Shown: piece after piece, positions 1 through 64,000 of the stretch
Position numbering within the stretch: the stretch's first letter is position 1
Layout: each line of letters begins with the position of its first letter
Assembly: GCA_021734255.1 (NCBI GenBank)
Contig: JAIPJM010000013.1
Coordinates: 1 to 64,000, forward strand
Length of the DNA stretch: 64,000 nucleotides
Origin: Fidelibacterota bacterium
GTDB taxonomy: Bacteria > Fidelibacterota > UBA8477 > JABMPR01
Direction of reading: 5' to 3'
Notes under the pieces: model-generated
What the model was told of the DNA's origin: nothing
What the model saw: only the letters and a program-made list of their open reading frames with translations
Databases searched by the model: none
Translations under genes and position numbers: made by a program

Positions 1-50
1 AATAAACTTTTGTGAGTGTGTAGCATCTGTACCTCCGGGTTAAATCAAAA

Positions 51-93
51 CGGCTTCCGGTTACCCATTCACAATTTAGGTACCCGAAAGCCG
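51..93 (-). terminator. Probable Rho-independent terminator of the RCC1 giant gene
   Basis: On the minus strand, downstream of the stop at 126, GCGGCTTTCGGGTACC and GGTAACCGGAAGCCG can pair as an imperfect stem with a loop of about 14 nt. A TTTTGATTT stretch follows. This fits a terminator for the long gene at 126-4997. The stem has internal mismatches, so the call is moderate. Confidence 0.5.
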
Positions 94-125
94 CTTCGCA
101 GGACGAACCTACCGGAAGTACTTCC

Positions 126-3100
126 TTATTTCAGATACAACATCTTAATGGAGTTGCTATAGTTACCCGCCTGAATCCGGGCAATGTAAACACCGGTGCT
201 CACTGGCTGACCATAGTCATCCGTTCCATGCCACTGGACTTCGTAAGTTCCAGCTGATTGTCCCAGCTCGGTCATGGTGGAAACCATGCGACCTTTGATA
301 TCATAGATAGTCAAGCTGACATCCGCCACTTCAGGTAATTCATACCTTAGGGTGGTCGTTGGATTGAAGGGGTTTGGATAATTTCCGTACAGCTTATACG
401 CCGAAGGTGTCCCAACATATTCTTCGGTCGAAACTGGACGCAGACCACCGCCAAAAATAAATACAGGCGCATTAATGTTTGCATCTTCGTGCTCACCTAA
501 TTGACCCCAGGTATTATCACCCCAGGCAAACACCTGCCCAATGTCGGTCGAAACCACCGAATAAAGAGCCGCTGCTGCAATGGTTGTGACTGTGTTCTGA
601 CCCAGTTTCCCGCCAAAGGATACTGCAACTGGAATATTACTGAAGCTAACATCACTTCCAGCACCCAGCTGACCACTTGAGTTGTCACCCCAACTGTAGA
701 GCGTATTATCCGTTGCTTGAACCAGGGCAAAAGCATCTCCAGCAGTGATAGCTCTGATCAGCTTGCCAGCCAGGGCTCCATCCATGGTAACTGCGACCGG
801 GACTGAGCTGTTGCTACTCGTTCCATTTCCTAACTGTCCTTTATCATTGGTACCCCAGGCAAACACTTCGCCGGAACCTGTAAGAACCAGTGAGTAATTT
901 AATCCAGCGGCAATGGCCACGATCGCCTTGCCTGCCAATGCGCCATCCATTGTTACCGCAATCGGAACAAGACTTGAGCTTGTGGTTCCATCTCCCAACT
1001 GTCCGACAGAATTATCCCCCCAGGTATAGAGCGTGTTGTCAGAGGCCAGGGCAATTGAATGATAAAATCCTGCTGCGATAGCCTCTACAGTTTTCCCTTC
1101 AAGCAGGCCTGCCGTACTGACAGCCACAGGGACAGTCACTGCCTGGCTTGTGCTTCCAGTCCCGAGTTGACCAACATTATTAGATCCCCAACCATAGACC
1201 TTACCGTCTGAGTCCAGTACGAGGGAATGGTATAATCCACCACTGATCGCTGTAATTGTCTTCCCTGCCAGGACACCGTCCATATAGACAGCTTTTGGAG
1301 TAAAGCTCCAGTTCCTATCACCAGCACCGATCTGGCCCCAGCGGCCATAACCCCAGGTATAAAGCTGATTATCCGTGGTCAGGGCTACAAAGTGAGTAGA
1401 CGCTGCGGCGAGGGATTTAATGGTTTTGTCGGCAAGGGCACCATCCATGGTGACTGCTAGTGGTACATTGCTGGCTGCATCACTACCATTCCCCAGTTCT
1501 CCATGGGCTCCATAACCCCACCCGTACAGTTTACCGCTTGCATCAAGCGCAATACTGGAGTTTCCACCAGCCACTTGCTGAACGACTGAAATGAACTTGC
1601 CGGCACCAGTTATGCTGACACTGTCTGCCCCGCCATCACTTGTCAGAGTCAGAAATGCTGTGTAAGGTCCTTCAGCCATAGGTCTGAACTTCACTGACAG
1701 AGTTGCGCTATTTCCCGGCTCAATGATCAGTGGATCCGTAGCCACCTGGAATTGGGCTGTACTATTACCTGAAATGGTAGGAGCATTTACATGAAGATCA
1801 ATTCGGCCAGTATTCTGGACAATCACCTCTTTTGTCTTAGAATAACCAACAAGTGTCTCTTCAAATTCCAAATCACTTACCGAAACAGAAAGAGTGGGCC
1901 TTAAGACCAGACCACCACCAAAAACATAGCCTGATATGTCGGAATTCGTATTGCTTCCATTGCCCAACTGACCCTGATCATTCCAGCCCCAGGAATAGAG
2001 TTCTCCCTCAGTACTTACTGCCAGAGAGTGATAGAAACCGCTTGCAATGGCAAAGCCGGTTTTACCTGCGAGATCACCATTTGAGCTGATCAAAACGGGG
2101 ACGTTACGGTTTGTCGTCGTTCCGTCTCCTAATTGACCGTTTTCATTAAAACCCCAGGCATAAAGATCACCATCACCGGTCAATGCCAGAGAGGACCCAA
2201 CCCCTCCACCTATGGCCGCAATGCTCTTGCCCGCAAGGCCACTAGCATCAGAAACGGCAACGGGTACATTGCTATCAGAAGAATTCCCATCTCCAAGCTC
2301 ACCAAGGCCTCCACCACCCCAGGCGTACAGGCCTCCGTCAGCAGTGGCCACCATCATGTGGCGGACACCACAGGCCAGCGCCGTCACTGTCTTTCCAATA
2401 AGAGCACCTGTCATATCAACTGCAACAGGAAGAATGCTACTCGCCGTTGTACCAGTACCCAATTGACCAACATGACCCTGGCCCCAGGTATAGAGTTTTC
2501 CATCGCTGCTTTGAATTAGGTTTGAATATCCATCAGCGGCGATGGCTATAATGGTCTTGCCAGATAAAAGACCTGTCATGTCTACTTCGACGGGAACGCT
2601 ACTATCCACTTTATTGCCATTGCCCAGCTGACCTTCATTATTCATTCCCCAGGCGTATAGCTTTCCATCATCGCTCAGTGCCAAGGTATGATATTGTCCC
2701 GATGCAATATCCGTGATGACCTTTCCTGAGAGGACGCCTGTCATATCAACGGCGACTGGAATATTACTGTGTGTGGTGCTGTTGTTACCCAGTTCACCGT
2801 GATCATTCTGACCCCAGGTATAGACTTCACCCTCACTGCTTAATGCGGTAGTGGTATATTGCCCCGTTGTGATGTCTGTTATGGTCTTACCCGCCAGAAC
2901 ACCTGCTGTATCAACTTCAACGGGGATGTTGCTATCGGTGTTGCTGGCATCTCCCAACTGGCCAAAAACATTCCAGCCCATTGCATAGACCTTACCCTCA
3001 TCTGTAAGCGCTACCGAGTGGTTTCGTCCGGCTGACACCATTACTATGGGGGGGCCAGGCTTCACACCGACCCCTGCAAGGCTAACGTTAGCAATTCCGC

Positions 3101-4997
3101 CATCGCTAATGATCTCAAGACTTGCTGAGAGTCCACTCTCTTTTACTGGCCTGAATACTATGGCCAAGCCTGCACTATCTGCCGGTGCAATAGTTGGTTG
3201 AGCATCAAAGGTAAAGATATAGAATGAAGTTGAATCAGGGCCTTTAACTGTCATTGACTCAACCTGTAATACTGCATTTCCAACATTATGAATGAACACT
3301 TCCTGAAAGGTGCTATCGCCGATAAAGACCTCACTGAAATGTAGCGATGTCGGATTGGTGAATATTACAGGTATCTCTGGGATAGACCCCTGACCATTCA
3401 GGCCAACATTGGCATTGCCGCCATCACTTGTCAAACTGAAGGCAGCGATAAAAACACCGTCTGTGGTGGGTTTAAATTTAATGCTCAGTGTCGTGTCCAT
3501 TCCGGATTTAATCGTAAAGCTACCGCCGTCAAAACTGAACTGGGTCGCACCAGAACCAACGATACTGGGGACATCCACGTGCAAGGTACCAGTCCCCGCA
3601 TTCTCGACACCAATGGTTAAGCTGGCACTGTCTCCGACTGTAACTTCACCAAAGTCAACGGCAGCGGGGTTGACTACAAGCACAGGCTCTGGTGGAACGA
3701 CGCCACCATTTGCTTCAACCGGTGTGCTACGATCTTGCAGGCTCCCATCACCCAGGGCGCCCATCCAGTTGCTACCCCAGGCATAGACCTTACCTTCTGA
3801 AGTCAATACTAGATTATGCAGATCACCAGCGGCGATGGCCGTTACAGTCTTTCCATTCAACACACCACTCATATCCACAGCCACAGAACTGTCAGCATAA
3901 ACGGTGCTGAAATCAACACTTATCCAGCCATTGCCCAGCTGGCCTACTTCTGCAGAGCCAAAGGCATGCAGGGTGCCATCGGAGGCCAGAATCAGAGAGT
4001 GCTTGGCGCCTGCATCAACCAGGCCTACGATTTTACCGTTTAAGGATTGAGTCATATCTACTGCGACAGCTGTGTCAGCTTCGGCACCTGTAAAAGAAAG
4101 CACATCAAAGCCGCCATTGTTGTCACCCAGTTCACCATCCCAGTTCTTGCCCCAGGCATAGGCTTTGCCAGTATTGTCAATGACCAGAGAATGGTCTCCC
4201 TGGGCAGCCATATCAACTATGGTCTTACCACTGAGCACATGGTCCATGTCCACAGCAACTGGAACTGTGCTGCCATAAGCGGCAAAAGTATTTTCGTCAA
4301 ATCCGGCTGGTGCTCCTCTACCCAACTGGCCAAATTCATTGCTGCCCCAGGCAAACAAGCTGTCATCTGAGGTCAATACCAGGCTGTGGCTGAAGCCTGC
4401 TGAAATTTTGCTTATCGTCTTACCACTAAGGACACCACTCATATCCACAGCAACCGGAGAATAGCTGTCATTCATACTAGCGTTCCCCAATTCACCGAAC
4501 AGGTTACCGCCCCAGCCATAAAGTTTGCCATTGCTGGCCAACACGATGACATGGGCTCCGGTACTGGTAATCTGAGTAACTGTCAATCCATCAAGGGCGC
4601 CGGTCATATCGACGGCTACAGGTGTTGTGCTGAATTCCCCAAAACCGCCTGTACCATTCCCCAGTTGCCCATAGTCATTGGCCCCCCAGGCGTAAACTTT
4701 ACCATCAGTGGTCAGGGCATAACTGGTATTGAAACCTGCCACCAGGGTGTCTACAGTTTTACCATTGAGCACACCGCTCATGTCAACCATGACGGCGGCA
4801 CTATCGGCGGCGCCGAAAACGCCACCATTACCGTCGCCCAGCTCGCCGTACTCATTGGAACCCCAGGCATAAATTTTCCCGTCAGTTCCCAGAGCCAGAC
4901 TTTGAGTACCCCCGGCTGCGATCTGTGTATATGGTTGTGAATAAATTGCGCTGATCAATATCAGCAACGTGCTAAAATATTTTGCGGTCTTCCCCAT
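126..4997 (-). CDS. Giant secreted RCC1 beta-propeller / ASH-domain protein with T9SS-like C-terminal sorting domain
   Basis: A 1623-residue protein with an N-terminal signal peptide (hydrophobic residues about 8-20, then YSQ). It carries 21 RCC1-type repeats, each with a core like YAWGxNxxGQLG, in three blocks of seven: about residues 24-432, 648-1030 and 1136-1530. RCC1 domains are seven-bladed propellers, so this suggests three complete propellers. Between them lie HYDIN/ASH-like choice-of-anchor-D domains, two in tandem (about 437-645) and one at about 1031-1135. The last 80 residues hold NYPNPFNPTTT followed by a FlgD-like/type A sorting domain, as in type IX secretion cargo. The start follows GGAGGA closely. 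Surface anchoring or secretion is inferred; ligand and role are unknown. Confidence 0.93.
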   Translation of the reverse strand: MGKTAKYFSTLLILISAIYSQPYTQIAAGGTQSLALGTDGKIYAWGSNEYGELGDGNGGVFGAADSAAVMVDMSGVLNGKTVDTLVAGFNTSYALTTDGKVYAWGANDYGQLGNGTGGFGEFSTTPVAVDMTGALDGLTVTQITSTGAHVIVLASNGKLYGWGGNLFGELGNASMNDSYSPVAVDMSGVLSGKTISKISAGFSHSLVLTSDDSLFAWGSNEFGQLGRGAPAGFDENTFAAYGSTVPVAVDMDHVLSGKTIVDMAAQGDHSLVIDNTGKAYAWGKNWDGELGDNNGGFDVLSFTGAEADTAVAVDMTQSLNGKIVGLVDAGAKHSLILASDGTLHAFGSAEVGQLGNGWISVDFSTVYADSSVAVDMSGVLNGKTVTAIAAGDLHNLVLTSEGKVYAWGSNWMGALGDGSLQDRSTPVEANGGVVPPEPVLVVNPAAVDFGEVTVGDSASLTIGVENAGTGTLHVDVPSIVGSGATQFSFDGGSFTIKSGMDTTLSIKFKPTTDGVFIAAFSLTSDGGNANVGLNGQGSIPEIPVIFTNPTSLHFSEVFIGDSTFQEVFIHNVGNAVLQVESMTVKGPDSTSFYIFTFDAQPTIAPADSAGLAIVFRPVKESGLSASLEIISDGGIANVSLAGVGVKPGPPIVMVSAGRNHSVALTDEGKVYAMGWNVFGQLGDASNTDSNIPVEVDTAGVLAGKTITDITTGQYTTTALSSEGEVYTWGQNDHGELGNNSTTHSNIPVAVDMTGVLSGKVITDIASGQYHTLALSDDGKLYAWGMNNEGQLGNGNKVDSSVPVEVDMTGLLSGKTIIAIAADGYSNLIQSSDGKLYTWGQGHVGQLGTGTTASSILPVAVDMTGALIGKTVTALACGVRHMMVATADGGLYAWGGGGLGELGDGNSSDSNVPVAVSDASGLAGKSIAAIGGGVGSSLALTGDGDLYAWGFNENGQLGDGTTTNRNVPVLISSNGDLAGKTGFAIASGFYHSLAVSTEGELYSWGWNDQGQLGNGSNTNSDISGYVFGGGLVLRPTLSVSVSDLEFEETLVGYSKTKEVIVQNTGRIDLHVNAPTISGNSTAQFQVATDPLIIEPGNSATLSVKFRPMAEGPYTAFLTLTSDGGADSVSITGAGKFISVVQQVAGGNSSIALDASGKLYGWGYGAHGELGNGSDAASNVPLAVTMDGALADKTIKSLAAASTHFVALTTDNQLYTWGYGRWGQIGAGDRNWSFTPKAVYMDGVLAGKTITAISGGLYHSLVLDSDGKVYGWGSNNVGQLGTGSTSQAVTVPVAVSTAGLLEGKTVEAIAAGFYHSIALASDNTLYTWGDNSVGQLGDGTTSSSLVPIAVTMDGALAGKAIVAIAAGLNYSLVLTGSGEVFAWGTNDKGQLGNGTSSNSSVPVAVTMDGALAGKLIRAITAGDAFALVQATDNTLYSWGDNSSGQLGAGSDVSFSNIPVAVSFGGKLGQNTVTTIAAAALYSVVSTDIGQVFAWGDNTWGQLGEHEDANINAPVFIFGGGLRPVSTEEYVGTPSAYKLYGNYPNPFNPTTTLRYELPEVADVSLTIYDIKGRMVSTMTELGQSAGTYEVQWHGTDDYGQPVSTGVYIARIQAGNYSNSIKMLYLK

Positions 4998-5487
4998 GGT
5001 TCCTCCAGGTGTATTTGGGAGTCGTTCCCCCGGTTGTGTTTCATCGGTGTCTTATCTAACACCTTAATACCTCTGGAAATAAAATAGATTCCACATTAGT
5101 AATGGGGATAAAAATTGTCATGATATAATATCTTTTTTTCTTTTCCCGGATTCATGCGTACCGGCAACTATTCATACTATATATTTTTATTGTGATATTG
5201 AACTACTGCGAGACATGCTTGCAGAAAGTTTTTACTTAGAGTCTTTCGCTGATTGTTCAGCGCGCTAAACCGTGCCCAGAATACCAAGACTAATACAATT
5301 ATTAATAAATATAAAATATTAATATTAGATAATACTGCGCGCCTCAAGTTCGGCAATTCAAAACGGGAGCGAGCGAAAGGCGGAGGCGACCTGAAATAGA
5401 GGCAGGGCTTTGAGACTAGAAAAACTGGAGCTCTTTGGGGCTAAGCACCAACGGCAGACATGGTAGATACTGACGGCAAAATCCGCC
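4998..5487. other. 490-bp intergenic region upstream of the RCC1 gene
   Basis: No gene is visible. It should hold the promoter and leader of the minus-strand RCC1 gene. A weak candidate on the minus strand is ATGACA-N17-TAATGT at about 5088-5118. A very AT-rich, partly self-complementary stretch lies at about 5295-5340, and a GC-richer stretch of no recognised type at 5340-5400. Confidence 0.4.
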
Positions 5488-6468
5488 CTATTTGACCCCC
5501 AGGATCTCGCCCATCACCCAATTTGTTGCAGCCCCGGTCTCTCCCGTGCTGGGACAACTGCCCTCACCGGTTAATTCGTCCACGATCGTCTGGATCAAGG
5601 GCTGCTGGATGTGTCGTGGATTTGGTTTATTGAAAACCTCAGGCTTACCCCCACTGCCAAGATAGACCTCATCACCCGCAAAATGTGAATACGCTACATT
5701 CTTTTTGTCGCCAATGATCATGGCACCATCGATATGCTGTGACGCATGAAAAAGAAAACTTCCGGTTCCCGTTATCCCGCTGGCAAACTTAAAACTGCAA
5801 CTCACCTGGTCTTCAGCTTTATAGAGCTTTCCTACATTGGATGCATAACCAGAAACCCTCACTATAGGGCCCAGTAAGTATTGCAGCAGATCGAAAATGT
5901 GTGAGCCAAGATCATAGAAGTATCCTGCACCGGCAACTGCTGGGTCCACCCGCCAGTGGTATTTACCCTTTCGATCTATTACCTGGGGTAGATGATGGAG
6001 GGTTACATTCACACTTTGGATATTCCCCAGAATTCCTGCATCAATAAACTCCTTAACCATGGTGTAGCGGGGCAAAGACCGACGATAATATGCAACATAA
6101 AGCGGCACCCCTGCCTGTTGACAGGCCTGGATCATTTCCTGGCATTCGCTGTGTGTCATCGCCATGGGCTTTTCAACATAAACAGGTTTCCCAGCCTCGG
6201 CCACCTTCAGACAATAATCCTTATGTGAGGATGGCGGTGTGGCGATATATACTGCATTCACCTCAGGATCATTGATCAGGTCATTGGCCTTGTCGTACCA
6301 GCGTGGAACACCGTGCCGCTGAGCATAGTCCTGCGCCAGTTCACCATTGCGACGCATGACCGCAACCAGCTCCGAATTATCAACATTTTGAAGGGCGGGT
6401 CCGCTCTTAACTTCGGTCACGTCCCCACAGCCGATAATACCCCAGGATACTCTTTTCAGCTTGTCCAT
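5488..6468 (-). CDS. Gfo/Idh/MocA-family NAD(P)-dependent oxidoreductase
   Basis: About 326 residues. The N-terminal Rossmann fold has a GIIGCGDV dinucleotide-binding loop, then the family motif VEKPMA and the C-terminal GFO_IDH_MocA substrate domain (HWRVDPAVAGAGYFYDLGSH). Members oxidise or reduce sugars, inositols or related polyols with NAD(P); the substrate here is unknown. The frame opens at a GTG at 6483, but the ATG at 6468 is preferred: AGGTGG lies about 11 nt upstream and the protein then begins MDKLKRVSWG, close to the fold. It stands alone between the kinase gene and the RCC1 gene. Confidence 0.88.
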   Translation of the reverse strand: MDKLKRVSWGIIGCGDVTEVKSGPALQNVDNSELVAVMRRNGELAQDYAQRHGVPRWYDKANDLINDPEVNAVYIATPPSSHKDYCLKVAEAGKPVYVEKPMAMTHSECQEMIQACQQAGVPLYVAYYRRSLPRYTMVKEFIDAGILGNIQSVNVTLHHLPQVIDRKGKYHWRVDPAVAGAGYFYDLGSHIFDLLQYLLGPIVRVSGYASNVGKLYKAEDQVSCSFKFASGITGTGSFLFHASQHIDGAMIIGDKKNVAYSHFAGDEVYLGSGGKPEVFNKPNPRHIQQPLIQTIVDELTGEGSCPSTGETGAATNWVMGEILGVK

Positions 6469-6579
6469 GATCTTGATTTCCACCTAAATCGCTTTGATGT
6501 ATTTGTCAGCTTCATCCAGACAACCTGGCCGCATAACTCAGATATTGCTGCTGTTGGCTATACACCGACAACAAAACGC

Positions 6580-6738
6580 TTAATCTTTAAGGCTGTTGAC
6601 CAGAGCCTCTAGGAGGGCTGGGGTTTGGATTGGTTTTTGGACAAAAGCTGCTGCCAGGATCAAATCAGCTTTATGCTCCATCGCCACGACGCTAACAATT
6701 ACCACAGGTATATCTTTCGTCGCAGTTTCCCCTTTCAG
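6580..6738 (-). pseudogene. Detached C-terminal end of the histidine kinase receiver domain, beyond an in-frame TGA
   Basis: After the TGA at 6741-6739 the same reading frame stays open for 52 codons to a TAA at 6582-6580. It begins LKGETATKDIPVVIVS and includes AAFVQKPI, which is the beta-5 segment of a receiver domain with its conserved lysine (codon 6636-6634). The stop is therefore a single in-frame nonsense codon (CGA to TGA would restore Arg), not a frameshift. The stretch has no obvious start of its own and would only be translated by readthrough. Confidence 0.75.
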
Positions 6739-9621
6739 TCACGATAAAACTTCTCTCCCTGGCGTACCCTGCATTCTTAGATCCAATAAGATCAGATCCG
6801 GCAGCTCCGCTTGTGCTACATCGAATCCTTCCAGTCCATCGCGAGCCTGTAATACTGAACACCCCTCGTTTTGCAGGACTTGTCCGATCAGGATCCGGGA
6901 ATCTTTGTCATCATCGATAACCAGAATGCGCTTCCCTTCCAACGCGGCATATATGTCTTCGGTTCCTGTCTCTGGCCGCCTTGTATCTGTATCCATATTG
7001 CCTGCAGAATATTTGCCTGTGTCATCGGTAGTGTTCAGTATGATCGTAAATGTACTTCCCTCACCTACCTTGCTATCCACCGTTAATTCATAACCCATCA
7101 GCTCACAGAGGGACTTGCTAATTGCCAGTCCAAGCCCTGTCCCACCATACTGGCGAGTTGTACTGGAATCACCCTGCTGAAATTCATCAAAAATGGAAAT
7201 GAGCTTGTCTTCAGGGATACCAACCCCTGTATCTTTTACCTCAATAGAGGTTGGTATGCTCGTGCCTATAGATGTGCTTATCCTGACTGTGACACCCCCC
7301 TCAGGAGTGAACTTGACAGCATTACTGAGGAGATTAATAATGACTTGCTTTAGTTTTGCCGGATCGGTCCTTATCAGGTCGACCTTTTCAGGCATGCTGA
7401 CATTGATGTCCACCGGTTTATCCTTTACCTGCCCCCCCATCTGTTCATTGATCTTATTGATCATTTCAGGTAAGGATACATCATTTACATATTCCAGGTC
7501 TATTCGGCCAGCTTCGATCTTGGAGAGATCAAGGACATCATTTATCAAGCTGAGCAAATGCTCACCGTTTGCCAGGATTCTCTGGAGATAGTTCAGGTCA
7601 TCTTTTCCCAGCGTTTCCTTATTGTTGTTTATCAGAATATTGGAAAAACCGATAACGGAGTTTAAGGGAGTGCGCAGTTCATGGCTCATATTGGCCAGAA
7701 ATTCGCTTTTCAGTTGACTGGCTTCTTCCGCCATTTGTTTGGCAGTCAGTAGATCTTTCTCAGCTTGCTTCCTTGCAGAAATATCATGTACAACACTCTG
7801 AAAACCACTGGGCTTCCCCTGGTCATCAATCAATAGCGAGGCGAGTTGCTCCACCCATTTTTCTTCTCCGCTCTTGGTGATGATGGGAAATTCCAGAGAG
7901 GACTCCTCTTGTTGCTGTTCAAATTGGTTAACGTAAAACTCCATTACCTTGGACTTCCAATCATCACGGATCAAATCCGTAAACTTCATGTGGAGCAGCT
8001 CTTCAAAAGTATATCCAGTAAGCGTCTGGACTGAAGGATTGACGTAGGTCAATTTTCCTTGTACATCCGTAGAAAAGATCGTGCTGATCGATTCATTGAC
8101 CATCATTCTGTAATTGGCTTCGTTGGCTTTCAGGGCTGCCTGCGATATTCTACGTGTTGTGAGCACAAACGAGAGAGCAGCGGAACCAATAAGAATAAAC
8201 AGGGAAACCAGCAGGTAGAAAAATTCCAGATGATCCCATTGAGCCTTTGAGATCGAAGCTAAGCTGGATGGCGGAATATATGATATGATCTTCCAGTCAT
8301 TTTCATGTGAATCCGCCCGAGTTCGGAGTCGATCCGTCAGGGTTTTATGTTCGTCAGCTTGAGCAAGGACAAGACCAGGGGGGTGAAAGGTATCAAAAGA
8401 GAATAATCCTTCAGCATTATCTATATGACCTGACTGCGACCTTGCTATGACCTCCCAGGCATTGGGGAAATCTTTCCCAAAAGTTCGGTCCTGCTTGTCA
8501 TCATACATAAAGCCCCACTCATCATCTTCATCCTTCCCGATCAAATAATACCCCGCCGTATTCACTAGCATGAATATATTCTCACTTCGGCTTCTGCTGT
8601 TCCGGAGTTCGGAAAGTAGATTCTCTCCCCTGTAGTTGAGTATGAGAGCGCCACATTTCTCTCCCACCTCATTAAAAACGGCAGTACCGAAGCGGATCGT
8701 GGGCTTGAGGGGTTGTTCAATTTCTCCCTGCTCAACGTTAAGGTCAAACGGGGAGATGTAGATCACGTTTTTTGACAAACCTATCGTCTCCGTGAAATAA
8801 TATCTGTTCTTTTTGGACTGGAGCTGATCCTGGGGGACAGCTCTGGGAGTGCCGTTATTAAGGTTCGTTCTGACGACCTCCATGCCCCCCAGATCGAGAA
8901 ACCGGATCTGATCATAGATCATGCGACTGCTTAAAAAAACGAGATAATCATTTGCCAGATATTGTCTACCACGATCACTCAATGAATCCTGGATACTTGT
9001 CAAAACCTGTTGGTTGGATAGAAACGCCAGATCGGAGACGATATTGTTCAAATTATTATTGATAATGCTTTGTTGTCTGATAACAAACTGCCACTCTGTG
9101 TTTTTCAGGCTCTTCAGACGTGTATTCATGGTCAAGCGTCGGCTAGCCAGGAGGGCGACGAAAAATATTACCATTGATGGGAGCAGGATGGCGATAAATG
9201 TTTTCGTCAGCTGTTTTGCATTCGCCTGTAAGTTGTATGCCTGAACAGACTCTCCATTCATATACAGCGGTTTAACAACCCATAGATAAATAAGCGGGGC
9301 AGAGATCAGGCTTACGGTTGTTGCGTCAACTATAGGATCCAGGCTCGAGGGGAGCTTATGCAGCACAACGAGAAGAAGCATTGCAATAACTTCAACAACA
9401 AAGACGATTCCGGTGGTCCTCAAAGCAAAGACCATGAATTGAAGTAGTGTTTGCCTGCGTGTCTCAGGCGTGGCTATGCCACTCGCTGCATTTCGTTTGC
9501 TGATGGGTCGAACCAGGAGAAAATAGAGAACCAATACGGAGGCAAGCGACAGTAAGACTGAATCGATAATTGTGTACATCCAGTCGAACCTCACACTCTC
9601 CGACTTTAACAACACTTCCAT
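6739..9621 (-). CDS. Membrane hybrid sensor histidine kinase, receiver domain truncated by a stop codon
   Basis: 960 residues as read. Four hydrophobic segments lie in residues 16-166, a probable extracytoplasmic sensor (dCACHE-like) spans about 167-465, and a further membrane helix 466-490. A PAS domain (about 503-625) is followed by HisKA with the H-box SHELRTPLNS (phospho-acceptor His647), then HATPase_c with NLLSNAVKF, DTGVGIPE and GTGLGLAIS. The C-terminal receiver domain has the acidic VIDDD cluster and phospho-acceptor Asp947 but ends at VLS before beta-4, beta-5 and the conserved Lys. The missing 52 residues continue in frame after the TGA. The start ATG has no strong ribosome site; Met15 is an alternative. 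Signal and output partner are unknown. Confidence 0.9.
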   Translation of the reverse strand: MEVLLKSESVRFDWMYTIIDSVLLSLASVLVLYFLLVRPISKRNAASGIATPETRRQTLLQFMVFALRTTGIVFVVEVIAMLLLVVLHKLPSSLDPIVDATTVSLISAPLIYLWVVKPLYMNGESVQAYNLQANAKQLTKTFIAILLPSMVIFFVALLASRRLTMNTRLKSLKNTEWQFVIRQQSIINNNLNNIVSDLAFLSNQQVLTSIQDSLSDRGRQYLANDYLVFLSSRMIYDQIRFLDLGGMEVVRTNLNNGTPRAVPQDQLQSKKNRYYFTETIGLSKNVIYISPFDLNVEQGEIEQPLKPTIRFGTAVFNEVGEKCGALILNYRGENLLSELRNSRSRSENIFMLVNTAGYYLIGKDEDDEWGFMYDDKQDRTFGKDFPNAWEVIARSQSGHIDNAEGLFSFDTFHPPGLVLAQADEHKTLTDRLRTRADSHENDWKIISYIPPSSLASISKAQWDHLEFFYLLVSLFILIGSAALSFVLTTRRISQAALKANEANYRMMVNESISTIFSTDVQGKLTYVNPSVQTLTGYTFEELLHMKFTDLIRDDWKSKVMEFYVNQFEQQQEESSLEFPIITKSGEEKWVEQLASLLIDDQGKPSGFQSVVHDISARKQAEKDLLTAKQMAEEASQLKSEFLANMSHELRTPLNSVIGFSNILINNNKETLGKDDLNYLQRILANGEHLLSLINDVLDLSKIEAGRIDLEYVNDVSLPEMINKINEQMGGQVKDKPVDINVSMPEKVDLIRTDPAKLKQVIINLLSNAVKFTPEGGVTVRISTSIGTSIPTSIEVKDTGVGIPEDKLISIFDEFQQGDSSTTRQYGGTGLGLAISKSLCELMGYELTVDSKVGEGSTFTIILNTTDDTGKYSAGNMDTDTRRPETGTEDIYAALEGKRILVIDDDKDSRILIGQVLQNEGCSVLQARDGLEGFDVAQAELPDLILLDLRMQGTPGREVLS

Positions 9622-9897
9622 GATCAGATACTCAATAGTGAATAGGACCAGAATGATCTTCAGGACATCGACTATGACGGGTGAGATTCGCGCTCTCGTA
9701 TTTACTCCGATCTGCCTATTGGTTTCCAGGCAGTACTTTTATGCTTTGGCACTGTTTTATTTGAAGGTAGAAAATAGACATACAGGTTGAGCGATGCAAG
9801 GTGTTCGGTGTGAAAGTATAAGGCCAGGCTACCCTGCCTGCACCTTACTTGACCTGGCCATGTGGTTTTTACTCGACCATTCAACGAGATCAACCCT

Positions 9898-10371
9898 TCA
9901 CTCCAAATCACTTTTGCCCTGCAATCGATCCAGCCTGAAGGACCCGTAATTGCTTAAGACATTTAGGCCCACGAAAAACCACATGAGGTAAATAAAGGGA
10001 GAGCTGGGTATCTTGGTATAGCCCAGATAAAGGCTGGAAAGTAAGATCAGGGCATTTATCCAGAGCACGATATATCGCGGCAGTTTGGCTTTGAGCTCGA
10101 ACGCAAGTGTGACACTACAAAACAAAACTCCAATGGCGGTAACCCATAAGCCAAAAAACCGATAAATGATGCGCAGATAGTCAGGAAGTGAATGGTTGAT
10201 ATCGGCGCTAAACAGCGCCTGAAAAGACATGCCAAGCGCAGCTTCGTTGGCTACCTGGTCAAGGAGCCACGGCTCCTCCACGATCATCCATCTCGGTCCC
10301 AGTATCATCAGGAAGACACCGATAATGAATATTGGAATCCAGAACAGTTTATACGCGACTGTCTCATTCAT
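9898..10371 (-). CDS. Hypothetical integral membrane protein, four helices
   Basis: About 157 residues with four hydrophobic segments: FWIPIFIIGVFLMIL near the N terminus, a central pair around IYRFFGLWVTAIGVLFC and YIVLWINALILLSSLYL, and FIYLMWFFVGLNVL near the end. No catalytic motif or known family was recognised. The frame extends to a start at 10416, but the ATG at 10371 has GGGAGA just upstream and yields MNETVAYK directly before the first helix. It lies about 280 bp upstream of the histidine kinase on the same strand, so a shared function is possible but unsupported. Confidence 0.65.
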   Translation of the reverse strand: MNETVAYKLFWIPIFIIGVFLMILGPRWMIVEEPWLLDQVANEAALGMSFQALFSADINHSLPDYLRIIYRFFGLWVTAIGVLFCSVTLAFELKAKLPRYIVLWINALILLSSLYLGYTKIPSSPFIYLMWFFVGLNVLSNYGSFRLDRLQGKSDLE

Positions 10372-10974
10372 AAATTCTCCCATCGTGCTTGTGGTTTGAA
10401 TAAGCATTCGAAGCATAATTCACTCATATCCAGGGCAAACTTAACTCAAAGTGGGACTAAATGAGCTAAAAAGCGAGTCTAATTAGAGAAAAATGAGGGC
10501 AGATGTTTTTTTCGATATATATGGTTTTTCATTATTTATCCCTGCGCTTCAATAATTAAAAAGCAATATCCGCTCCGTTGGCGCCAGGCTGGGAGGCCAG
10601 ACGAACGATGAGATTACCCATGGAGAAAGACAGATGCTTTGTCGCCGTTAAAATCTGTCCCCTTCATCAGCATGGAACCATGCAGATGATTGAATGCTTC
10701 GTAAGAGAACGCAGAATTATTTCACGGGATGAGATTTGTGCACCCCCTTGTTGATTAGTCGCTTTTCTAAGGGTAATCTACAAAAACCCCTGGTTAATTC
10801 ACCCAAAGGAGTCCCTAATTGGTAAACAGGGGACTCTAACATTTATAAAACAAGCGTATTCATGATCGAATTATCTGCATTTGATCATCGCGAGGTAAAG
10901 AACTCTTGACAAAAGACAAGCAGGCTTTACATTATGTCAATGATACGAAACAATACGTAAAGGATATATGACTA
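10372..10974. other. 600-bp divergent intergenic region
   Basis: This separates a minus-strand membrane gene from the plus-strand accessory cluster. It holds the promoter candidate at 10906-10935 near its right end. The stretch 10565-10640 is GC-richer than its surroundings and could be a gene remnant, but no family was recognised. No further genes were seen. Confidence 0.4.
10906..10940 (+). promoter_or_regulatory. Promoter candidate with a TTGACA/TGTCAA dyad upstream of the membrane protein-XRE pair
   Basis: TTGACA (10906-10911) lies 18 nt upstream of CATTAT (10930-10935), about 40 nt before the ATG at 10975. The -35 hexamer is mirrored by TGTCAA at 10935-10940, an inverted repeat spanning the whole promoter. 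That arrangement could be an operator for the XRE regulator encoded two genes downstream. Autoregulation is inference. Confidence 0.45.
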
Positions 10975-11397
10975 ATGGAACACACTAAGACAGAGTTGCA
11001 GGACTGGGAAGATCAAAAGAAGGAGAACATCAAACATCTCAAGTTATGGGTTGGATTATGGTGTTTGTCTATGATGTTGGCAGCCTTCGGTCCTAAATAT
11101 ATGTGGGATTATAATATGTTATTAACGGTCCCTGCCATACTCCTCAACCTTGGTATCGGTTTTAAAATGCTGGTCTGGAATAAACGATACTTGCTTGGAC
11201 TGGATGAATTCCAGCGCAAAATTCAACTGGAAGCCATGGCCTGGTCTCTGGGGGTTGGCCTGGTCGTCGGCTTAAACTATGAGTTGCTTGAGGATGTTAA
11301 GCTCATCTCATTCCAGCCTGAGATTCCTCACCTTGTTATTTTGATGGCCCTCACTGTGTTTATCGGTATCATAGCTGGCAACAGGCGTTACCAATGA
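10975..11397 (+). CDS. Small integral membrane protein paired with an XRE regulator
   Basis: 140 residues with about four membrane segments (LWVGLWCLSMMLAAFG, MLLTVPAILLNLGIGF, WSLGVGLVVGL, LVILMALTVFIGIIAG). A charged N terminus and the central LGLDEFQRKIQLEAMA signature are also present. Small membrane proteins with a DEFxRxIQLEA-type stretch are commonly found directly upstream of a short XRE-type regulator in bacteria; their molecular role is not established. Its stop overlaps the start of the next gene (ATGA), so the two are probably translationally coupled. The upstream promoter candidate is at 10906-10935. Confidence 0.75.
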   Translation: MEHTKTELQDWEDQKKENIKHLKLWVGLWCLSMMLAAFGPKYMWDYNMLLTVPAILLNLGIGFKMLVWNKRYLLGLDEFQRKIQLEAMAWSLGVGLVVGLNYELLEDVKLISFQPEIPHLVILMALTVFIGIIAGNRRYQ

Positions 11398-11588
11398 AAA
11401 ACCGCATAAAAGTTTTGAGAGCTGAAAAGGACTGGACCCAAGCTGAATTGGCAAAGGCTATTCAAGTTTCAAGGCAAACCGTAAATGCCATTGAAACCGG
11501 GAAATATGACCCCAGCATTTCGGTGGCTTTTAAGCTGGCTCGAATTTTTGAAGTCAATATTGAAGCGATCTTTCAGGATTCAGAATAA
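11394..11588 (+). CDS. Short XRE-family helix-turn-helix transcriptional regulator
   Basis: 64 residues, essentially only a Cro/C1-type HTH: KNRIKVLRAEKDWTQAELAK, then VSRQTVNAIETGKYDPS as recognition helix and turn. It resembles the short regulators that accompany small membrane proteins. There is no separate effector domain, so signalling may come from the membrane partner encoded immediately upstream, with which it overlaps by 4 bp. The dyad around the promoter at 10906-10940 is a plausible binding site. The HTH call is sound; the target is inferred. Confidence 0.88.
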   Translation: MKNRIKVLRAEKDWTQAELAKAIQVSRQTVNAIETGKYDPSISVAFKLARIFEVNIEAIFQDSE

Positions 11589-11621
11589 CCCAACATCATA
11601 GCAGTAAGGAGAATTTAGAAG

Positions 11622-11951
11622 ATGCAGTGGTTCAGACTGATACCAGTTCTTGCCTTCTTGTGGATAACTGGCTGTAATATTGAGGATAGAGAAATAGAAT
11701 ATCACGTCACAAGCGATCGTGTTCATGAGGCCCGAATTTGGTACAGAGAAAATACTGAAGATTTTATTGTTGCTTCAGTCACCCTGCCATGGACGCATTC
11801 ATTTACCAGCGATGGCGCTAGTAAGGTCGAAATTATGGCCGAGCCCATCGGGGGCGGCACCATTACTGTGAAAACATATGTTGATGGGGGGCTCTGCTCA
11901 GAGAAAACTTCAATAGATGTGGCGGCAGAGGCTATATGTTGGGATCTCTGA
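11622..11951 (+). CDS. Small MmpS-like lipoprotein
   Basis: 109 residues. The N terminus (MQWFRLIPVLAFLWITGC) is a lipoprotein signal with lipobox ITGC, so Cys18 would be lipidated. The mature part has the pattern YHVTSDRVHEARIWYRENTE, then VTLPWTHSFTSDGAS and a closing strand KTYVDGGLC...A. This resembles the small beta-sandwich of MmpS-type membrane-associated proteins, which assist transporters in mycobacteria. No transporter gene is adjacent, so function is open. AGGAG lies about 10 nt before the start. Family assignment is by eye and tentative. Confidence 0.65.
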   Translation: MQWFRLIPVLAFLWITGCNIEDREIEYHVTSDRVHEARIWYRENTEDFIVASVTLPWTHSFTSDGASKVEIMAEPIGGGTITVKTYVDGGLCSEKTSIDVAAEAICWDL

Positions 11952-12059
11952 TATAATCGATGGTCTGTTGAAAGTTAAATAATAGGAAACCAGGTAAGTT
12001 TTCTGGCTGGGCGACTTACCGCTGTACAGAACATTAATTCAGAAAGGAATAAATCAAAA

Positions 12060-12272
12060 ATGAGTACTGAAAAATCAACCAGAGAAAGAGACACGTGGAT
12101 TGCATTTGGAGCAGGTTTAGGGGTTACCCTTGGAGCTGTCGTAGGGTCTCTGTTTAATGATGTCGGCATCCCGATGGGGGTTTCAACCGGCATTATTATA
12201 GGGACATTGGTTGCACTACTCTTCGGGGAGAAAATATTTCAGTTCTTCAGCTCCCAACCGGATAACGAGTGA
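12060..12272 (+). CDS. Small glycine-rich membrane protein
   Basis: 70 residues: a charged N terminus, then two hydrophobic segments separated by a short loop (IAFGAGLGVTLGAVVGSLF and MGVSTGIIIGTLVALLFG), and a polar C terminus. The spacing of Gly residues in both helices resembles glycine-zipper helical hairpins. No enzymatic motif is present. AGAAAGGAATAA lies just upstream of the ATG, supporting translation. It closes the four-gene accessory cluster beginning at 10975; nothing in the sequence assigns a role. Confidence 0.65.
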   Translation: MSTEKSTRERDTWIAFGAGLGVTLGAVVGSLFNDVGIPMGVSTGIIIGTLVALLFGEKIFQFFSSQPDNE

Positions 12273-12376
12273 TCTTTCCCTGACAGAGTCAACACATTGT
12301 TCATTAATCTCAAAGCGAGAGTAAAAGCTTTTCTATCCAATAGCTGGAATATTTGATATACCTCATGTCTCTAAAC

Positions 12377-12400
12377 GAAAACTCCCCGTAGGGAGTTTTC
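12377..12400 (-). terminator. Rho-independent terminator after the tRNA-Lys remnant
   Basis: A perfect 10-bp stem GAAAACTCCC / GGGAGTTTTC with a 4-nt loop. On the minus strand it is followed by GTTTAG. It lies 6 nt beyond the 3' end of the tRNA-like sequence at 12406-12451, just as a terminator follows the intact tRNA-Lys at 14870. It would also end transcription of the pseudouridine synthase gene. Confidence 0.7.
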
Positions 12401-12405
12401 ATGCA

Positions 12406-12451
12406 TACACCGCCCAGGACTCAAACCTGGAACCAATTGACTAAGAGTCAA
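12406..12451 (-). pseudogene. tRNA-Lys 3' fragment (anticodon arm to acceptor end)
   Basis: On the minus strand these 46 nt match the intact tRNA-Lys at 14870-14915 at 40 of 46 positions. They include the CTCTTA anticodon loop, the TTTGAGTCC T-arm and the GGCGGTGTA acceptor end. The T-stem is still fully paired (CCAGG/CCTGG). The 5' part is not recognisable: no GCACCGC-like acceptor strand and no proper D-stem lie upstream (12452-12478). It is therefore a tRNA pseudogene or a duplicated 3' end such as an integration scar, in the same orientation as the intact gene. Confidence 0.75.
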
Positions 12452-12498
12452 ACCACTGTGTCACCTAACCAGATTACCATTTTGGGGTTTAATTGGTA

Positions 12499-13233
12499 TT
12501 ACCTATTCAAAAGTGAGTTGAAATAAACTGGGAGCTTGGCCTCGAAGGTCATCCATTCATTGGATTTGGGGTGTAAAATAGTCATGATACCGGCATGGAG
12601 GGTCAGTCGCTTGATGCTTTTCACTGATTCACCATACACTTTATCGCCGACAACCGGACAGCCTGCATCAGCAAAATGGACCCTGATCTGATTCTTCCGG
12701 CCGGTTAACAGGTCAATTTCTACCAGGCTATAATATTTTGATTCTCTAATCACCTTATATCCGGTTTTAGCCAGCTTCCCCTTTTTGGGATCATCTACCG
12801 TATACATTCGATGAACACTATTCTCAGCGAGGTAAGATGAAAGAATGCCTTCCTTCTGCTCCAGCGTTCCATGAATTACAGCATAGTATTTTTTTGTAAA
12901 TCCCGACCAGTTATCCTGTAAAAACCGCTTACTGGACTCGCTTTTCGCAAAAACTAACACACCAGATGTATCTCGATCCAGGCGGTGTACGATGTAGATT
13001 CTTTTGCGTGACTTGGCATTTCCCTTACGAACATAGTTGTTTAAAGCAAAATAGGCAGTGCGGTCTCGCTCTTTCGCATTACTCATCGTTAAAAGACCGC
13101 TGGCTTTATCAACGACCAAGATATAATCATCTTCATAGAGAAAAGTAAGACCTCTGGGTTGATGTCTCTTAGAGCGTGGCCTGTTCTGTTTTTTGTTTTC
13201 AGAAAAGGGTTGTTCCTGTGTCTGCTTTTTCAC
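12499..13233 (-). CDS. RluA-family RNA pseudouridine synthase
   Basis: 244 residues. The catalytic motif HRLDRDTSG is present (the Asp is the catalytic residue of the family), preceded by FLYEDDYILVVDKASGLL and followed by KKYYAVIHG, TGRKNQIRVHFA and LHAG, the usual RluA landmarks. Such enzymes isomerise uridine to pseudouridine in rRNA or tRNA. There is no S4 domain; the N terminus is a short basic, Gln-rich tail. The specific RNA target cannot be told. It lies between the tRNA-Lys remnant and an AT-rich orphan, within the tRNA-flanked segment. Confidence 0.9.
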   Translation of the reverse strand: MKKQTQEQPFSENKKQNRPRSKRHQPRGLTFLYEDDYILVVDKASGLLTMSNAKERDRTAYFALNNYVRKGNAKSRKRIYIVHRLDRDTSGVLVFAKSESSKRFLQDNWSGFTKKYYAVIHGTLEQKEGILSSYLAENSVHRMYTVDDPKKGKLAKTGYKVIRESKYYSLVEIDLLTGRKNQIRVHFADAGCPVVGDKVYGESVKSIKRLTLHAGIMTILHPKSNEWMTFEAKLPVYFNSLLNR

Positions 13234-13384
13234 GATAGATCCTTAACTTCGTAGTGAAAGACGCTACTCTTTATTTTCCGGTGCTGGGCTTCCCCTTGTT
13301 TGGTAGACATAAGTTAACCTACATTGTGTCTAGCTATCTTAAAGTTTCCCAGGTTTTGAATACAATATCTAATGAATGAAATTT

Positions 13385-14059
13385 TTAAGGTTGACCCACA
13401 GAGATGATTTGCCATCCGTCCGTCGAGCTTCCATACCAGTCGCTAACACCTGCCTCTGTATTATTTACATCCAAGCCATTATATCCACTTGACAGATCTT
13501 TCCAATAATCTATCCCAGCTTGAACCCCAGCGCCTCCTGTTATTCTAATTCTAGCCTGGTACCATATTCTTTCGGTATTCTGTGGCACAATAGATCTAGA
13601 TGTGTTCCACCAATGAAATACATTTTCAGGATACAAGCTGGGTTCCACAATTAAACTGCCATTCTGCAAAGCATATGGCATGGAATCTTGTTTGTCACCT
13701 TCAAACCATGGTTCTCTTAGGTATAAACCGTAGTCATCCATTCCGGATAGATGTAAATCGAATTCATCAACAAATAAAATGGAATCTGTATCTGAACTTG
13801 CATAAACACGCATCCAATCAACTTCTACCTTAGACTTTTCACCCGAGCCATTGATGTCAATGGCCTGCAACCATCCCAATACAGCAGTAAATCCTTCTGG
13901 TGGGGTTTTGAATCTATAATAAGCATGTTTATGAGGTGATTCTCGAGGTGCATATATATCTGAATCTGCAGGTTGCGAACAAGTGTGAAAAATTATTATT
14001 ATCAAAATGATCAGGTAATGACTTGGTAAATCAAATGTATATAGGCTAGTCACCTTCAT
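13385..14059 (-). CDS. Hypothetical exported protein, AT-rich orphan
   Basis: 224 residues. A long hydrophobic run (HYLIILIIIIFHTC, Cys27) suggests an export signal, possibly a lipoprotein signal with a non-canonical lipobox. The mature part is rich in Trp, Tyr and Asp and includes VEVDWMRVYASSDTDSILF and RIWYQARIRITGGAGVQAGI, which look like beta-strands of a carbohydrate-binding or concanavalin-like sandwich. No family is confidently recognised. Base composition is visibly more AT-rich than its neighbours, and it sits between the two tRNA-Lys copies, consistent with acquired DNA. Confidence 0.6.
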   Translation of the reverse strand: MKVTSLYTFDLPSHYLIILIIIIFHTCSQPADSDIYAPRESPHKHAYYRFKTPPEGFTAVLGWLQAIDINGSGEKSKVEVDWMRVYASSDTDSILFVDEFDLHLSGMDDYGLYLREPWFEGDKQDSMPYALQNGSLIVEPSLYPENVFHWWNTSRSIVPQNTERIWYQARIRITGGAGVQAGIDYWKDLSSGYNGLDVNNTEAGVSDWYGSSTDGWQIISVGQP

Positions 14060-14326
14060 GTATATAGTTTATTTTAAAAATACATCGGAATGCCAATAAT
14101 TTAATAAGTCGTAAATGGCCAACCCTCGGTGGCCAAATCTTGGCTTTTAATGACTTTTGTTGGCCATTTATGGCTAAAAGGCTTGGCCTTAGAACAAAAT
14201 TATATGGGTTATAATTAATTTAAGGAGCCCTTGAGCGTATGCTACTTAAGGGCTTCGGTGGCGCCTGCTACGACGAAGCTGTGCTTGTCACAGCGTAGGC
14301 GAGTACACCGCCTAGCATAGCTGTCC
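14060..14326. repeat. Non-coding region with a 12-bp inverted repeat and palindromic segments
   Basis: TAAATGGCCAAC (14112-14123) and GTTGGCCATTTA (14159-14170) form a perfect inverted repeat with a 35-bp spacer that contains a further GGCCAA. Further on, AGCCCTT (14226-14232) and AAGGGCT (14248-14254) form a hairpin. A GC-rich palindromic stretch follows (14262-14300), ending in TACACCGCC (14304-14312), the 3'-end nonamer of the nearby tRNA-Lys. No gene was seen. Confidence 0.6.
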
Positions 14327-14514
14327 TCCGTGGTCAAACCCCTGTTTTCATTGGCTCCCGTTTTAAATAAAAAAAGTACAATTATATTGAGGAGGGCACC
14401 GAGCCCCCCTTTGACAGAGAAATTCTAAAGCAAAACCCCCCCGTTACCGGAGGGTTTTTACTTTAGTACACCGCCACACCTACGCCCTCCGGGCTACGGT
14501 GCGCAGGCAGGGAC
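14327..14514. repeat. Direct repeat copy A (about 188 bp) with tRNA-end and terminator elements
   Basis: This unit recurs at 14570-14758 with only about ten differences. On the minus strand it reads, in order, a TCCCTGCC end, a hairpin-forming GC-rich insert, GGCGGTGTA (the acceptor end of tRNA-Lys), a terminator-like stem (14431-14460) and a T-rich tail. It is not coding. It looks like a degenerate tRNA 3' end plus terminator with a palindromic insertion, amplified in tandem. Confidence 0.85.
14431..14460 (-). terminator. Terminator-like hairpin in repeat copy A
   Basis: On the minus strand AAAAACCCTCCG pairs with CGGGGGGGTTTT around a GTAA loop, and the stem is flanked by T/A runs. It follows the GGCGGTGTA tRNA-end element, as the terminators do at the intact tRNA and at the 12.4-kb remnant. 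Confidence 0.55.
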
Positions 14515-14569
14515 TGACCGTTCGCAATCTGCCACAGGCAGATTCTGCTCCGGCTCTGCTCCGCTGCGC

Positions 14570-14758
14570 TCCGCGGTCAAACCCCTGTTTTCATTGGCTC
14601 CCGTGTTAAATAAAAAAAAGTGCAATTATATTGAGGAGGGCACCGAGACCCCCTTTGACCGAGAAATTCTAAAGCAAAAACCCCCCGTTACCGGAGGGTT
14701 ATTGCTTTAGTACACCGCCACACCTACGCCCTCTGGGCTACGGTGCGCAGGCAGGGAC
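14570..14758. repeat. Direct repeat copy B (about 189 bp)
   Basis: The second copy of the unit at 14327-14514, with the same order of elements. The tRNA-end nonamer TACACCGCC is at 14711-14719. The two copies are separated by 55 bp of unrelated GC-rich, partly palindromic sequence. Copy B ends in CAGGGAC, as does the T-arm of the intact tRNA (plus-strand reading), 110 bp before that gene. Confidence 0.85.
14675..14702 (-). terminator. Terminator-like hairpin in repeat copy B
   Basis: The same hairpin as in copy A with small changes: an AACCCTCCGG arm, a GTAA loop and a CGGGGGG arm followed by TTTTTG on the minus strand. Confidence 0.5.
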
Positions 14759-14830
14759 CAGTCTTCGCTTCACTTCGTTCAGCTACGCCTCGGCAGGCTC
14801 GAACAAGGTGACTCACCCCATGACACATAC

Positions 14831-14868
14831 AAAAAAAGAGGGCTCTCTTTCGAGAACCCTCTTTTTTC
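14831..14868 (-). terminator. Rho-independent terminator of tRNA-Lys
   Basis: Immediately beyond the tRNA 3' end, the minus strand has AAAAAAGAGGG, a second stem TTCTC/GAGAG with a GAAA tetraloop, and CCCTCTTTTTTT. This is a strong stem with a long U-tract. Confidence 0.85.
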
Positions 14869-14869
14869 G

Positions 14870-14942
<73 letters not shown>

Positions 14943-14953
14943 AAAGCGCGATG

Positions 14954-14982
14954 AATATATCCGACGGGTGAAGGCTTGTCAA
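14954..14982 (-). promoter_or_regulatory. Sigma70-type promoter of tRNA-Lys
   Basis: On the minus strand TTGACA (14982-14977), a 17-nt spacer and TATATT (14959-14954) lie 11 nt before the first base of the tRNA. This is a near-perfect housekeeping promoter and the clearest in the window. Confidence 0.85.
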
Positions 14983-15101
14983 TGGAACAAGCATTGAACG
15001 AATTGCTCTCTAACGCCAAGATGTATTCGCATTACCTTTGAACAGTGAACCTTTTCTGACTATTTTAATCGTCGGCCAATTCGCACAGCTGACGACAGGA
15101 A

Positions 15102-16823
15102 ATGGATCAATTCTTGGGGGAACTTCACGTGTTACTTAATCCAAAGAAGTATGCTGTAAATCATGAAGATAAGGCTTTTCAGGAACTCGTTAACAAAACG
15201 ATCACATTCTTTGAAACCAAAGGCCTGAAACAGGTAAAAGATGACGACCATAATCGCGTCTGGTATGCAGACTTTCTGGAGTTTGTAAAACAGGAACAGG
15301 TCTTCGCTACACTGCTCAGACCCCCGCAATATGGTGATGCGAACAGTCGCTGGGACACCTGGCGCATCGCTCATTATAGTGAGCTTCTCGCTTTCTATGG
15401 CTTGGCCTACTGGTACACCTGGCAGGTATCCATACTCGGTTTGGGTCCCATCTGGATGTCTGACAATGAGCTACTGAAAAAACGGGCAGGACAATTGCTC
15501 CAGGAAGGAGAAGTTTTTGCCTTTGGTCTTTCAGAAAAAGACCATGGTGCTGATATCTATTCTACTGAGATGTCACTGACCCCCCAGGAGGATGGAACCT
15601 ATCTGGCCAATGGATCCAAGTATTATATCGGCAATGGTAATGTTGCAAAAATGGTTTCAACCTTTGGGAAAATCTCAGATTCCGGAGACTACGTCGTCTT
15701 TGTGGCGAACTACCTTCATGAACGCTACGACTGCGTGAAGAATGTCGTTTCCAGTCAGAATTATGTGGCTGAGTATGCCCTGAATGACTATCCCATCTCT
15801 GATGAAGATATACTGGCCAGGGGGCGAGATGCCTGGGATATGGTTCTGAATACTGTCAATATCGGGAAATACAATCTGGGGTGGGCATCCATCGGCATGT
15901 CAACGCATGCCCTGTCTGAAGCCATTAATCATGCCTCCATGCGTAAGCTTTATAAGACCCACGTGACGGATTTCCCCCATATTCGACAGCTTTTTGTGGA
16001 TGCCTATACCCGTCTTGTCGCCATGAAATTGTTTGCCTTGCGAGCAGCTGACTACATGCGCTCTGCTTCACCAGATGACAAACGATATCTGCTCTATAAC
16101 CCTGTCGTCAAAATGAAAGTAACCACCCAGGGAGAAGAGGTTATCAACCTGCTCTGGGATGTCATCGCCGCCAAGGGCTTTGAAAAGGACACCTTTTTCG
16201 AGATGGCCGCCCGGGATATTCGTGCCCTTCCCAAACTGGAAGGTACGGTCCATGTGAATATGGCTTTGATCGTAAAATTCATGGCCAACTACTTCTTTAA
16301 ACCGGCCAAATATCCAGAAATTGAGACCCGTTCAGAACCTGAGCATGATGAATTTCTTTTTCATCAGGGGCCGACAAAGGGATTAGGCCAGATTCGGTTT
16401 CACAACTACAAACCGATCTATGATCAGTTTCAGCTTCCTAATGTGAGTGTGTTCAAAAAGCAGATTCGCCTGCTGAAACTCCTGCTTCTTGTGGCAAAAC
16501 CCAACGAATCACAGCGCAAGGACATTGATTTCCTTCTCACGCTGGGAGAACTATTTACCCAAGTTGTCTACGGACAACTTATCCTTGAGAATGCCCAAAA
16601 ATACAAGATCAATGAAGACCTGTTAGATCAGATATTTGATTTCATGGTCAGAGATTTTTCAAAACATGCATTACAGCTCTACTCAAAAACGAGCAGCACG
16701 CGTAAACAGATGCGAATCTGCTCGATGATGATCAAAAAGCCTATGGTTGATCCAGCAAGATTCAGCCGGGTTTGGGAGAAAGATGTCTTCACCCTAAAGG
16801 ATCAATACCAGATGAGTAATTAG
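15102..16823 (+). CDS. Acyl-CoA dehydrogenase-family flavoprotein
   Basis: 573 residues. The family normally oxidises acyl-CoA to trans-2-enoyl-CoA with FAD. The N-terminal helical domain is followed by a middle beta-domain region (FAFGLSEKDHGADIYSTEM and LANGSKYYIGNGNVA, the FAD/substrate-contacting stretches), then the C-terminal helical domain with RDIRALPKLEGT. The Glu in LEGT matches the usual position of the catalytic base in medium- and short-chain enzymes. A roughly 150-residue C-terminal extension makes it longer than the typical 380-400. It stands alone on the plus strand; AGGAA abuts the start. Substrate unknown. Confidence 0.88.
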   Translation: MDQFLGELHVLLNPKKYAVNHEDKAFQELVNKTITFFETKGLKQVKDDDHNRVWYADFLEFVKQEQVFATLLRPPQYGDANSRWDTWRIAHYSELLAFYGLAYWYTWQVSILGLGPIWMSDNELLKKRAGQLLQEGEVFAFGLSEKDHGADIYSTEMSLTPQEDGTYLANGSKYYIGNGNVAKMVSTFGKISDSGDYVVFVANYLHERYDCVKNVVSSQNYVAEYALNDYPISDEDILARGRDAWDMVLNTVNIGKYNLGWASIGMSTHALSEAINHASMRKLYKTHVTDFPHIRQLFVDAYTRLVAMKLFALRAADYMRSASPDDKRYLLYNPVVKMKVTTQGEEVINLLWDVIAAKGFEKDTFFEMAARDIRALPKLEGTVHVNMALIVKFMANYFFKPAKYPEIETRSEPEHDEFLFHQGPTKGLGQIRFHNYKPIYDQFQLPNVSVFKKQIRLLKLLLLVAKPNESQRKDIDFLLTLGELFTQVVYGQLILENAQKYKINEDLLDQIFDFMVRDFSKHALQLYSKTSSTRKQMRICSMMIKKPMVDPARFSRVWEKDVFTLKDQYQMSN

Positions 16824-16864
16824 CAGTAGCAGGCGAAAAGATCAGCCCTGGTTAAGTATCTCTA

Positions 16865-17299
16865 TTAGCGCCAGACGCCGACGATCATTCCAACGACAAC
16901 TATCCCTACCAACCAGTAACCACCGTTAATGATCACGTAGGACCAGGGGCGGTTCTCAAATGCGGGAGCTGTCAGGAGGTATGCAAAGACATAACCAAAC
17001 CACAGTGTAAGTCCCGTTAGAATTCCTGCTGACACACCAGACATTTGGGGATAGATATACATCATGAACGGCACCATGTGGGCCGTAACAAAGGCCATGA
17101 TAAGTGCTCCCAGAAACATAAGTCCAAATGACAGGGCCATATTGGATTGCGACTTATCTGCCTCTAGAGACTCCTCGGTCCACCCCATGGCTTCCATCCA
17201 CGCTTTACCAAAAACGGGGCCATACCATACGGCTCCAATACCAAAAAAGACGATTGCTGATACCAGCACTGCCAAATAGTTCACGTCATATTCGAACAT
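16865..17299 (-). CDS. DUF1761 family membrane protein
   Basis: 144 residues with four membrane helices: YLAVLVSAIVFFGIGAVWYG, a long second segment around ALSFGLMFLGALIMAFV, ILTGLTLWFGYVFAYLL and NGGYWLVGIVVVGMIVG. The motif AVWYGPVFGKAWM is typical of DUF1761. The frame extends upstream to a GTG at 17338, but the ATG at 17299 follows AAGGAGGAATAGAC, an excellent ribosome site, so this start is chosen. The function of the family is unknown. It is a single gene between the convergent acyl-CoA dehydrogenase and the PEP carboxylase. Confidence 0.88.
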   Translation of the reverse strand: MFEYDVNYLAVLVSAIVFFGIGAVWYGPVFGKAWMEAMGWTEESLEADKSQSNMALSFGLMFLGALIMAFVTAHMVPFMMYIYPQMSGVSAGILTGLTLWFGYVFAYLLTAPAFENRPWSYVIINGGYWLVGIVVVGMIVGVWR

Positions 17300-17392
17300 G
17301 TCTATTCCTCCTTGATGTTTTGTGACAATATAAATCACATTACGGCTGGGTTAAAAGTGAATTATATGTTGTGATTATTGAAAATACGAGCG

Positions 17393-19972
17393 TTACACTG
17401 AGTTACGCGTGGCGTTGATATTGCCAAAAAAGGTGCGCATGACCATCTTACCGAAAAGAGCTCGCTCATTTTCCTGAAGGTCTTCAGATTGGAGCTTTTT
17501 CAAGGCATACTGCTGAATCGTGAAGAGAGGTAGCACAACCCGCTCACGTAAAGCGATACTCTGTCTGCTGCGATCATTATCCTCAAGCAGGTAGGATTGA
17601 CCAGCCACCTTCAAGACCATGGATTTTGTCAATTCGTACTCATTGAAGATCTGCAGATAAAAGTCTCCAAACTTTTCGTCATGCTCCATGTAGCGGGTAA
17701 GCTCCAGGTTGGATTTACTCATACTCTGCATGCTATTACCCAGGATAGCCCGGAATAGATCCACCTCTTTGAATAAGGTCTTCATCTCATCCAGGTGGCC
17801 TCTGTCTTCCAAAGACTTCAATGCCGTTCCCAGGCCATAAAACCCGGGTACATTCTGCTTGAGCTGACTCCATGCACCTACAAAGGGGATGGCCCGTAGG
17901 TCCTCAAATCGAAAGGTCGCCTCTTGGTTTCGTCGCATAGGCCGACTGGCAATATTGGTTCGCCCATAGAATTCCAGCGGGCTCCTTTCCAGCAGGTAGG
18001 GAATAAAGAGAGGGTGTTCCTTGAAGGAACGGTAAGTTTCATAGCTGATGTCGGCCAGTTCATTCAGCATTGATCGCGCTTCGGCTGTAAGTTGTTTCTT
18101 ATCCGAGTGCCCCAGCCTGCTTTTGATACCGGCAGTGAGCAACAATTCAAGATTATGAACGGCTGCCTGGCGAATGCCATAGGTCGCACTTACCACCTGG
18201 CCCTGTATGGTGGTTTGGATCTGTTTATTCTCCACCGATCTACCCAGTGCGGTATAAAAAAGATGGGTGTCGCCGCCGCCTCTCGCCGGTGGTCCGCCCC
18301 GTCCATCAAAAAACCGAACCTCGATACCCGCCTGCCTTGAGACAGATGTAATAGATTCCTTAGCAGAATAAATTCCCCAGTTGGCCATAAAATACCCGCC
18401 ATCCTTTGTCCCATCGGAGAATCCCAACATAACCGTCTGCTTGTTGTCTCTACCCTCAAGATGCTTACGATAAACGGGTACCTTATAAATAGTTTCCATT
18501 GTGTCGTGCGCTGTTTTCAGGTCAGCAACCGTCTCGAACAGGGGCACCAGATCTACTGTTATCTCAGCGGCTTTCCACCCGCAAAGTCTAAACAGCGCGA
18601 ACAAGCGTGCCACATCCACAGCACTTCGACAATTTGAGATAACATACCTGTGAGCACCGGCTTCCCCGTTGGATGCCTGAATATCTGCAATGACATTCAC
18701 AGACTCTGCGGTGTCCCGCAACACAGGATCCTGTATTAATCCGCAATCGATCTCTCCCTCGACATTCAAAAGTGCCTCGATTTGTCTCTCTGAGGAATAC
18801 GTTTCAAAATCTTCCGGGAACAGGTCCGGATGAATCGCATGGATCGCCTCCAGTGTTTGACGGATCACTCGACTATCCTGCCTGATATCCAAACTGGCGA
18901 AATGAAACCCGAAACTGTTCACTTTCCGCTGAAACGACTGGATCTTATCAACAAACAAACCGGAATGATCCCTGACAAGCGAAGCTTCCATATCCTTGAG
19001 GATCGACTTTAATTCAGGAAGCTCCAGCGGTTTCAGGCCTTTATTCATATTGGCTGGCAGGCGTCCGAGATCATTCTGCAATCTCCGTCTCAGTTTCATA
19101 ACTGGTTCGTGGATTCCCTTGAAACTGAGTCGTCTGGAGAGGTCTTTAACATCCAGATAATATTTTGAAAGAATGGTCCGTTTTAACTCTGCAGCCACCT
19201 GACGAGTGGTTTCTTGAGTGATATTCGGGTTACCATCCCTGTCGCCACCTGGCCAGAAGCCGATCTGAATGAGTTCCGGATTCTGGTCAAAATCATGAAA
19301 CCCTGACTCAGCGACCTGATCCAGTAGATCACCAACAGCTGGGTAAAACACGCGCTTCAGGTGCGAAATGAGCTGGAGCGCTTCATCCAGCGGACTTGGT
19401 GCTTCTTCCCTGGCAAAGGGGGTTCTGCCTAGTTGCTCCAGTAATTGTCTCACGTCCGATGTTTGATTGTCCCGAATGGCTTTGGCAAGGTCAGAAATAA
19501 TGGACAGGATCGTTTTGGGATAAAACTGGGTTGGATGAGCGGTCAGAACAACACGCACACCAATATCCCTAAGAATGGCGCCTAGCTCTTCCCTGCTTTG
19601 GTCTTTATCCATGCTCTCTGCCATTTGACGCCAGGATCCCGTACCATCCATATGATGGATCTGCTCGTATGCAGCATCCTCGAGTGCATCCACCAACACG
19701 ACTTGACGCTCGATATATTGGATCACCTTGAAGAGTAATCTGATCTGTTCATCTGTTTGCAGGTCAGGTAAGTGTGATCGGAAAAAGTCCGCCACGATAG
19801 CTTCCGGATCCATTTTCTCAGCATAGCCATCCGTACAAGCCTCATGAATAAGGGGCATCCAGAGACCCGCCTGTTGAACAGCATCAAGTGGTAGGGTGAG
19901 AAAAAGCCGATCGTAAAGTTGATAGCGCATTTCCACCAGCTCCTGGTAAGCTTCTATGATCTTTGATTGCAT
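17393..19972 (-). CDS. ppc: Phosphoenolpyruvate carboxylase
   Basis: 859 residues, near the usual 870-930. It carboxylates PEP with bicarbonate to oxaloacetate, an anaplerotic step. Hallmarks present are VVLTAHPTQ (catalytic His near residue 146), GFWPGGDRDGNPNIT (near 238), LGFSDGTKDGGY (near 516) and the Gly-rich FFDGRGGPPARGGG loop. The C terminus reads INATRNSV rather than the usual RNTG, a small deviation at a terminus that contributes to the active site. Transcribed alone or after the catabolic operon upstream, from which it is separated by about 150 bp containing an imperfect palindrome. Confidence 0.96.
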   Translation of the reverse strand: MQSKIIEAYQELVEMRYQLYDRLFLTLPLDAVQQAGLWMPLIHEACTDGYAEKMDPEAIVADFFRSHLPDLQTDEQIRLLFKVIQYIERQVVLVDALEDAAYEQIHHMDGTGSWRQMAESMDKDQSREELGAILRDIGVRVVLTAHPTQFYPKTILSIISDLAKAIRDNQTSDVRQLLEQLGRTPFAREEAPSPLDEALQLISHLKRVFYPAVGDLLDQVAESGFHDFDQNPELIQIGFWPGGDRDGNPNITQETTRQVAAELKRTILSKYYLDVKDLSRRLSFKGIHEPVMKLRRRLQNDLGRLPANMNKGLKPLELPELKSILKDMEASLVRDHSGLFVDKIQSFQRKVNSFGFHFASLDIRQDSRVIRQTLEAIHAIHPDLFPEDFETYSSERQIEALLNVEGEIDCGLIQDPVLRDTAESVNVIADIQASNGEAGAHRYVISNCRSAVDVARLFALFRLCGWKAAEITVDLVPLFETVADLKTAHDTMETIYKVPVYRKHLEGRDNKQTVMLGFSDGTKDGGYFMANWGIYSAKESITSVSRQAGIEVRFFDGRGGPPARGGGDTHLFYTALGRSVENKQIQTTIQGQVVSATYGIRQAAVHNLELLLTAGIKSRLGHSDKKQLTAEARSMLNELADISYETYRSFKEHPLFIPYLLERSPLEFYGRTNIASRPMRRNQEATFRFEDLRAIPFVGAWSQLKQNVPGFYGLGTALKSLEDRGHLDEMKTLFKEVDLFRAILGNSMQSMSKSNLELTRYMEHDEKFGDFYLQIFNEYELTKSMVLKVAGQSYLLEDNDRSRQSIALRERVVLPLFTIQQYALKKLQSEDLQENERALFGKMVMRTFFGNINATRNSV

Positions 19973-20021
19973 AGATGGAAGTATAGACTGAGACCCTTGA
20001 AGAGCAAGGGTGATTTTAACC

Positions 20022-20105
20022 TGTCATCCTGAACACTGTGAAGGATCTTGATCCTCTGTTTCGAAACCTGGATGTGGAGATCCTTGGACTCCGCTCAGGA
20101 AGACA
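20022..20105. repeat. Imperfect 84-bp palindromic intergenic repeat
   Basis: The left arm TGTCATCCTGAACACTGTG... AAGGATCT (20022-20048) is mirrored by the right arm AGATCCTTGGACTCCGC... AAGACA (20078-20105). Conserved cores are TCCTGA/TCAGGA and AAGGATCT/AGATCCTT. Similar TCATCCTGAGC...GAAGGATCT palindromes are common dispersed repeats in many bacterial genomes. It lies between the thiolase stop and the PEP carboxylase start and might act as a transcription barrier. Confidence 0.7.
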
Positions 20106-20127
20106 ACTATGGGGTTTCGTACTTGGG

Positions 20128-21336
20128 CTAAACCTTTTCAATCACCGAAGAGATACCTTGCCCCACACCTATACACATGGTACAGAGGGCCCGTTTTGCA
20201 TCAGAATTCTTTAACTGGTGGGCAGCAGAGGTCAGCAGTCTTGCGCCACTCATTCCCAGGGGGTGACCCAGGGCAATGGCACCACCCAGGGGATTGATCC
20301 GGGGATCATCATCTGCCAGCCCCATTTGACGCGTCACACCAAGTGATTGAGCGGCGAAAGCTTCATTCAGCTCGATAATGTCCATATCTTTCAGATCCAT
20401 ACCCAGTTGTTTCAGCAGCTTCTCGGTTGCTGGCACCGGTCCCATCCCCATGATGCGAGGGGGTACGCCTGCCACCTGCATACCCAGGAAGCGGGCAATG
20501 GGTGTCAAGCCATACTGCTTCACGGCATCTTCAGAAGCCACGATCAACGCTGCCGCACCATCGTTTATTCCTGAAGCGTTCCCTACAGAGATGCTTGTCC
20601 CTTCCCCAAGAATAGGTCTTAGACTCGCCAACTTTTCCAGGGAGGACAGCCGCAGGTGTTCATCTTGCTCGAAAATCAGGTCTTCCTGCTTGCGCCGGGG
20701 AATCTTCACGGGAATGATCTCATGGGCCAACATGCCATTATCTTGGGCTGTCTGTGCCTTAGACTGACTCCAAAAGGAAAATTGATCCTGGTCCTCCCGG
20801 CTGATCCCATTTTCCTGAGCAATATTTTCAGCCGTCTGTATCAGAGACTGGGTGTGCCCCATCTTTTCCATTTGCTTATTCACAAAACGCCACCCAATGG
20901 TGGTGTCATAGGTCTCTGGTGTTCGGGAAAATGCCTGCAATGGCTTGGACATAACCCAGGGTGATCGGGACATGCTTTCAACGCCACCAGCCAGAATGAG
21001 ATCGGCTTCATTGGCGCGAATGGCCCGGGCTGCAGTCCCGACTGCATCCATACCTGACCCGCAGAGTCGATTAATGGTTGCACCCGGTACGGTCTCGGGG
21101 ATCCCGGCCAGAAGTAAGGCCATACGAGCGACATTACGGTTGTCTTCTCCGGCCTGATTGGCACATCCGAATAACACATCATCCAGTGCATCCCAATCCA
21201 CATCCTGATTTCGCTCCATCAGCGCTTTTAACGGAATCGCTGCCAGATCATCTGTTCTTACTGAAGACAATGAGCCACCATATCCACCAACCGGTGTTCT
21301 TATCGCATCACAGATAAATACGTCTCTCATGATCAT
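20128..21336 (-). CDS. Acetyl-CoA acyltransferase (thiolase), beta-ketoadipyl-CoA thiolase-like
   Basis: 402 residues. The family cleaves 3-ketoacyl-CoA with CoA to acetyl-CoA and a shortened acyl-CoA. NRLCGSGMDAV holds the acylated Cys (near residue 90). NEAFAAQ, GGAIALGHPLGMSGAR (catalytic His) and CTMCIGVGQG (second Cys) are all intact. The start codon overlaps the aminotransferase stop; a second ATG two codons on (21330) is better spaced from AAAGGA. It is the last gene of the six-gene operon, where it would act on the ketoacyl-CoA made by the CoA-transferase. Substrate chain is unknown. Confidence 0.93.
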   Translation of the reverse strand: MIMRDVFICDAIRTPVGGYGGSLSSVRTDDLAAIPLKALMERNQDVDWDALDDVLFGCANQAGEDNRNVARMALLLAGIPETVPGATINRLCGSGMDAVGTAARAIRANEADLILAGGVESMSRSPWVMSKPLQAFSRTPETYDTTIGWRFVNKQMEKMGHTQSLIQTAENIAQENGISREDQDQFSFWSQSKAQTAQDNGMLAHEIIPVKIPRRKQEDLIFEQDEHLRLSSLEKLASLRPILGEGTSISVGNASGINDGAAALIVASEDAVKQYGLTPIARFLGMQVAGVPPRIMGMGPVPATEKLLKQLGMDLKDMDIIELNEAFAAQSLGVTRQMGLADDDPRINPLGGAIALGHPLGMSGARLLTSAAHQLKNSDAKRALCTMCIGVGQGISSVIEKV

Positions 21337-22706
21337 CCTTTCGGGTCAGCTTTTTTATGTTTTTCGTGATAGCGGTCCCACACCTCATTCAGCTCTGCCT
21401 TATTTGCCTTGAATGCATTCATTAAACCCTGCGAAAGCCGGTCCACTTCCTGCTGGCCGATGGCAGTCGAAAACATACATGTGCCTGTATTCACCATGAT
21501 GATGTTTTCCTTATAGAACATATGATCCAGAATTTTGGTCATAACTGCCTTCTCTTCTTTGAACTGAAAAGCCTCTCGATAACTCTCAGGAGCATTCCGT
21601 CTGGGGTGAAGACGGAACATGGATCCCAGTCCAGAAATAGACATGGGCACGTCGGCTAACTTGATCGCTTCATTGATCTGAGAGATGGCCCTGGCTGTTA
21701 ACTCATTCAGGTCGAGAATTGCATTTTGATCAAAATCCTGCATAGCTACATAGCCTGCTGTCATTGTGATCGGATTGGCAGAGAATGTGCCTGAATGGGG
21801 TAAGCGCAAGGGAGATTCATTGGGATCCATGACGGACATGACGTCTGAGCGACCAGCAAACGCTCCCACAGGGAAGCCGCCTCCGATCAATTTTCCCAAT
21901 GCGGTCAAGTCTGGCTTGACGCTATAATTCTGCTGGGCGCCACCATAGGTCGTTCTGAAGGTGATAACCTCATCAAAGACCAGGAGGGTGTCGTGCTTTC
22001 TCGTCCAGGCATACACCGCTTCCACAAACGCATCAGTTGCCGCAAACAGCCCTACCCGGTGAGGGATTGGATCGATGAGTACACAGGCAAGATCGTCAGC
22101 ATTTTCATCCAGCAGATTCAGCGTGTTCTCAATGTCATTAAAGGGATAGACCACTACGTCTTCCAGGACTCCTGGGGGCGTTCCAAAGGCCAGGGGGTTT
22201 CGATTGGGATGATCGATCGGTCCCCAGTTCTCAGGGCTGGATACCTGGCTGACCTCAACAAAGTCATAGGTACCATTATAGGATCCTTCGGCTTTGGCGA
22301 TCTTTGACTTACCGGTAAATGCGCGAGCAGCCTTCACCATGGACATAACTGCTTCGGTCCCTGAATTCACAAATCTGATCTTATCAAAATCAGGCGCCCG
22401 ACTCGTCAGGTGCTGGGCATATCGTACTTCAACCTCAGTTGCCAGTGTATAAGCTGTGCCTTTTTTCAGTTGTTCGGTCACCGCCTCGACGATGGGTGGA
22501 TATGCATGGCCATGGATCAGGGAAGCCATGTTGTTGGCGAAATCGATCCGTTGTGTTCCATCAATATCCGTGACCATGCAGCCACTTGCACCGGACACAT
22601 AGTGGGGGAAGGGTTTATGAAAGATGGTGTTACGGCTGACACCGCCAGGTAAAACAGTTACTGCGTCAGCGTAGATCTTTTCACTACTTTTCTTTTCAGT
22701 GTTCAT
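21333..22706 (-). CDS. Class III PLP aminotransferase, GSAM / beta-amino-acid transaminase-like
   Basis: 457 residues. It resembles glutamate-1-semialdehyde aminomutase and the related beta-amino-acid transaminases. VNSGTEAVMSMVKAARA binds PLP phosphate, LLVFDEVITFR carries the PLP-ring Asp, and LGKLIGGGFPVGAFAG the Schiff-base Lys. No heme-biosynthesis genes are near; instead it sits between CoA-transferase and thiolase genes, overlapping the thiolase by 4 bp. In this setting it more likely transaminates a beta-amino acid (the product of the upstream aminomutase-like enzyme) to a beta-keto acid than makes aminolevulinate. That role is inference; the fold-type I assignment is solid. Confidence 0.88.
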   Translation of the reverse strand: MNTEKKSSEKIYADAVTVLPGGVSRNTIFHKPFPHYVSGASGCMVTDIDGTQRIDFANNMASLIHGHAYPPIVEAVTEQLKKGTAYTLATEVEVRYAQHLTSRAPDFDKIRFVNSGTEAVMSMVKAARAFTGKSKIAKAEGSYNGTYDFVEVSQVSSPENWGPIDHPNRNPLAFGTPPGVLEDVVVYPFNDIENTLNLLDENADDLACVLIDPIPHRVGLFAATDAFVEAVYAWTRKHDTLLVFDEVITFRTTYGGAQQNYSVKPDLTALGKLIGGGFPVGAFAGRSDVMSVMDPNESPLRLPHSGTFSANPITMTAGYVAMQDFDQNAILDLNELTARAISQINEAIKLADVPMSISGLGSMFRLHPRRNAPESYREAFQFKEEKAVMTKILDHMFYKENIIMVNTGTCMFSTAIGQQEVDRLSQGLMNAFKANKAELNEVWDRYHEKHKKADPKG

Positions 22707-22730
22707 GGCAGGAGCCCTTTAAGCTTGTGA

Positions 22731-23381
22731 TTACTGAATCAGCTTTGGTTCACTCTGCTCCTGGAGATAGTCAAAACTTACACCGGGAGCCAACTCACGT
22801 ACCTTCAAGCCTTCATCACTAATCTCGATGATTGCAAGATTGCTGTAAACCCGATCAACTATGCCTTTCCCCGTGAGTGGGAAAGCGCAGTTATTGACCA
22901 GCTTCATTTGGCCATCTTTGCTTACATGATCCGTGATCACCCATACATTTTTCACACCAGCAACCAGGTCCATAGCCCCCCCAACTGCAGGGATGGCTCC
23001 TGGTTTGCCTGTCGACCAGTTTGCCAGGTCACCGTTCTTTGACACCTGCAGAGCTCCCAACACAGAGATATCAAGATGTCCCCCTCGGATCATGGTAAAA
23101 CTATCGGCATGGTGGAAATAACAGGCACCCGGGATGGCCGTTACATATTTTTTTCCGGCATTGATCAATTCAATATCGCGATTGGCTTCATCAGGCACTG
23201 GCCCCATACCCAGAAGACCATTTTCGGTATGATAGATCACTTCAATGCCTGCTGGCACATGGTCGGCGACAAGTTCAGGAATGCCGATCCCTAGATTCAC
23301 ATACGAGCCATCTGGTATATCCTGTGCGGCTTTCTGGGCCATCTCGATCCGGCTCCAGCCCATACTTTCTCCTGTACTCAT
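22731..23381 (-). CDS. 3-oxoacid CoA-transferase, subunit B
   Basis: 216 residues. Subunit B of the two-subunit family (ScoB/AtoA/PcaJ) that moves CoA from succinyl-CoA or acetyl-CoA onto a 3-oxo acid. It has LGIGIPELVADH near the start and HTENGLLGMGP, whose Glu is the catalytic residue forming the glutamyl-CoA intermediate. GGAMDLVAGVKNVWV is another family stretch. Its start overlaps the stop of subunit A by 4 bp, as usual for stoichiometric partners. The operon context suggests a beta-keto acid derived from an amino acid as acceptor. Confidence 0.93.
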   Translation of the reverse strand: MSTGESMGWSRIEMAQKAAQDIPDGSYVNLGIGIPELVADHVPAGIEVIYHTENGLLGMGPVPDEANRDIELINAGKKYVTAIPGACYFHHADSFTMIRGGHLDISVLGALQVSKNGDLANWSTGKPGAIPAVGGAMDLVAGVKNVWVITDHVSKDGQMKLVNNCAFPLTGKGIVDRVYSNLAIIEISDEGLKVRELAPGVSFDYLQEQSEPKLIQ

Positions 23382-24091
23382 GATGGATACCTCTCCTGAT
23401 TGGCTACCAGAATGGATTCGTGGGCAGGGTCAGCAATATGCACCACGCGATTGACGAAAATGCCCGGTGTTACAACAACTTCAGGATCTATTGCTCCAGG
23501 TTCAACAATGTGTTTGGCCTGGACAATTGTTGTTTCTGCTGCCGTACACATAATGGGACCAAAATTTCTTGCCGTTCGATGATAGGTGAGGTTCCCGTAT
23601 CGATCGGCAGTATGGCATTTTACCAGACTGAAGTCAGCCCGGATACCATATTCCATCACGTAGGTCTGTCCATTAAAGTCTCTGGTTTCCTTACCATCAG
23701 CCAGGGGTGTATTCACTGAGGAAGGTGTAAAGAAGGCTGGAATGCCTGCCCCCCCTGCTCGGATACGTTCTGCCAACGTTCCCTGGGGGACCAATTCCAA
23801 TTCGATCTCTCCCGCTCGATACAATTCGGGAAAGACGACCGAGCCGGCAGTCCTTGGGAAGGAGCAGATCATCTTCCTGACCTGTCGATTCTCAATGAGA
23901 GCTGCCAGACCCACATTACCGCTGCCGGTGTTATTGCTGACAACGGTCAGATCTTTTGCTCCACGATCTATCAGCCTGTGAATTAACTCGATGGGACTGC
24001 CTGCTTCGCCAAATCCCCCGATCATCACTGTGGCGCCATCAAATATGTCGGATACAGCCTCTGCGTCCGACTTTACAAGCTTGTTTATCAT
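23378..24091 (-). CDS. 3-oxoacid CoA-transferase, subunit A
   Basis: 237 residues. Subunit A (ScoA/AtoD/PcaI type), with the family glycine motif VMIGGFGEAGSPIELI near the N terminus, then NNTGSGNVGLAALIE, VPQGTLAERIRAGGAGIPAFFTP and GNLTYHRTARNFGPIM. It pairs with subunit B encoded next. It begins 7 bp after the KamA-like gene, which indicates a single transcript. Acceptor specificity (acetoacetate, 3-oxoadipate or another beta-keto acid) cannot be told from sequence by eye. Confidence 0.93.
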   Translation of the reverse strand: MINKLVKSDAEAVSDIFDGATVMIGGFGEAGSPIELIHRLIDRGAKDLTVVSNNTGSGNVGLAALIENRQVRKMICSFPRTAGSVVFPELYRAGEIELELVPQGTLAERIRAGGAGIPAFFTPSSVNTPLADGKETRDFNGQTYVMEYGIRADFSLVKCHTADRYGNLTYHRTARNFGPIMCTAAETTIVQAKHIVEPGAIDPEVVVTPGIFVNRVVHIADPAHESILVANQERYPS

Positions 24092-24098
24092 GTGACCT

Positions 24099-25703
24099 CT
24101 ACTCTAAAACTGGTTCTGCTATCTTCTGTTGTTTTGCCATATATTTTTGGAATTGATCCTCAAGTTCGCCCTCTACACGTTTCAGATCTTCTTCAAAGAA
24201 GTACTTATCTGATTGAAGCGGGACCAACTTCTCTATGGTATTTTCTTTTTCATCATATTTGGCCAGAAAAACAGTGTCCATCCAATCCATATTCCGACTT
24301 TCATTGAATTTGAGTACAAAGGCCTTCTCGCCATTGACCATGGTTGTTCCCAGGAGCGATATCTTCCCTGCAGAGGAGGTCATTGTGATGAACCGTGTGG
24401 GCCGACCTACTGAAGGCAAAGCCTTGTAGACCATGGTGAATATCTTATCCATGTCCGCCAGGGGTGAGGTGAAATAATCATGTTCACCCGTTGGTCTGGC
24501 GCAATACATGGAGTGGAAGGTAATTCCTAACATCATGAAGATGTTCCCCATATCGATCCAGCTGTTTGCCGTTCGTTCCACCTCGACCTTACCCTCATTA
24601 TCCATAAATAGACTAATGTGGTTCATAACTGGGCTTTGACTGCGGATACGAATACCGTTCAAGCGTAGACGACGAATAGCAGCCAGCGTATGGACATTCA
24701 ACAATTCTTTGGGAACGGAGAAATGTGCTACCCAAATGACCTGAATGCCATGGTCGATGACCTCTTTCAATATCTTCAGCGTTTTATCCCATTGGGAACT
24801 TACCACGATACCGGGTTCATAGGTCAACGCGCGCGAAGCGATACGGATGGTACGAATATGCTGCAATTCCGGGTCTTCCATTATTGGCCTTAGGTAGGCT
24901 TCAAAACGCCAGTCTGGCATGTAGCCAGCATCTCCACCGGTCATTAGAATATCGGTGATCTCCTTGTGCTTTCTCCAATAGTCTTGCACCTGAACCACAT
25001 CATCCTGAATAAACATATCATCATCACCACGCACCTGAGCATGTCGAAAACAATAGGTACAGTAAGCAAAGCAGCCCTGGGTGGTCTTGTCCAGAAGGAG
25101 AAATACGGGTGGATATTTATGCTGACCACCATCGACAGCCTCCCATTCACCTTCATCGGTATGGAATGAGGGGCGGTTGAGTAGTTGTTTACCATCATGG
25201 GGATTGGTTTTGTCGCGGTAATTGACCACATATTTCATGCGTTCAGCATCGTCCTCAATCACTTTATAACCATCAACAATTGGCTTTTCGATCATGTTGG
25301 GTTGGGGGATGATGAGCTGAAAGACCGGGTCCGTTTCATAGTTATCCCAATCAATGGTATCCAGGACATGTTTCGTTGCTAAAAATGCATAAACCTCAAC
25401 GAACAGTTCCCTTTCTTTGATGTCGGTCAGAAAGATCCCATTTGACTCAAGGATCCCAATGACATCGCGAAAACCAGAAAGACCGGAATACTTATTTTTG
25501 CCTTTGGCAAACAGCGCTTTCGAATGTTCTGTGAACATGGAATGCTGGGGATAATTACGATGCAGGCGTTCGATGAGTGTTGTAGGTAAAAGGTTTTCAT
25601 TCGCGATGACCTGTTTTGCGTCGTCACTCAAGGCATGGTGATCCATGAGCATATCTATATGGGATTGGGTGAAATTGATTTTATTCTCGGCCGTTGCTGA
25701 CAT
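24099..25703 (-). CDS. KamA-family radical SAM aminomutase, long form
   Basis: 534 residues, about 120 more than classical lysine 2,3-aminomutase. A roughly 190-residue N-terminal part precedes TQGCFAYCTYCFRH, the CxxxCxxC motif (near residues 209-216) for the 4Fe-4S cluster and SAM. ILMTGGDAG replaces the usual SGGDP, RIASRALTYEPG replaces RIGTRAP, and SSAGKISLLG near the C terminus is a plausible counterpart of the PLP-Lys loop (GGGGKxP). The family moves an alpha-amino group to the beta carbon via PLP and a 5'-deoxyadenosyl radical. With transaminase, CoA-transferase and thiolase downstream, a 2,3-aminomutase feeding beta-amino acid breakdown is likely. Substrate unknown. Confidence 0.85.
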   Translation of the reverse strand: MSATAENKINFTQSHIDMLMDHHALSDDAKQVIANENLLPTTLIERLHRNYPQHSMFTEHSKALFAKGKNKYSGLSGFRDVIGILESNGIFLTDIKERELFVEVYAFLATKHVLDTIDWDNYETDPVFQLIIPQPNMIEKPIVDGYKVIEDDAERMKYVVNYRDKTNPHDGKQLLNRPSFHTDEGEWEAVDGGQHKYPPVFLLLDKTTQGCFAYCTYCFRHAQVRGDDDMFIQDDVVQVQDYWRKHKEITDILMTGGDAGYMPDWRFEAYLRPIMEDPELQHIRTIRIASRALTYEPGIVVSSQWDKTLKILKEVIDHGIQVIWVAHFSVPKELLNVHTLAAIRRLRLNGIRIRSQSPVMNHISLFMDNEGKVEVERTANSWIDMGNIFMMLGITFHSMYCARPTGEHDYFTSPLADMDKIFTMVYKALPSVGRPTRFITMTSSAGKISLLGTTMVNGEKAFVLKFNESRNMDWMDTVFLAKYDEKENTIEKLVPLQSDKYFFEEDLKRVEGELEDQFQKYMAKQQKIAEPVLE

Positions 25704-25728
25704 AAGCTAACTCCTTATTATCTGGGAC

Positions 25729-26283
25729 TCAGTTGTTCTGGTTTACGATCCACAACAATTGTGAGTTATCTTTACTCTTGTTAGTGAACAGATGGGTCTC
25801 ATTGGATGTAAAGTAAAAGCTGTCACCTTCTTTGATCGTGTACTTCGCCGCTCCAATGATGACATCAAACTTCCCGTTTAGGACAAAGCAATATTCCTGT
25901 CTGGGATTGTTGGTCGTCATAATATCGGATGAATCCGCTCCAGGTTTAAAATCCAGCATGAAGGGATCCATTAATTTTGATTGATCGTGGTGGGATAGCA
26001 GATAGGACCGCGTCCCTGTTTTGTTCTTCTTAACAAACTTTTTCTCACGCTTCTTGAGCACAGGATGGGCATTCAGATCACTGTCCTCACCGATGATCTC
26101 ACCGACGGTGATATGGAGCGAGTCTGCGATCTTTTTCAGGGTCAATATCGAGGGGAACGCCTTCGCACGCTCGATCTGAGAGATCAGGCTAGCAGTTACA
26201 CCGACCGAGCTGGCCAGATCGCCAGCCTGGATATTCAAACTTTCCCGCCGTCTCCGGATCCGTTCTCCCATTAAGTCCATCAT
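25729..26283 (-). CDS. XRE-HTH / cupin transcriptional regulator
   Basis: 184 residues. An N-terminal Cro/C1 HTH (RIRRRRESLNIQAGDLAS, then TASLISQIERAKAFPSI) is joined to a C-terminal cupin domain (NNPRQEYCFVLNGKFDVIIG, IKEGDSFYFTSNETH). Regulators of this build (PuuR/SutR-like) usually sense a small molecule, often an amine or amino acid, through the cupin. It is the first gene of the operon, 25 bp before the aminomutase, so it probably controls the whole set, perhaps through the AT-rich inverted repeat at 26311-26327. Control and ligand are inferred. Confidence 0.9.
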   Translation of the reverse strand: MMDLMGERIRRRRESLNIQAGDLASSVGVTASLISQIERAKAFPSILTLKKIADSLHITVGEIIGEDSDLNAHPVLKKREKKFVKKNKTGTRSYLLSHHDQSKLMDPFMLDFKPGADSSDIMTTNNPRQEYCFVLNGKFDVIIGAAKYTIKEGDSFYFTSNETHLFTNKSKDNSQLLWIVNQNN

Positions 26284-26310
26284 GGCATAAAATTAAATAG
26301 AATTGTATAA

Positions 26311-26327
26311 ATTAAAATATATTTAAT
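26311..26327. promoter_or_regulatory. Candidate operator upstream of the amino-acid catabolic operon
   Basis: A perfect inverted repeat ATTAAA-ATATA-TTTAAT lies within a very AT-rich 60-bp stretch, about 30 bp before the XRE-cupin start. It is placed as expected for an operator or promoter, but such symmetry can arise by chance in AT-rich DNA. Confidence 0.3.
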
Positions 26328-26393
26328 TAATTCAGCATTGCAGTTTTTTTTGCCTGGCAAACGGGGAATCTTGAACAAGGATCTGGGGGAGAA

Positions 26394-27593
26394 CTAAGGC
26401 AGGCTGGAAATAATAGCGTCCGTCATTTCGCTGGTGCTGGAGGCCCCTTGCTGGAGCACATCTTCAGAACCAGCTAGTTTCGACATATCATAGGTTCTGA
26501 CCTTGCCGGCGGCTATGACTCGGGCTATCGCCTGACGGATATGCGTGGCTTTCTCTTCCTCACCCAGGTGTTCAAGCATCATACAACTTGATTCAATCAT
26601 GGCGATGGGGTTAACAATAGGGGTCTGAAAGTCAGCATATTTTGGCGCGCTGCCGTGGGTGGGTTCAAAGACAGCAACACCCGTATCTGGATTGAATTGG
26701 GCACTGCTGGCAAAACCCAACCCTCCGATCAGACCAGCAAAGCCATCAGACACAATATCGCCGAACATGTTCCCTGCGACGATAACACCATAATCCTCAG
26801 GGTTTTTCGTGAGCCACATCATTTGTGCATCAATATTGGTATTCCACAACTCAATTTCGGGATATGTTTCTACTTGAAGTTTTTTAGCCATTTCGTACAT
26901 CATCCCTGATGTTTCCCGGATCACATTGGGCTTCTCACATAGGGTGACCGAGGCATAGTTGCGCTTCCTGGCATACTCAAATGCTGCACCTAGTATTCTC
27001 TGGGTTGCTTTCCTGGTAAAAATTCGACTGGAGATCGCCAGCTCCTCTTTAGGAACATTCCCGAAGTTCTTACGAAAGGCCGGGTGGCTGAAAAAAGCAG
27101 CATAAACGTCGTCTGGCGGATCACGCCATTCCACGCCCCCATAGAGGCCTTCTGTGTTTTGCCTGAAGATAGCAACGTCTATTGCAGGCTCTTCGATGAT
27201 CTCTCCTCGACCACGTCGAATAAAATTAAGCGGGTTGCCCTTGTAACTTCTGCAGGGGCGAAGACAGATATCCAGACCAAAATACTGACGCAAGCCGACA
27301 ATGGGGCTGGAGTATATCAGGTTCTGTTTGACCAGTTCAGGTGATAATTCCTTCTGTGCATCAACTTTGGGTTTGGAGGTGATCGCACCAAAGAGGGCGA
27401 CCTTGTGCTCACTGATCAGGTCAAGGGTTCGCTGCGGGAGGGCATTGCCTTCGGAGCGCCAGAATTCCCATCCGATATCACCCAGCACGTATTCAGCATT
27501 AAAACCAACCGCATCCAAAACCCTGATCGCTTCAGCCAGAACCACTTTACCGATCCCATCTCCGGGAAGCACAACGATGGTCCAATTGCTCAT
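26394..27593 (-). CDS. Isocitrate/isopropylmalate dehydrogenase-family enzyme (isocitrate or homoisocitrate dehydrogenase)
   Basis: 399 residues. A beta-decarboxylating dehydrogenase: LPGDGIGK at the N terminus, LRPCRSYKG and FRQNTEGLYGGVEW for substrate binding, GNMFGDIVSDGFAGLIGGLG with the metal-binding Asp residues, and FEPTHGSAPKYA at the cofactor site. The family includes isocitrate, homoisocitrate and isopropylmalate dehydrogenases. The absence of leu genes and the aconitase/homoaconitase-type gene three genes upstream make isocitrate or homoisocitrate the likely substrate. Its start overlaps the HAD gene stop (ATGA). Confidence 0.85.
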   Translation of the reverse strand: MSNWTIVVLPGDGIGKVVLAEAIRVLDAVGFNAEYVLGDIGWEFWRSEGNALPQRTLDLISEHKVALFGAITSKPKVDAQKELSPELVKQNLIYSSPIVGLRQYFGLDICLRPCRSYKGNPLNFIRRGRGEIIEEPAIDVAIFRQNTEGLYGGVEWRDPPDDVYAAFFSHPAFRKNFGNVPKEELAISSRIFTRKATQRILGAAFEYARKRNYASVTLCEKPNVIRETSGMMYEMAKKLQVETYPEIELWNTNIDAQMMWLTKNPEDYGVIVAGNMFGDIVSDGFAGLIGGLGFASSAQFNPDTGVAVFEPTHGSAPKYADFQTPIVNPIAMIESSCMMLEHLGEEEKATHIRQAIARVIAAGKVRTYDMSKLAGSEDVLQQGASSTSEMTDAIISSLP

Positions 27594-28243
27594 TCAGAGT
27601 TTTCCTGTTTCACATAGTCAGCGACCATTCGTATGGAATCCAGAATGACAGCACCCGTTGCTTCCAGAGTCTCCCGCCTCTGATGGCCGCCTGGGATTAA
27701 AACACAATCAACTCCAATGGCTTCGGCGACCTCGTGATCATGATCAGTGTCACCGACGAATAGCACATCTTGTGTATCCATTTGGAGCTCATTCATCCAG
27801 CGAATACCATTGTCCACCTTGCTGTGAGCATAATGATTATCCAGGCCAACGATGCCTAGAAAGACCTCAGTCAAACCAAAGTGTGTCACCAACTCGTCCA
27901 ATGTATTCTGCTTATAGGCCGAGAGGATGGAATGGCTAACCCCAAGCTCCTTTAGGCTTGTCAAAACCGTTTCAACACCTTCATGGAGCGCAACATCATA
28001 CTTATGTGCTTCATATCCGTCAATAAATTCCGTTCCCACCTTTTCAAAGGTCTCATCCACAAAGTCAAAACCGAGGCGCCGATAATAGTCAATGACTGGA
28101 AACCCGAATATTGACTGGTAATGGTCAAGATCAATGGTGGGCATATTGCGTTTCGACAGGGTTTCATTGATGACCATGACAGCCATCCAGGAGTCATCCA
28201 GGAGTGTGCCATTCCAGTCCCATATAATATGTTTATAGCGCAA
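27590..28243 (-). CDS. HAD-superfamily phosphatase, phosphoglycolate phosphatase-like
   Basis: About 217 residues. Motif I is DWNGTLLDD (nucleophile Asp), motif II SILSAYKQNT, and motif III/IV VLFVGDTDHDHEVA, with an alpha-helical cap between. PGP-like members dephosphorylate 2-phosphoglycolate and other small phosphates; the substrate is not determinable here. The frame runs upstream to 28294 into the cation-efflux gene. A TTG at 28243, just after that gene's stop and directly before RYKHIIWDWNG, is the more sensible start, though without a strong ribosome site. It overlaps the next gene by 4 bp. Confidence 0.83.
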   Translation of the reverse strand: MRYKHIIWDWNGTLLDDSWMAVMVINETLSKRNMPTIDLDHYQSIFGFPVIDYYRRLGFDFVDETFEKVGTEFIDGYEAHKYDVALHEGVETVLTSLKELGVSHSILSAYKQNTLDELVTHFGLTEVFLGIVGLDNHYAHSKVDNGIRWMNELQMDTQDVLFVGDTDHDHEVAEAIGVDCVLIPGGHQRRETLEATGAVILDSIRMVADYVKQENSE

Positions 28244-28256
28244 TAGATTTACCGGG

Positions 28257-29435
28257 TCAGGACATCTGCGTCTTGAATTCAAGTATGACCCCAACGTCAG
28301 GGAACGCTAGGCCCAAGCGTTTCTTGAGAGCTGTCTCCAGTTCTTTGGTTTTTTTACAGTCAGGTGGAACGGGAAGCTCAAACAGAACTGCTTCCAGAGG
28401 ATCCTTGCCAACAACTCGCAGATCCTGCACCGTGAAGTCACTACCAAACTTTGCCAGTTCAGACTCAATAACGTCTAACACCTCATTGACCACCTTTCCA
28501 GAGACCGCGACCGGGTCTGTGTGGGTTACGACCTCTGCATCCATTTCATGGACTAATTTGTGCTCCACATTATCTGCAATATTATGGGCAATGGCGGGGG
28601 CGGTCTCTTCGTCGATCTCAACGTGAAGGGAAATAAATCGCTGCTCTCCATATTGATGAACCACCACGTCGTGTACCCTCCGTGCACCTGGAACAGAGAC
28701 TGCAATTTCAGAGATGGTTTCAATGAGTTCAGGCGATGCTGGTTTCCCCAACAATTCATCGATGGCGTCTCTGGCAATATCATAGGCTGAATGGAGGATC
28801 ATAATGCCGACGAAAAGCCCCATAATACCATCGATATTTGCTAATCCATAATAGGACCCAATCAGACCGCCAATGACAAGAATAGTCGTATACACATCAC
28901 TTTTATGGTGAACGGCATCACCCCTCAGCGCATCAGAATCGATCAAATCTCCTAGCTGATAAGCAAAATACGCCATCCAGGCCTTTCCCGCAGCTGTCAG
29001 GCTCACAATACCAATAAAGACCCAATCCAGTTGTGAGATGTCAATGTCACTCTCTGAGAAGAACAGGCGGTCTACCGCCCCCTTCATGAACTCGAAAGCG
29101 ACCACGGCCATGAGAATGGCAATTGTCAGCGTTGCAATTACCTCTGCCCGGCCATGTCCAAAAGGGTGTTCCTTATCTGCAGGTTTCTGAGCAACCTTGA
29201 AACCAAAGATGACGACAATGGATGTAGCCACATCTGACAGGGTGTGAAACGCATCGGCAATGAGTGCTAAACTATTGATCATCCAGCCAAAAATGATCTT
29301 TACAACAAAGAGGATGAAGTTGCCCAAAATGGACACCCACCCTTCTAGAATTCCAACATGACCCCGAAACTCTGGGCTACCTGTTTTGATCCCAGCTGGT
29401 TGCGTCTTCTCAACAAGAAAGCTTGTTATCCCCAT
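28257..29435 (-). CDS. Cation diffusion facilitator (CDF) family transporter
   Basis: 392 residues. Six membrane helices span about residues 30-230, with the CDF metal-site signatures IADAFHTLSDVATS in helix 2 and DAVHHKSDVYTT in helix 5, and the histidine-bearing KEHPFGHGRAE loop. The C-terminal cytoplasmic ferredoxin-like domain (PELIETISEIAVSVPGARRV...) runs longer than usual, with about 80 extra residues. CDF proteins export Zn, Fe, Mn, Co or Ni by proton antiport; the metal is not told by eye. It starts 1 bp after the aconitase-family stop, an odd functional pairing unless it serves iron handling. Confidence 0.92.
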   Translation of the reverse strand: MGITSFLVEKTQPAGIKTGSPEFRGHVGILEGWVSILGNFILFVVKIIFGWMINSLALIADAFHTLSDVATSIVVIFGFKVAQKPADKEHPFGHGRAEVIATLTIAILMAVVAFEFMKGAVDRLFFSESDIDISQLDWVFIGIVSLTAAGKAWMAYFAYQLGDLIDSDALRGDAVHHKSDVYTTILVIGGLIGSYYGLANIDGIMGLFVGIMILHSAYDIARDAIDELLGKPASPELIETISEIAVSVPGARRVHDVVVHQYGEQRFISLHVEIDEETAPAIAHNIADNVEHKLVHEMDAEVVTHTDPVAVSGKVVNEVLDVIESELAKFGSDFTVQDLRVVGKDPLEAVLFELPVPPDCKKTKELETALKKRLGLAFPDVGVILEFKTQMS

Positions 29436-29436
29436 A

Positions 29437-31374
29437 CTAAAGCCTCTCCTTAACCCAATTCTCCAACCCGCCTGCCAGTATCAGCTCTTGTGCAGCTTTA
29501 CCCAGAGGTTGAAATGTGAATGTCTGGTCATTGTGATGAATGGATGTATGTTCAAAATTTACTGTTGTTCCTATTCCTGTGTCTACTGTGAGTTTATGCC
29601 GCCCATGGCTTTCAACAAGATAATTCACAAATTCTGGAGACTCTAATATGATAAACCCATTATTTAGTGCATTGCGTTTATAGGTCTCGTTAAAAGATCC
29701 GGCAATAAGTAGCGAAACACCGGCATGCTTGAAGGCTGTAGCCGCTTGCTCGCGGGAGCTACCGGTACCAAAATTGAATCCGCCTACCAGGAGAGTCCCC
29801 TTCCTGACCAGATCACGAAACGACTCATCATAATTCTGCATCACCACTTCAGCTTCTTCTTCAGGCGTGAGATCATCACGATAGGTGTAGCTGCCTGGGA
29901 AAATGCCATCCGTATTAAGATTATCCTGGTGACAAAACAGTGTGGACCCGCTTACTTCACTGGGAAAACCCGGCAATAACTCAACTTCCGCAGGTATCCC
30001 CGTTGTTTTCTGGATCAGCTTGACCCGTCCCTTTGGAATTTGGTCCTCGTAGGCGAGGTGTGATACCAGTTTACCCGCAACGGCCGATGCAGCCACAACG
30101 GCGGGAGATGCCAGATAGACCTGAGCATCCTTGGAGCCCATCCTGCCTTTGAAATTGCGGTTGGTTGCCGAGATCCCAACCTCTCCATCTTCTACGAGAC
30201 CTACTCCCAGCCCGATACAGGGTCCACAACCAGAGGGTAAAACCTTTGCACCGGCTTCAACTAAAATCTGCCAGTCTCCCCTCCGCTTGCTTTCTGCTTC
30301 AACTTCACTGGATGCCGCCGCAACATAAAAGTCAACACCTCCGGCTACACGTTGGCCTTTCAACACGCCAGCTGCTTCAGCCAGGTCTTCAACCCGGCTA
30401 TTCACACATGAGAGGAGATATGCTTTCTGAATACTGATATCTTTTTTTCCCAGCAGGCCAGCAGAATGTATGGTCTTCACATGATCGGGGCCAGCCACCA
30501 GGGGCGTGATCGTCTCAAGATCCAGTTCGAGTTCTTTTGCATAGACCGCATCTGGATCAGCAAAGGGTGCCTCATGTTTCAGCACAGCGATCCGGTCAAT
30601 GTTCATACGGGTGTGAGTTTCCGCTCCAGTTCCCTCCATTGACACAGCTCTCGATTCCAGCCAGCTGTAGGTGATCGCATCCACAGGAAAGACACCTGCT
30701 CGGGCACCCCATTCTGTGGTCATGTTAGCAATAGTCAGCCTTTGTTCCAATGAGAGGTCCTGTAGACCATCTCCAGCAAATTCAACGGCATGGTTTAGCA
30801 CCTCATCATGATTAAAAAGGCCAGTTAAAGCAATGATGACGTCCTTGCCACTTACGCCCGGTCGCAAACGACCATGCAGATAGACCCTGACGACCGGCGG
30901 TACTTGCCACCAGATCTTGCCCGTTGCCCAGACAGCAGCTGCATCTGTTCTCACAACAGGCGTCCCCAAAGCGCCCAGACCACCGTACATATTGGCATGA
31001 CTATCGGAAGCAACCACCAGGTCACCTGGCCAGGCATAGCCTTCTTCACACATGATCTGGTGTCCAATCCCCCGGCCAGCAGGGTAAAAATCGACCCCGT
31101 TCTTTTTGGCAAAAGCTTCAATGGCGGCATATTTGTTGCGTGTCTGACTGCTTTGGTCCTGAATATTATGATCCAAGGCGAATACTGCTTGACGATCATC
31201 TTTTATTGCTGAGCAGCCCATTTGCTTGAATTTTTTCATAATGGCAGAGGTGTTATCATGGGTCAGAATGTGTGCCGGCCTGATGGTCACATAGTCACCA
31301 CTCTGGAGTATCTGCCCAGGCTCCAGATCTACAGCAAACTTCTGTACGATCTTCTCTATCAGGGTTTGTACCAT
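29437..31374 (-). CDS. Aconitase-family hydro-lyase (aconitate hydratase or homoaconitase)
   Basis: 645 residues. The aconitase core is present: SDSHANMYGGLGALG, VNSRVEDLAEA and PSGCGPCIGLG (Cys ligands of the 4Fe-4S cluster). A C-terminal swivel domain has GSSREQAATAFKHAGVSLLIAGSF. The stretch WATGKIWWQVPPVVRV and the size recall fungal-type homoaconitase as well as short bacterial aconitases. It would isomerise citrate or homocitrate to its iso-form, and the dehydrogenase at 26394-27593 in the same transcript would be the next step. Whether this serves the TCA cycle or an aminoadipate-type pathway is not decided by sequence alone. Confidence 0.87.
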   Translation of the reverse strand: MVQTLIEKIVQKFAVDLEPGQILQSGDYVTIRPAHILTHDNTSAIMKKFKQMGCSAIKDDRQAVFALDHNIQDQSSQTRNKYAAIEAFAKKNGVDFYPAGRGIGHQIMCEEGYAWPGDLVVASDSHANMYGGLGALGTPVVRTDAAAVWATGKIWWQVPPVVRVYLHGRLRPGVSGKDVIIALTGLFNHDEVLNHAVEFAGDGLQDLSLEQRLTIANMTTEWGARAGVFPVDAITYSWLESRAVSMEGTGAETHTRMNIDRIAVLKHEAPFADPDAVYAKELELDLETITPLVAGPDHVKTIHSAGLLGKKDISIQKAYLLSCVNSRVEDLAEAAGVLKGQRVAGGVDFYVAAASSEVEAESKRRGDWQILVEAGAKVLPSGCGPCIGLGVGLVEDGEVGISATNRNFKGRMGSKDAQVYLASPAVVAASAVAGKLVSHLAYEDQIPKGRVKLIQKTTGIPAEVELLPGFPSEVSGSTLFCHQDNLNTDGIFPGSYTYRDDLTPEEEAEVVMQNYDESFRDLVRKGTLLVGGFNFGTGSSREQAATAFKHAGVSLLIAGSFNETYKRNALNNGFIILESPEFVNYLVESHGRHKLTVDTGIGTTVNFEHTSIHHNDQTFTFQPLGKAAQELILAGGLENWVKERL

Positions 31375-31461
31375 TAAGCAATCCTCGTTTTCTTCAAATA
31401 GTGAATATACATCCCTGCTGGAATGGCTTCAATATTAACCCGCAGGATTTTGCATCCCAGA

Positions 31462-32532
31462 TTATCGTTTAAGCTGCTGGAGTATCTTCAGATTCGCCTT
31501 TGGAAAGGCAAGCTGTTTGAATTGAGAAGATGACACCCACTGATTTTCGGTTGCTGCATGCGTCTGCGCATCACCAGAGATCCAGCGACACCAATACGCT
31601 GTCATCGTTATCTTAAAATGGGTATAGGCATGCTTGATCGTGGCGATCTTATCCCCGACTTCAACCTGCAATGATGTTTCCTCAACAATTTCCCGCAGGA
31701 GCGCATCCTGGTGGCTCTCCCCTGCTTCGATCTTTCCACCGGGGAATTCCCACAATCCTCCGAGAAGCCCCTTGTCAGGTCTTTTTTGAACCAGGAACCG
31801 ACCCTCTTTTTCTATCAAGCCGATCACAATATCGTAGTGGGGTATTGGTTTTTTTCCAGCTCTCACGGGGAATGCTTCCATGCGAGCATATTTTCGGGCT
31901 GCGCAAGCCGAGGCCAGGGGACACTCCTGACAGCGGGGTCGTTTCGGTGTACAGACTACCCGCCCCAGATCCATGAGGGCCTGATTGAACACACCGGGCC
32001 GGTCTCTGGAAATTATCGATTGTAATTCCTTCAGTATTAATCTTTTCGTTTTTGTTTTGCTGATGTCCGCAGTGATCATTTTCAGACGGGAATAAACACG
32101 CAGTACATTACCATCGATCAATGCCACCGGTTCACCAAATGCCAGGCTTGCAATTGAAGCGGCTGTGTACTCACCAATACCAGGCAACTTCAGCCATGAA
32201 TCAAACGAATTGGGTAGGCTCCCACCCAATTCATTCATAACCAGTCGTGCAGCTGCGTGTAGATTTCTCGCCCGGGAGTAATACCCTAACCCTTCCCAGT
32301 GTTTAAGCACATCATCCTGGTCCGCCTGGGCCAGAGATGCTACATCTGGATATTTAGCCATCCATTTTTCATAATACGGCCAAACCGTAGCAACCTGCGT
32401 CTGCTGGAGCATGATCTCTGCAATCCAGATGGCATAAGGATCTTTGTCGTTTCTTCCAGGAACGGGAATGCTGGCTCGCTCTTGATCAAACCAGGCCAGT
32501 AATTTTTGTACGGGGAAACGAGAGTCAGGCAA
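31462..32532 (-). CDS. mutY: A/G-specific adenine DNA glycosylase
   Basis: 356 residues. It removes adenine mispaired with 8-oxoguanine. Present are the N-terminal EIMLQQTQVATVWPYYEKW, GLGYYSRARNLH, the helix-hairpin-helix LPGIGEYTAASI, and the catalytic Asp region ALIDGNVLRVYSR. The four-Cys cluster loop is CTPKRPRCQECPLASAC. A C-terminal NUDIX-like domain (GGLWEFPGGKIEAGE) recognises 8-oxoG. Full length. It lies 9 bp after the methyltransferase-type gene. Confidence 0.96.
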   Translation of the reverse strand: MPDSRFPVQKLLAWFDQERASIPVPGRNDKDPYAIWIAEIMLQQTQVATVWPYYEKWMAKYPDVASLAQADQDDVLKHWEGLGYYSRARNLHAAARLVMNELGGSLPNSFDSWLKLPGIGEYTAASIASLAFGEPVALIDGNVLRVYSRLKMITADISKTKTKRLILKELQSIISRDRPGVFNQALMDLGRVVCTPKRPRCQECPLASACAARKYARMEAFPVRAGKKPIPHYDIVIGLIEKEGRFLVQKRPDKGLLGGLWEFPGGKIEAGESHQDALLREIVEETSLQVEVGDKIATIKHAYTHFKITMTAYWCRWISGDAQTHAATENQWVSSSQFKQLAFPKANLKILQQLKR

Positions 32533-32541
32533 CGGCTGAGA

Positions 32542-33402
32542 TCAGCTGTCGTTTTGTTCAGCCAGGGCTTTGATGTGGGTGTAATCCGAGCCACAACAGG
32601 CGCCAATAAACTCTACACCTAGCTCTTTGACTTCATTGGCCCAGCTTACAAAATCCTCAGGGGATACACGGCCGGGGTTTTTCTTTCCTTTTACAGTATG
32701 CTCTACATTCGGATAGACTAGGAGTGGAATGGAGACAGCCTCTTTCAGGTTGGTCAAAGCGACCTGAGACGACTTGAGATCAGAACAATTCACTCCGATT
32801 GCGGAAACGCCACGCTTCTCCAGGAAAACGGCCGTTTTCACCAGATCATCTCCATTGTATATCTCTCCCTCTTTGTTAAGAGCGAAAGAAACCCATACCG
32901 GTTTTTCATATCGAAGTGCTAACTCGGTTAGGCCTTTTGCTTCACGAGCAGAATTCATGGTTTCCAACAGGAGCATATCCGTTGAGTGATGCGCCAGGTT
33001 GTCTAACTGGGCATCATGCCAGGGTCGTGATATGATGTTGCCTGGAAATTCTTCCGGTCTCCAGGAGTCAGCCAGAGGGGCGATCGAGGCAGCGATCTTC
33101 ACATCCTTGCCTGATTCTTTTACTGTTTTCCAGGCCAGCCTGATGGCAAGCAGGGTGAGCGCTCGGGCTCTGGTGTGAGCGTCCACACCAGACAGACCGG
33201 CTTTATGAAGGGCATATGGCGTGGTACGGAAGGTGTTGGTCGTGATCACCTGGGCACCAGCTTCAATATTTTCTCTGTGGATCTTGACAATGTCTTCTGG
33301 ATTACTTTGGAGTACCGTCGCTGACCAGAGAGGTTCGGTCAGTTTATGACCCATTTCCTCCAGGCGGGTTCCCATGGCTGAATCCAGAATAATAATACTC
33401 AT
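32542..33402 (-). CDS. Homocysteine S-methyltransferase-family protein
   Basis: 286 residues. It begins IILDSAMGTRLEEMG, then ITTNTFRTTPYAL. It has the zinc cysteines in GVNCSD and in the C-terminal FIGACCGSDYTHI. These are the landmarks of the Zn-dependent TIM-barrel methyltransferases (MmuM/MetH N-terminal type), which use S-methylmethionine, SAM or betaine as methyl donor to homocysteine. It is stand-alone rather than fused to folate or B12 domains. The methyl donor is unknown. It is followed closely by mutY, an unrelated function. Confidence 0.88.
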   Translation of the reverse strand: MSIIILDSAMGTRLEEMGHKLTEPLWSATVLQSNPEDIVKIHRENIEAGAQVITTNTFRTTPYALHKAGLSGVDAHTRARALTLLAIRLAWKTVKESGKDVKIAASIAPLADSWRPEEFPGNIISRPWHDAQLDNLAHHSTDMLLLETMNSAREAKGLTELALRYEKPVWVSFALNKEGEIYNGDDLVKTAVFLEKRGVSAIGVNCSDLKSSQVALTNLKEAVSIPLLVYPNVEHTVKGKKNPGRVSPEDFVSWANEVKELGVEFIGACCGSDYTHIKALAEQNDS

Positions 33403-33409
33403 GAACGAA

Positions 33410-33778
33410 TTATTGCTCCATCAGCGATTGGCTAAGCTGGATGATATTTCCATCAGGATCTGTAAAGGAAGCAAATTTCGCCATACCTGGGATCTCTTCT
33501 TTATCTGTGACTTTGATCCCCTTGCCCGCTAACCAGAGTTCTGCCTTATCAAGTTTTTCAACTTCTAGTACGATGGCACCGATCGGGTTTGCATTCGTGG
33601 CCTTGACGCCATGGATGGCGATCTTGGCACCGGGGCTTATTTGAAACTCCGCCCATTTTGTATCTTCATCCTCAAGCACCAGCTCCAGCTCGAGAATATT
33701 CATATAGAATGCTTTTGCTGCTTCGAAATCGACAACAGGCACCCAGACAAGATCAAACTGTTTATACCAACTCATCAT
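33410..33778 (-). CDS. VOC / glyoxalase-fold family protein
   Basis: 122 residues, one VOC module pair: FDLVWVPVVDFEAAKAFYMNILELEL, then AEFQISPGAKIAIHG and FASFTDPDGNIIQLSQ. The DPDGN turn and terminal Gln are typical of the glyoxalase/bleomycin-resistance superfamily. Members bind a metal and act on diverse small molecules or sequester antibiotics; nothing here fixes the substrate. Closely packed (7 bp) between a HAD gene and the methyltransferase-type gene. Confidence 0.88.
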   Translation of the reverse strand: MMSWYKQFDLVWVPVVDFEAAKAFYMNILELELVLEDEDTKWAEFQISPGAKIAIHGVKATNANPIGAIVLEVEKLDKAELWLAGKGIKVTDKEEIPGMAKFASFTDPDGNIIQLSQSLMEQ

Positions 33779-33785
33779 TTGTCCT

Positions 33786-34448
33786 TCATTCGATGGTTAA
33801 AAGTTCTTCAAGTTCACCGAAGCTGTCAACAACAAAATTGGCCTCATTCAAAGTTTCCTTGGGACAACTTGTTGTAATTGCAACGGTTTGACATCCTGCT
33901 TCTTTTGCCGATCTCAAGCCAGGGGGCGAATCTTCAATCACCAGAGATCTCCCGGGGTCAATACTGAGTAGTTCACATGCTCTCAGGTAGGGGTCGGGAG
34001 CCGGCTTGTTCCGTGAAACGTCTGATGCGGTAACAATATGATCGAACTCAACCGCAAGATCTGAGTTCTCAAAAATAGCTTTCAGGAGAGGCTTGACCGT
34101 TGCTGTGACCAACGCACATTTTAACCCCTTTCGCCTGATCTTTGTGAAGAACTGTTCAAATCCATCAGTAAAGTACACCGATGTCATAAATGATTCCCAC
34201 AATAGTCGTTTCCCGTTTTCTTGCAGTTCCTCAGTGTCAGCATCTAATTCGAATGCGCTTTTAAATCGACTGTAGAACACGGCTTCTGCAATACCCCGGT
34301 TTGCATTAGAGAACGACTCGGGGACTTCAACACCATAGTGTGCCCCCAGCTTTTTTGTTGCCTGGTCGTAAACGCCTTCGCTCTGGACGACTACACCATC
34401 GAAATCAAAAAGGATAGCGTCCAAGTTATTGATGTCAGGATTACTCAA
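33786..34448 (-). CDS. HAD-superfamily hydrolase, beta-phosphoglucomutase-like
   Basis: 220 residues. Motif I is ILFDFDGVVVQSEG, motif II ALVTAT, KPAPDPYLRACELL holds the conserved Lys of motif III, and VIEDSPPGLRSAKEAG is motif IV. The cap is helical, and the VVVQSE-type start is usual for subfamily IA phosphatases and phosphomutases. It could be a sugar-phosphate phosphatase or a mutase. First gene of the transcript running to mutY. Confidence 0.87.
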   Translation of the reverse strand: MSNPDINNLDAILFDFDGVVVQSEGVYDQATKKLGAHYGVEVPESFSNANRGIAEAVFYSRFKSAFELDADTEELQENGKRLLWESFMTSVYFTDGFEQFFTKIRRKGLKCALVTATVKPLLKAIFENSDLAVEFDHIVTASDVSRNKPAPDPYLRACELLSIDPGRSLVIEDSPPGLRSAKEAGCQTVAITTSCPKETLNEANFVVDSFGELEELLTIE

Positions 34449-34641
34449 ATTGTTATTGACAGAGTGTTTGCAGGGGCAGGTTCTACTGACCGATCAATTG
34501 CTCTGTGCTGCTTTTCCTTCCTTTTTCCTCCAACTCCACTAATCGTACCTATTGTGGAAAAGGTACGATCGTGAATATAGATAGAGAATCTTAGAAAATC
34601 AGCCTGTTTGGGAAGTTTTTATAAAAAAGTTTGGCCAGATA

Positions 34642-34678
34642 AAAAAGCCACCTGCTCACATGAGTCAGGTGGCTTTTT
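34642..34678 (-). terminator. Strong Rho-independent terminator
   Basis: A perfect 13-bp stem AAAAAGCCACCTG / CAGGTGGCTTTTT with an 11-nt loop, 20 nt beyond the stop of the outer-membrane protein gene. The U-tract on the minus strand is TTTTTTATCTGG. Confidence 0.88.
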
Positions 34679-34698
34679 CAATGGTATAGATAATGTGC

Positions 34699-35826
34699 TT
34701 ATCTAAGCGTGATACCAAATCCTGCTGTTAGGACCTGATTGGTCGGAGTTTGACTCACATGAAGATTCAGGTAGGTCAGCGGTATGAGTTTCAGATGGAG
34801 ACCAGCGCCCAGCCTCAGACCGGGATCTGTTTCCATATCAAAACTGATCGATGTCAATTCATTATTCGGATCATTTGGATCCAAGTCTGCCTCATAAGCA
34901 ATGGACAGTGAGCTTGTCTCGTAAGATGCATCAGCATAGAGACCAACACCGAAGATCAGCAAGTTGAGTGATTTTCCAACCTGAAGACCCATTGACATGT
35001 TGGAAGATTCAACGATATCACCAATGCTCATCTGTGAATAGAATGCTCCGGCAGTGATGTCTACGGGGAATAATGGAATGGGAATAAACTGATCGACGTT
35101 GATTCTAGCACCAGCACCAAACATGCTGAACATACCGATGTCTGGTATTTCCTGCTCCGGGAAGCCTCGAAGTGTCAATTCAATACCCATGGGTAGACCC
35201 AGGGCAAGCTGAGGCATGACCAATGGAAGTGCTGGTAGCCCAATTCCAGGAGGCAGGGGCAGATTTAGATTCAAGCTGGCAACATGACTAGGGATATTCG
35301 CATTGGCGATCGCCAGGTCCTGTGCAACACCTGTGACACCCTGAGCCGTCAATTCTGACCTCATATGAGCTTCGAATAGATCGGCTAGATGTGTCTGGTT
35401 CGTCACCAGAAGTCCAGCGCTGTCTGCTTCTGAAGGGCCAAAGAATGTTGGGGTTCTGGTGTCAGTATCTTTGTAAATATCAGCGAATGTCAGCTCAACC
35501 GGGCTAATGGTTTGTCCTGCTACCAGGCTGCCAAGATCAAACTCCATTGTGTTTTCACTTAAGACAAAGTTGAAAAACTCGCTCTCTTCAGGGACTGCAG
35601 CGATCATGGCCTTTGCGCTAATATCAAAGCCCAGCATTTTGTGGACCTTGGAGCGATGGTACCAACCTGAATTCATGGTTGCACCAAAGGCATCACCCAA
35701 AGGCTGTAGATACATGGTTGCATTGTCGCTAAGCATGTTGGAAAGATTTTCCTCAAGGGATCCCTGTGCAAACGCACCTACAGAAAGCGTCATCGCAAGC
35801 GTGATAACAAGTAATTTTTTAAGCAT
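34699..35826 (-). CDS. Probable outer-membrane protein, DUF6588-like
   Basis: 375 residues. Signal peptide MLKKLLVITLAMTLSVGAFAQ, then GSLEENLSNMLSDNATMYLQPLGDAFGATMNSGWY, the type of N terminus seen in DUF6588-like exported proteins of FCB bacteria. The C-terminal half alternates hydrophobic and polar residues (GIELTLRGFP, ADASYETSSLSIAYEAD, YLNLHVSQTP) and ends in TAGFGITLR, consistent with a beta-barrel. The frame opens 24 codons earlier, but GGAGGAATA directly precedes this ATG and gives a clean signal peptide. Single gene with its own terminator. Confidence 0.78.
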   Translation of the reverse strand: MLKKLLVITLAMTLSVGAFAQGSLEENLSNMLSDNATMYLQPLGDAFGATMNSGWYHRSKVHKMLGFDISAKAMIAAVPEESEFFNFVLSENTMEFDLGSLVAGQTISPVELTFADIYKDTDTRTPTFFGPSEADSAGLLVTNQTHLADLFEAHMRSELTAQGVTGVAQDLAIANANIPSHVASLNLNLPLPPGIGLPALPLVMPQLALGLPMGIELTLRGFPEQEIPDIGMFSMFGAGARINVDQFIPIPLFPVDITAGAFYSQMSIGDIVESSNMSMGLQVGKSLNLLIFGVGLYADASYETSSLSIAYEADLDPNDPNNELTSISFDMETDPGLRLGAGLHLKLIPLTYLNLHVSQTPTNQVLTAGFGITLR

Positions 35827-35968
35827 TATTCCTCCTTGTTCATCCTCTTTGTTTTTGTTATGTCGTCCAATATATGGACACGGTTCACCTACATACAAGC
35901 ATGTTTATGCTGTTGTGAGCCACGTCAATACGGGACATAAATAATCCTATTTCGCTTTCTACAAAACA

Positions 35969-36559
35969 TTATTTCTTCAAATCCCACTGCCTGCGCAGCT
36001 CGTACACCATAATACCAAAAGCCACGGCAACGTTCATTGAACTCTTCATCCCGTTCTGGGGAAGCTCCACGGCAAAGTCACAGACCTGAACGATCTCATC
36101 CTGGATTCCCACCCCTTCATTCCCGACAACAAAGACCACCGGGAAATTGTATTCAACATCAGCATATGAACGGCTCTGCGTTGTGTGCTCAAGGGCAATA
36201 GCGGTATACCCCCGGCGCTTCAATGCCTTTACTGCTGCTACGGCATCGGGCACATATCGCCAGGGGACCGAGTACTCTGCACCCAGTGCAGTTTTGGCGA
36301 TCTCTTTGCGAGGGGGAGATGCCGTATAGCCACTGATAATGACCTCTTCCAACCAGGCACCATCCGCAGTACGAAACATGGAACCAACATTGAACATGCT
36401 GCGGATATTATCGAACAAGGCAACCACAGGCATTCTCGGACGCTGCTCCAATTCATCATATTCTGGATGATTATCCCTGAAAATGTTGTGCGGGATAGTT
36501 CTCAGGGGTTCGTGATAGATGTTACTCCTTTGCTTCTCTTCACCCAAACGCTGACTCAC
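35969..36559 (-). CDS. SpoU/TrmH-family RNA 2'-O-methyltransferase
   Basis: 196 residues with all three SPOUT motifs: NIRSMFNVGSMFRTADGA (motif 1), VFVVGNEGVGIQDEI (motif 2) and LPQNGMKSSMNVAVAFGIM (motif 3). The trefoil-knot fold methylates ribose 2'-OH in tRNA or rRNA using SAM. It lacks the N-terminal L30e-like domain of TrmH/RlmB long forms. Substrate RNA is unknown. The start overlaps the membrane-protein stop by 4 bp; it is the last gene of a long operon. Confidence 0.92.
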   Translation of the reverse strand: MSQRLGEEKQRSNIYHEPLRTIPHNIFRDNHPEYDELEQRPRMPVVALFDNIRSMFNVGSMFRTADGAWLEEVIISGYTASPPRKEIAKTALGAEYSVPWRYVPDAVAAVKALKRRGYTAIALEHTTQSRSYADVEYNFPVVFVVGNEGVGIQDEIVQVCDFAVELPQNGMKSSMNVAVAFGIMVYELRRQWDLKK

Positions 36560-36909
36560 ACCTGGTATTCTTTAAAGAGGGTGCGCCTTAAGGAAAACCC
36601 GGCATACCCAGCGATGGAAGCGACGAAAAAGCCAATAAAACCGGTGGCGATAGCCAGAAGAAACCCAGATCCAGCACCCATGATCTCTACGACTCGGCTC
36701 ACAATGATCTCGCCCCCCTGTTTCCATGCATATAGACCCATACCAAACCAGAGCAGAAAAACGCCTGTTCCATTGGCCAGGGATGCCTTCAAAACAGAAT
36801 CCTTTTCAAAAAAACCAAGGATGAGGGGTACGATGATGATCCACCACCATGAATAGAAGAGCAGCTGGAGAAGTAGAACAAGAAGAATAGATACGAGCAT
36901 GTTGATCAT
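36556..36909 (-). CDS. Small integral membrane protein
   Basis: 117 residues with three or four helices (MLVSILLVLLLQLLFYSWWWIIIVPLILGFF, GVFLLWFGMGLYAW, SGFLLAIATGFIGFFVASIAGYAG). No family is recognised. It overlaps both neighbours by 4 bp (penicillin acylase upstream, TrmH-like downstream), so it is translationally coupled and clearly a real gene. A role in export or envelope assembly of the acylase is possible but only inferred from position. Confidence 0.75.
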   Translation of the reverse strand: MINMLVSILLVLLLQLLFYSWWWIIIVPLILGFFEKDSVLKASLANGTGVFLLWFGMGLYAWKQGGEIIVSRVVEIMGAGSGFLLAIATGFIGFFVASIAGYAGFSLRRTLFKEYQV

Positions 36910-39335
36910 TGATAATTCCTTAGTCTGGTCATTGTAAATTTTTTATCCTGGATGCTGACAGGTGATCCCAGAAAATGAAGGTCGTAGTACTCACCTTTCA
37001 CCCACTTGTCCACAGCATTGTCATAGAATTTTGAGCCCGGATTGCCGGATTGTCCACCGGGATACACACCCAAGGCGCGAATACTGTCACCAATTTCAAC
37101 CATCATGCGCCAGGAAGGTCCGAATTTTTTATTGGTCGCATTGACGATTCCTTTTCCGCCCCCTGTATATAGACTGGTTCTTCCTAAGCCCTTGACTGAT
37201 AACAGGTGGTTTATGTCAGTTCCCCGAGCTCTTCCCAGCTCCCAAGCTTCGCCATAATCTCCAAGGCCCACATGCAGGTCATAGACCATCTGCTCAAAAG
37301 CTTGCCGGATGATCATCTGTCGATCCTCCACCAATTCCTTTGTCAAAACATTATCATAATATTCCAGGTTTTTCTTTCGGAGTAGCAGGTTCTCCGTAAC
37401 CGAGCGGGTCGGTATCTTTCGCAGCGTACCATTGATGGTCAATTCATCATTCCATATCGCTTCTTCTATCCGCACCCACCATTCTCTATACACAAGCGCC
37501 GCCCTTGAATTGGGAACTGACAGATAGTTCCACTGCTTCAGGTCTGCTAATACTTCCAACTCTTCATTCGTCAGTTTCTCTGTCTTCACCTGCTTTAGAA
37601 GAAAAGGCAGAATACGACGCGCCTGAACATTCATGTGGTCTGTGTGGAGGTTCTGCATATCTATGAGATCGATATTTTTAAGACTACCAAGAACCTCATT
37701 GATACGGGCTCCGCGCTCATAATCATCATACTCCCAACCCATGTAGTACGGATAATTTTTTCCCACCGGGTTCTGATTCGCTGAGCTGACATACCCACGC
37801 CATGGATTCGAAATGACTGGTAGGTGTTCGGGTGGTATCCATTGTGTCCACTCCCCCGTTGTATCGCGACCGGATTGCACAAATTTTCCTTCATTCTTCG
37901 CTCTTAACGGGAAGTGACCGTTGTGGCGAATTGCGATATCGCCTGTTTTGGTGGCCATGGCAAAATTCTGGCCTGGCACTCTGTATTGATCAAGCGCCTG
38001 ATAGAAAGTTTCCAGGTCATGGGCTAGATTCATATTCCGAATAGCCTGCATTTCATTGGATGGATCGTGGGCAGACCAGCGCATGGCAAGACCAACAGGG
38101 TTTCCATTTTCCAGGATATGTTCGCCAAAATGCACCACGGGACCAAACCGAGTAATGGGGAAAGTATCCTGGACCGTGTCTCCATCCCTCACCAGGATCT
38201 CTTCTATACGCATATCTGCAGGGATCCATTCATCCAGGTACAGATATTCCTGAAAGCTGGAGTCTTTGAATTCGATCTCAAACCAGTCCAGGACATCCGT
38301 GCCTGCATTGGTCAATCCCCAGGCAATATCCTCGTTGAAACCAATAATGACGGCTGGTGCGCCCGGTAATGAGGTACCATAAACATTCATGTCGGGTGTG
38401 TTCAACTGAATCTCATACCAGATGGATGGCAGGTTCAAGCCCAGGTGGGGGTCATTAGCCAGAATTGGAGATCCAGACCGTGTTTTCCGGCCTGAGACCG
38501 CCCAGTTGTTGCTGCCATTATTTTCGTTGGGCTGGGGTTCATTCATATTACGTATGAATTGGGGTGTAAAAAAATCTTGTGCCACATCAGGCATGAGTGG
38601 CTCAAAGCGCCACGGCTTTGCTGCAGGGATTATGGGGTCTGTCCTGGGTGTGTCCTCAGGATAGTAGCGCTCCACAAAATCCTCTCCCAGGGCATGTCGG
38701 ATCACACTCAGATCCATTTCCGAATTCCGTCCGGTCAGATCCCAGGCCATATACTTCTGTAGCAGCGCTGTTTTGAGCGTTGACCAGGCTTCCGGCTTAT
38801 AATTCAAGAGTTTGTACTCCAGGGGTAGGCTTGCCGGTGTTAAGGTCGCGATCCAGGTATTCACACCATTGGCATATGCTTGTACGATAAGCTGTGTCTC
38901 CGGGTCTTGATTGATCAGATTCAAATAGCTCTCTGCAGAAGACAGCAGTCCTCGACGACGCTGTAATTTATCGAAATCGATAGCCCTGGGACCAATGATC
39001 TCAGAAACCCGGCCTGCTGCAACATGGGTCTGAAACTCCATTTGCCATAGACGATGTCGCGCTGTGAGAAACCCCTGGGTAAAATACGCATCATAGTCAT
39101 TCTGTGCAAAAACATGCGGTATCTGCCGTTCATCCCACACAATCGTGACTTCTTCTCTCAAGCCTTTCACATCCAGAACCTCTGCCATCTGGTCATCACC
39201 ACTACCATTCTGCCAGAAGCCAGCGAATGGGTTAAGAAATTTTCCCAGGGGTGGAATACTTCCCTGGTTGTTGTTCAACAGCATGAACAAAGTGATCAGG
39301 ACAATAAATGCCAGGATGGTTTTGAATAGTCTCAT
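36906..39335 (-). CDS. Penicillin acylase / N-acyl-homoserine-lactone acylase-family Ntn hydrolase
   Basis: 809 residues, the usual length. An N-terminal hydrophobic segment (TILAFIVLITLFMLLN) serves as signal or anchor. The alpha-chain region has DAYFTQGFLTARHRLWQMEFQ...AAGRVSEI. The processing site is ENNG/SNNWAVSG, where the Ser becomes the N-terminal nucleophile of the beta chain. LANDPHLGLNLPSIWYE and the later WGLTNAGTDV follow. Members hydrolyse amides such as penicillins, AHL signals or acyl-amino acids in the periplasm. Substrate is not predictable here. It overlaps the HAD gene upstream and the membrane gene downstream by 4 bp each. Confidence 0.93.
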   Translation of the reverse strand: MRLFKTILAFIVLITLFMLLNNNQGSIPPLGKFLNPFAGFWQNGSGDDQMAEVLDVKGLREEVTIVWDERQIPHVFAQNDYDAYFTQGFLTARHRLWQMEFQTHVAAGRVSEIIGPRAIDFDKLQRRRGLLSSAESYLNLINQDPETQLIVQAYANGVNTWIATLTPASLPLEYKLLNYKPEAWSTLKTALLQKYMAWDLTGRNSEMDLSVIRHALGEDFVERYYPEDTPRTDPIIPAAKPWRFEPLMPDVAQDFFTPQFIRNMNEPQPNENNGSNNWAVSGRKTRSGSPILANDPHLGLNLPSIWYEIQLNTPDMNVYGTSLPGAPAVIIGFNEDIAWGLTNAGTDVLDWFEIEFKDSSFQEYLYLDEWIPADMRIEEILVRDGDTVQDTFPITRFGPVVHFGEHILENGNPVGLAMRWSAHDPSNEMQAIRNMNLAHDLETFYQALDQYRVPGQNFAMATKTGDIAIRHNGHFPLRAKNEGKFVQSGRDTTGEWTQWIPPEHLPVISNPWRGYVSSANQNPVGKNYPYYMGWEYDDYERGARINEVLGSLKNIDLIDMQNLHTDHMNVQARRILPFLLKQVKTEKLTNEELEVLADLKQWNYLSVPNSRAALVYREWWVRIEEAIWNDELTINGTLRKIPTRSVTENLLLRKKNLEYYDNVLTKELVEDRQMIIRQAFEQMVYDLHVGLGDYGEAWELGRARGTDINHLLSVKGLGRTSLYTGGGKGIVNATNKKFGPSWRMMVEIGDSIRALGVYPGGQSGNPGSKFYDNAVDKWVKGEYYDLHFLGSPVSIQDKKFTMTRLRNYQ

Positions 39336-39964
39336 AATAAATGTCCCAGCTCAGGATAGGAACCTCTTAATTCAGCCTGGAAGGCATTAAAATTTGTATA
39401 CAGGATGGTATTCAACCCCAATGATCTCGCAGCATTAACGTTTTCTTCAAGATCATCGATAAACAGGATATGTTGAGGTAATTCACCGCATTTCCTGATG
39501 GCTTGCTCATAGATCAGGGATTCCGGTTTCATGCTGGCTACCATAAAGCTGTAGGTTCCCCCATTCACCTTTTTCATGAAGGGGAATTTTTCGACCAAGA
39601 TCTCGTAATGAAAGTCGTTCGTATTACTGAGTAGCCAGGTAGGGAGGTGCTCAATCGCCCGATCCAGGAAAGCGATCATCCGCTCTTTGGGAAAGAGGAC
39701 GTCTTGCCAGTACATTTTAAATTCACTGAGCTCCATTTTCTCGCTGCTGGCGCAATTAATGAGAAGGTTTTCATAGAACTGGTTGGAGTCAAGATGCCCT
39801 TTCTCGTACTTGACCATCAGGTCCCTGGACATGGCATCGCGAATATGCGTTTCATCGACCTTCAGTCGACTTGACAGTTTTTTGATCGCAGCGCTTGAGT
39901 CAACGCGAACCAATACGCCACCAATATCAAAGAAGATGGCCTTTATCGTTTTGCGGGTATTCAT
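39332..39964 (-). CDS. HAD-IA family hydrolase
   Basis: 210 residues. Motif I reads FFDIGGVLV: the nucleophile Asp is present but the usual second Asp is Gly, as in some YihX-like and dehalogenase-like members. Motif II is LLSNTND, motif III KPE, and motif IV ILFIDDLEENV. Activity as a sugar-phosphatase is likely for the group, but loss of the acid/base Asp can reduce phosphatase activity. Operon member overlapping the acylase gene by 4 bp. Confidence 0.85.
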   Translation of the reverse strand: MNTRKTIKAIFFDIGGVLVRVDSSAAIKKLSSRLKVDETHIRDAMSRDLMVKYEKGHLDSNQFYENLLINCASSEKMELSEFKMYWQDVLFPKERMIAFLDRAIEHLPTWLLSNTNDFHYEILVEKFPFMKKVNGGTYSFMVASMKPESLIYEQAIRKCGELPQHILFIDDLEENVNAARSLGLNTILYTNFNAFQAELRGSYPELGHLL

Positions 39965-39977
39965 GGGGGTGTTTGGA

Positions 39978-40913
39978 TCAGAGTGTGTCTCTGGATATCT
40001 CTCTTTTGGGCTTCATGCTGAACAAGGCGAGGATTCTAGGGATCAAGGAGAGGTATAGCAAGAAGGCAATTAGAAAATTCATGGGTTGATGGTGCAGACG
40101 TGTAAAATGCTTCTCGAAATAGCGGAAGAAGGACAAATGAGAACTGATCACCATTTTCACTCGGGCCTGCTTGACACTGGCGCCACCTTCATGAATAACC
40201 TGGAATTTCGGCAGATACCATACCTCGTATCCTGAGTCTTTGATCCTTCTACAGAGATCAACATCATTAAAGAACATAGGAAAGCTCAGGTCAAAGCCCT
40301 GAAGGTCGCGTATCAGAGAACCCCTCACAAGCAATGCTGCGCCAGCTGGCTGGTCCACTTCCTGTTTCGAGGTATGGTCAAAATCACCCATTTTCCAGCC
40401 ATTAAAGAACTGGCTTTGGGGAAACAGCTGTGCCAGACCCAGACTATGAAAGATAACATCCCTATATTTGGGAAATCGTCGGCAGGTCTTCTGAATGCGG
40501 CCATCTGGAAACTTGAGCTGAGGAGCAACTGCACCTGTTGTTTCATTCTGCGATAATGCCTGTAAAAGGCCAGTCACTGACCCTGGCAGTACCTGCGTAT
40601 CTGGATTCAGAATGAGGATATGTTCTCCCGTGGCCAGGTGTAAAGCCTGGTTGTTGCCGACAGCAAATCCCCGGTTCTTTTTGTTCAGCTGTATGACGAC
40701 TGACGGGTTCGTAGCGGCAATTTTTGTAAGTTCGTCTTGTGTGCCGTCAGTGGAGTTATTGTCCACAATGATGAGCTCTGCCCTGATTGAGGACAGCTCT
40801 TGAAGCAGGCTGGACACACAAGCCTGGATGCTTGTCCGGGAATTATAAGTAACGATGAGTACTGAGAGCTGAAGTTGAGGGTCAGCTTCTGAGCTGTTAT
40901 GCATATCTTCCAT
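39978..40913 (-). CDS. GT2-family glycosyltransferase
   Basis: 311 residues. GT-A fold: LSVLIVTYNSRTSI at the start, IIVDNNSTDGTQDEL, NRGFAVGNNQAL, and LILNPDTQVLPGS, where the Asp coordinates the nucleotide-sugar metal. It resembles rhamnosyltransferase-like enzymes. A C-terminal hydrophobic stretch (FLIAFLLYLSLIPRILALFS) can anchor it at the membrane. It probably adds a sugar to a polysaccharide or lipid; donor and acceptor are unknown. No other polysaccharide genes are nearby. Confidence 0.92.
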   Translation of the reverse strand: MEDMHNSSEADPQLQLSVLIVTYNSRTSIQACVSSLLQELSSIRAELIIVDNNSTDGTQDELTKIAATNPSVVIQLNKKNRGFAVGNNQALHLATGEHILILNPDTQVLPGSVTGLLQALSQNETTGAVAPQLKFPDGRIQKTCRRFPKYRDVIFHSLGLAQLFPQSQFFNGWKMGDFDHTSKQEVDQPAGAALLVRGSLIRDLQGFDLSFPMFFNDVDLCRRIKDSGYEVWYLPKFQVIHEGGASVKQARVKMVISSHLSFFRYFEKHFTRLHHQPMNFLIAFLLYLSLIPRILALFSMKPKREISRDTL

Positions 40914-40931
40914 TAGGCAGGGTCTGAGTTT

Positions 40932-41831
40932 CTAACTGTCGCTTCCTGCCATAAGCTCACGAAGTTCTTTCTCTTCCTCTTCGATCCGCTCCAGATTACT
41001 GGATTTTTCACGCAAGAGCTGAAGGACCTCCAAGGCATTCTCATACATGCCCTGACTCTTGAATATCTGCATCAGGGTAAAGGTGGCCATCGAACGGGTA
41101 ATGTTGTGTTTTATCGCTGGGTCCTTGCGGTGCATCGGTTTTCGCTTCGGTGTATCTGCTGCCGGTGTTTTTTCTTCCGTTTTGGCAACCACAGGCTCTG
41201 GCTTTTGTTCGGGTTTTGGTTCTTGAAAGGGTGTCCGTGCTCCTTCATCTGCCTTAGCACCAGCATCTTCTTCTGTTTTTTCTTCTTGCGGAACTTCTGA
41301 TACGTCTGGTTCTGGCTTTTCTTCAATGACTTCCACCATAGCAGATTGCTGAAGATTGGTCGCCAGCTCCTGTAAAAAGGTTAGCTCATCGGCTTGCTGG
41401 TCAAGCCCAACGGTTTCCGGGTGTTTCTGATAGAAATTCTTGACCTGGGGGTGTCCCGGCACTGCCACGTTGAGAAGTTTGATGAGAAAGGCTATTTGCT
41501 GAATGGTAAGGGTGCTATTAAAATTCTTTATCACTTCAATGATCACACCGGGAAAGGGCTCTTTTGTGAGAATGCATTCAACAAAATGCTGCATGGATTT
41601 GGTGACATCACCCTTGGCCATGTAGATCTCACCCAGAAGTTTATGGTAGATGCCTTTTTCCTTTGCACTCTGCATGCCCAGCCGACAGATCTTGAGGGCC
41701 CGATCCAGCTCACCAGCCTCCATATTTTGTCTAGTATACCAGGCGTACAGATTGGATTGCGGGTTTTCCAGTAGATAGGCTTCCAGCTTTTCTTTCTTCT
41801 GTAGCAGTTCATCTCTGTTTCTTATGTCCAC
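40932..41831 (-). CDS. TPR-containing protein with acidic Pro/Glu-rich linker
   Basis: 299 residues. Helical repeats of TPR type occupy about residues 1-110 (NLYAWYTRQNMEAGELDRALKIC, KLLGEIYMAKGDVTKSMQHF). A low-complexity linker rich in Glu, Pro and Lys spans about 165-245, and a C-terminal helical part (ATFTLMQIFKSQGMYENALEVLQLL) closes it. No enzymatic motif and no signal peptide, so probably a cytoplasmic scaffold. Repeats of this kind often bind protein partners. It sits 17 bp after the carboxyltransferase gene. Confidence 0.75.
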   Translation of the reverse strand: MDIRNRDELLQKKEKLEAYLLENPQSNLYAWYTRQNMEAGELDRALKICRLGMQSAKEKGIYHKLLGEIYMAKGDVTKSMQHFVECILTKEPFPGVIIEVIKNFNSTLTIQQIAFLIKLLNVAVPGHPQVKNFYQKHPETVGLDQQADELTFLQELATNLQQSAMVEVIEEKPEPDVSEVPQEEKTEEDAGAKADEGARTPFQEPKPEQKPEPVVAKTEEKTPAADTPKRKPMHRKDPAIKHNITRSMATFTLMQIFKSQGMYENALEVLQLLREKSSNLERIEEEEKELRELMAGSDS

Positions 41832-41848
41832 GTCGACCCTTCCTCTCC

Positions 41849-43399
41849 CTAAAGGGGAATATTTCCATGTTTTTTCTGGGGGTTTGTATCAACCTTGTTC
41901 TCCAGCATCTCATACGCCCTGATCAGTTTCAGGCGGGTTTGGTTGGGCTCAATAACCTCGTCCACATACCCCCGCTCTGCTGCCGAATAAGGATTTGCAA
42001 ATCGTTCCGCGAATTCATCTGTCAGCTTCTCCAGCGCTGCGTCCGGGTCGTCCGATTTAGCGATCTCTTTCCTGAAAATGATCTCAGTGGCGCCCTTGGC
42101 ACCCATGACGGCGATCTCCGCGCATGGCCAGGCAAAATTCATATCACCTCGAATATGTTTGGAGTTCATCACATCGTAAGCCCCACCGTAGGCTTTCCGC
42201 GTGATCACCGTTACTTTTGGTACCGTGGCTTCAGCAAATGCAAAGAGTAGCTTTGCCCCGTTCCTGATGATCCCACCCCACTCCTGATCAGTGCCTGGTA
42301 AAAATCCTGGAACGTCTTCAAAGACGAGCAGTGGAATATTGAAGGCATCACAGAAGCGAACAAAACGAGCGCCTTTTACAGAGGAGTCAATATCCAGAAC
42401 ACCTGCGAGAAATGCTGGCTGGTTCGCAATGACGCCAAGCGATTTGCCGTTTAATCTGGTAAAGCCGACCACCATATTCTGCGCATACTGTTCATGCACT
42501 TCAAAAAATTCACCATTGTCAACAATAGCATGAATAACGTCTTTAATATCATAGGGTTTGTTCGGGTTCTCTGGAACGATGGAGTCTAATTCTTTTGCTT
42601 CTCGATCGATGGGGTCGTCGCACTTAACGGTCGGTGGCTCATCCAGATTGTTCTGGGGAATATAGCTCAACAACTTTTTGATCCCCTCGATCACTTCAAT
42701 TTCATTATCACAGGTAAAATGACTGACACCTGATTTACTGCCATGTGCTGTGGCTCCGCCAAGATCCTCTTTGCTTACCTCTTCATGCGTGACTGTTTTA
42801 ACGACCTCTGGACCTGTGACGAACATGTAGCTGGTCCCTTTTGTCATAAAGATGAAATCGGTGATAGCCGGAGAATAAACAGCGCCGCCGGCACAGGGAC
42901 CCAGAATTGCTGAGATCTGGGGGACAACACCACTCATCAAGGTATTCTTCAGAAATATATCTGCATAACCTGCCAGACTAACAACCCCCTCCTGGATGCG
43001 AGCACCACCACTGTCGTTCAACCCGATCACGGGTGCACCTACCTTGGCGGCCAGGTCCATGATCTTGACGATCTTTTCGGCATAGGCTTCAGAGAGTGAT
43101 CCGCCCATAACTGTAAAATCCTGACTGAAAACGAAAACCGTACGACCGCCGATCGTTCCATGTCCAGTCACCACACCATCACCTAGAAATTTTTGTTTCT
43201 CCAGGCCAAAATTGGTGGATCGGTGGGTCACCAGCATGCCCATTTCTTCAAAAGAACCTGGATCCAGTAGTAGGTCCAGACGTTCTCGTGCTGAAAGTTT
43301 CTGTTTGGCATGTTGTGCATCCAGTCGGTCCTGCCCACCGCCCAGCAGAGCTTTCGCTTTTAAACCGCGTAGCTGCTTTATGCGGTCTTTTCTACTCAT
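41849..43399 (-). CDS. Acyl-CoA carboxylase carboxyltransferase (propionyl-CoA carboxylase beta / methylmalonyl-CoA decarboxylase alpha)
   Basis: 516 residues. Two crotonase-like halves: [33 protein letters not shown] (oxyanion hole, biotin pocket), [16 protein letters not shown], and [27 protein letters not shown] plus [11 protein letters not shown]. This family transfers carboxyl from carboxybiotin to propionyl- or other acyl-CoA, or works in sodium-pump decarboxylases. No biotin carboxylase or biotin-carrier gene is in the window. It overlaps the B12-binding subunit by 4 bp, which points to propionyl-CoA/methylmalonyl-CoA chemistry. Confidence 0.94.
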
Positions 43400-43800
43400 C
43401 GGCGATTTTCCTGTACCCAGGATTGGATATACTCGTTAATTTCGCCAAGACTGGCGCCGGGACCAAAGAGCTTACCCACCCCTTTCTTCTTCAATTCTTC
43501 CATGTCGCTATCCGGAATAATACCACCCCCAGTGAGGAGGACATCATTGAGACCTTCACGTTTCATCAGCTCAAGTACGCGAGGAAATATCGTCATGTGT
43601 GCGCCCGAGAGTACACTCATGGCGACGACATCTGCATCTTCCTGAATGGCAGCTTCCACGATCATTTCCGGGGTCTGGCGTAGCCCAAGGTAAATAACTT
43701 CCATCCCTGCATCTCGAAATGAATTGGCAAGCACTTTAGCACCCCGGTCGTGACCATCCAGACCTGGTTTTGCCAAGACAATCCTGATTTTCCGTTCCAT
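43396..43800 (-). CDS. Methylmalonyl-CoA mutase C-terminal (B12-binding) subunit
   Basis: 134 residues, a single cobalamin-binding domain: [14 protein letters not shown] (the DxHxxG His is the lower cobalt ligand), SVLSGAHMT, and [12 protein letters not shown]. In two-subunit mutases this small chain partners with a separate catalytic chain to interconvert succinyl-CoA and (R)-methylmalonyl-CoA. The catalytic chain is not in this window. It is first in the transcript with the carboxyltransferase, forming half of a propionate/succinate module. Confidence 0.93.
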
Positions 43801-43928
43801 AGAATTATTCCTTTAACAGCATCACGTTCATTGTTTTGTGAGTGACATTTAATCTAATCTGAAAGACTGATGACAAAATACACATTTTTCTACAGCTGAC
43901 GGCTTGTTGCGCCACTTACAATAGGGTC

Positions 43929-44918
43929 TCAACCAGCAAGAATGGACGCTATGGTATTCTCTTCTTCTGGTGTCAAGCCTGGTGTATCAAGACCCTCGAC
44001 AGCCTCTTCAATTTGACTGACCTTCGATGCACCGATCAATGCCGAGGTCACTTCTTCCCGTCTCAAAACCCAGGTGATGGCCAGCTGGGCAACATTTTGT
44101 CCGCGCTTATTGGCCACTTTCTTCAAGGCTCTGACCTTATCCAACTGCTCTGCCTTGATGAACTCCGGTTTAAGATAACGACCATCCCGAACTGCCCGAG
44201 AGTCCGCGGGGAATCCATCCAGATACTTATCCGTCAGAACGCCCTGTGCCAATGGAGAAAACACGATTGAGCCTATGCCATCCCGTTTTAATTCATCAAA
44301 CAGGCCTTCTTCTGCCTGCCTGAAGAACATGTTGTATTTGGGTTGATGGATGAGGCAGGGTGTTCCCAGTTCTCTCAGTATTTTTGCTGCCTGTCGGGTC
44401 TGCTCCGGGTTATAGGATGAGATACCAACGTAAAGCGCCTTTCCACTGCGAACGATCTGGTCCAGAGCCCCCATGCTTTCTTCCAGGGGTGTTCCGGTAT
44501 CCGGTCGATGGTGATAGAAAATATCCACATACTCCAGCCCCATGCGTTTAAGACTCTGGTCCAAGCTGGCAATGAGATACTTGCGACTGCCCAGGTCGCC
44601 ATACGGTCCTGGCCACATGTCCCACCCGGCTTTCGTAGAGATCAGTAATTCATCCCTATACTGAGCCATGGATGCCTTCAATATCTTCCCAAAGGTGGTT
44701 TCGGCACTCCCATACGGCGGACCATAGTTATTTGCCAGGTCGAAGTGGGTAATGCCCAGGTCGAAAGCGCGGTGAATCATTGTCCGAGCCTTTTCATAAT
44801 CGTCAGTGGCTCCAAAATTATGCCACAGACCCAGCGATATCTTTGGCAGTTTAATGCCGCTGACACCACAACGTCCATAGCTCATATTGCTGTAGCGGTT
44901 TTCATCTGGGGTATACAT
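43929..44918 (-). CDS. Aldo/keto reductase, YghZ-like
   Basis: 329 residues. It resembles L-glyceraldehyde-3-phosphate reductase (YghZ): SLGLWHNFG, GITHFDLANNYGPPYGSAE (catalytic Asp and Tyr), STKAGWDMW, and GLEYVDIFYHHRPD. It is a TIM-barrel NADPH-dependent reductase for aldehydes. The frame is open 55 codons further up (to 45083), but that extension matches nothing in the family. The ATG at 44918 follows GAGGTAAGG and gives the usual N terminus, so it is preferred. Single gene. Confidence 0.92.
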   Translation of the reverse strand: MYTPDENRYSNMSYGRCGVSGIKLPKISLGLWHNFGATDDYEKARTMIHRAFDLGITHFDLANNYGPPYGSAETTFGKILKASMAQYRDELLISTKAGWDMWPGPYGDLGSRKYLIASLDQSLKRMGLEYVDIFYHHRPDTGTPLEESMGALDQIVRSGKALYVGISSYNPEQTRQAAKILRELGTPCLIHQPKYNMFFRQAEEGLFDELKRDGIGSIVFSPLAQGVLTDKYLDGFPADSRAVRDGRYLKPEFIKAEQLDKVRALKKVANKRGQNVAQLAITWVLRREEVTSALIGASKVSQIEEAVEGLDTPGLTPEEENTIASILAG

Positions 44919-45131
44919 ACGCCTTACCTCAATTTTTAGGTGTTGTTTTGCCCGCACCCCACCGGTTGATTCGAGCCAGTCAGCAATTATGTCTGCCTGG
45001 TCATTCAGGGTGAGTGCCAGATCGGTCTTCTGGGTCAGCCAGGTACCTTCAAGGATTATCTTCGGACATAGTTTTCTGCTCATACGGGTCGATGTATTCT
45101 GAAATTAATGCTCTGGATATATAATAATAAA

Positions 45132-45155
45132 AGAGGCGTAGTATCCTACGCCTCT
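45132..45155 (-). terminator. Rho-independent terminator after the SDR gene
   Basis: A stem AGAGGCGTAG / CTACGCCTCT with a 4-nt loop, followed on the minus strand by TTTTATTATTATA. It lies about 33 nt beyond the SDR stop. Confidence 0.85.
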
Positions 45156-45188
45156 GCTAAATCAATTCATACTGTCAATCGTTACGGA

Positions 45189-45905
45189 TTACCAGGCGAT
45201 TGGCTTCCCATCTCTGAAGAATCCACCAGTCGGACCATCTTTGGGAAGCTTAGCCGCCCACAAGATGCCTTCAACACCCTCCTCGATGGAGCGATCTGCA
45301 TCTGGTCCACCCATATCAGTCCTGACCCAACCAGGGCAAACGGAATTCACCTTAATGCGGGTGTCTTCAAGTTCTGCAGCCAACACGCCTGTCAGTGCAT
45401 TCAATGCTGCTTTTGACATGCGATAGGCTGGCCATCCGGCTTCCATTTTCGATACCGTGCCCATGCCGCTGGAAACATTCACGATACGTGGCTGCCGTGC
45501 TTTCTTCATGAGATCATAAAATGCCTGCACCATACGCAAAGCCCCAACAGCATTGATAGAATAGGCTTCCTCCACCAGATCCGGATTTACTGTGAAACAG
45601 GTGACTTTGCTCTCACGCCCACCTGGTTCTATGATAACACCTGCATTATTGATCAGAATATCCAAATGATCGAATTGGGACTGAACATATGAAGCCAGTG
45701 CGGTGATATGACGGCCTTTGCTCACATCAGCTTCAAAGCCTTCAACATTCAACCCTTCTTCCTGAAGTTTCGCCGAAGCATTGTCAATTTCAATCTTGTT
45801 CCGACCGATCATGAACACTTTGTATCCATCTTTAGCCAGGGCAACTGTCAGTGCATGGCCCAAGCCTCTATTCGCTCCAGTCACGACTGCTACTTTACTA
45901 TACAT
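45189..45905 (-). CDS. Short-chain dehydrogenase/reductase
   Basis: 238 residues with the full SDR set: TGANRGLG (cofactor loop), LINNAGV, the catalytic Ser in VNVSSGMG, and YRMSK (catalytic Tyr and Lys). The late CPGWVRTDMGGPDA is also typical. The Arg after the glycine loop (MIGRNK) hints at NADPH use. It resembles carbonyl reductase-like members; substrate unknown. Single gene with its own terminator. Confidence 0.93.
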   Translation of the reverse strand: MYSKVAVVTGANRGLGHALTVALAKDGYKVFMIGRNKIEIDNASAKLQEEGLNVEGFEADVSKGRHITALASYVQSQFDHLDILINNAGVIIEPGGRESKVTCFTVNPDLVEEAYSINAVGALRMVQAFYDLMKKARQPRIVNVSSGMGTVSKMEAGWPAYRMSKAALNALTGVLAAELEDTRIKVNSVCPGWVRTDMGGPDADRSIEEGVEGILWAAKLPKDGPTGGFFRDGKPIAW

Positions 45906-46065
45906 TATTCGAGAACTCTCCTCGCTAAATTTTCAAAATTCCACCAGGCATTATTTCCTGGCTGATGATGCTATTCTATAATGGATAGAAAGGACTTTGA
46001 CAAGTTTTTTATGCGGAAGTATTTGATTTTGGGCGAGGCTTGACTCGTAAAAAGATCGGTTACCA

Positions 46066-46095
46066 ATAAAAACGCCAGATCACAGTGATCTGGCG
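46066..46095 (-). terminator. Rho-independent terminator of the cold-shock gene
   Basis: A perfect 10-bp stem CGCCAGATCA / TGATCTGGCG with a 3-nt loop and TTTTTATTGG on the minus strand, 27 nt beyond the cold-shock protein stop. The plus-strand side is followed by CCTTTAAATT, so weak bidirectional action is possible. Confidence 0.9.
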
Positions 46096-46121
46096 CCTTT
46101 AAATTCTAAATAAAATCAGAA

Positions 46122-46334
46122 TTATGCAGGTGAAACGTTTTCTGCCTGAGGTCCTTTTTCTCCCTCTGTTACATTAAACGTTACGTTCTGTCCGTCGCTT
46201 AAAGTGCGACGCCCTTCGGCATTGATTGCGCTGTAGTGTACGAATACATCCGGGCCATCTTCCTGCTGGATGAATCCATAGCCCTTTGCATCATTAAACC
46301 ACTTGACAACACCTTCAACTAATTGATCCGTCAT
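46122..46334 (-). CDS. Cold-shock-domain protein (CspA family)
   Basis: 70 residues, one OB-fold. RNP1 is KGYGFIQ and RNP2 VFVHYSAI, preceded by GVVKWFNDA. It binds single-stranded RNA/DNA as an RNA chaperone. AGAGG lies upstream of the ATG. The long leader between the start and the candidate -10 box (about 120 nt) is in keeping with cold-shock mRNA leaders, but whether it is cold-regulated is not shown. Confidence 0.96.
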
Positions 46335-46451
46335 TTTTACCTCTTGGTTAAACTATGCCTGGAATACCGGCTTTTTTCTTTCAGGTTTAAACAAATGTCT
46401 TGCACGAATAAAATAATTCTGATTGAGACTTGCCTGATTAACGCTCGGAAT

Positions 46452-46458
46452 ATTATAG
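46452..46458. promoter_or_regulatory. Overlapping divergent -10 boxes between the cold-shock and M23 genes
   Basis: On the minus strand TATAAT (46457-46452) is a perfect -10, but no good -35 is visible, for the cold-shock gene. On the plus strand TTGCCT (46430-46435)-N17-TTATAG (46453-46458) could serve the M23 gene. The two -10 elements overlap, so the promoters may compete. Confidence 0.35.
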
Positions 46459-46569
46459 GATTGATTGTAAAAAACAAACATTTTACTGGTTAAGTCCAAT
46501 CTTCCTATTTCAATGGGGGCGCTGATTTTTGATATGGGAAACTGCCAATCCTACTTACTTTAAAAGCTG

Positions 46570-47727
46570 ATGAAAAATTCATTTAATATATGGATTCTGA
46601 TCTTCCTGATCCCTTTGACAATTATGGGACAGACAGATGATCTGGACCGACAGATCCAGGACCAGGAACGAACCCTGAAAGAACTTCGAAAATCCATCGA
46701 CCAGCTCAATTCAAAAATTTCCCGCTCTCAAAAAGATAAGCAAGCCACTGCTGCTGAAATTCACCGTCTCGATAAGCAGATCACGATGATCAGTCAATTA
46801 AAGCGAGAACTGCAGAAAGAAAGCCGGCTTAAAGAACAACAGATAGACCTGTTGATCGAAACCATTAAAAGCACGGATGAAAAGATCACCGCGTTAAAGA
46901 AACGAGCAGCCCGCCGAGCGGTTTATGCATATAAGCTGGGCCGGAATAGAGATATCGATCTACTTCTCACCTCAGGGGACATCAATCAAGCGCTGCGCCG
47001 ATCCACCTACCTTTCGGCAATAACCAAAGCCGAAAAGCAGACATTGGCGGAACTGGAAGCAATGATACAATCCAACCGAAGCAACCAGAACAATCTGGCC
47101 AGGACCGTTGGGAGTCTTAAAAGAAACATTGAGGAGCGTGAACGCGCCAGCCGGGATATCGCAGCCAAACAGGGAAAGAAGAAGCGACAGCTCAAGAATA
47201 TTGATCAGAATATTACAGCCTTAAAAGCTGACCTGGAAACCAAGCAGCGCGGAAAGCAAAAGCTTCAGGAGACGATCAGTGAGCTTATCAACCAGCGGGC
47301 CAGCAAATACAAATCCACCAGTAATTTTGCCAAAAACAAAGGTTCACTCCGGTGGCCCGTTCGTGGTCAGCTTGTCGGGCGTTTCGGCCCACACAAAAAT
47401 GAGAAGTTGGGCACTGTAACACATAACCCTGGTATCGATATTGCCGCAGCAAAGGGGAAGGATGTCCATGCTGTTCAGGATGGCTACGTGGTTGCCATCA
47501 CCTGGATCCCAGGATATGGCAATACGCTTATCATCGATCATGGCGACAATTTCTACACGGTCTATGCCCACATTGACAATATCAAAGTCGCCATGGATAA
47601 CAAGATCTTTCTGGACCAGGTAATCGCGCAGGTCAGTGACACTGGAAGCCTACATGGCTCTCGGTTGCATTTCGAGGTCTGGCAGGGAGAAAACAAGGTC
47701 GATCCCATTATATGGCTGCGTCGCTAG
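46570..47727 (+). CDS. EnvC-like murein hydrolase activator, M23 peptidase domain
   Basis: 385 residues. A signal peptide (IWILIFLIPLTIMGQ) is followed by a long coiled coil (about 20-255, heptads rich in Gln, Lys and Glu) and a C-terminal LytM/M23 domain (about 265-385). The zinc-ligand pattern looks complete: HNPGIDIAA, YTVYAHIDN and LHFEVWQG. Unlike the catalytically dead E. coli EnvC, this one may be an active endopeptidase. It acts in the periplasm during cell separation. It overlaps the start of holB by 16 bp. Confidence 0.92.
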   Translation: MKNSFNIWILIFLIPLTIMGQTDDLDRQIQDQERTLKELRKSIDQLNSKISRSQKDKQATAAEIHRLDKQITMISQLKRELQKESRLKEQQIDLLIETIKSTDEKITALKKRAARRAVYAYKLGRNRDIDLLLTSGDINQALRRSTYLSAITKAEKQTLAELEAMIQSNRSNQNNLARTVGSLKRNIEERERASRDIAAKQGKKKRQLKNIDQNITALKADLETKQRGKQKLQETISELINQRASKYKSTSNFAKNKGSLRWPVRGQLVGRFGPHKNEKLGTVTHNPGIDIAAAKGKDVHAVQDGYVVAITWIPGYGNTLIIDHGDNFYTVYAHIDNIKVAMDNKIFLDQVIAQVSDTGSLHGSRLHFEVWQGENKVDPIIWLRR

Positions 47728-48836
47728 AGCATTTTCAGATAATTGGCCAAGAGGCCACGATACAGAGTTGGCAGACCCTGATCCAATCGGGTCGCTTTGG
47801 TCATGCCCATATACTCAGCGGACCTTCAGGTGTGGGAAAAGATGCGCTGGCCATTTACATCGCAGCCAGTTTGAATTGTCAACAGGAGGGTGATGGCGCC
47901 TGTGGTGTCTGTGCTTCCTGTCGTCAACTGATAAATATTGAACATTCCGCCCTTCATCTGGTCTTCGCCTTACCCCGACGCTCTGCAAGTCAAACAGATC
48001 CTCTTGCCGGAATCAAAGATGGCGAAATGGATGAAATCAACAAAATATTAGCCAAAAAATCTGCGTGGCCCTACTACCGGATACAGATAGAGGGTGCTAA
48101 TGATATCCGTATCCCCTCCATCCGACAACTTCGAAAGGAGATCTATCTGGCAAATGATCCTGGAACCACCCGTGTCGTGATCATTTTCAGTGCCCACAGG
48201 ATGAATGTGGAGGCAGCGAACGCCTTGCTCAAGATTCTTGAGGAGCCGCCACCATCAACGGTCTTTTTGCTCACAACAGAATATCCAGATCGCCTGCCAG
48301 ACACCATTCGCTCCCGCTGTGCGCTTCACCATGTACCTGAACTGAGTTGGCAATTGGTTCGTGATGACCTGATCAAAAAGAAGGGTCTGGACCCTATGCA
48401 GGCAGAGGTCTGCGCCCGCATGGCAGCTGGCGACCTGACCCAGGCTTATCATTATGCTGAGCAAGATAACTCTCTCTGGTTGGACAGGATTCGCGGGACC
48501 CTTAATAGTTTGGCGAGCCAGGATTTCGCCTCTGTTTACAAACAGGTCCAGATCCTTTGTGACAAGGAGCTGGAAGATGACGAGTCTCGCCAACAGTACC
48601 TGTCGCTCCTTATTCTATTATTTAGGGATGTTGCCGTCGGACAGGGCGTAAGCGAGACAAGCCTCTGGGTGAAGCAGGTGGAACAGCTCAACAAGCTCTA
48701 TCCTCAGTGTGATAGTGCAAAGGCAATACAAACGATTGAAAAAACAAAGGATGCACTCAGGCGGAAAGTTCATTTGCAGCTTGCGCTTACAGCTTTATTT
48801 TTTGAATTGCGAAAACACTTGAGAGGAATGGCCTGA
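47712..48836 (+). CDS. holB: DNA polymerase III, delta' subunit
   Basis: 374 residues, a clamp-loader AAA+ subunit. IIGQEATIQSWQTLI and HAHILSGPSGVGKDALA (P-loop, with Asp where Lys-Thr/Ser is usual) precede the zinc module GACGVCASC. ANALLKILEEPPPSTVFLLTT and DTIRSRC (the SRC arginine-finger motif) are present. The altered P-loop fits a delta' subunit, which does not hydrolyse ATP in many species. The neighbours holB-ricT-metG-tatD-rsmA form an order conserved in many phyla. Confidence 0.94.
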   Translation: MAASLEHFQIIGQEATIQSWQTLIQSGRFGHAHILSGPSGVGKDALAIYIAASLNCQQEGDGACGVCASCRQLINIEHSALHLVFALPRRSASQTDPLAGIKDGEMDEINKILAKKSAWPYYRIQIEGANDIRIPSIRQLRKEIYLANDPGTTRVVIIFSAHRMNVEAANALLKILEEPPPSTVFLLTTEYPDRLPDTIRSRCALHHVPELSWQLVRDDLIKKKGLDPMQAEVCARMAAGDLTQAYHYAEQDNSLWLDRIRGTLNSLASQDFASVYKQVQILCDKELEDDESRQQYLSLLILLFRDVAVGQGVSETSLWVKQVEQLNKLYPQCDSAKAIQTIEKTKDALRRKVHLQLALTALFFELRKHLRGMA

Positions 48837-48896
48837 ATCAGACGAACTGAATAAGAACCACATGCCTCATGGGCAGTGGTCAGGATATATAATACA

Positions 48897-49826
48897 ATGA
48901 CTCAATATACACATCATACCAGCCCCAGCGCTGAGGATCCAAAACCGGATAGTCCAAAATATTTCAAGGTCAGTTTTAAAGGCAATCGCCGGGAAACCTA
49001 CCTGAACCCACAGAAGCTCACCCTTAAGGCTGGCAATTATGTCATTGTGGAAGCAGAGCTTGGTGAAGATATCGGGGTTATATCCCCCACATGTGGTCAT
49101 GGTGAGGGCTGTAATCGCAGCCCCAGCAAAGAACCCCAATTCAACAATCGAAAGAGCGGGGAATCTATTCGCAACCTATTACGGGTGGCCAATGAGGGTG
49201 AGATCAATAAATACCACAACAACCGTCGCGATGAACCTGAGGCTTTCGACAAAGGCCTGGAGCTTATTAAGAAAAACAATTTGAACATGAAGTTGGTCGA
49301 TGTGGAATATCAGCTGGACCGGAAAAAGGTCACCTTCTTTTACACGGCGGAAGAGCGTGTTGATTTCCGCCAATTGGTGAAGGACCTGGCCTATGCCTTC
49401 AGAACCAGGATCGAGATGCGCCAGATCGGTGTGCGGGATTATGCCAGACGCCTGGACGGTCTGGGTTCCTGTGGACAACAACTCTGTTGCTCACGATTTA
49501 TGGATGGATTTGAACCGGTCACCACCCAGTACGCCAAGGACCAGAACCTCCCCATCAATCCCAGTAAGTTGAGCGGTGCCTGCGGAAAACTGAAATGCTG
49601 TCTCTGCTTCGAGTGGGATTTTTATCAGGAGGCCAGTAAAGAGTTTCCATCAACCGGTGTTCCTATCGACACAAAAGATGGGATGGGAACCCTCATATCC
49701 AACGACATCCTGAACCGCCGCTGTACCGTACTTATGGAAGCAGGTGGGACCGAGGTCTTTGAACTTGAGAAAATTCAGAAACTGTTAAAAGAAATGGATG
49801 CGGATTACAAAGAGAGAAAGAATTAA
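48897..49826 (+). CDS. ricT: PSP1-domain protein, RicT
   Basis: About 309 residues. The PSP1 C-terminal domain is clear: VTFFYTAEERVDFRQLVKDLAYAFRTRIEMRQIGVRD, then the cysteine signature LGSCGQQLCCSRF, and CGKLKCCLCFEW. In Bacillus, RicT (YaaT) belongs to the RicAFT complex with Fe-S clusters that promotes RNA maturation. The cysteines here fit such a cluster role. The frame opens at a GTG at 48876; the ATG at 48897 with AGGA about 11 nt upstream is preferred. Gene order with holB and metG matches the conserved cluster. Confidence 0.93.
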   Translation: MTQYTHHTSPSAEDPKPDSPKYFKVSFKGNRRETYLNPQKLTLKAGNYVIVEAELGEDIGVISPTCGHGEGCNRSPSKEPQFNNRKSGESIRNLLRVANEGEINKYHNNRRDEPEAFDKGLELIKKNNLNMKLVDVEYQLDRKKVTFFYTAEERVDFRQLVKDLAYAFRTRIEMRQIGVRDYARRLDGLGSCGQQLCCSRFMDGFEPVTTQYAKDQNLPINPSKLSGACGKLKCCLCFEWDFYQEASKEFPSTGVPIDTKDGMGTLISNDILNRRCTVLMEAGGTEVFELEKIQKLLKEMDADYKERKN

Positions 49827-49833
49827 CCCTGAT

Positions 49834-51708
49834 ATGTCGCGATTTTACGTTACCACCCCAATTTACTATGTTAATGATGAGCCCCATATTGGCCATGCGT
49901 ACACAACCATCCTGGCAGACGTAGTCGCCCGATTCCATCGCTCTCTGGGAGACAACACTTACTTCCTTACTGGCACTGACGAACATGGACAGAAAGTACA
50001 ACAGGCGGCTGAGAAACGGGGCGTTGACCCCCAGCAGCACGTCGATGAATATGTGGTCCGATTTCAAGAAAAATGGGACGCCCTGAACATCCAATATGAT
50101 CAATTCATTCGAACAACACAGGATAGTCATAAAGCGGTGGTCAGTTACCTGCTGCAAAAGCTCTGGGACAAGGGCCTGATCTATAAAGACACGTACGAAG
50201 GCTGGTATTCTGTCGCTGAAGAAAGATTTTTAACCGACAAAGAATATGAAGAGGGTGAATGGCGGGATGTCAAACAGCTCTCGGAGACTAACTATTGGTT
50301 CAAGATGTCTGCCTATCAGCAGGATCTTATCGACTACATCCATGACAACCCGGATTTCATCCAGCCGGATTTTAGAAAAAATGAGGTTCTGGGATTTCTG
50401 CGTCAGGAATTGGGTGATCTCTGTATTTCACGTCCAAAGTCAAGACTGAACTGGGGGATCGAACTTCCTTTTGATACAGATTATGTGACTTACGTCTGGT
50501 TCGACGCCCTGACCAACTACATTTCTGCCATTGGCTATCCAGAGCGGGAAGAGGAATTCAAAACCTGGTGGCCCGTTGACTACCATCTTATTGGAAAAGA
50601 CATCCTGACGACCCACGCTGTTTACTGGCCTACCATGCTCATGGCTGCTGAACTCCCGCTGCCTAAAACCATATTTGCTCATGGCTGGTGGCTTATGGGC
50701 GAGGAAAAAATGTCCAAATCCCTGGGGAATGTTGTCAAGCCTCTGGACCTAGCCAACGAGTATGGTGTGGATGCCCTGCGCTATTTTCTTATGCGTGAAA
50801 TGACACCCGGGCAGGATGCCAGCTTTACCCACGAGGCTTTCGTCTTGCGATACAATTCAGACCTGGCAAATGACCTGGGTAATCTGGTGAACAGGATCAC
50901 CAAATTGATCGGCCGCAATTTCGATCATGTCTTGCCCGACCCGGGTGAGACCAAGCCAGAGGATGCAGACCTGATCCAGATTGTAGGCGAACTTCAGAAA
51001 AAGGTCCGTGAGGAGCTGGATCTGATGCGTGTCAATTATGCTATCCAGCATGTTTTTGATGTCATGCGGGAGATCAATCGCTACCTGGAAGACATGGCAC
51101 CCTGGAAATTGATGAAAACCGACCGAGAGCGGGCTGGAGAGGTCTTATATAACGCAGCTGAGGCACTCCGATTAAGTGCGGTTCATCTCTACCCCGTCAT
51201 GCCGGAAAAGATCGCTACCCTTCTCGAGGTCATGGGTACATCAGCCAAGGCAAGATTTGAGGAAGACGGCTGGTTTGAGTGGGGCCATAACAAGCCCGGA
51301 ACCGTTCTGGGTGAGACCAAGGGTCTTTTCCCCAGAATCGAGATCAAAGAGTCCACGGAAGAGCCGGCAAGCCTGGACATAAAACCGGAGATCAGTTTTG
51401 ATGACTTCATGAAGATGGATATCCGCGTGGCCACGATCATCAAGGCTGAGAAACATCCCAATGCTGACAAACTTTTGAAACTACAGGTCGATCTGGGAGC
51501 TGAACAGCGCCAGGTAATTGCTGGAATCGCCGATCATTGGGCACCAGAGGATTTGGTGGGAAAATCTGTTTCTATAATAGTGAACCTGAAGCCTGCCAAG
51601 ATCCGGGGCGAGATATCCCAGGGCATGATCCTGGCCGCCGAAGATGACAACACGGTCTCTCCCCTCATCCCTCTGAAAGATGTTGAGGCAGGCGCCAAGG
51701 TCAGGTAA
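49834..51708 (+). CDS. metG: Methionyl-tRNA synthetase
   Basis: 624 residues. Class I synthetase with HIGH-type PHIGHAYTT and KMSKSLG. The C-terminal OB-fold tRNA-binding domain begins DFMKMDIRVATIIKAEKHPNADKLL. The segment after GWYSVAEERFLTDKEY has no CxxC pairs, so the zinc knuckle of some MetRS types is absent. The frame runs 12 codons further upstream into ricT; the ATG at 49834, 8 nt after the ricT stop and beginning MSRFYVTTPIYYVN, is the expected start. It charges tRNA-Met for initiation and elongation. Confidence 0.97.
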   Translation: MSRFYVTTPIYYVNDEPHIGHAYTTILADVVARFHRSLGDNTYFLTGTDEHGQKVQQAAEKRGVDPQQHVDEYVVRFQEKWDALNIQYDQFIRTTQDSHKAVVSYLLQKLWDKGLIYKDTYEGWYSVAEERFLTDKEYEEGEWRDVKQLSETNYWFKMSAYQQDLIDYIHDNPDFIQPDFRKNEVLGFLRQELGDLCISRPKSRLNWGIELPFDTDYVTYVWFDALTNYISAIGYPEREEEFKTWWPVDYHLIGKDILTTHAVYWPTMLMAAELPLPKTIFAHGWWLMGEEKMSKSLGNVVKPLDLANEYGVDALRYFLMREMTPGQDASFTHEAFVLRYNSDLANDLGNLVNRITKLIGRNFDHVLPDPGETKPEDADLIQIVGELQKKVREELDLMRVNYAIQHVFDVMREINRYLEDMAPWKLMKTDRERAGEVLYNAAEALRLSAVHLYPVMPEKIATLLEVMGTSAKARFEEDGWFEWGHNKPGTVLGETKGLFPRIEIKESTEEPASLDIKPEISFDDFMKMDIRVATIIKAEKHPNADKLLKLQVDLGAEQRQVIAGIADHWAPEDLVGKSVSIIVNLKPAKIRGEISQGMILAAEDDNTVSPLIPLKDVEAGAKVR

Positions 51709-51749
51709 ATCTACTGAACGAGTTACTTTAAGCATTCAGGGAGGATCAG

Positions 51750-51977
51750 TTGAAATTTTTTGGTTTTATAGGGGCAGCTTTTATGGCAATCATAGCGATT
51801 GTGGTGGCAATTTATTCTTTAGATGCTACAAAGTGGTTATTGGTGTTCTCCAGTGGGACTTCAGCCATATTCTTTTTTGTCCATGGGCCCTACTGGACAC
51901 CGGAGAAATCTGCCCGGATTTTTGGTGACCTGGCCTCTAAAAAAGACAGTCCAGCGGATTCTGAGATACCTGGTTAG
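51750..51977 (+). CDS. Small hypothetical membrane protein with TTG start
   Basis: 75 residues. Two hydrophobic segments (FIGAAFMAIIAIVVAIYSL and WLLVFSSGTSAIFFFVHG) are followed by a polar tail. It starts at TTG, supported by GGGAGGATCAG just upstream. The frame is closed tightly between metG (41 bp) and tatD (21 bp). No family recognised. The strong ribosome site and position inside a housekeeping operon argue that it is real. Confidence 0.65.
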   Translation: MKFFGFIGAAFMAIIAIVVAIYSLDATKWLLVFSSGTSAIFFFVHGPYWTPEKSARIFGDLASKKDSPADSEIPG

Positions 51978-51998
51978 CTCACCATCTAATCGTTTGAT

Positions 51999-52772
51999 AT
52001 GATCGATACCCACTGCCATCTGAACATTGAACCCCTGCTGGGGAGGGTTGATGAGATACTAGAACATGCTGCCGAACAGGGTGTTGAGCGTTTCATGGTG
52101 ATAGGGATCGATATTCCCACATCAGAGATCGCTGTGCGGCTGGCTGAGGAGCATCCCCAGATCTACGCGTCTGTGGGAATCCATCCCAATGATTGCGCCA
52201 AAGCCCCAGACAACTGGCAGAATCATATCGTTGATCTGCTGGATAATGAGCGCGTGCTTGCAGTGGGTGAAACCGGCCTGGATTACTACTGGGATGATGC
52301 ACCGCCTGACCTGCAAAAGATCTTCTTCCGAGATCATCTTGATATGGCACTGGCCACTGGTAAACCGGCAGTGATACATAATCGGGATGCCAATGATGAT
52401 GTGCTCCAGCAGGTTTTAGAGCACGGCAATACCAAAGGTGTCTTTCATTGCTGGCCGGCTGGTTGGGATATGGCTAAACCATTGATCGAGAAAGGCTACC
52501 ATATTTCCTTTACCGGTACCGTCACCTTCAAGAACAATAAAACCGTCCAGGACGTTGCTGCCCGAATGCCGCTGGAAAGACTCATGCTGGAGACAGACAG
52601 TCCCTTTCTTACCCCTGCACCCCATCGCGGGAAGCGACCCAACGAACCCAAATATTTACCCCATATTGCAGAAAAGGTCGCCGAGCTTCGCGATATCGAT
52701 GTTGATGAAGTGGTCAAAACTACCACTGCAAGCGCCGAATCGTTCTTCGGATTGAATGCTTTCAATCAATAA
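51999..52772 (+). CDS. tatD: TatD-family metal-dependent DNase
   Basis: 257 residues, an amidohydrolase-type TIM barrel. Metal ligands are IDTHCHL at the N terminus, VGETGLDYYWDD, PAVIHNRDA, FHCWPAG and MLETDSPFLTP, all typical of TatD. Members are 3'-5' exonucleases or DNA-repair nucleases. It lies between metG and rsmA as in many genomes. Confidence 0.95.
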   Translation: MIDTHCHLNIEPLLGRVDEILEHAAEQGVERFMVIGIDIPTSEIAVRLAEEHPQIYASVGIHPNDCAKAPDNWQNHIVDLLDNERVLAVGETGLDYYWDDAPPDLQKIFFRDHLDMALATGKPAVIHNRDANDDVLQQVLEHGNTKGVFHCWPAGWDMAKPLIEKGYHISFTGTVTFKNNKTVQDVAARMPLERLMLETDSPFLTPAPHRGKRPNEPKYLPHIAEKVAELRDIDVDEVVKTTTASAESFFGLNAFNQ

Positions 52773-52795
52773 AACTTTGAAAGGTTTCGTTGGCG

Positions 52796-52817
52796 GGAAC
52801 GTAGCATGCTACGTTCC
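52796..52817. repeat. 22-bp perfect palindrome, REP-like, between tatD and rsmA
   Basis: GGAACGTAGC joined to ATGCTACGTTCC reads the same on both strands. An outer GTTGGC (52789-52794) / GCCAAC (52824-52829) extends the symmetry with slight asymmetry. Palindromes of this form typically accompany RAYT transposases, and one such gene is at 56381-56887. The element lies just before the rsmA start and could affect readthrough from tatD. Confidence 0.75.
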
Positions 52818-52853
52818 TACCAAGCCAACCATCAATCAGTTGTGGTGCTTAGG

Positions 52854-53639
52854 ATGGGATTGAGACCAGATATCCGTGCCTTCAAAAAATGGGGACAGAA
52901 CTTTATAACAGATCCGGCTTTGCTGGACAAACTGGTTCGCACCGTAAAGCCCCAATCAGATGATATGATGGTGGAGATCGGTCCGGGAACGGGCGCCTTG
53001 ACCCGCCTTTTTGTTCCCAGGGTCAAACAGTTCCATGCGATTGAGATCGATGAACGCATGGATGAATTTCTGGCACCCATCGGGACAGAACATGCGTCCT
53101 TTTCCTATGAATTCATGGATTTTCAAAAATGGTCACCACCAAAGGCCTTTGGGACCTTCCGTGTGATCGGCAATATCCCTTACTACATTACATCTCCCCT
53201 TATCCTTCAGGTTTTCAAGCATCAGGATGTGCTCACAGATGTTCATTTTCTCATGCAGAAGGAAGTGGGCAAACGATTGGTGGCGCCCCATGGATCCAAA
53301 CAGTATGGTATCCTGTCTGTCTATGCGGCTCTATTTGCCAACACAGAATATCTATTTGATATCAGTCGAAAGGTCTTTCATCCAGTACCGGATGTAGATT
53401 CCTGTTTCGTTCGTTTCACCTTCAATCCAGAGGACAAGTTCTCTCCGGAGTTTGAAGCTCAATTGCGTGAAGTGATCAGAACCGCATTCAATCAGCGGCG
53501 GAAGACGCTTAGGAATAGCCTGAAGAAGCTCTTGAAGGAGCTTGGATGTGACCATGTGTCTTTCGATTTGGGTTTACGGCCTGAGCAGCTCAGTCCCAGC
53601 GAATTTGTTCAGCTAACGGAATTGATCTTCAAGAATTGA
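52854..53639 (+). CDS. rsmA: 16S rRNA (adenine1518-N6/adenine1519-N6)-dimethyltransferase
   Basis: 261 residues. The N terminus is RPDIRAFKKWGQNFITD (usual FGQNFL). SAM motif I is VEIGPGTGALTRLF, and the catalytic NIPYY motif is followed by ITSPL. The C-terminal helical domain has FNQRRKTLRNSLKKLL. It dimethylates two adjacent adenines in helix 45 of 16S rRNA. The frame is open to 52806, but that extension is encoded by the palindromic repeat, so the ATG at 52854 is chosen. Confidence 0.95.
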   Translation: MGLRPDIRAFKKWGQNFITDPALLDKLVRTVKPQSDDMMVEIGPGTGALTRLFVPRVKQFHAIEIDERMDEFLAPIGTEHASFSYEFMDFQKWSPPKAFGTFRVIGNIPYYITSPLILQVFKHQDVLTDVHFLMQKEVGKRLVAPHGSKQYGILSVYAALFANTEYLFDISRKVFHPVPDVDSCFVRFTFNPEDKFSPEFEAQLREVIRTAFNQRRKTLRNSLKKLLKELGCDHVSFDLGLRPEQLSPSEFVQLTELIFKN

Positions 53640-53661
53640 TGCGGATTGCTTTTCATCGCAA

Positions 53662-53757
53662 CTAGAACAGGCTTTCTGCTCGCGCCACTGTCATCAGTAG
53701 AAAAACGGCTGCGATGAGTAGAAACAATTGAATTCCGGCTACACTTTTTACTCTCAT
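53662..53757 (-). CDS. Putative 31-residue membrane peptide
   Basis: A short ORF: a basic N terminus (MRVKSVAGIQ), a hydrophobic run (LFLLIAAVFLLMTV) and ARAESLF at the end. It is preceded by GAGGAAGGACAGAATT, a strong ribosome site with good spacing. It is like a lone signal peptide or single-helix membrane peptide. It lies between convergent rsmA and the NAD(P)-binding gene. No family; only the ribosome site and hydrophobic pattern support it. Confidence 0.45.
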   Translation of the reverse strand: MRVKSVAGIQLFLLIAAVFLLMTVARAESLF

Positions 53758-53864
53758 AATTCTGTCCTTCCTCTGGGACCCCTTGTTTTAGCAGTCCCAG
53801 TTTGGACAGAGTACCAGAACTAGACAGTGCCCCGGATCACATGGTTTTACTCATGTGTTCTGGG

Positions 53865-54515
53865 TCAATTCAACTCAAATAGCCTCTTCCCCTCCCAAAT
53901 GTGAGTACCCTTCTGGTTTGAGGAGATCGCTCGCTGTATAGCCGCCACAAGCTGAGAGGCGTGGATGGGTTTGTATTTCCAGGGGATCAGAATGGAAAGG
54001 GGTCTCATCACTAGTTTACCGATGACCTCCCCGGGCCTTTGCTCATCTCTGTGGCCCAATAGCATGCTTGGTCTCAGGATATGCAGGTTTTCAAAACCAA
54101 GCGCATCCAAATCATTTTCCAGACGTCCCTTGACTCTGGAGTAAAAGACTGAAGAATCAGCATTGGCCCCTACTGATGAGATCAAGACCATTGTTTTACA
54201 GCCCTCTTCCCGGGCAATTTTTGCAATTTCCAGCGGTAGATCGTGATCGACCCGCATGAACGCTTCTTTAGAACCAGCTGTTTTGATCGTTGTTCCCAGA
54301 GCACAAACCAGAACATCTGCCTGCAGTGCCGGGCGCAGTTGGTTCAAGTCGGAGAAATCAACAATGACCTGTTTTATGTAAGGCCGACCCTCCAGATTCG
54401 GTATTGGTCGGCGAGTGATTGCCTGGACAGATTGATAGTCACCCTTACCTATACTCTTTAGAAAATGGTTTCCGATTAATCCCGTTGAACCGATGATAGC
54501 GATCTTGGTTGACAT
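53865..54515 (-). CDS. NAD(P)-binding Rossmann protein, HTATIP2/NmrA-like
   Basis: 216 residues. The N-terminal Rossmann loop is IAIIGSTGLIGNHFL, followed by VDFSDLNQL, VCALGTTIKTAGSKEAF and LISSVGANADSSVFYSRVKG (the YxxxK-like pair is in YSRVK). The C-terminal part has LRPSMLLGHRDE. It belongs to atypical SDRs of the HTATIP2/NmrA type, which may act as redox sensors or reductases. Substrate unknown. It lies 9 bp after the TPR gene. Confidence 0.88.
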   Translation of the reverse strand: MSTKIAIIGSTGLIGNHFLKSIGKGDYQSVQAITRRPIPNLEGRPYIKQVIVDFSDLNQLRPALQADVLVCALGTTIKTAGSKEAFMRVDHDLPLEIAKIAREEGCKTMVLISSVGANADSSVFYSRVKGRLENDLDALGFENLHILRPSMLLGHRDEQRPGEVIGKLVMRPLSILIPWKYKPIHASQLVAAIQRAISSNQKGTHIWEGKRLFELN

Positions 54516-54524
54516 GGCATCCTC

Positions 54525-55418
54525 CTATTTGCGTACATAGGTGAAATCATATTCTGTTGCCCAGGGATCATTTTCACTGCTGCGGATCTCTGAGTGTTGG
54601 CGCACACTATCAGGAGCCAAGTCATAGAACGTGAGTCTTTTTAAAAGCGTATTGCTTTCTCGATTGACCTCATAATAAACCAAAGCCTTCAGATCAGGAT
54701 CAAAATTGCCCTCGTAGTGGATCCTTCCCGAGGCCTGATCCACCCAGTATTGCACCCACTTCCCGGAATCAATATGATAGTGGTTAAAGCTTTTTCCTGT
54801 AACCCCTGATACGCCTGTCCAATTCTCGAGGATGACCGCACCTTTCAGTATTTTCTCTATCTTACTGTCTCCCACCTTCTGCTTATTGGGATAGTATACA
54901 GTCCATTCACCCACCCAGAAATCAAAAGCCCTGGCCTCGGGTATATTCTCAATGGATTTTGCCGACGAGACAATACTCTCAAACTTTTTGTGGTTCCGAA
55001 TAGAAATCAGGTCTGGATCGGTTCGCATCAGTGACACCTGATTAAAGCCCTTGTCCACCGCCAGTTCAAGATACTTGATCGCCTTACCTTGTTTTCCTGC
55101 CAGAGCACATGAACAAGCCAGGTTGTAGAGGACGGTGGGGTTACCATTAGGCGCCAGTATCTCATAATACTTAATGGCTTTTTTATAGTTTTTTACCTGA
55201 TATGCCAGACCAGCGATCTTAAAAGTCAGGGGCTTGTTCTTTGAGTCCTGCTGATAGACAACTTCATAGATGGAAATGGCCTGTTCTGGCTGGCCATCGG
55301 CTTCCAGCTGTCGCGCCTTTTCCATTTTCTCGTTCATATCTTCCTGTCCGAGAAGAATTGAAAATAACGACAAAGCCATAACAAGAATCCAAAAGGTTCG
55401 CTTCTCTATTTTCATCAT
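54525..55418 (-). CDS. Exported TPR protein with DUF1579-like C-terminal domain
   Basis: 297 residues. A signal peptide (FWILVMALSLFSILLGQ) is followed by TPR repeats (about 30-130: AISIYEVVYQQDSKNKPLTFKIAGLAYQVKNYKKAIKYYEIL). The C-terminal domain contains FDFWVGEWTVYYPN and GAVILENWTGVSG, as in DUF1579/DUF1579-like lipocalin-type proteins. Periplasmic or surface location is likely. No catalytic motif; role unknown. A strong AAAGGAAG ribosome site precedes ATGATG. Confidence 0.8.
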   Translation of the reverse strand: MMKIEKRTFWILVMALSLFSILLGQEDMNEKMEKARQLEADGQPEQAISIYEVVYQQDSKNKPLTFKIAGLAYQVKNYKKAIKYYEILAPNGNPTVLYNLACSCALAGKQGKAIKYLELAVDKGFNQVSLMRTDPDLISIRNHKKFESIVSSAKSIENIPEARAFDFWVGEWTVYYPNKQKVGDSKIEKILKGAVILENWTGVSGVTGKSFNHYHIDSGKWVQYWVDQASGRIHYEGNFDPDLKALVYYEVNRESNTLLKRLTFYDLAPDSVRQHSEIRSSENDPWATEYDFTYVRK

Positions 55419-55461
55419 GCTTCCTTTCTCTGTGCCCCCGAGATCAGCATAAGCAGTGTCT

Positions 55462-56340
55462 TTAATTCATTAAGTGGTCCCTGTCTTCCGCTTCCCACTC
55501 CTCCAGTTTTTTCCTTCCCCGACGATATTTAAGGAACCAAGCCAAGATAACGATCAAGGGAGACAGGGCCCACAAAACACCTGGTATGCGGGATACCTTA
55601 AAATACCAGAGTCGGCTTTCCAGTTCATTACGCCAGGCGATCTCAAAATCGATAACGCTTTCCCCTGTTTCCTGGATAAATCGTTCCCGAAAGCGTTGAT
55701 CTCCAGGCTTTAGCAGGTACGGGAGAATGGAAGCCCCCTGCCGCTTGATCAGAAAACGGGTCGCATCCAATGCCTGCCCATAGCCAAGACTTGCTCGCTT
55801 GTGATTAAAGCTCAGAATAACATCCAGGTCAACCAGAGGAATGAGCTTGCCTCGGGCCGTAGCGGTACCAAGCTCCACAAATTTTCCCCAATCGGACTGG
55901 CCAGCATACCACTGAGCCAGGCCCTCGTTCAACCAGACCGGGATGTCAACCTCATTCTGATATATCAGGATGTGAAAGAGTTCATGCTTAAAGGTGGTCA
56001 TCCAGTCCATGCGGTTATCCCCAAAGATGTGGATCTCTGACCCGGAGTGAGCAACGCCACCACTCCAATAGGGAACGGAATGAACATGGGGCGATGCAAC
56101 ATCTCTGTCGTAATAGAAATAGATCTGCATAGAATCTGTGATAGTGAGCCCGAAAGCTTTTTGGAGCTGGATTTGTTCCTGCTGAACGATAGCATGTGCC
56201 TGTCTCAACAAGAGGGAATCCGGTCGGTCGGAAATATAGGTGATCTTACCAGATTCCATCACCAGCGGAAGTGCAAAGGCTGGAGCTGCTAGTGCAGTCA
56301 CGATAAAGATGAGGCAGGCTTTGTTTTGGGCGTATTGCAA
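55462..56340 (-). CDS. Peptidase-MA-like metalloprotease, membrane-anchored
   Basis: About 292 residues from the chosen TTG. An export signal (NKACLIFIVTALAAPAFA) is followed by a gluzincin domain with HELFHILIYQ and, about 15 residues on, NEGLAQWYAG, where the Glu is the third zinc ligand. A C-terminal membrane helix (IPGVLWALSPLIVILAWFL) ends in a basic, acidic tail. The frame continues to a GTG at 56433, but that part lies inside the RAYT gene (56381-56887). A TTG at 56340 after AAAGG begins directly at the signal peptide and is more likely. The original upstream region may have been displaced by the RAYT gene. Confidence 0.8.
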   Translation of the reverse strand: MQYAQNKACLIFIVTALAAPAFALPLVMESGKITYISDRPDSLLLRQAHAIVQQEQIQLQKAFGLTITDSMQIYFYYDRDVASPHVHSVPYWSGGVAHSGSEIHIFGDNRMDWMTTFKHELFHILIYQNEVDIPVWLNEGLAQWYAGQSDWGKFVELGTATARGKLIPLVDLDVILSFNHKRASLGYGQALDATRFLIKRQGASILPYLLKPGDQRFRERFIQETGESVIDFEIAWRNELESRLWYFKVSRIPGVLWALSPLIVILAWFLKYRRGRKKLEEWEAEDRDHLMN

Positions 56341-56380
56341 TACAGCCTTTAATACCTCGGTGCCAAATGACTTGTACGGG

Positions 56381-56887
56381 TTAGCTATCAATTTCGATCT
56401 GCCATTTCCTTGGATTATCACGGATATATTCACGGATTCGTTCTAGGTCAGACTTATTTCTGACGATGTGATCCCAGAAATCCTCTTGCCATAATTTTTT
56501 TCCTGGTGTTCCCCTCTCCTGATTGACTCGTTTTGTTGAAACGGTCTTAAACGCGCCTATTACTCTTCCTAATGGTTTGGGTGATGGGGTGTTTCGCGAA
56601 ACACCCCCTTCATCTCTGCCGAAAAATACAATTGCGTGCATATGGTTGGGCATCACAACAAACTCATCCAGAGTTAAATGATCATAATGATTTCCCATCC
56701 ATCTCCATGCTTTTTCAACGGTCTTGCCAATATCATTCAAGATTACTTTACCATTCGTGACTTTGCCAAAAAGATGCTCCCGTTTTAACGCTGTCATGGT
56801 GATGTAATATTTTGCTTCTTTGGTATAATCATGACCCTTTAATCGGATTGACTTACCGTGACGGATGCTGGGATGGAAGAAAGTCAT
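56381..56887 (-). mobile_element. REP-associated tyrosine transposase (RAYT), IS200/IS605-like Y1
   Basis: 168 residues, a single-domain Y1 transposase. The HUH-type pair is in VVMPNHMHAIVFFG, the Tyr nucleophile likely in RIREYIRDNPRKW, and LKREHLFG and WQEDFWDHIVRN are typical RAYT stretches. RAYTs move or maintain REP palindromes. A REP-like palindrome is at 52796-52817. The gene is wedged 3 bp from priA and overlaps the extended frame of the peptidase gene. Apparently intact. Confidence 0.92.
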
Positions 56888-56889
56888 GG

Positions 56890-59304
56890 TCAGAGCGTTT
56901 GGTAGGGGTCCACGTCTACATTGACCCTGATCCCCCTGGCTGGGACCTTTTTTAAAATATGTCGGGCTGCTTGTCTGAGGATCGTGCCCTTGGGGTCTAG
57001 CTCTTTACTGCTTTTCAATATGACTTTCCAATGAAAACCGTGAGCGGTTTTTTCGATCATGGCCGGCGCAGGCCCCAGGATATCTAGCTCCTTTTTATTC
57101 CTCAATCCGGCAACAGCCTGTTCAGCTGTTTCCATGACCTGATCTCTGGTCCGTCCCTGGTAGCTGAATGCGATCATTCTTGAGAAGGGCGGGTAGTTCA
57201 ACTGACCCCGGTCACTCAGCTCACTGTTATAGAATAATTTCACATCATGACGGGTAGCACAGCGGATGGACAGGTCATCCGGCATCCAGCTTTGCACGAC
57301 GACACGACCCGGATGTTCACCCCTGCCGGAGCGACCACTGACCTGATACACCAGTTGAAAGGTCTTTTCCCGGGATCGAAAGTCTGGAAAGTGAAGACCA
57401 GAATCCGCATTGATGACCCCTACCAGGGTGACATTCTCAAAATCCAGACCTTTGGCGATCATCTGGGTTCCCAATAAGATCTTATACTGCCCCCGGGCAA
57501 AATCACCGAGCAGTTTTGCATGGGCACCTTTCCCCCTTGTGGTATCCATGTCCATACGGCAGACCGGGACATCAGGGAACTGTTCCGCCAGAGCCTCTTC
57601 GATGAGTTGCGTTCCGATCCCACCGAATTTCAGGTCCAGTGAGTTGCACTCCGGACAGGCTTCTGGAGGTGCTGCCTGATATTCACAGAAATGACAGCGC
57701 ATCTTGTTGCCGATCTTGTGATAGGTAAGGGAAAGATCATCATTGGGACAGGTCATGGTCCAGTTACAGTCTCGACAGGTAATGACTGGTGCATAACCCC
57801 GTCGATTTTGAAACAGAATGACCTGTTTCTCGTCCTCCAATGTCGTTTTTATGGCTTCGATCAATTTCTGCGAGAAAGGATTATGATAGTCTCCTGTTTC
57901 TTCCCTCTCCTTTGACATATCAACAACCTCAACCAGCGGCGGCGTTGCCTTTTCCCAGCGTTTGGTTAGATGCAATCCCTTGTAGCGCTCAGTACTCAGG
58001 TTGAAATAGGTTTCAAGTGCTGGTGTGGCAGACCCCAGGAGAACAACAGCATGCTCTTCGCGCCCTCTGACCAGGGCCACATCCCTGGCATGATAGCGGG
58101 GGTCACTGTCCTGTTGTTTGTAACTGTTTTCCTGTTCCTCATCGACGATGATGAGCCCTAAATTTCTGATGGGAGTCAAGACAGCGGATCGTGCCCCAAC
58201 AACGATCCGATAGCGATCTTTTTGGATCTGCTGCCAGGTCCACAATCTCTCAGCCCCCTTCAAACCGGAGTGCCAGAGGGCAACAATATTACCAAATCGG
58301 GATTGGAATCGATAGGCGATCTGGGGGGCCAATGCGATCTCCGGAACCAGAACGACGACGGATCGGCCCTGCTCCAAAGCTGCTGCTGTAGATTCAAGAT
58401 AGACCTCTGTCTTCCCGCTCCCCGCTACTCCAAATAGCAGATAAGGTACGAACTCCTTCTGATCAAGAGATCGCTTGATCTCGCCATAGGCAATGGCCTG
58501 CTCGTGATTCAACTTGATCTCTCGGGGGGGTGGTCGGTGATAGTCCTTGAGGGGATCAATATCCGGCTCCTGTTCCACCAGCTGGATCAAACCCTTTGTT
58601 TCCAGTTTATTGATCACGGCTGAGCTGATGTTGAATTCCTCGCGCAGCCGACGAGTTGTGATGCCATCAGGGTAGTCATTCAGAGCCTGCATAAGCTTGA
58701 CCTGCGCTGTCGCGCGGGCGGGGATTTCTATCGACTGATCCGCTGAGAGGGTTACCAGAAATTCCTTGTTGCGCTCTTTCTTGAAGGCAAAATCATTCTC
58801 CAGCTCGACCAGGCCCTGCCTCTGCATTTGTGCCATCCTGATCATCGTATCCTGAGATCCGAACTTCCGTTTGAGGGTTGACAATTTGGAGACGCTTTGT
58901 TCTAAAAGATATTCGGACAGAGGATCTCGCTTCGTGAGCAGGGGTGTGGCGGATACGACGATCTCCTTTTTTAACCGGGCATCAGAGGGAATAGCAGACT
59001 GAATGACCTTACCCAGGGGCGTGAAATAATATTGACTCATCCATTTCAGGAGATTGATGAGGCTTTGATCAAAAACAGGTACAGGATCGACGATGTTATC
59101 AAAGGTTTTTAGTATTCCTGTGAAGTTTTCAGGTGGTTCGTCTTTTACCCCAACGATCATCCCCTGTTGCTTCCTGCGACCCAGAGATGCGATAACGCGC
59201 TGTCCAGTTTGGACAACCTCTTTTAACTCTTCAGGAACTTGATAAGTAAAGGCTTGCTCCAGATTGAGGGGGAAAACGATTTCGACAAACAGTGTTTGCT
59301 CCAT
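56890..59304 (-). CDS. priA: Primosomal replication protein N' (helicase)
   Basis: 804 residues. The N-terminal 3'-DNA-binding domain begins VEIVFPLNLEQAFTYQVPEELKE. The winged-helix region is followed by helicase motif I GVAGSGKTEVYLES, motif II IIVDEEQENSYKQQ (DEEQ where DEEH is usual), and the zinc cysteines in CRDCNWTMTCP and CHFCEYQAAPPEACPEC. Later motifs are LLGTQMIAKGLDF and QVSGRSGRGEHPG. It restarts stalled forks. It stands 3 bp from the RAYT gene downstream. Confidence 0.95.
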   Translation of the reverse strand: MEQTLFVEIVFPLNLEQAFTYQVPEELKEVVQTGQRVIASLGRRKQQGMIVGVKDEPPENFTGILKTFDNIVDPVPVFDQSLINLLKWMSQYYFTPLGKVIQSAIPSDARLKKEIVVSATPLLTKRDPLSEYLLEQSVSKLSTLKRKFGSQDTMIRMAQMQRQGLVELENDFAFKKERNKEFLVTLSADQSIEIPARATAQVKLMQALNDYPDGITTRRLREEFNISSAVINKLETKGLIQLVEQEPDIDPLKDYHRPPPREIKLNHEQAIAYGEIKRSLDQKEFVPYLLFGVAGSGKTEVYLESTAAALEQGRSVVVLVPEIALAPQIAYRFQSRFGNIVALWHSGLKGAERLWTWQQIQKDRYRIVVGARSAVLTPIRNLGLIIVDEEQENSYKQQDSDPRYHARDVALVRGREEHAVVLLGSATPALETYFNLSTERYKGLHLTKRWEKATPPLVEVVDMSKEREETGDYHNPFSQKLIEAIKTTLEDEKQVILFQNRRGYAPVITCRDCNWTMTCPNDDLSLTYHKIGNKMRCHFCEYQAAPPEACPECNSLDLKFGGIGTQLIEEALAEQFPDVPVCRMDMDTTRGKGAHAKLLGDFARGQYKILLGTQMIAKGLDFENVTLVGVINADSGLHFPDFRSREKTFQLVYQVSGRSGRGEHPGRVVVQSWMPDDLSIRCATRHDVKLFYNSELSDRGQLNYPPFSRMIAFSYQGRTRDQVMETAEQAVAGLRNKKELDILGPAPAMIEKTAHGFHWKVILKSSKELDPKGTILRQAARHILKKVPARGIRVNVDVDPYQTL

Positions 59305-59398
59305 CTTATAAAATGAGTACTCCGTGTTAAAAAATGAAGTGTTATTCAGCGATCAGGGTTAACGAAAAGATAGAAAAGGTACGATGTTTGGAAAGCGT

Positions 59399-59839
59399 TT
59401 ATTTCTTGATCGTCCGGGAAATTCTGGCCCCCAGGTAAACGGCAATTCCCTGGATAATAATCACCGAGGCAAAACCACTCAATTCTGTTTCTGAAAATGT
59501 CGTGAGGGTCTGCATGGTGCTACCAAAGGGGACCAGACCAAAAAGACCCACAACCTGAAATAGTCGTCGTTCATCAAACGCCTGCAGCTCCTCCGGCAGT
59601 TTATTTCCCAGGTGAAAAACTTTTTGAAGAATCCTGTAGAGAGTAAACATAACCAGATAAGCAAGCATTGAGATGGCAAGGAGGATCAGCATCCCTGCGT
59701 TGGTCAGAACCATAGCATCTTTAGTGATATACCAAGTATCAATCAATCCGGCCAGCACACCACCAAGCACCATGGCCAGCTTAAACTGCAAGGGCTTGGC
59801 TGTGAAGAAAGTAAAAATAGCGATCCTGATCTTCCGCAT
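59399..59839 (-). CDS. Hypothetical integral membrane protein
   Basis: 146 residues with about four helices (LAMVLGGVLAGLIDTWYI, AGMLILLAISMLAYLVMF, GLFGLVPFGSTMQTL, VIIIQGIAVYLGAR). The frame is open to 59992, but the ATG at 59839 follows AGGAGGGGTGCTTC, an excellent ribosome site, so this start is chosen. No family recognised. It lies on the opposite strand to dnaN, 298 bp away. Confidence 0.72.
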   Translation of the reverse strand: MRKIRIAIFTFFTAKPLQFKLAMVLGGVLAGLIDTWYITKDAMVLTNAGMLILLAISMLAYLVMFTLYRILQKVFHLGNKLPEELQAFDERRLFQVVGLFGLVPFGSTMQTLTTFSETELSGFASVIIIQGIAVYLGARISRTIKK

Positions 59840-60137
59840 GAAGCACCCCTCCTGATGCTTGATCAATATGCCAGATCCAGATGGATCAAGCAAGTGTTCC
59901 CTGCATGATAAACCAGCACTGAAGCTTGTTCGGGTTTTGACTCGAATTTTTGCAATTATACCCTCACCTACACCTGCCTTACCTCTTTTCATCGCCTTTT
60001 AGGGGGTGTTTTGGGCGAAAAATCGACCTGGAGTTAAAAAGAATGCAGGTTCAGGCTTTGAATTGCACCTCATGAAGATTAGCTTGGTTTGCTATATTTT
60101 AGGACAGTGAAAATTCTGACAACCGGAGATCATCATC

Positions 60138-61253
60138 ATGCAATTTACTGTTGATTCATCAACACTTCTTCACGGCTTGCAAAAGGTAGCACGTGTGAGC
60201 CCTACCCGTTCAACCATGCCCATCTTAAATCATATTCTTTTTTCTGTTCAGGGAAATGTCCTCTCCATGAGGAGTACAGATATTGAGGTCACATACACGT
60301 TAAAACTCGAGGTTGGTGGGGATGAAGATGGATCTGTTGCACTTCCTGTTAGACTGCTCCAGGAGATCACAAACGAGCTACCTGATACTGAGCTGACTTT
60401 CAAATCATCCGATGATAATCGGGTTACACTGTCAACGTCTGCTGGAACCTATAAGATCGTTGGTCGTCCAGCCATGGACTTTCCAGAGGCACCCGAGCTT
60501 GGGCCGGCTACCAGCCTAGAGATCAAATCCCATGTCCTGAAACGCACCGTTGAGAAAACCGTTTTTGCCGTGTCAAAAGATGAACTTAAACCCGCCCTGC
60601 TTGGTGTACTCTTTGAACTGAGCAAGGATCAGATTCGTGCCGTTGCTACTGATGGTCACCGCCTCGTCAAATACACCAATCGAAATTTTTCTTCACCTGA
60701 ACTTGAAGCAAACATCATTGTTCCACCAAAATTTTTATCTCTCATCCAGTCATTTCTGGATGACGATGACAGTATTAACCTGGCAGTTGGTGAAAAATAT
60801 ATCAGTGTTTCCAACGACATTGCAGCTATTTACAGTCGTCTCATTGATGAACAATATCCTGATTACGGAAGTGTGATCCCTTCTGCAAATGATAAGACAG
60901 TATCGCTTTCAAATTCTGAGCTTGGAACGACTGTTCGCCGTGTCTCCATCTTCTCGAACCGTACCACGCACCAGGTGGCATTGAAACTTCACCCTGGTTA
61001 TGTTGAGGTGTTCACAGAAGACCCTGAGGCTAGTACCAGTGCCAAGGAACAGGTTCTGGCAGAGTACGATGGTGAGGAGTTGACCCTGGGGTACAATTCA
61101 TTATACCTGAAGGATATGTTAAAAAATGTAGAGACCGAGCGTGTAGTCTTTAAGCTCGGATCTGAGATCGGACCAGGATTGATCCTACCTGAGGTGCAGG
61201 CAGAAAAAGAAGAATTGGTCATGCTGCTAATGCCGATCAGGCTTCAGGGATAG
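60138..61253 (+). CDS. dnaN: DNA polymerase III beta subunit (sliding clamp)
   Basis: 371 residues, with three clamp domains. MQFTVDSSTLLHGLQKVARVSPTRSTMPIL is the usual N terminus, ATDGHRLVK the conserved middle motif, and VEVFTEDPEASTSAKEQV and a C-terminal VMLLMPIRLQG the C-terminal signature (MPMRL in E. coli). It encircles DNA and tethers polymerase III. No dnaA gene precedes it in this window, so the usual dnaA-dnaN pair is separated here. Confidence 0.97.
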   Translation: MQFTVDSSTLLHGLQKVARVSPTRSTMPILNHILFSVQGNVLSMRSTDIEVTYTLKLEVGGDEDGSVALPVRLLQEITNELPDTELTFKSSDDNRVTLSTSAGTYKIVGRPAMDFPEAPELGPATSLEIKSHVLKRTVEKTVFAVSKDELKPALLGVLFELSKDQIRAVATDGHRLVKYTNRNFSSPELEANIIVPPKFLSLIQSFLDDDDSINLAVGEKYISVSNDIAAIYSRLIDEQYPDYGSVIPSANDKTVSLSNSELGTTVRRVSIFSNRTTHQVALKLHPGYVEVFTEDPEASTSAKEQVLAEYDGEELTLGYNSLYLKDMLKNVETERVVFKLGSEIGPGLILPEVQAEKEELVMLLMPIRLQG

Positions 61254-61392
61254 ACTAAGGAAATTGCAGGGCAGCCGGTTTTCCAGCTAATTCCGCTCAC
61301 GTGGTTTAATTGAACAAGCCCGGTTGCTTGTGTAGATGAGTCATTATGCGAGACAGTAGGTCAAGACAAATAGAACCCTTCAAAATCAAAGC

Positions 61393-62511
61393 ATGCTAAT
61401 CAAGTCTCTAACCATGATCAATTTTCGTAAATACGAGCAGGTTTCCATGAACTTTGGGCAATATACGAATATCCTTCACGGTGAGAACGGGGCCGGCAAG
61501 ACCACCTTACTGGAAGCGATTCACAGCCTGGCCTACACGCGCAGCTTTAAAACCCGTCTGGATGCTGATCTCAGTCGGCACGGTCAGGTTGGGTATCAAC
61601 TCAAAGGGCTGTTTTCAGACCATGAGGGTGTGGACCACGACGTTCGGGTCAAGGTGGCATCCAGCCGAAAGAAACTGGTGAGCGTTGATAATGAGAACCT
61701 GTCCAGCCGCGCCCAGATCATTGGGAAGTTTCCATTGGTCTCGCTGACACCAGAGGACGGTGAACTCACCTTCGGTTCTCCAGAGAGTAGACGTCTGTTT
61801 TTCAATAAGCTCCTTGCTCAAGTTGACCCTGTTTACCTGGAAAAACTCCAGGTCTATGCTCGGATCCTCAAGCAGCGGAATGCTATGCTGCAGGCTTTTT
61901 CAAATGAGGGAAAAACCATCGACCGTATTCATATGTCAACTCTGGATGAGCAGCGCGCCAAAGTTTCTGCAGAGATCCACGAAGCTCGAAGCAAACACAT
62001 CACCGAATTCAAAAAGCTGCTCTATGCTGCCTATGGTGAACTTGAGGAAGAAAAATCTCTAAAAATGGCCTTCATTTCAAATGTCAGAATAAGCTCTGGT
62101 GATCCAGAAGTCCTGTACCGACACGCCTATCAGGATTCTCTGGCAGAAGACATGCGCAAGGGCACAACCACCCGGGGACCTCATCGCGACCTGTTCACTT
62201 TCTACTTGAACACCAAAGATCTGCGCAAATTTGGATCACAGGGTGAGCATAAACTGGTTTTGGTTGCCATCAAGTTCGCAGAGGGTCAGTTCCTGGAGAG
62301 CTTTCTAAATGAACCGCCTGTTTTTCTGCTGGATGATCTGTTTGCAGAACTGGATGTAAAACGCAGCATGATGATCGTGGAGAGCCTGAAGGGGGATCAC
62401 CAGATCTTCATCACGGCCACTGACCTGGCTGACCTGAGAAATCATGGGTTAACTACCGAAGATGACTCACTGCTGGTCATCGACGCAGGAAAGATTCAGA
62501 CCAATGAGTAG
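61393..62511 (+). CDS. recF: DNA replication/repair protein RecF
   Basis: 372 residues, an SMC-like ABC ATPase. Walker A is HGENGAGKTTLLEAIH, the signature GPHRDLFTFY and later GSQGEHKLVLVAIKFAEGQF, and Walker B FLLDDLFAELDVKR. It helps load RecA at gapped DNA. It lies about 139 bp after dnaN, and its last codons overlap the DUF721 start. The order dnaN-recF-DUF721-gyrB is a conserved arrangement. Confidence 0.97.
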   Translation: MLIKSLTMINFRKYEQVSMNFGQYTNILHGENGAGKTTLLEAIHSLAYTRSFKTRLDADLSRHGQVGYQLKGLFSDHEGVDHDVRVKVASSRKKLVSVDNENLSSRAQIIGKFPLVSLTPEDGELTFGSPESRRLFFNKLLAQVDPVYLEKLQVYARILKQRNAMLQAFSNEGKTIDRIHMSTLDEQRAKVSAEIHEARSKHITEFKKLLYAAYGELEEEKSLKMAFISNVRISSGDPEVLYRHAYQDSLAEDMRKGTTTRGPHRDLFTFYLNTKDLRKFGSQGEHKLVLVAIKFAEGQFLESFLNEPPVFLLDDLFAELDVKRSMMIVESLKGDHQIFITATDLADLRNHGLTTEDDSLLVIDAGKIQTNE

Positions 62512-62788
62512 AGCAGAGACTATTGGGAATGTGTTTGCCCAGTTATTCAAGGATCTGGGGATCGAGAAAGCCATACAACAGAACCAGGCTGTTGTGAATT
62601 GGGATGAGTTCGTGGGAGAACGTATCGCTGAGGTCAGTCAAGCTGAAAAAATTGAAAAGGGCACGCTTTACGTGAAGGTAGAGTCTCCTGTCTGGAGAAA
62701 CGAACTCTCCTTTATGAAACACAGCCTGATTAAAGATATAAATATGAAGTTAAAGAAAAACATAGTGAAGGATATCAAGTTTACATGA
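62504..62788 (+). CDS. DUF721-family (DciA-like) protein
   Basis: 94 residues: IGNVFAQLFKDLGIEKAIQQNQAVVNWDEFVGERIAEVSQAEKIEKGTLYVKVESPVWRNELSFMK. This is the DUF721 domain, related to DciA, a helicase loader of the replicative helicase in many bacteria. The ATG at 62504 is used, 8 bp inside recF; an upstream ATG at 62462 is not supported. The stop overlaps the gyrB start (ATGA), so it is translationally coupled. Confidence 0.87.
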   Translation: MSRAETIGNVFAQLFKDLGIEKAIQQNQAVVNWDEFVGERIAEVSQAEKIEKGTLYVKVESPVWRNELSFMKHSLIKDINMKLKKNIVKDIKFT

Positions 62789-64000
62789 GCGACAAAAAAA
62801 TAACGCCAATAGGAAAAGGCTACAGCGCTGAGAGCATCACTGTTCTAAAAGGCCTGGACGCCGTTCGTAAACGACCTGCCATGTATATCGGGGATGTGGG
62901 CAAACGCGGTTTGCATCATCTCGTATACGAAGTAATAGATAACTCGATCGATGAAGCCCTGGCCGGACATTGTGACAAGATCACGGTGACCATTGGGGAG
63001 GGTGAGATCATCACCGTTGAAGATAATGGTCGTGGTATTCCCGTTGATATGCATAAGGACGAGAAGCGTCCAGCTCTGGAGGTCGTTATGACCTCCCTCC
63101 ATGCCGGAGGAAAGTTTGACAAAGATTCCTATAAGGTCTCCGGTGGTCTTCACGGGGTGGGTGTTTCCGTTGTCAATGCCCTCTCTGATTGGCTGGTTGC
63201 TGAAGTCTACCGTGATGGTAAGATATATGAGGTCAGCTTTGAAAAAGGGGTCATGACCAAGAGCATGAAAACTACGGGTACAACAAAAAAACGCGGGACG
63301 AAGGTTAGCTTTAAGGCTGATAGTGAACTCTTTTCTCATAAGTTTTTTGACTGGGATATTCTGGAAGATCGAATTCGTGAACTTGCTTTCCTCAACAAGG
63401 GAATCAAGATCGTCTTAAAGGATGACCGGAAAGATGAAAACCGGAAGGAAGTCTATCACTACAAGGGCGGTCTGAAGCAATTCATCGAGTACCTCAACGA
63501 GAACAAGCACTCCTTACACCCTCAGGTTATCGTGATCGAAGGCGAAAAGGAAGATGTGCCCATTGATATTGCTTTTCAGTATACCGACAGCTATACCGAA
63601 AACATCCTGAGCTATGTGAATAATATCAACACCATTGAAGGTGGGACGCACCTGTCAGGCATGCGGACCGCCCTGACACGAACCCTCAACAACTACGCCA
63701 CCCGCAACAACATGTTCAAGAAGACCAGCGCCACACTGAGTGGTGATGATGTTCGCGAAGGGTTGACAGCAGTTATCTCTATCAAGGTAGCGGAGCCTCA
63801 GTTTGAAGGACAGACCAAGACCAAGCTGGGTAACGGTGATATCAAAGGTATCGTTGATTCTTTCATCAGTGATCAGTTGAATGAATTTATGGAGCAGCAT
63901 CCAGCCATAGCCAAGCGAATCATTGAGAAAAGCCTGATGGCAGCTCAAGCCAGGGATGCAGCTCGAAAAGCACGGGAACTGACCCGGCGTAAGAGTGCTC
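62785..64000 (+). CDS. gyrB: DNA gyrase subunit B (partial, cut by window end)
   Basis: The first 405 codons are present and continue beyond the window. The GHKL ATPase shows VYEVIDNSIDEALAGHCD, VEDNGRGIPVDMHKD, GGKFDKDSYKVSGGLHGVG and QTKTKLGN. ITVLKGLDAVRKRPAMYIGD is the usual N terminus. Subunit B supplies the ATPase of gyrase. It begins 4 bp inside the DUF721 gene. Subunit A is not in the window. Confidence 0.97.
   Translation, partial: MSDKKITPIGKGYSAESITVLKGLDAVRKRPAMYIGDVGKRGLHHLVYEVIDNSIDEALAGHCDKITVTIGEGEIITVEDNGRGIPVDMHKDEKRPALEVVMTSLHAGGKFDKDSYKVSGGLHGVGVSVVNALSDWLVAEVYRDGKIYEVSFEKGVMTKSMKTTGTTKKRGTKVSFKADSELFSHKFFDWDILEDRIRELAFLNKGIKIVLKDDRKDENRKEVYHYKGGLKQFIEYLNENKHSLHPQVIVIEGEKEDVPIDIAFQYTDSYTENILSYVNNINTIEGGTHLSGMRTALTRTLNNYATRNNMFKKTSATLSGDDVREGLTAVISIKVAEPQFEGQTKTKLGNGDIKGIVDSFISDQLNEFMEQHPAIAKRIIEKSLMAAQARDAARKARELTRRKSA

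Follow-up and report, generated by a model that had tools for sequence, protein, structure and literature searches.

The array of broken tRNA-Lys 3' ends located behind tRNA-Lys(CTT), the only intact tRNA gene of the window (the whole 64,000-nt stretch of Fidelibacterota DNA analysed here), probably represents the scars of a selfish element built of a GIY-YIG nuclease gene and palindromes, which targets tRNA genes and leaves behind an intact tRNA and broken pieces of it. The array was not a peculiarity of tRNA-Lys, as many tRNA genes were affected, in their 5' parts as well as in their 3' parts.

The acceptor-end nonamer TACACCGCC was found in the window search at 12406, 14304, 14467, 14711 and 14870, always on the plus strand, which confirmed the five positions reported by the first-pass annotation. 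A sixth copy was present at 12981 on the minus strand, within an RluA-type gene. The chance expectation for this sequence was 0.19 per window and none of 100 shuffles reached six copies. The features of the region, listed from the intact gene towards the remnant at 12406, were as follows.

14869–14942, minus strand: intact tRNA-Lys(CTT) without encoded CCA (ARAGORN; Rfam RF00005, 63.4 bits; orthologs)
14828–14871, minus strand: terminator hairpin of the intact tRNA-Lys (inverted repeat I3, then a T run)
14711–14806, minus strand: broken copy 1, with the T-arm 5' part TTGTTCGAG (14806–14798), T-loop insert (14797–14758), TCCCTG (14757–14752), junction insert (14751–14720) and acceptor 3' strand GGCGGTGTA (14719–14711) (sequence compared with tRNA-Lys; breakpoint script for the T-stem/acceptor junction)
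14669–14710, minus strand: terminator hairpin after broken copy 1 (inverted repeats I1/I4)
14467–14585, minus strand: broken copy 2, with GGGGTTTGACC (14585–14575), T-loop insert (14574–14516), AGTCCCTG (14515–14508), junction insert (14507–14476) and GGCGGTGTA (14475–14467) (sequence; RNA fold)
14425–14466, minus strand: terminator hairpin after broken copy 2 (inverted repeats)
14320–14758, minus strand: two tandem 243/244-bp units (repeat analysis)
14304–14342, minus strand: broken copy 3, with GGGGTTTGACC (14342–14332), insert (14331–14313) and GGCGGTGTA (14312–14304) (sequence; junction comparison with genome G010, locus L170)
14257–14303, minus strand: palindromic insert separating the island from the old tRNA 3' end (absent in G010)
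14115–14256, minus strand: island sequence, directly behind tRNA-Lys in G010 (blastn, 88.8% over 143 nt)
12406–12451, minus strand: tRNA-Lys remnant, positions 28–73, uninterrupted, with the genus-type T-arm (sequence identity)

Read in the sense of the tRNA (minus strand), both main copies (1 and 2) had the order GTCCCTG, GC-rich insert, GGCGGTGTA and terminator hairpin, just as had been described for the nonamer and the hairpin following it, and the proposed link to tRNA 3' ends and palindrome insertions was likewise correct. Besides the insert at the T-stem/acceptor junction, each of them carried a second insert in the T-loop. The tandem repeat noticed earlier was real, but its full unit was 243/244 bp long (14320–14563 and 14563–14758, 94% identical overall, with pieces of 153 nt and 56 nt that were 93% identical) and the 188 bp initially reported corresponded to the better-matching part. 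No copy of this unit was detected elsewhere in the same genome or in 19 other genomes of the family. The proposed small non-autonomous element targeting this site came near to the best explanation; however, the 188-bp repeat itself was not the mobile unit, because only two tandem copies of it existed in the genome. The genome-wide check suggested for copies beside tRNA genes located the unit only here, whereas the same pattern appeared at many other tRNA genes. In the RNA fold of broken copy 2 the T-stem GGGG/CCCC was kept and the insert formed an extra arm (z −1.95), while broken copies 1 and 3 folded no better than shuffles (z −0.57 and −1.5, respectively). At low stringency, tRNA was the sole credible Rfam match between 12000 and 15200.

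The comparison with G010 revealed the order of events at this locus. In G010, the island sequence (starting at window position 14256) begins 5 nt after tRNA-Lys and the array of about 610 bp is absent. The T-arm of the intact tRNA-Lys in the window is CGGGG/CCCTG, while that of the genus type is CCAGG/CCTGG; because the two tRNAs differ in this arm, the 12406 remnant was closer to the genus tRNA-Lys (95.7% identity) than to the intact gene of its own window (87%). It follows from the G010 junction and the T-arm type that the island is old, that its far attachment remnant is the copy at 12406 and that the copy at 14304 represents the tRNA 3' end originally bordering the island. The sequence comparison indicates that the approximately 610 bp, including the broken copies, entered between the tRNA and the island after the arrival of the latter. 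The capture of a tRNA 3' end with its terminator, as first suggested, would thus reverse the history of the 14304 copy, which was left behind as the original 3' end.

The 12406 copy, previously grouped with the others, belongs to a different, classical event as the remnant of an old island attachment. This assignment is based on its sequence and on what is established about islands that integrate at tRNA genes. Fragments of the 3' part of a tRNA are left by integrative elements whose attachment sites lie in tRNA 3' ends, and the 12406 copy is an uninterrupted 3' fragment of the pre-insertion sequence type. No integrase gene was recognised near this copy or among the open reading frames (ORFs) listed around the array. 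At the tRNA-Lys(CTT) loci L162–L171, the downstream sequence and genes varied among relatives, as for an island insertion hot spot.

To place the array in a wider context, partial tRNA copies were surveyed in the genome of the window, in its genus and in the phylum. In the same genome, 13 of 39 tRNA genes had exact partial self-copies of at least 11 nt within 1.5 kb. All 31 matches were on the same strand and none on the opposite one, with 5' parts placed upstream and 3' parts downstream of the intact tRNA. The ratio of same- to opposite-strand copies in a genus sample of 81 tRNA genes from six genomes was 51 to 1. Among 47 upstream fragments, a set partly chosen by pattern and hence not independent, 33 began at nt 1 and 26 corresponded exactly to nt 1–12. 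A search for the nt 1–12 junction in 245 phylum genomes gave 22 matches in 13 genomes, 12 of them within the genus of the window, and the reversed control of this search in the same 245 genomes gave no match. Junction matches with enough flank were located 77–372 nt upstream of a tRNA, mostly the parent, with 12/12 nt identical. A separate collection scan detected the same palindrome family after nt 12 in a broken tRNA-Val copy upstream of tRNA-Val in Ca. Moraniibacteriota of the Patescibacteria (L116). In genome G013, a copy of tRNA-Lys(CTT) carried inserts at the two sites also interrupted in the window.

Two further observations were made at such copies. At L049:2000–2560, in the genome of the window, a CRISPR-like repeat array (GGTTCATCCCCGCGTCTGCGGGGAACAC) begins directly after broken tRNA-Pro(GGG) copies. 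In 5' leader copies of tRNA-Arg (for example L114, L123, L024 and L076), an inverted complement of nt 4–11 of the tRNA itself was found behind the palindrome, and where the tRNA sequence differed from species to species, this complement differed accordingly (CCGGTAGC/GCTACCGG, CCAGTAGC/GCTACTGG and CCCGTAGC/GCTACGGG).

The inserts were confined to defined parts of the tRNA. A total of 46 insertion or replacement events were read across 147 tRNA genes, located in the D-stem after nt 12, in the T-loop or at the T-stem/acceptor junction, or consisting of the replacement of a whole anticodon arm or T arm within two bases. A few events fell outside these sites and several were exact arm swaps. The palindrome family inserted after nt 12 (24 distinct copies) covaried as a two-part hairpin (0.292 versus 0.148 in shuffled sequences, 0/500), and nine of its 12 copies in the genome of the window adjoined tRNA genes. 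A pseudo-tRNA-Ala folded far better than shuffles (z −4.7).

In relatives, such copies were accompanied by small stand-alone ORFs of 80–140 aa with a GIY-YIG domain (Pfam PF01541, E-values of 4e-20 to 3e-14). Across all sampled loci, 31 of 69 small GIY-YIG genes were situated just downstream of a tRNA or tmRNA gene, with 0.35 expected; all expectations are for roughly 45 tRNA genes distributed randomly in each genome. In the genus (six genomes), 16 of 43 GIY-YIG loci were at most 500 nt downstream of a tRNA or tmRNA on the same strand (0.21 expected, P = 2e-26) and none of the 43 was within 500 nt of one in any other orientation or on the other side. In other families of the phylum, the same position was occupied by 15 of 26 loci, comprising the best-scoring loci only (0.14 expected, P = 1e-27). 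Genes directly behind tmRNA (ssrA) were found at L042, L099, L151 and L212.

At most tRNA-linked loci, the stop codon of the nuclease was followed by an arm-changed 3' part of the same tRNA and then by a duplicate of the tail of that tRNA, with direct repeats of up to 151 nt. At L083, L206 and L218 (tRNA-Asp), the T arm was exactly replaced by TCCCGAC...GTCGGGA. At L192 (tRNA-Ala), the anticodon arm was replaced and a second hairpin was present in the T-loop, and at L214 (tRNA-Asn) the nuclease gene, arm-swapped copy and tail were repeated in tandem. At L197 and L248, the upstream 5' copies had an anticodon arm carrying a hairpin of this kind, and the intact tRNA was followed by a nuclease gene; because of this pairing the upstream 5' copies were assigned to the same elements. 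Hairpins of the TCCCGA type occurred at nine of 31 tRNA-linked GIY-YIG loci versus none of 36 loci not at tRNAs; therefore, these palindromes are a feature of the tRNA sites rather than of the nuclease in general. GIY-YIG genes away from tRNAs (L096, L087, L100 and L109) had other flanking palindromic repeats, and at L096 GTCATCCCGAGCGGAGTCGAGGGAC and its reverse complement flank the gene.

The most elaborate arrays were observed in the single-contig genome G022. Downstream of its tRNA-Asp (L249, G022:C1:2677500–2684000), 18 T-arm-swapped copies with a 104-bp period and four nuclease genes at 692-bp spacing formed a higher-order tandem array. The tRNA-Val gene was followed by four anticodon-arm-swapped copies and one nuclease gene, while upstream of tRNA-Pro there were 5' copies with swapped arms, and a nuclease ORF began almost at the end of this tRNA. 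The copies of G022 were unmutated outside the swapped arm. As such arrays, with 18 copies and four nuclease genes behind one tRNA, are present in a single-contig genome, the objection of an assembly artefact raised by the first-pass annotation does not hold.

The window itself contained no GIY-YIG gene, live or dead, as tblastn with 22 GIY-YIG proteins returned nothing significant, and no nuclease gene adjoined tRNA-Lys(CTT) in those relatives for which the flanking sequence was inspected; for this reason the link between the window and the nuclease is one of analogy. The array is likely a nuclease-free remnant of an element that once had a nuclease gene, because at tRNA-Ala(GGC) of the same genome a dead GIY-YIG gene (tblastn, 1.7e-18) lies behind an arm-swapped copy, while at tRNA-Ala(GGC) of G013 such a gene is open, and because of the tRNA-Lys(CTT) inserts of G013 and the array-free site of G010. 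The presence or absence of the nuclease at the same tRNA between relatives is consistent with copying into alleles without the element, which is predicted to be mobile. Counting against this explanation, several tRNAs of the genus had 5' arrays without a nearby nuclease, G015 had scars and only a long, UvrC-sized GIY-YIG match, and more than half of the GIY-YIG genes were not at tRNAs.

The full element, as seen in relatives, comprises a small GIY-YIG gene right behind the tRNA, then a 3' part of this tRNA with at least one arm filled or replaced by a palindromic hairpin and then a copy of the tRNA's downstream tail. The nuclease is predicted to cut tRNA genes at their arms, and repair from a neighbouring or incoming copy would duplicate part of the tRNA gene. 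Only products keeping one intact tRNA would survive. The broken pieces would remain by the intact gene, 5' pieces upstream and 3' pieces downstream, and multiply as tandem repeats, while their hairpins may block re-cutting by the nuclease. In the window, the nuclease gene would have been lost, and what is left between the intact tRNA and the older island are three broken 3' ends of tRNA-Lys with their terminators.

Three other explanations were weighed. Tandem tRNA duplicates could decay neutrally, with REP palindromes mobilised by RAYT landing in the spare copies. Y1 transposases of RAYT size are indeed present in these genomes and some palindromes lie away from tRNAs (three of 12 P elements), but none of 20 Y1 transposase loci was near a tRNA or associated with these palindrome families, the breakpoints were far from random, and the G022 copies showed no decay outside the swapped arm. 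As this explanation also leaves the link between nuclease and tRNA unaccounted for, it was considered unlikely. Slightly less credit was given to the possibility that tyrosine-integrase islands entered the tRNA-Lys 3' end one after another and that every copy is an attachment-site remnant of one of them. This would agree with the 12406 copy and with the island boundary, given positions 28–73, the other T-arm type and the island shared with G010, and also with the genes behind tRNA-Lys(CTT), which vary among relatives. However, successive islands give no account of upstream 5' fragments, exact arm swaps or the tRNA-Asp and tRNA-Val tandem arrays. Only one of five integrase loci of the genome was near a tRNA, and none was recognised among the ORFs around the array. 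Each of the three copies at 14304–14711 is interrupted by inserts, placed in the T-arm or at the junction, in contrast to an uninterrupted attachment remnant. Integrase attachment is therefore disfavoured for these copies and explains the 12406 copy only.

A selected function, in which the broken copies serve as RNAs or as spare DNA (decoys for defence nucleases that cut tRNA, tRNA-control leaders or repair templates), was regarded as the least probable and very doubtful. It would agree with the covarying hairpins, with the tRNA-Arg leader complement tracking the tRNA's own 5' end across species and with the fold of the pseudo-tRNA-Ala. Against this, the presence of arrays varies from one relative to another, the 3' copies, which have no 5' acceptor strand, cannot make a tRNA, and covariation could also stem from palindrome formation at the DNA level.

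The tRNA-targeted GIY-YIG/palindrome element may represent a new class of mobile element, although we put this forward tentatively, with slightly less than even confidence. Such a class would be defined by a GIY-YIG nuclease that recognises tRNA arms, swaps single arms for palindromes and spares one intact tRNA, its arm-swapped copies filling the surroundings of tRNA and tmRNA genes across the phylum, with one palindrome family also in Patescibacteria. Separate status as a class would be merited if the nuclease were shown to recognise arms and insertion to spare the tRNA. Essential single-copy RNA genes offer selfish DNA an unfavourable site, and a tRNA-sparing element, if true, would show a route of colonisation. 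It would also offer a chromosomal counterpart to the mechanism of phage SegB and a candidate enzyme for palindromic repeats without a known transposase, such as the CGTC-type REPs, which have no dedicated one (PMC3733652). The odd tRNA fragments skipped by automatic annotation would be explained as well.

Among known systems, integrative elements of tRNA 3' ends differ in that they leave 3' fragments and not 5' fragments, arm swaps or tandem nuclease units. The palindromic elements of Rickettsia are inserted in genes at places tolerated by the product and have been reported also in RNA genes; here, in contrast, the tRNA copy with the insertion no longer works and has an intact neighbour. In a search with incomplete literature coverage, no report joining GIY-YIG with REP palindromes or Marinimicrobia and none on arm-swapped tRNA copies was found. 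REP/REPIN sequences with their RAYT (Y1) transposases are similar in that short GC-rich palindromes are tied to a small nuclease gene (PMC2817692, PMC3116915, PMC3733652). The enzyme here is GIY-YIG and not Y1, the palindromes lie in defined tRNA arms, and the 20 Y1 loci lack them, unlike a Y1 (HUH) transposase flanked by its REPs. As a separate observation, the window has a Y1-type (RAYT-like) transposase ORF at 56381–56887 on the minus strand, between its flanking ORFs.

Of the systems described before, free-standing GIY-YIG homing endonucleases come closest, and in relatives the catalytic domain indeed occupies a small stand-alone ORF beside its presumed target. SegB of phage T6 is such a nuclease. 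It cuts in tRNA genes with a preference for RAWTSGAAC, which is complementary to the T-loop motif GTTC-S-A-W-T-Y, and a tRNA-bearing segment depends on it for its tandem amplification (PMC13096335). In T4, segB is located between tRNA genes (PMC2988022). The T-even phage enzymes thus share with the present loci a small GIY-YIG gene by tRNA genes and tandem repeats (PMC13096335, PMC2988022). In contrast to SegB, the genes described here, whose products are predicted to cut tRNA genes, reside in bacterial chromosomes across a phylum. Those linked to tRNAs always lie downstream on the same strand, also at tmRNA, and behind most of them comes a copy of the host's tRNA with a swapped arm; palindromes occur in the tRNA arms.

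Follow-up and report, generated by a model that had tools for sequence, protein, structure and literature searches.

A predicted lysine degradation module passing through 3-oxoadipate in uncultured bacteria

The window analysed here, a stretch of 64,000 nucleotides from a Fidelibacterota bacterium (GCA_021734255.1, contig JAIPJM010000013.1), contains five adjacent enzyme genes which, judging by their sequences, probably act as a catabolic module completing the degradation of lysine, which would run via 2-aminoadipate and 3-oxoadipate to acetyl-CoA and succinyl-CoA. We place the probability of this reading at roughly 0.7. The gene set, its conservation, the catalytic residues, the thiolase subtype and the genes for 2-aminoadipate formation are read from the DNA, and from these we infer all of the substrates and the direction in which the pathway would run.

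In the proposed route, lysine would be converted to 2-aminoadipate by enzymes encoded elsewhere in the genome. The amino group would then be shifted from C2 to C3 by a KamA-like radical SAM/PLP enzyme, giving 3-aminoadipate, and handed to a 2-oxo acid by a class III aminotransferase, giving 3-oxoadipate. A PcaIJ-type CoA-transferase, with succinyl-CoA as the probable donor, would activate 3-oxoadipate to 3-oxoadipyl-CoA, which a PcaF-type thiolase would cleave with CoA into acetyl-CoA and succinyl-CoA. The succinyl-CoA released could re-prime the CoA-transferase, and the module itself would need no oxygen and lose no CO2. It is somewhat less certain, though still likely, that these genes constitute a lysine route to the 3-oxoadipate node comprising a 2-aminoadipate 2,3-aminomutase (of a new type), a 3-aminoadipate transaminase and pcaIJF, with no loss of CO2 and no passage through glutaryl-CoA; as a metabolic intermediate, 3-aminoadipate would be new. 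No published account of a route from lysine or 2-aminoadipate to 3-oxoadipate was found in the open-access literature.

The conserved gene cassette

The features of the region are as follows.

20128-26283, minus strand: operon of six ORFs
20128..21336, minus strand: 3-oxoadipyl-CoA thiolase (PcaF/PaaJ type), passing two curated equivalogs
21333..22706, minus strand: class III aminotransferase (GSAM/beta-transaminase type), predicted 3-aminoadipate:2-oxoacid transaminase
22731..23381, minus strand: 3-oxoacid CoA-transferase subunit B (PcaJ/ScoB type; TIGR02428, 289 bits, cut-off 243.5)
23378..24091, minus strand: 3-oxoacid CoA-transferase subunit A (PcaI/ScoA type; TIGR02429, 347 bits, cut-off 128.5)
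24099..25703, minus strand: KamA-like radical SAM enzyme, 534 aa, predicted 2-aminoadipate 2,3-aminomutase (fold and sequence match to 2a5h)
25729..26283, minus strand: XRE-cupin transcriptional regulator, lineage-specific (HTH_3 and Cupin_2)
26394..27593, minus strand: isocitrate/homoisocitrate-dehydrogenase-like gene, upstream and outside the conserved cassette (AksF models)
29437..31374, minus strand: homoaconitase-type aconitase-family gene, upstream, a genus-conserved neighbour

An earlier note, made from the sequence of this DNA, had described a six-gene operon at exactly these coordinates, and all six ORFs are present, with intergenic gaps of -4, +24, -4, +7 and +25 bp. Family scans agree with the names it gave to them (XRE-cupin, KamA-family, CoA-transferase A and B, class III aminotransferase, thiolase). 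Twelve further genomes carry the five enzyme genes in the same order (KamA-like radical SAM enzyme, CoA-transferase A, CoA-transferase B, class III aminotransferase, thiolase; in the G248 copy the contig end falls inside CoA-transferase A), which argues that the arrangement is not due to chance. The carriers are spread over at least two phyla, and gene order is kept across them. The XRE-cupin gene lies beside the cassette in carriers of the window's own genus only, and the conserved unit therefore consists of five genes rather than six; the co-conservation in relatives that the note called for is seen for these five.

Enzymes of the cassette

For the KamA-like protein, lysine 2,3-aminomutase 2a5h is the top match by both fold and sequence, with a fold match spanning 440 columns and an identity of only about 20%. 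Its scores are 71.1 bits with TIGR00238 (KamA family, cut-off 199.2), a weak match, 65.6 bits with TIGR03820 (lysine 2,3-aminomutase, cut-off 525) and 49.1 bits with TIGR04368 (glutamate 2,3-aminomutase, cut-off 650), and it is accordingly classed as a divergent relative and not as a member of the KamA family in the curated definition. The cassette proteins form one clade in the tree. All copies share the CxxxCxxC cluster cysteines (C211/C215/C218) and the PLP lysine that the earlier proposal called for (K447, equivalent to K337 of 2a5h), and the arginine that binds the alpha-carboxylate (R220, equivalent to R134) is likewise invariant. The aspartates D293 and D330, which bind the lysine amine in 2a5h, are replaced by Arg403 and Thr440 in every cassette copy; two further KamA-family proteins encoded in the window's genome retain both. 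The equivalence of R403 and D293, which one profile alignment moves by one column, is backed by gap-free spacing (Y290-K337/Y400-K447) and by a PYY-anchored sister family. These replacements make a negative charge at the distal end of the substrate probable and so point to an acidic compound. An arginine at position 293 would suit glutamate too. The AlphaFold model (mean pLDDT 60, built from 8 sequences) has 2a5h as its top fold match and is too weak for pocket geometry. The sister family (~440-510 aa) occurs without the other cassette genes in nine regions examined, and its surroundings, judged by eye, gave no consistent functional hint.

The solved structures nearest to the aminotransferase are 6k8h, ForI, GSAM and beta-transaminases, and its residues K272 and D245 are invariant. 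It scores 322 bits with TIGR00713 (HemL, cut-off 527), and is therefore not HemL, in keeping with the earlier assumption of a transaminase other than glutamate-1-semialdehyde aminomutase; all cassette copies lie below the cut-off (317-366 bits), and a separate HemL gene above it is present in four carriers (G247, G249, G250 and G321).

With both subunits above curated cut-offs, the CoA-transferase pair is assigned by sequence as a 3-oxoacid CoA-transferase (PcaIJ/ScoAB), a class whose curated models span both the 3-oxoadipate and the acetoacetate enzymes. Subunit A is the second cassette gene in every relative, and the catalytic glutamate of subunit B (E53, TENG motif) is invariant in the aligned copies. 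CoA-transferase A and B together with a PcaF-type thiolase make up the pcaIJF set, which acts on 3-oxoadipate in the beta-ketoadipate pathway.

The thiolase passes two curated 3-oxoadipyl-CoA thiolase models (653.5 bits, cut-off 605; 633.7 bits, cut-off 597), and is assigned specifically to this type. The same holds for 9/9 cassette thiolases tested (that of the window and eight others); the catalytic residues C92, H358 and C388 are invariant, and identity to one other thiolase of the window's own genome is 35% (tblastn). Among 245 genomes of the window's phylum, 14 give the 3-oxoadipyl-CoA thiolase signal, and seven of these are strong cassette carriers. Of the other seven, five were read, and all five thiolases adjoin phenylacetate (paa) genes, recognised by eye; 3-oxoadipyl-CoA is the known thiolase substrate in the phenylacetate pathway.

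The order of chemistry put forward earlier (2,3-amino shift, beta-transamination, CoA transfer, thiolysis) holds up. The candidate substrates named with it are probably mistaken: leucine and lysine are disfavoured by the replaced aspartates, and the thiolase subtype, specific to the C6 dicarboxylic 3-oxoadipyl-CoA, speaks against leucine, lysine and glutamate alike. In place of an acyl-CoA derived from one of these, the predicted products are acetyl-CoA and succinyl-CoA.

Supply and other outlets of 2-aminoadipate

The earlier note overlooked 2-aminoadipate as a substrate, which can be made from lysine in the same genome. On contig G000:C22 (about 31.5-35.7 kb), adjacent genes encode a lysine-ketoglutarate reductase (LKR; match to the human AASS LKR domain, 1e-57), a saccharopine dehydrogenase (saccharopine reductase match, 1e-95) and a piperideine-6-carboxylate dehydrogenase (786, cut-off 730), so that on sequence grounds the organism would be able to produce 2-aminoadipate by the saccharopine route. 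This route is found in the window's genus and lysine 6-aminotransferase (LAT) in most other carriers; 13/13 carriers have either LAT above cut-off or saccharopine dehydrogenase, and 11/13 have piperideine-6-carboxylate dehydrogenase above cut-off. As LAT is widespread in the two phyla (151/245 and 158/297 genomes), its co-occurrence with the cassette is weak evidence and was dropped as stand-alone proof. No linkage of the cassette to lysine-degradation genes was seen in any genome read.

Glutaryl-CoA dehydrogenase is the usual outlet for 2-aminoadipate. A 47-residue probe gave a signal for it in 10/13 carriers, and the module is thus not simply a replacement for this enzyme, a role that was considered and is not supported. 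With that probe no signal was obtained from G231, G250 or the genome of the window itself (91% complete); within the genus the signal is missing in 2/6 carriers and 0/11 non-carriers tested, numbers too few to mean much.

Known systems, alternative readings and implications

The cassette resembles pcaIJF of the beta-ketoadipate pathway in its CoA-transferase A/B, its thiolase above the PcaF cut-off and its predicted products, but it begins with an aminomutase and a beta-transaminase, whereas the known pathway starts from aromatic ring cleavage. Its thiolase is 53-59% identical to PaaJ from the paa clusters of the window's phylum, with which it shares the curated family and the predicted reaction, while those clusters carry ring-epoxidation and beta-oxidation genes and lack an aminomutase, an aminotransferase and a CoA-transferase of the cassette type. 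The KamA-like protein shares with Clostridium subterminale KamA (2a5h) the radical SAM cysteines, PLP lysine and carboxylate arginine, and departs from it in its longer N-terminal region, low identity and lost aspartates. The kamA operon of Bacillus subtilis includes the yodRS CoA-transferase genes (yodPQRS), an acetyltransferase and a deacylase. Like the cassette, it combines an aminomutase and CoA-transferase A/B with a class III transaminase, yodT; unlike it, it has a canonical KamA (60% identical to 2a5h) and no PcaF thiolase. A review that covers kamA and yodT (PMC6522883) gives its role as still unknown. Lysine fermentation, including the Cloacamonas Kat variant (PMC3149608), likewise starts with a 2,3-aminomutase, can employ a HemL-like beta-transaminase and ends with a thiolase and a CoA-transferase, but uses kamDE, kdd and kce, and in the Kat variant 3-aminobutyryl-CoA is transaminated (PMC3149608). 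As the earlier note observed, kamDE, kdd, kce and kal are missing from the operon; it lacks kat as well, and no named pathway with this gene set was found in the open-access literature. Saccharopine/LAT lysine degradation shares the steps to 2-aminoadipate, encoded in the same genomes; its known continuation through 2-oxoadipate and glutaryl-CoA loses CO2, unlike the proposed route.

The main rival substrate, which we regard as unlikely, is glutamate, which would pass through 3-aminoglutarate, 3-oxoglutarate and 3-oxoglutaryl-CoA to acetyl-CoA and malonyl-CoA. Any acidic substrate would be compatible with the arginine (R403) found at the D293 position, and glutamate 2,3-aminomutase itself has a basic residue (Lys) there and Asn at the D330 position. 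Against glutamate stand the 9/9 thiolases passing the 3-oxoadipyl-CoA equivalog, the 49 bits of the KamA-like protein against a 650-bit cut-off, and the simpler outlets available to this amino acid. Direct use of lysine, or of leucine or another neutral amino acid, by a beta-lysine or beta-leucine route, as the earlier note proposed, seems quite improbable: kinship to the KamA family, 2a5h as the closest solved structure and the SigE-dependent kamA and yodT genes of B. subtilis (PMC6522883) favour it, but both lysine-binding aspartates are Arg/Thr in all cassette copies, the lysine aminomutase score is 66 against 525, the cassette has no acetyltransferase or deacylase, and the thiolase subtype calls for a dicarboxylic acyl-CoA.

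There is a similarly small chance that the KamA-like protein isomerises no free amino acid and modifies a protein or other molecule, the other four genes degrading an external beta-amino acid or 3-oxoadipate. The protein is below every curated cut-off, far from all characterised aminomutases and longer than known KamA proteins, and its sister family stands apart from the other cassette genes in the nine regions; yet in 13/13 strong carriers the enzyme genes of the cassette begin with the one encoding it, and its catalytic cysteines, PLP lysine and carboxylate arginine are invariant. Least probable, and very much so, is a biosynthetic module running in reverse, from acetyl-CoA and succinyl-CoA through 3-oxoadipate to 2-aminoadipate for lysine or another product. 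It would fit the upstream genes, one of homoaconitase type (TIGR00139, 785 bits, cut-off 530; aconitate hydratase model, 365 against 612) and one whose best models are AksF homoisocitrate dehydrogenase (245 and 243 bits, under the cut-offs), the latter a genus-conserved neighbour with synteny in L004, L005 and L075-L077. A search of the readable 55% of the window's genome also gave no DapA, DapB or LysA, an absence that means little when judged on only about half of it. Against the reverse direction, condensation by a thiolase is unfavourable thermodynamically, the piperideine-6-carboxylate dehydrogenase reaction is an oxidation, and LAT, present in most other carriers, is catabolic.

If the lysine route through 2-aminoadipate and 3-oxoadipate is correct, it would provide a complete amino acid degradation route for uncultured Neomarinimicrobiota and Ignavibacteria, and gene-by-gene annotation (lysine aminomutase, GSAM, acetoacetate CoA-transferase, thiolase) would indicate the wrong pathway. 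A carbon-conserving link between lysine and 3-oxoadipate could also serve engineers of adipate-type chemicals. The KamA-like protein would represent a new radical SAM aminomutase specificity, with arginine replacing a substrate-binding aspartate, and lysine degradation would be joined at 3-oxoadipate to the beta-ketoadipate pathway, both of them textbook routes.

Operon layout, conservation and predicted route

The earlier note described a six-gene operon at 20128-26283. Both these coordinates, on the minus strand, and its family names for all six genes are borne out, the latter by family scans. The intergenic gaps are -4 to +25 bp, and consensus scans for promoters and terminators gave sites no more numerous than in shuffled sequence.

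Operon genes in transcription order (all minus strand, assigned by family scan)
1st, XRE-cupin regulator
2nd, KamA-like radical SAM enzyme, 534 aa
3rd, CoA-transferase A
4th, CoA-transferase B
5th, class III aminotransferase
6th, thiolase

HemL was ruled out as the identity of the aminotransferase (322 bits vs a cut-off of 527); the true HemL is a separate gene in four carriers of the five enzyme genes (the cassette).

A genome-collection search for relatives of the KamA-like protein found two Neomarinimicrobiota MAGs of the same genus, three Ignavibacterium MAGs, one MAG labelled Chlorobiaceae and one unplaced MAG. The co-conservation that the earlier note wanted surveyed is present: the four genes after the KamA-like gene keep their order in all of these MAGs, with locus L007 stopping within CoA-transferase A. 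The unit it proposed stands for the five enzyme genes, which are conserved beyond the genus, but not for the XRE-cupin gene, which lies beside the cassette solely within it. Searches of 245 Neomarinimicrobiota genomes and of 297 from the phylum that includes the Ignavibacterium MAG G249 (locus L008), taken here to be Bacteroidota as GTDB defines it, added more carriers and brought the strong ones to 13 with the window's own genome (G000, G227, G228, G230, G231, G234, G129, G247-G251 and G321). The distribution is patchy, with six carriers in the window's genus and none among the other genus members searched, and the aminomutase of G129 (L073), a genome of a different family, nests among the own-genus sequences (L075-L077 and the window; support 97/96), which together suggest horizontal transfer of the cassette.

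In the proposed pathway, 2-aminoadipate would be converted to 3-aminoadipate by a radical SAM/PLP-dependent 2,3-amino shift catalyzed by the KamA-like enzyme, and then to 3-oxoadipate by the class III transaminase. The CoA-transferase would activate 3-oxoadipate to 3-oxoadipyl-CoA, probably with succinyl-CoA as donor, and the thiolase would cleave this into acetyl-CoA and succinyl-CoA. Since the succinyl-CoA formed could be recycled to the CoA-transferase, the net products from 2-aminoadipate would be acetyl-CoA, succinate and glutamate, and the four steps would lose no carbon and use no electron acceptor.

Specificity of the aminomutase and the thiolase

The only solved relative of the KamA-like protein, by sequence and by fold, is lysine 2,3-aminomutase (2a5h; ∼20% identity, the fold comparison using a low-confidence model of mean pLDDT 60). 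Y400-K447 of the window protein aligns without gaps to Y290-K337 of 2a5h (D293, D330 and K337 numbered from the 2a5h sequence itself), placing R403 at D293, T440 at D330 and K447 at K337, the PLP lysine that the earlier note expected; one profile alignment inserts a gap near R403, moving it by one position. R220 matches R134, and all 11 aligned cassette copies have R220, R403 and K447 unchanged. Established studies of lysine 2,3-aminomutase assign D293 and D330 to holding the side-chain amine. Their loss, with Arg in place, suggests a substrate with a carboxylate at its far end, a pocket change that fits glutamate and 2-aminoadipate alike. Two further KamA-family proteins of the same genome (L011 and L012; 326-366 and 487 aa) retain both Asp residues, unlike the cassette enzyme.

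A sister KamA-like family (L078-L086, e.g. L081:9842-11167; ∼33% identical to the cassette enzyme, ∼440-510 aa) keeps the 2a5h PYY anchor and likewise has Arg in the column of D293, which favours the gap-free match of R403; its residue at D330 is Ser. It is common in Bacteroidota (about 30 of 297 genomes) and also occurs in two Neomarinimicrobiota. Nine of its regions were examined, and neither the cassette nor consistent neighbours were found there.

With scores of 634 (cut-off 597) for the PcaF equivalog and 653 (cut-off 605) for the PRK09050 subfamily, the window thiolase passes both models of 3-oxoadipyl-CoA thiolase. The eight further cassette copies tested likewise exceed the cut-off for this thiolase type. 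In a control run of the PcaF model, 14 of the 245 genomes of the phylum pass, seven of which are the strong cassette carriers. Five loci from the other seven genomes were examined (G151, G152, G154, G156 and G157): four sit in phenylacetate-degradation gene clusters, with genes recognized by eye, and that of G151, on a 4.4 kb contig, has the same immediate neighbours. The PaaJ enzyme of phenylacetate degradation cuts 3-oxoadipyl-CoA, and these PaaJ proteins share 53-59% identity with the thiolases of the cassette. As far as checked, the PcaF signal in the phylum is thus confined to cassettes and to loci with a known 3-oxoadipyl-CoA step.

Supply of 2-aminoadipate and upstream genes

Conversion of lysine to 2-aminoadipate is predicted from three adjacent genes of the same genome, outside the window (G000:C22, ∼31.5-35.7 kb).

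Predicted genes for 2-aminoadipate formation (contig G000:C22)
lysine-ketoglutarate reductase (match to the human AASS LKR domain, 1e-57)
saccharopine dehydrogenase (match to saccharopine reductase, 1e-95)
piperideine-6-carboxylate dehydrogenase (786 vs cut-off 730)

Piperideine-6-carboxylate dehydrogenase is over the cut-off in 11 of the 13 carriers and was not found in G248. Outside the genus, lysine 6-aminotransferase (LAT) passes its cut-off in G129 and G247-G251; the 2-aminoadipate-forming dehydrogenase adjoins it in G129 and lies a few genes away in G247, and an aldehyde dehydrogenase (349 bits) is beside it in G250. G321 has saccharopine dehydrogenase, and LAT was not found there. Because LAT is common in both phyla (151/245 and 158/297 genomes), its co-occurrence speaks for substrate availability only: the lysine-pathway genes make 2-aminoadipate available in carriers and do not imply its use by the cassette.

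On G000:C19 (L118:7752-10297) the genome encodes another saccharopine-dehydrogenase-like protein, shorter at 375 aa and possibly a lysine 6-dehydrogenase or polyamine enzyme; its gene is directly followed by one for an APC-type amino acid transporter (YjeM/GadC group).

Upstream of the cassette, the genus conserves a CDF transporter, a HAD phosphatase and two genes that could encode either the lineage's ordinary TCA enzymes or C6-acid enzymes.

Upstream genes in the window
26394-27593, minus, isocitrate/homoisocitrate-dehydrogenase-like gene, staying with the cassette in the genus
29437-31374, minus, homoaconitase-type gene (785 vs curated cut-off 530)

In the 55% of the genome read, no second aconitase, second IDH or citrate synthase was found, nor DapA, DapB, LysA or LeuA (E. 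coli queries). Elsewhere in the window, a run of minus-strand genes includes a carboxyltransferase subunit of the methylmalonyl-CoA decarboxylase/propionyl-CoA carboxylase type (41849-43399, minus; 815 bits, below the cut-off of 999).

Known systems and metabolic role

KamA, PaaJ and the pcaIJF end of the β-ketoadipate pathway are among the nearest known pieces to the cassette. The Bacillus kamA/yodT operon, whose role is not established (PMC6522883), and lysine fermentation including its Kat variant (PMC3149608) are likewise among the nearest pieces. In the open-access literature, no description was found of an aminomutase linked to 3-oxoadipate or of 3-aminoadipate as a metabolite; the two matches were a study of a meteorite and a review in which the term stands only in a cited title on the lysine 6-aminotransferase product. 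The enzyme families and the end module are already known, and the front end and the predicted specificity of the aminomutase would be new.

With a 47-residue probe, ten of the 13 carriers give a signal for glutaryl-CoA dehydrogenase, and none was found in the other three, the window's genome, G231 and G250, so that many carriers have in the cassette an additional outlet. Given the oxygen sensitivity of radical SAM aminomutases, this outlet is perhaps suited to anoxic conditions.
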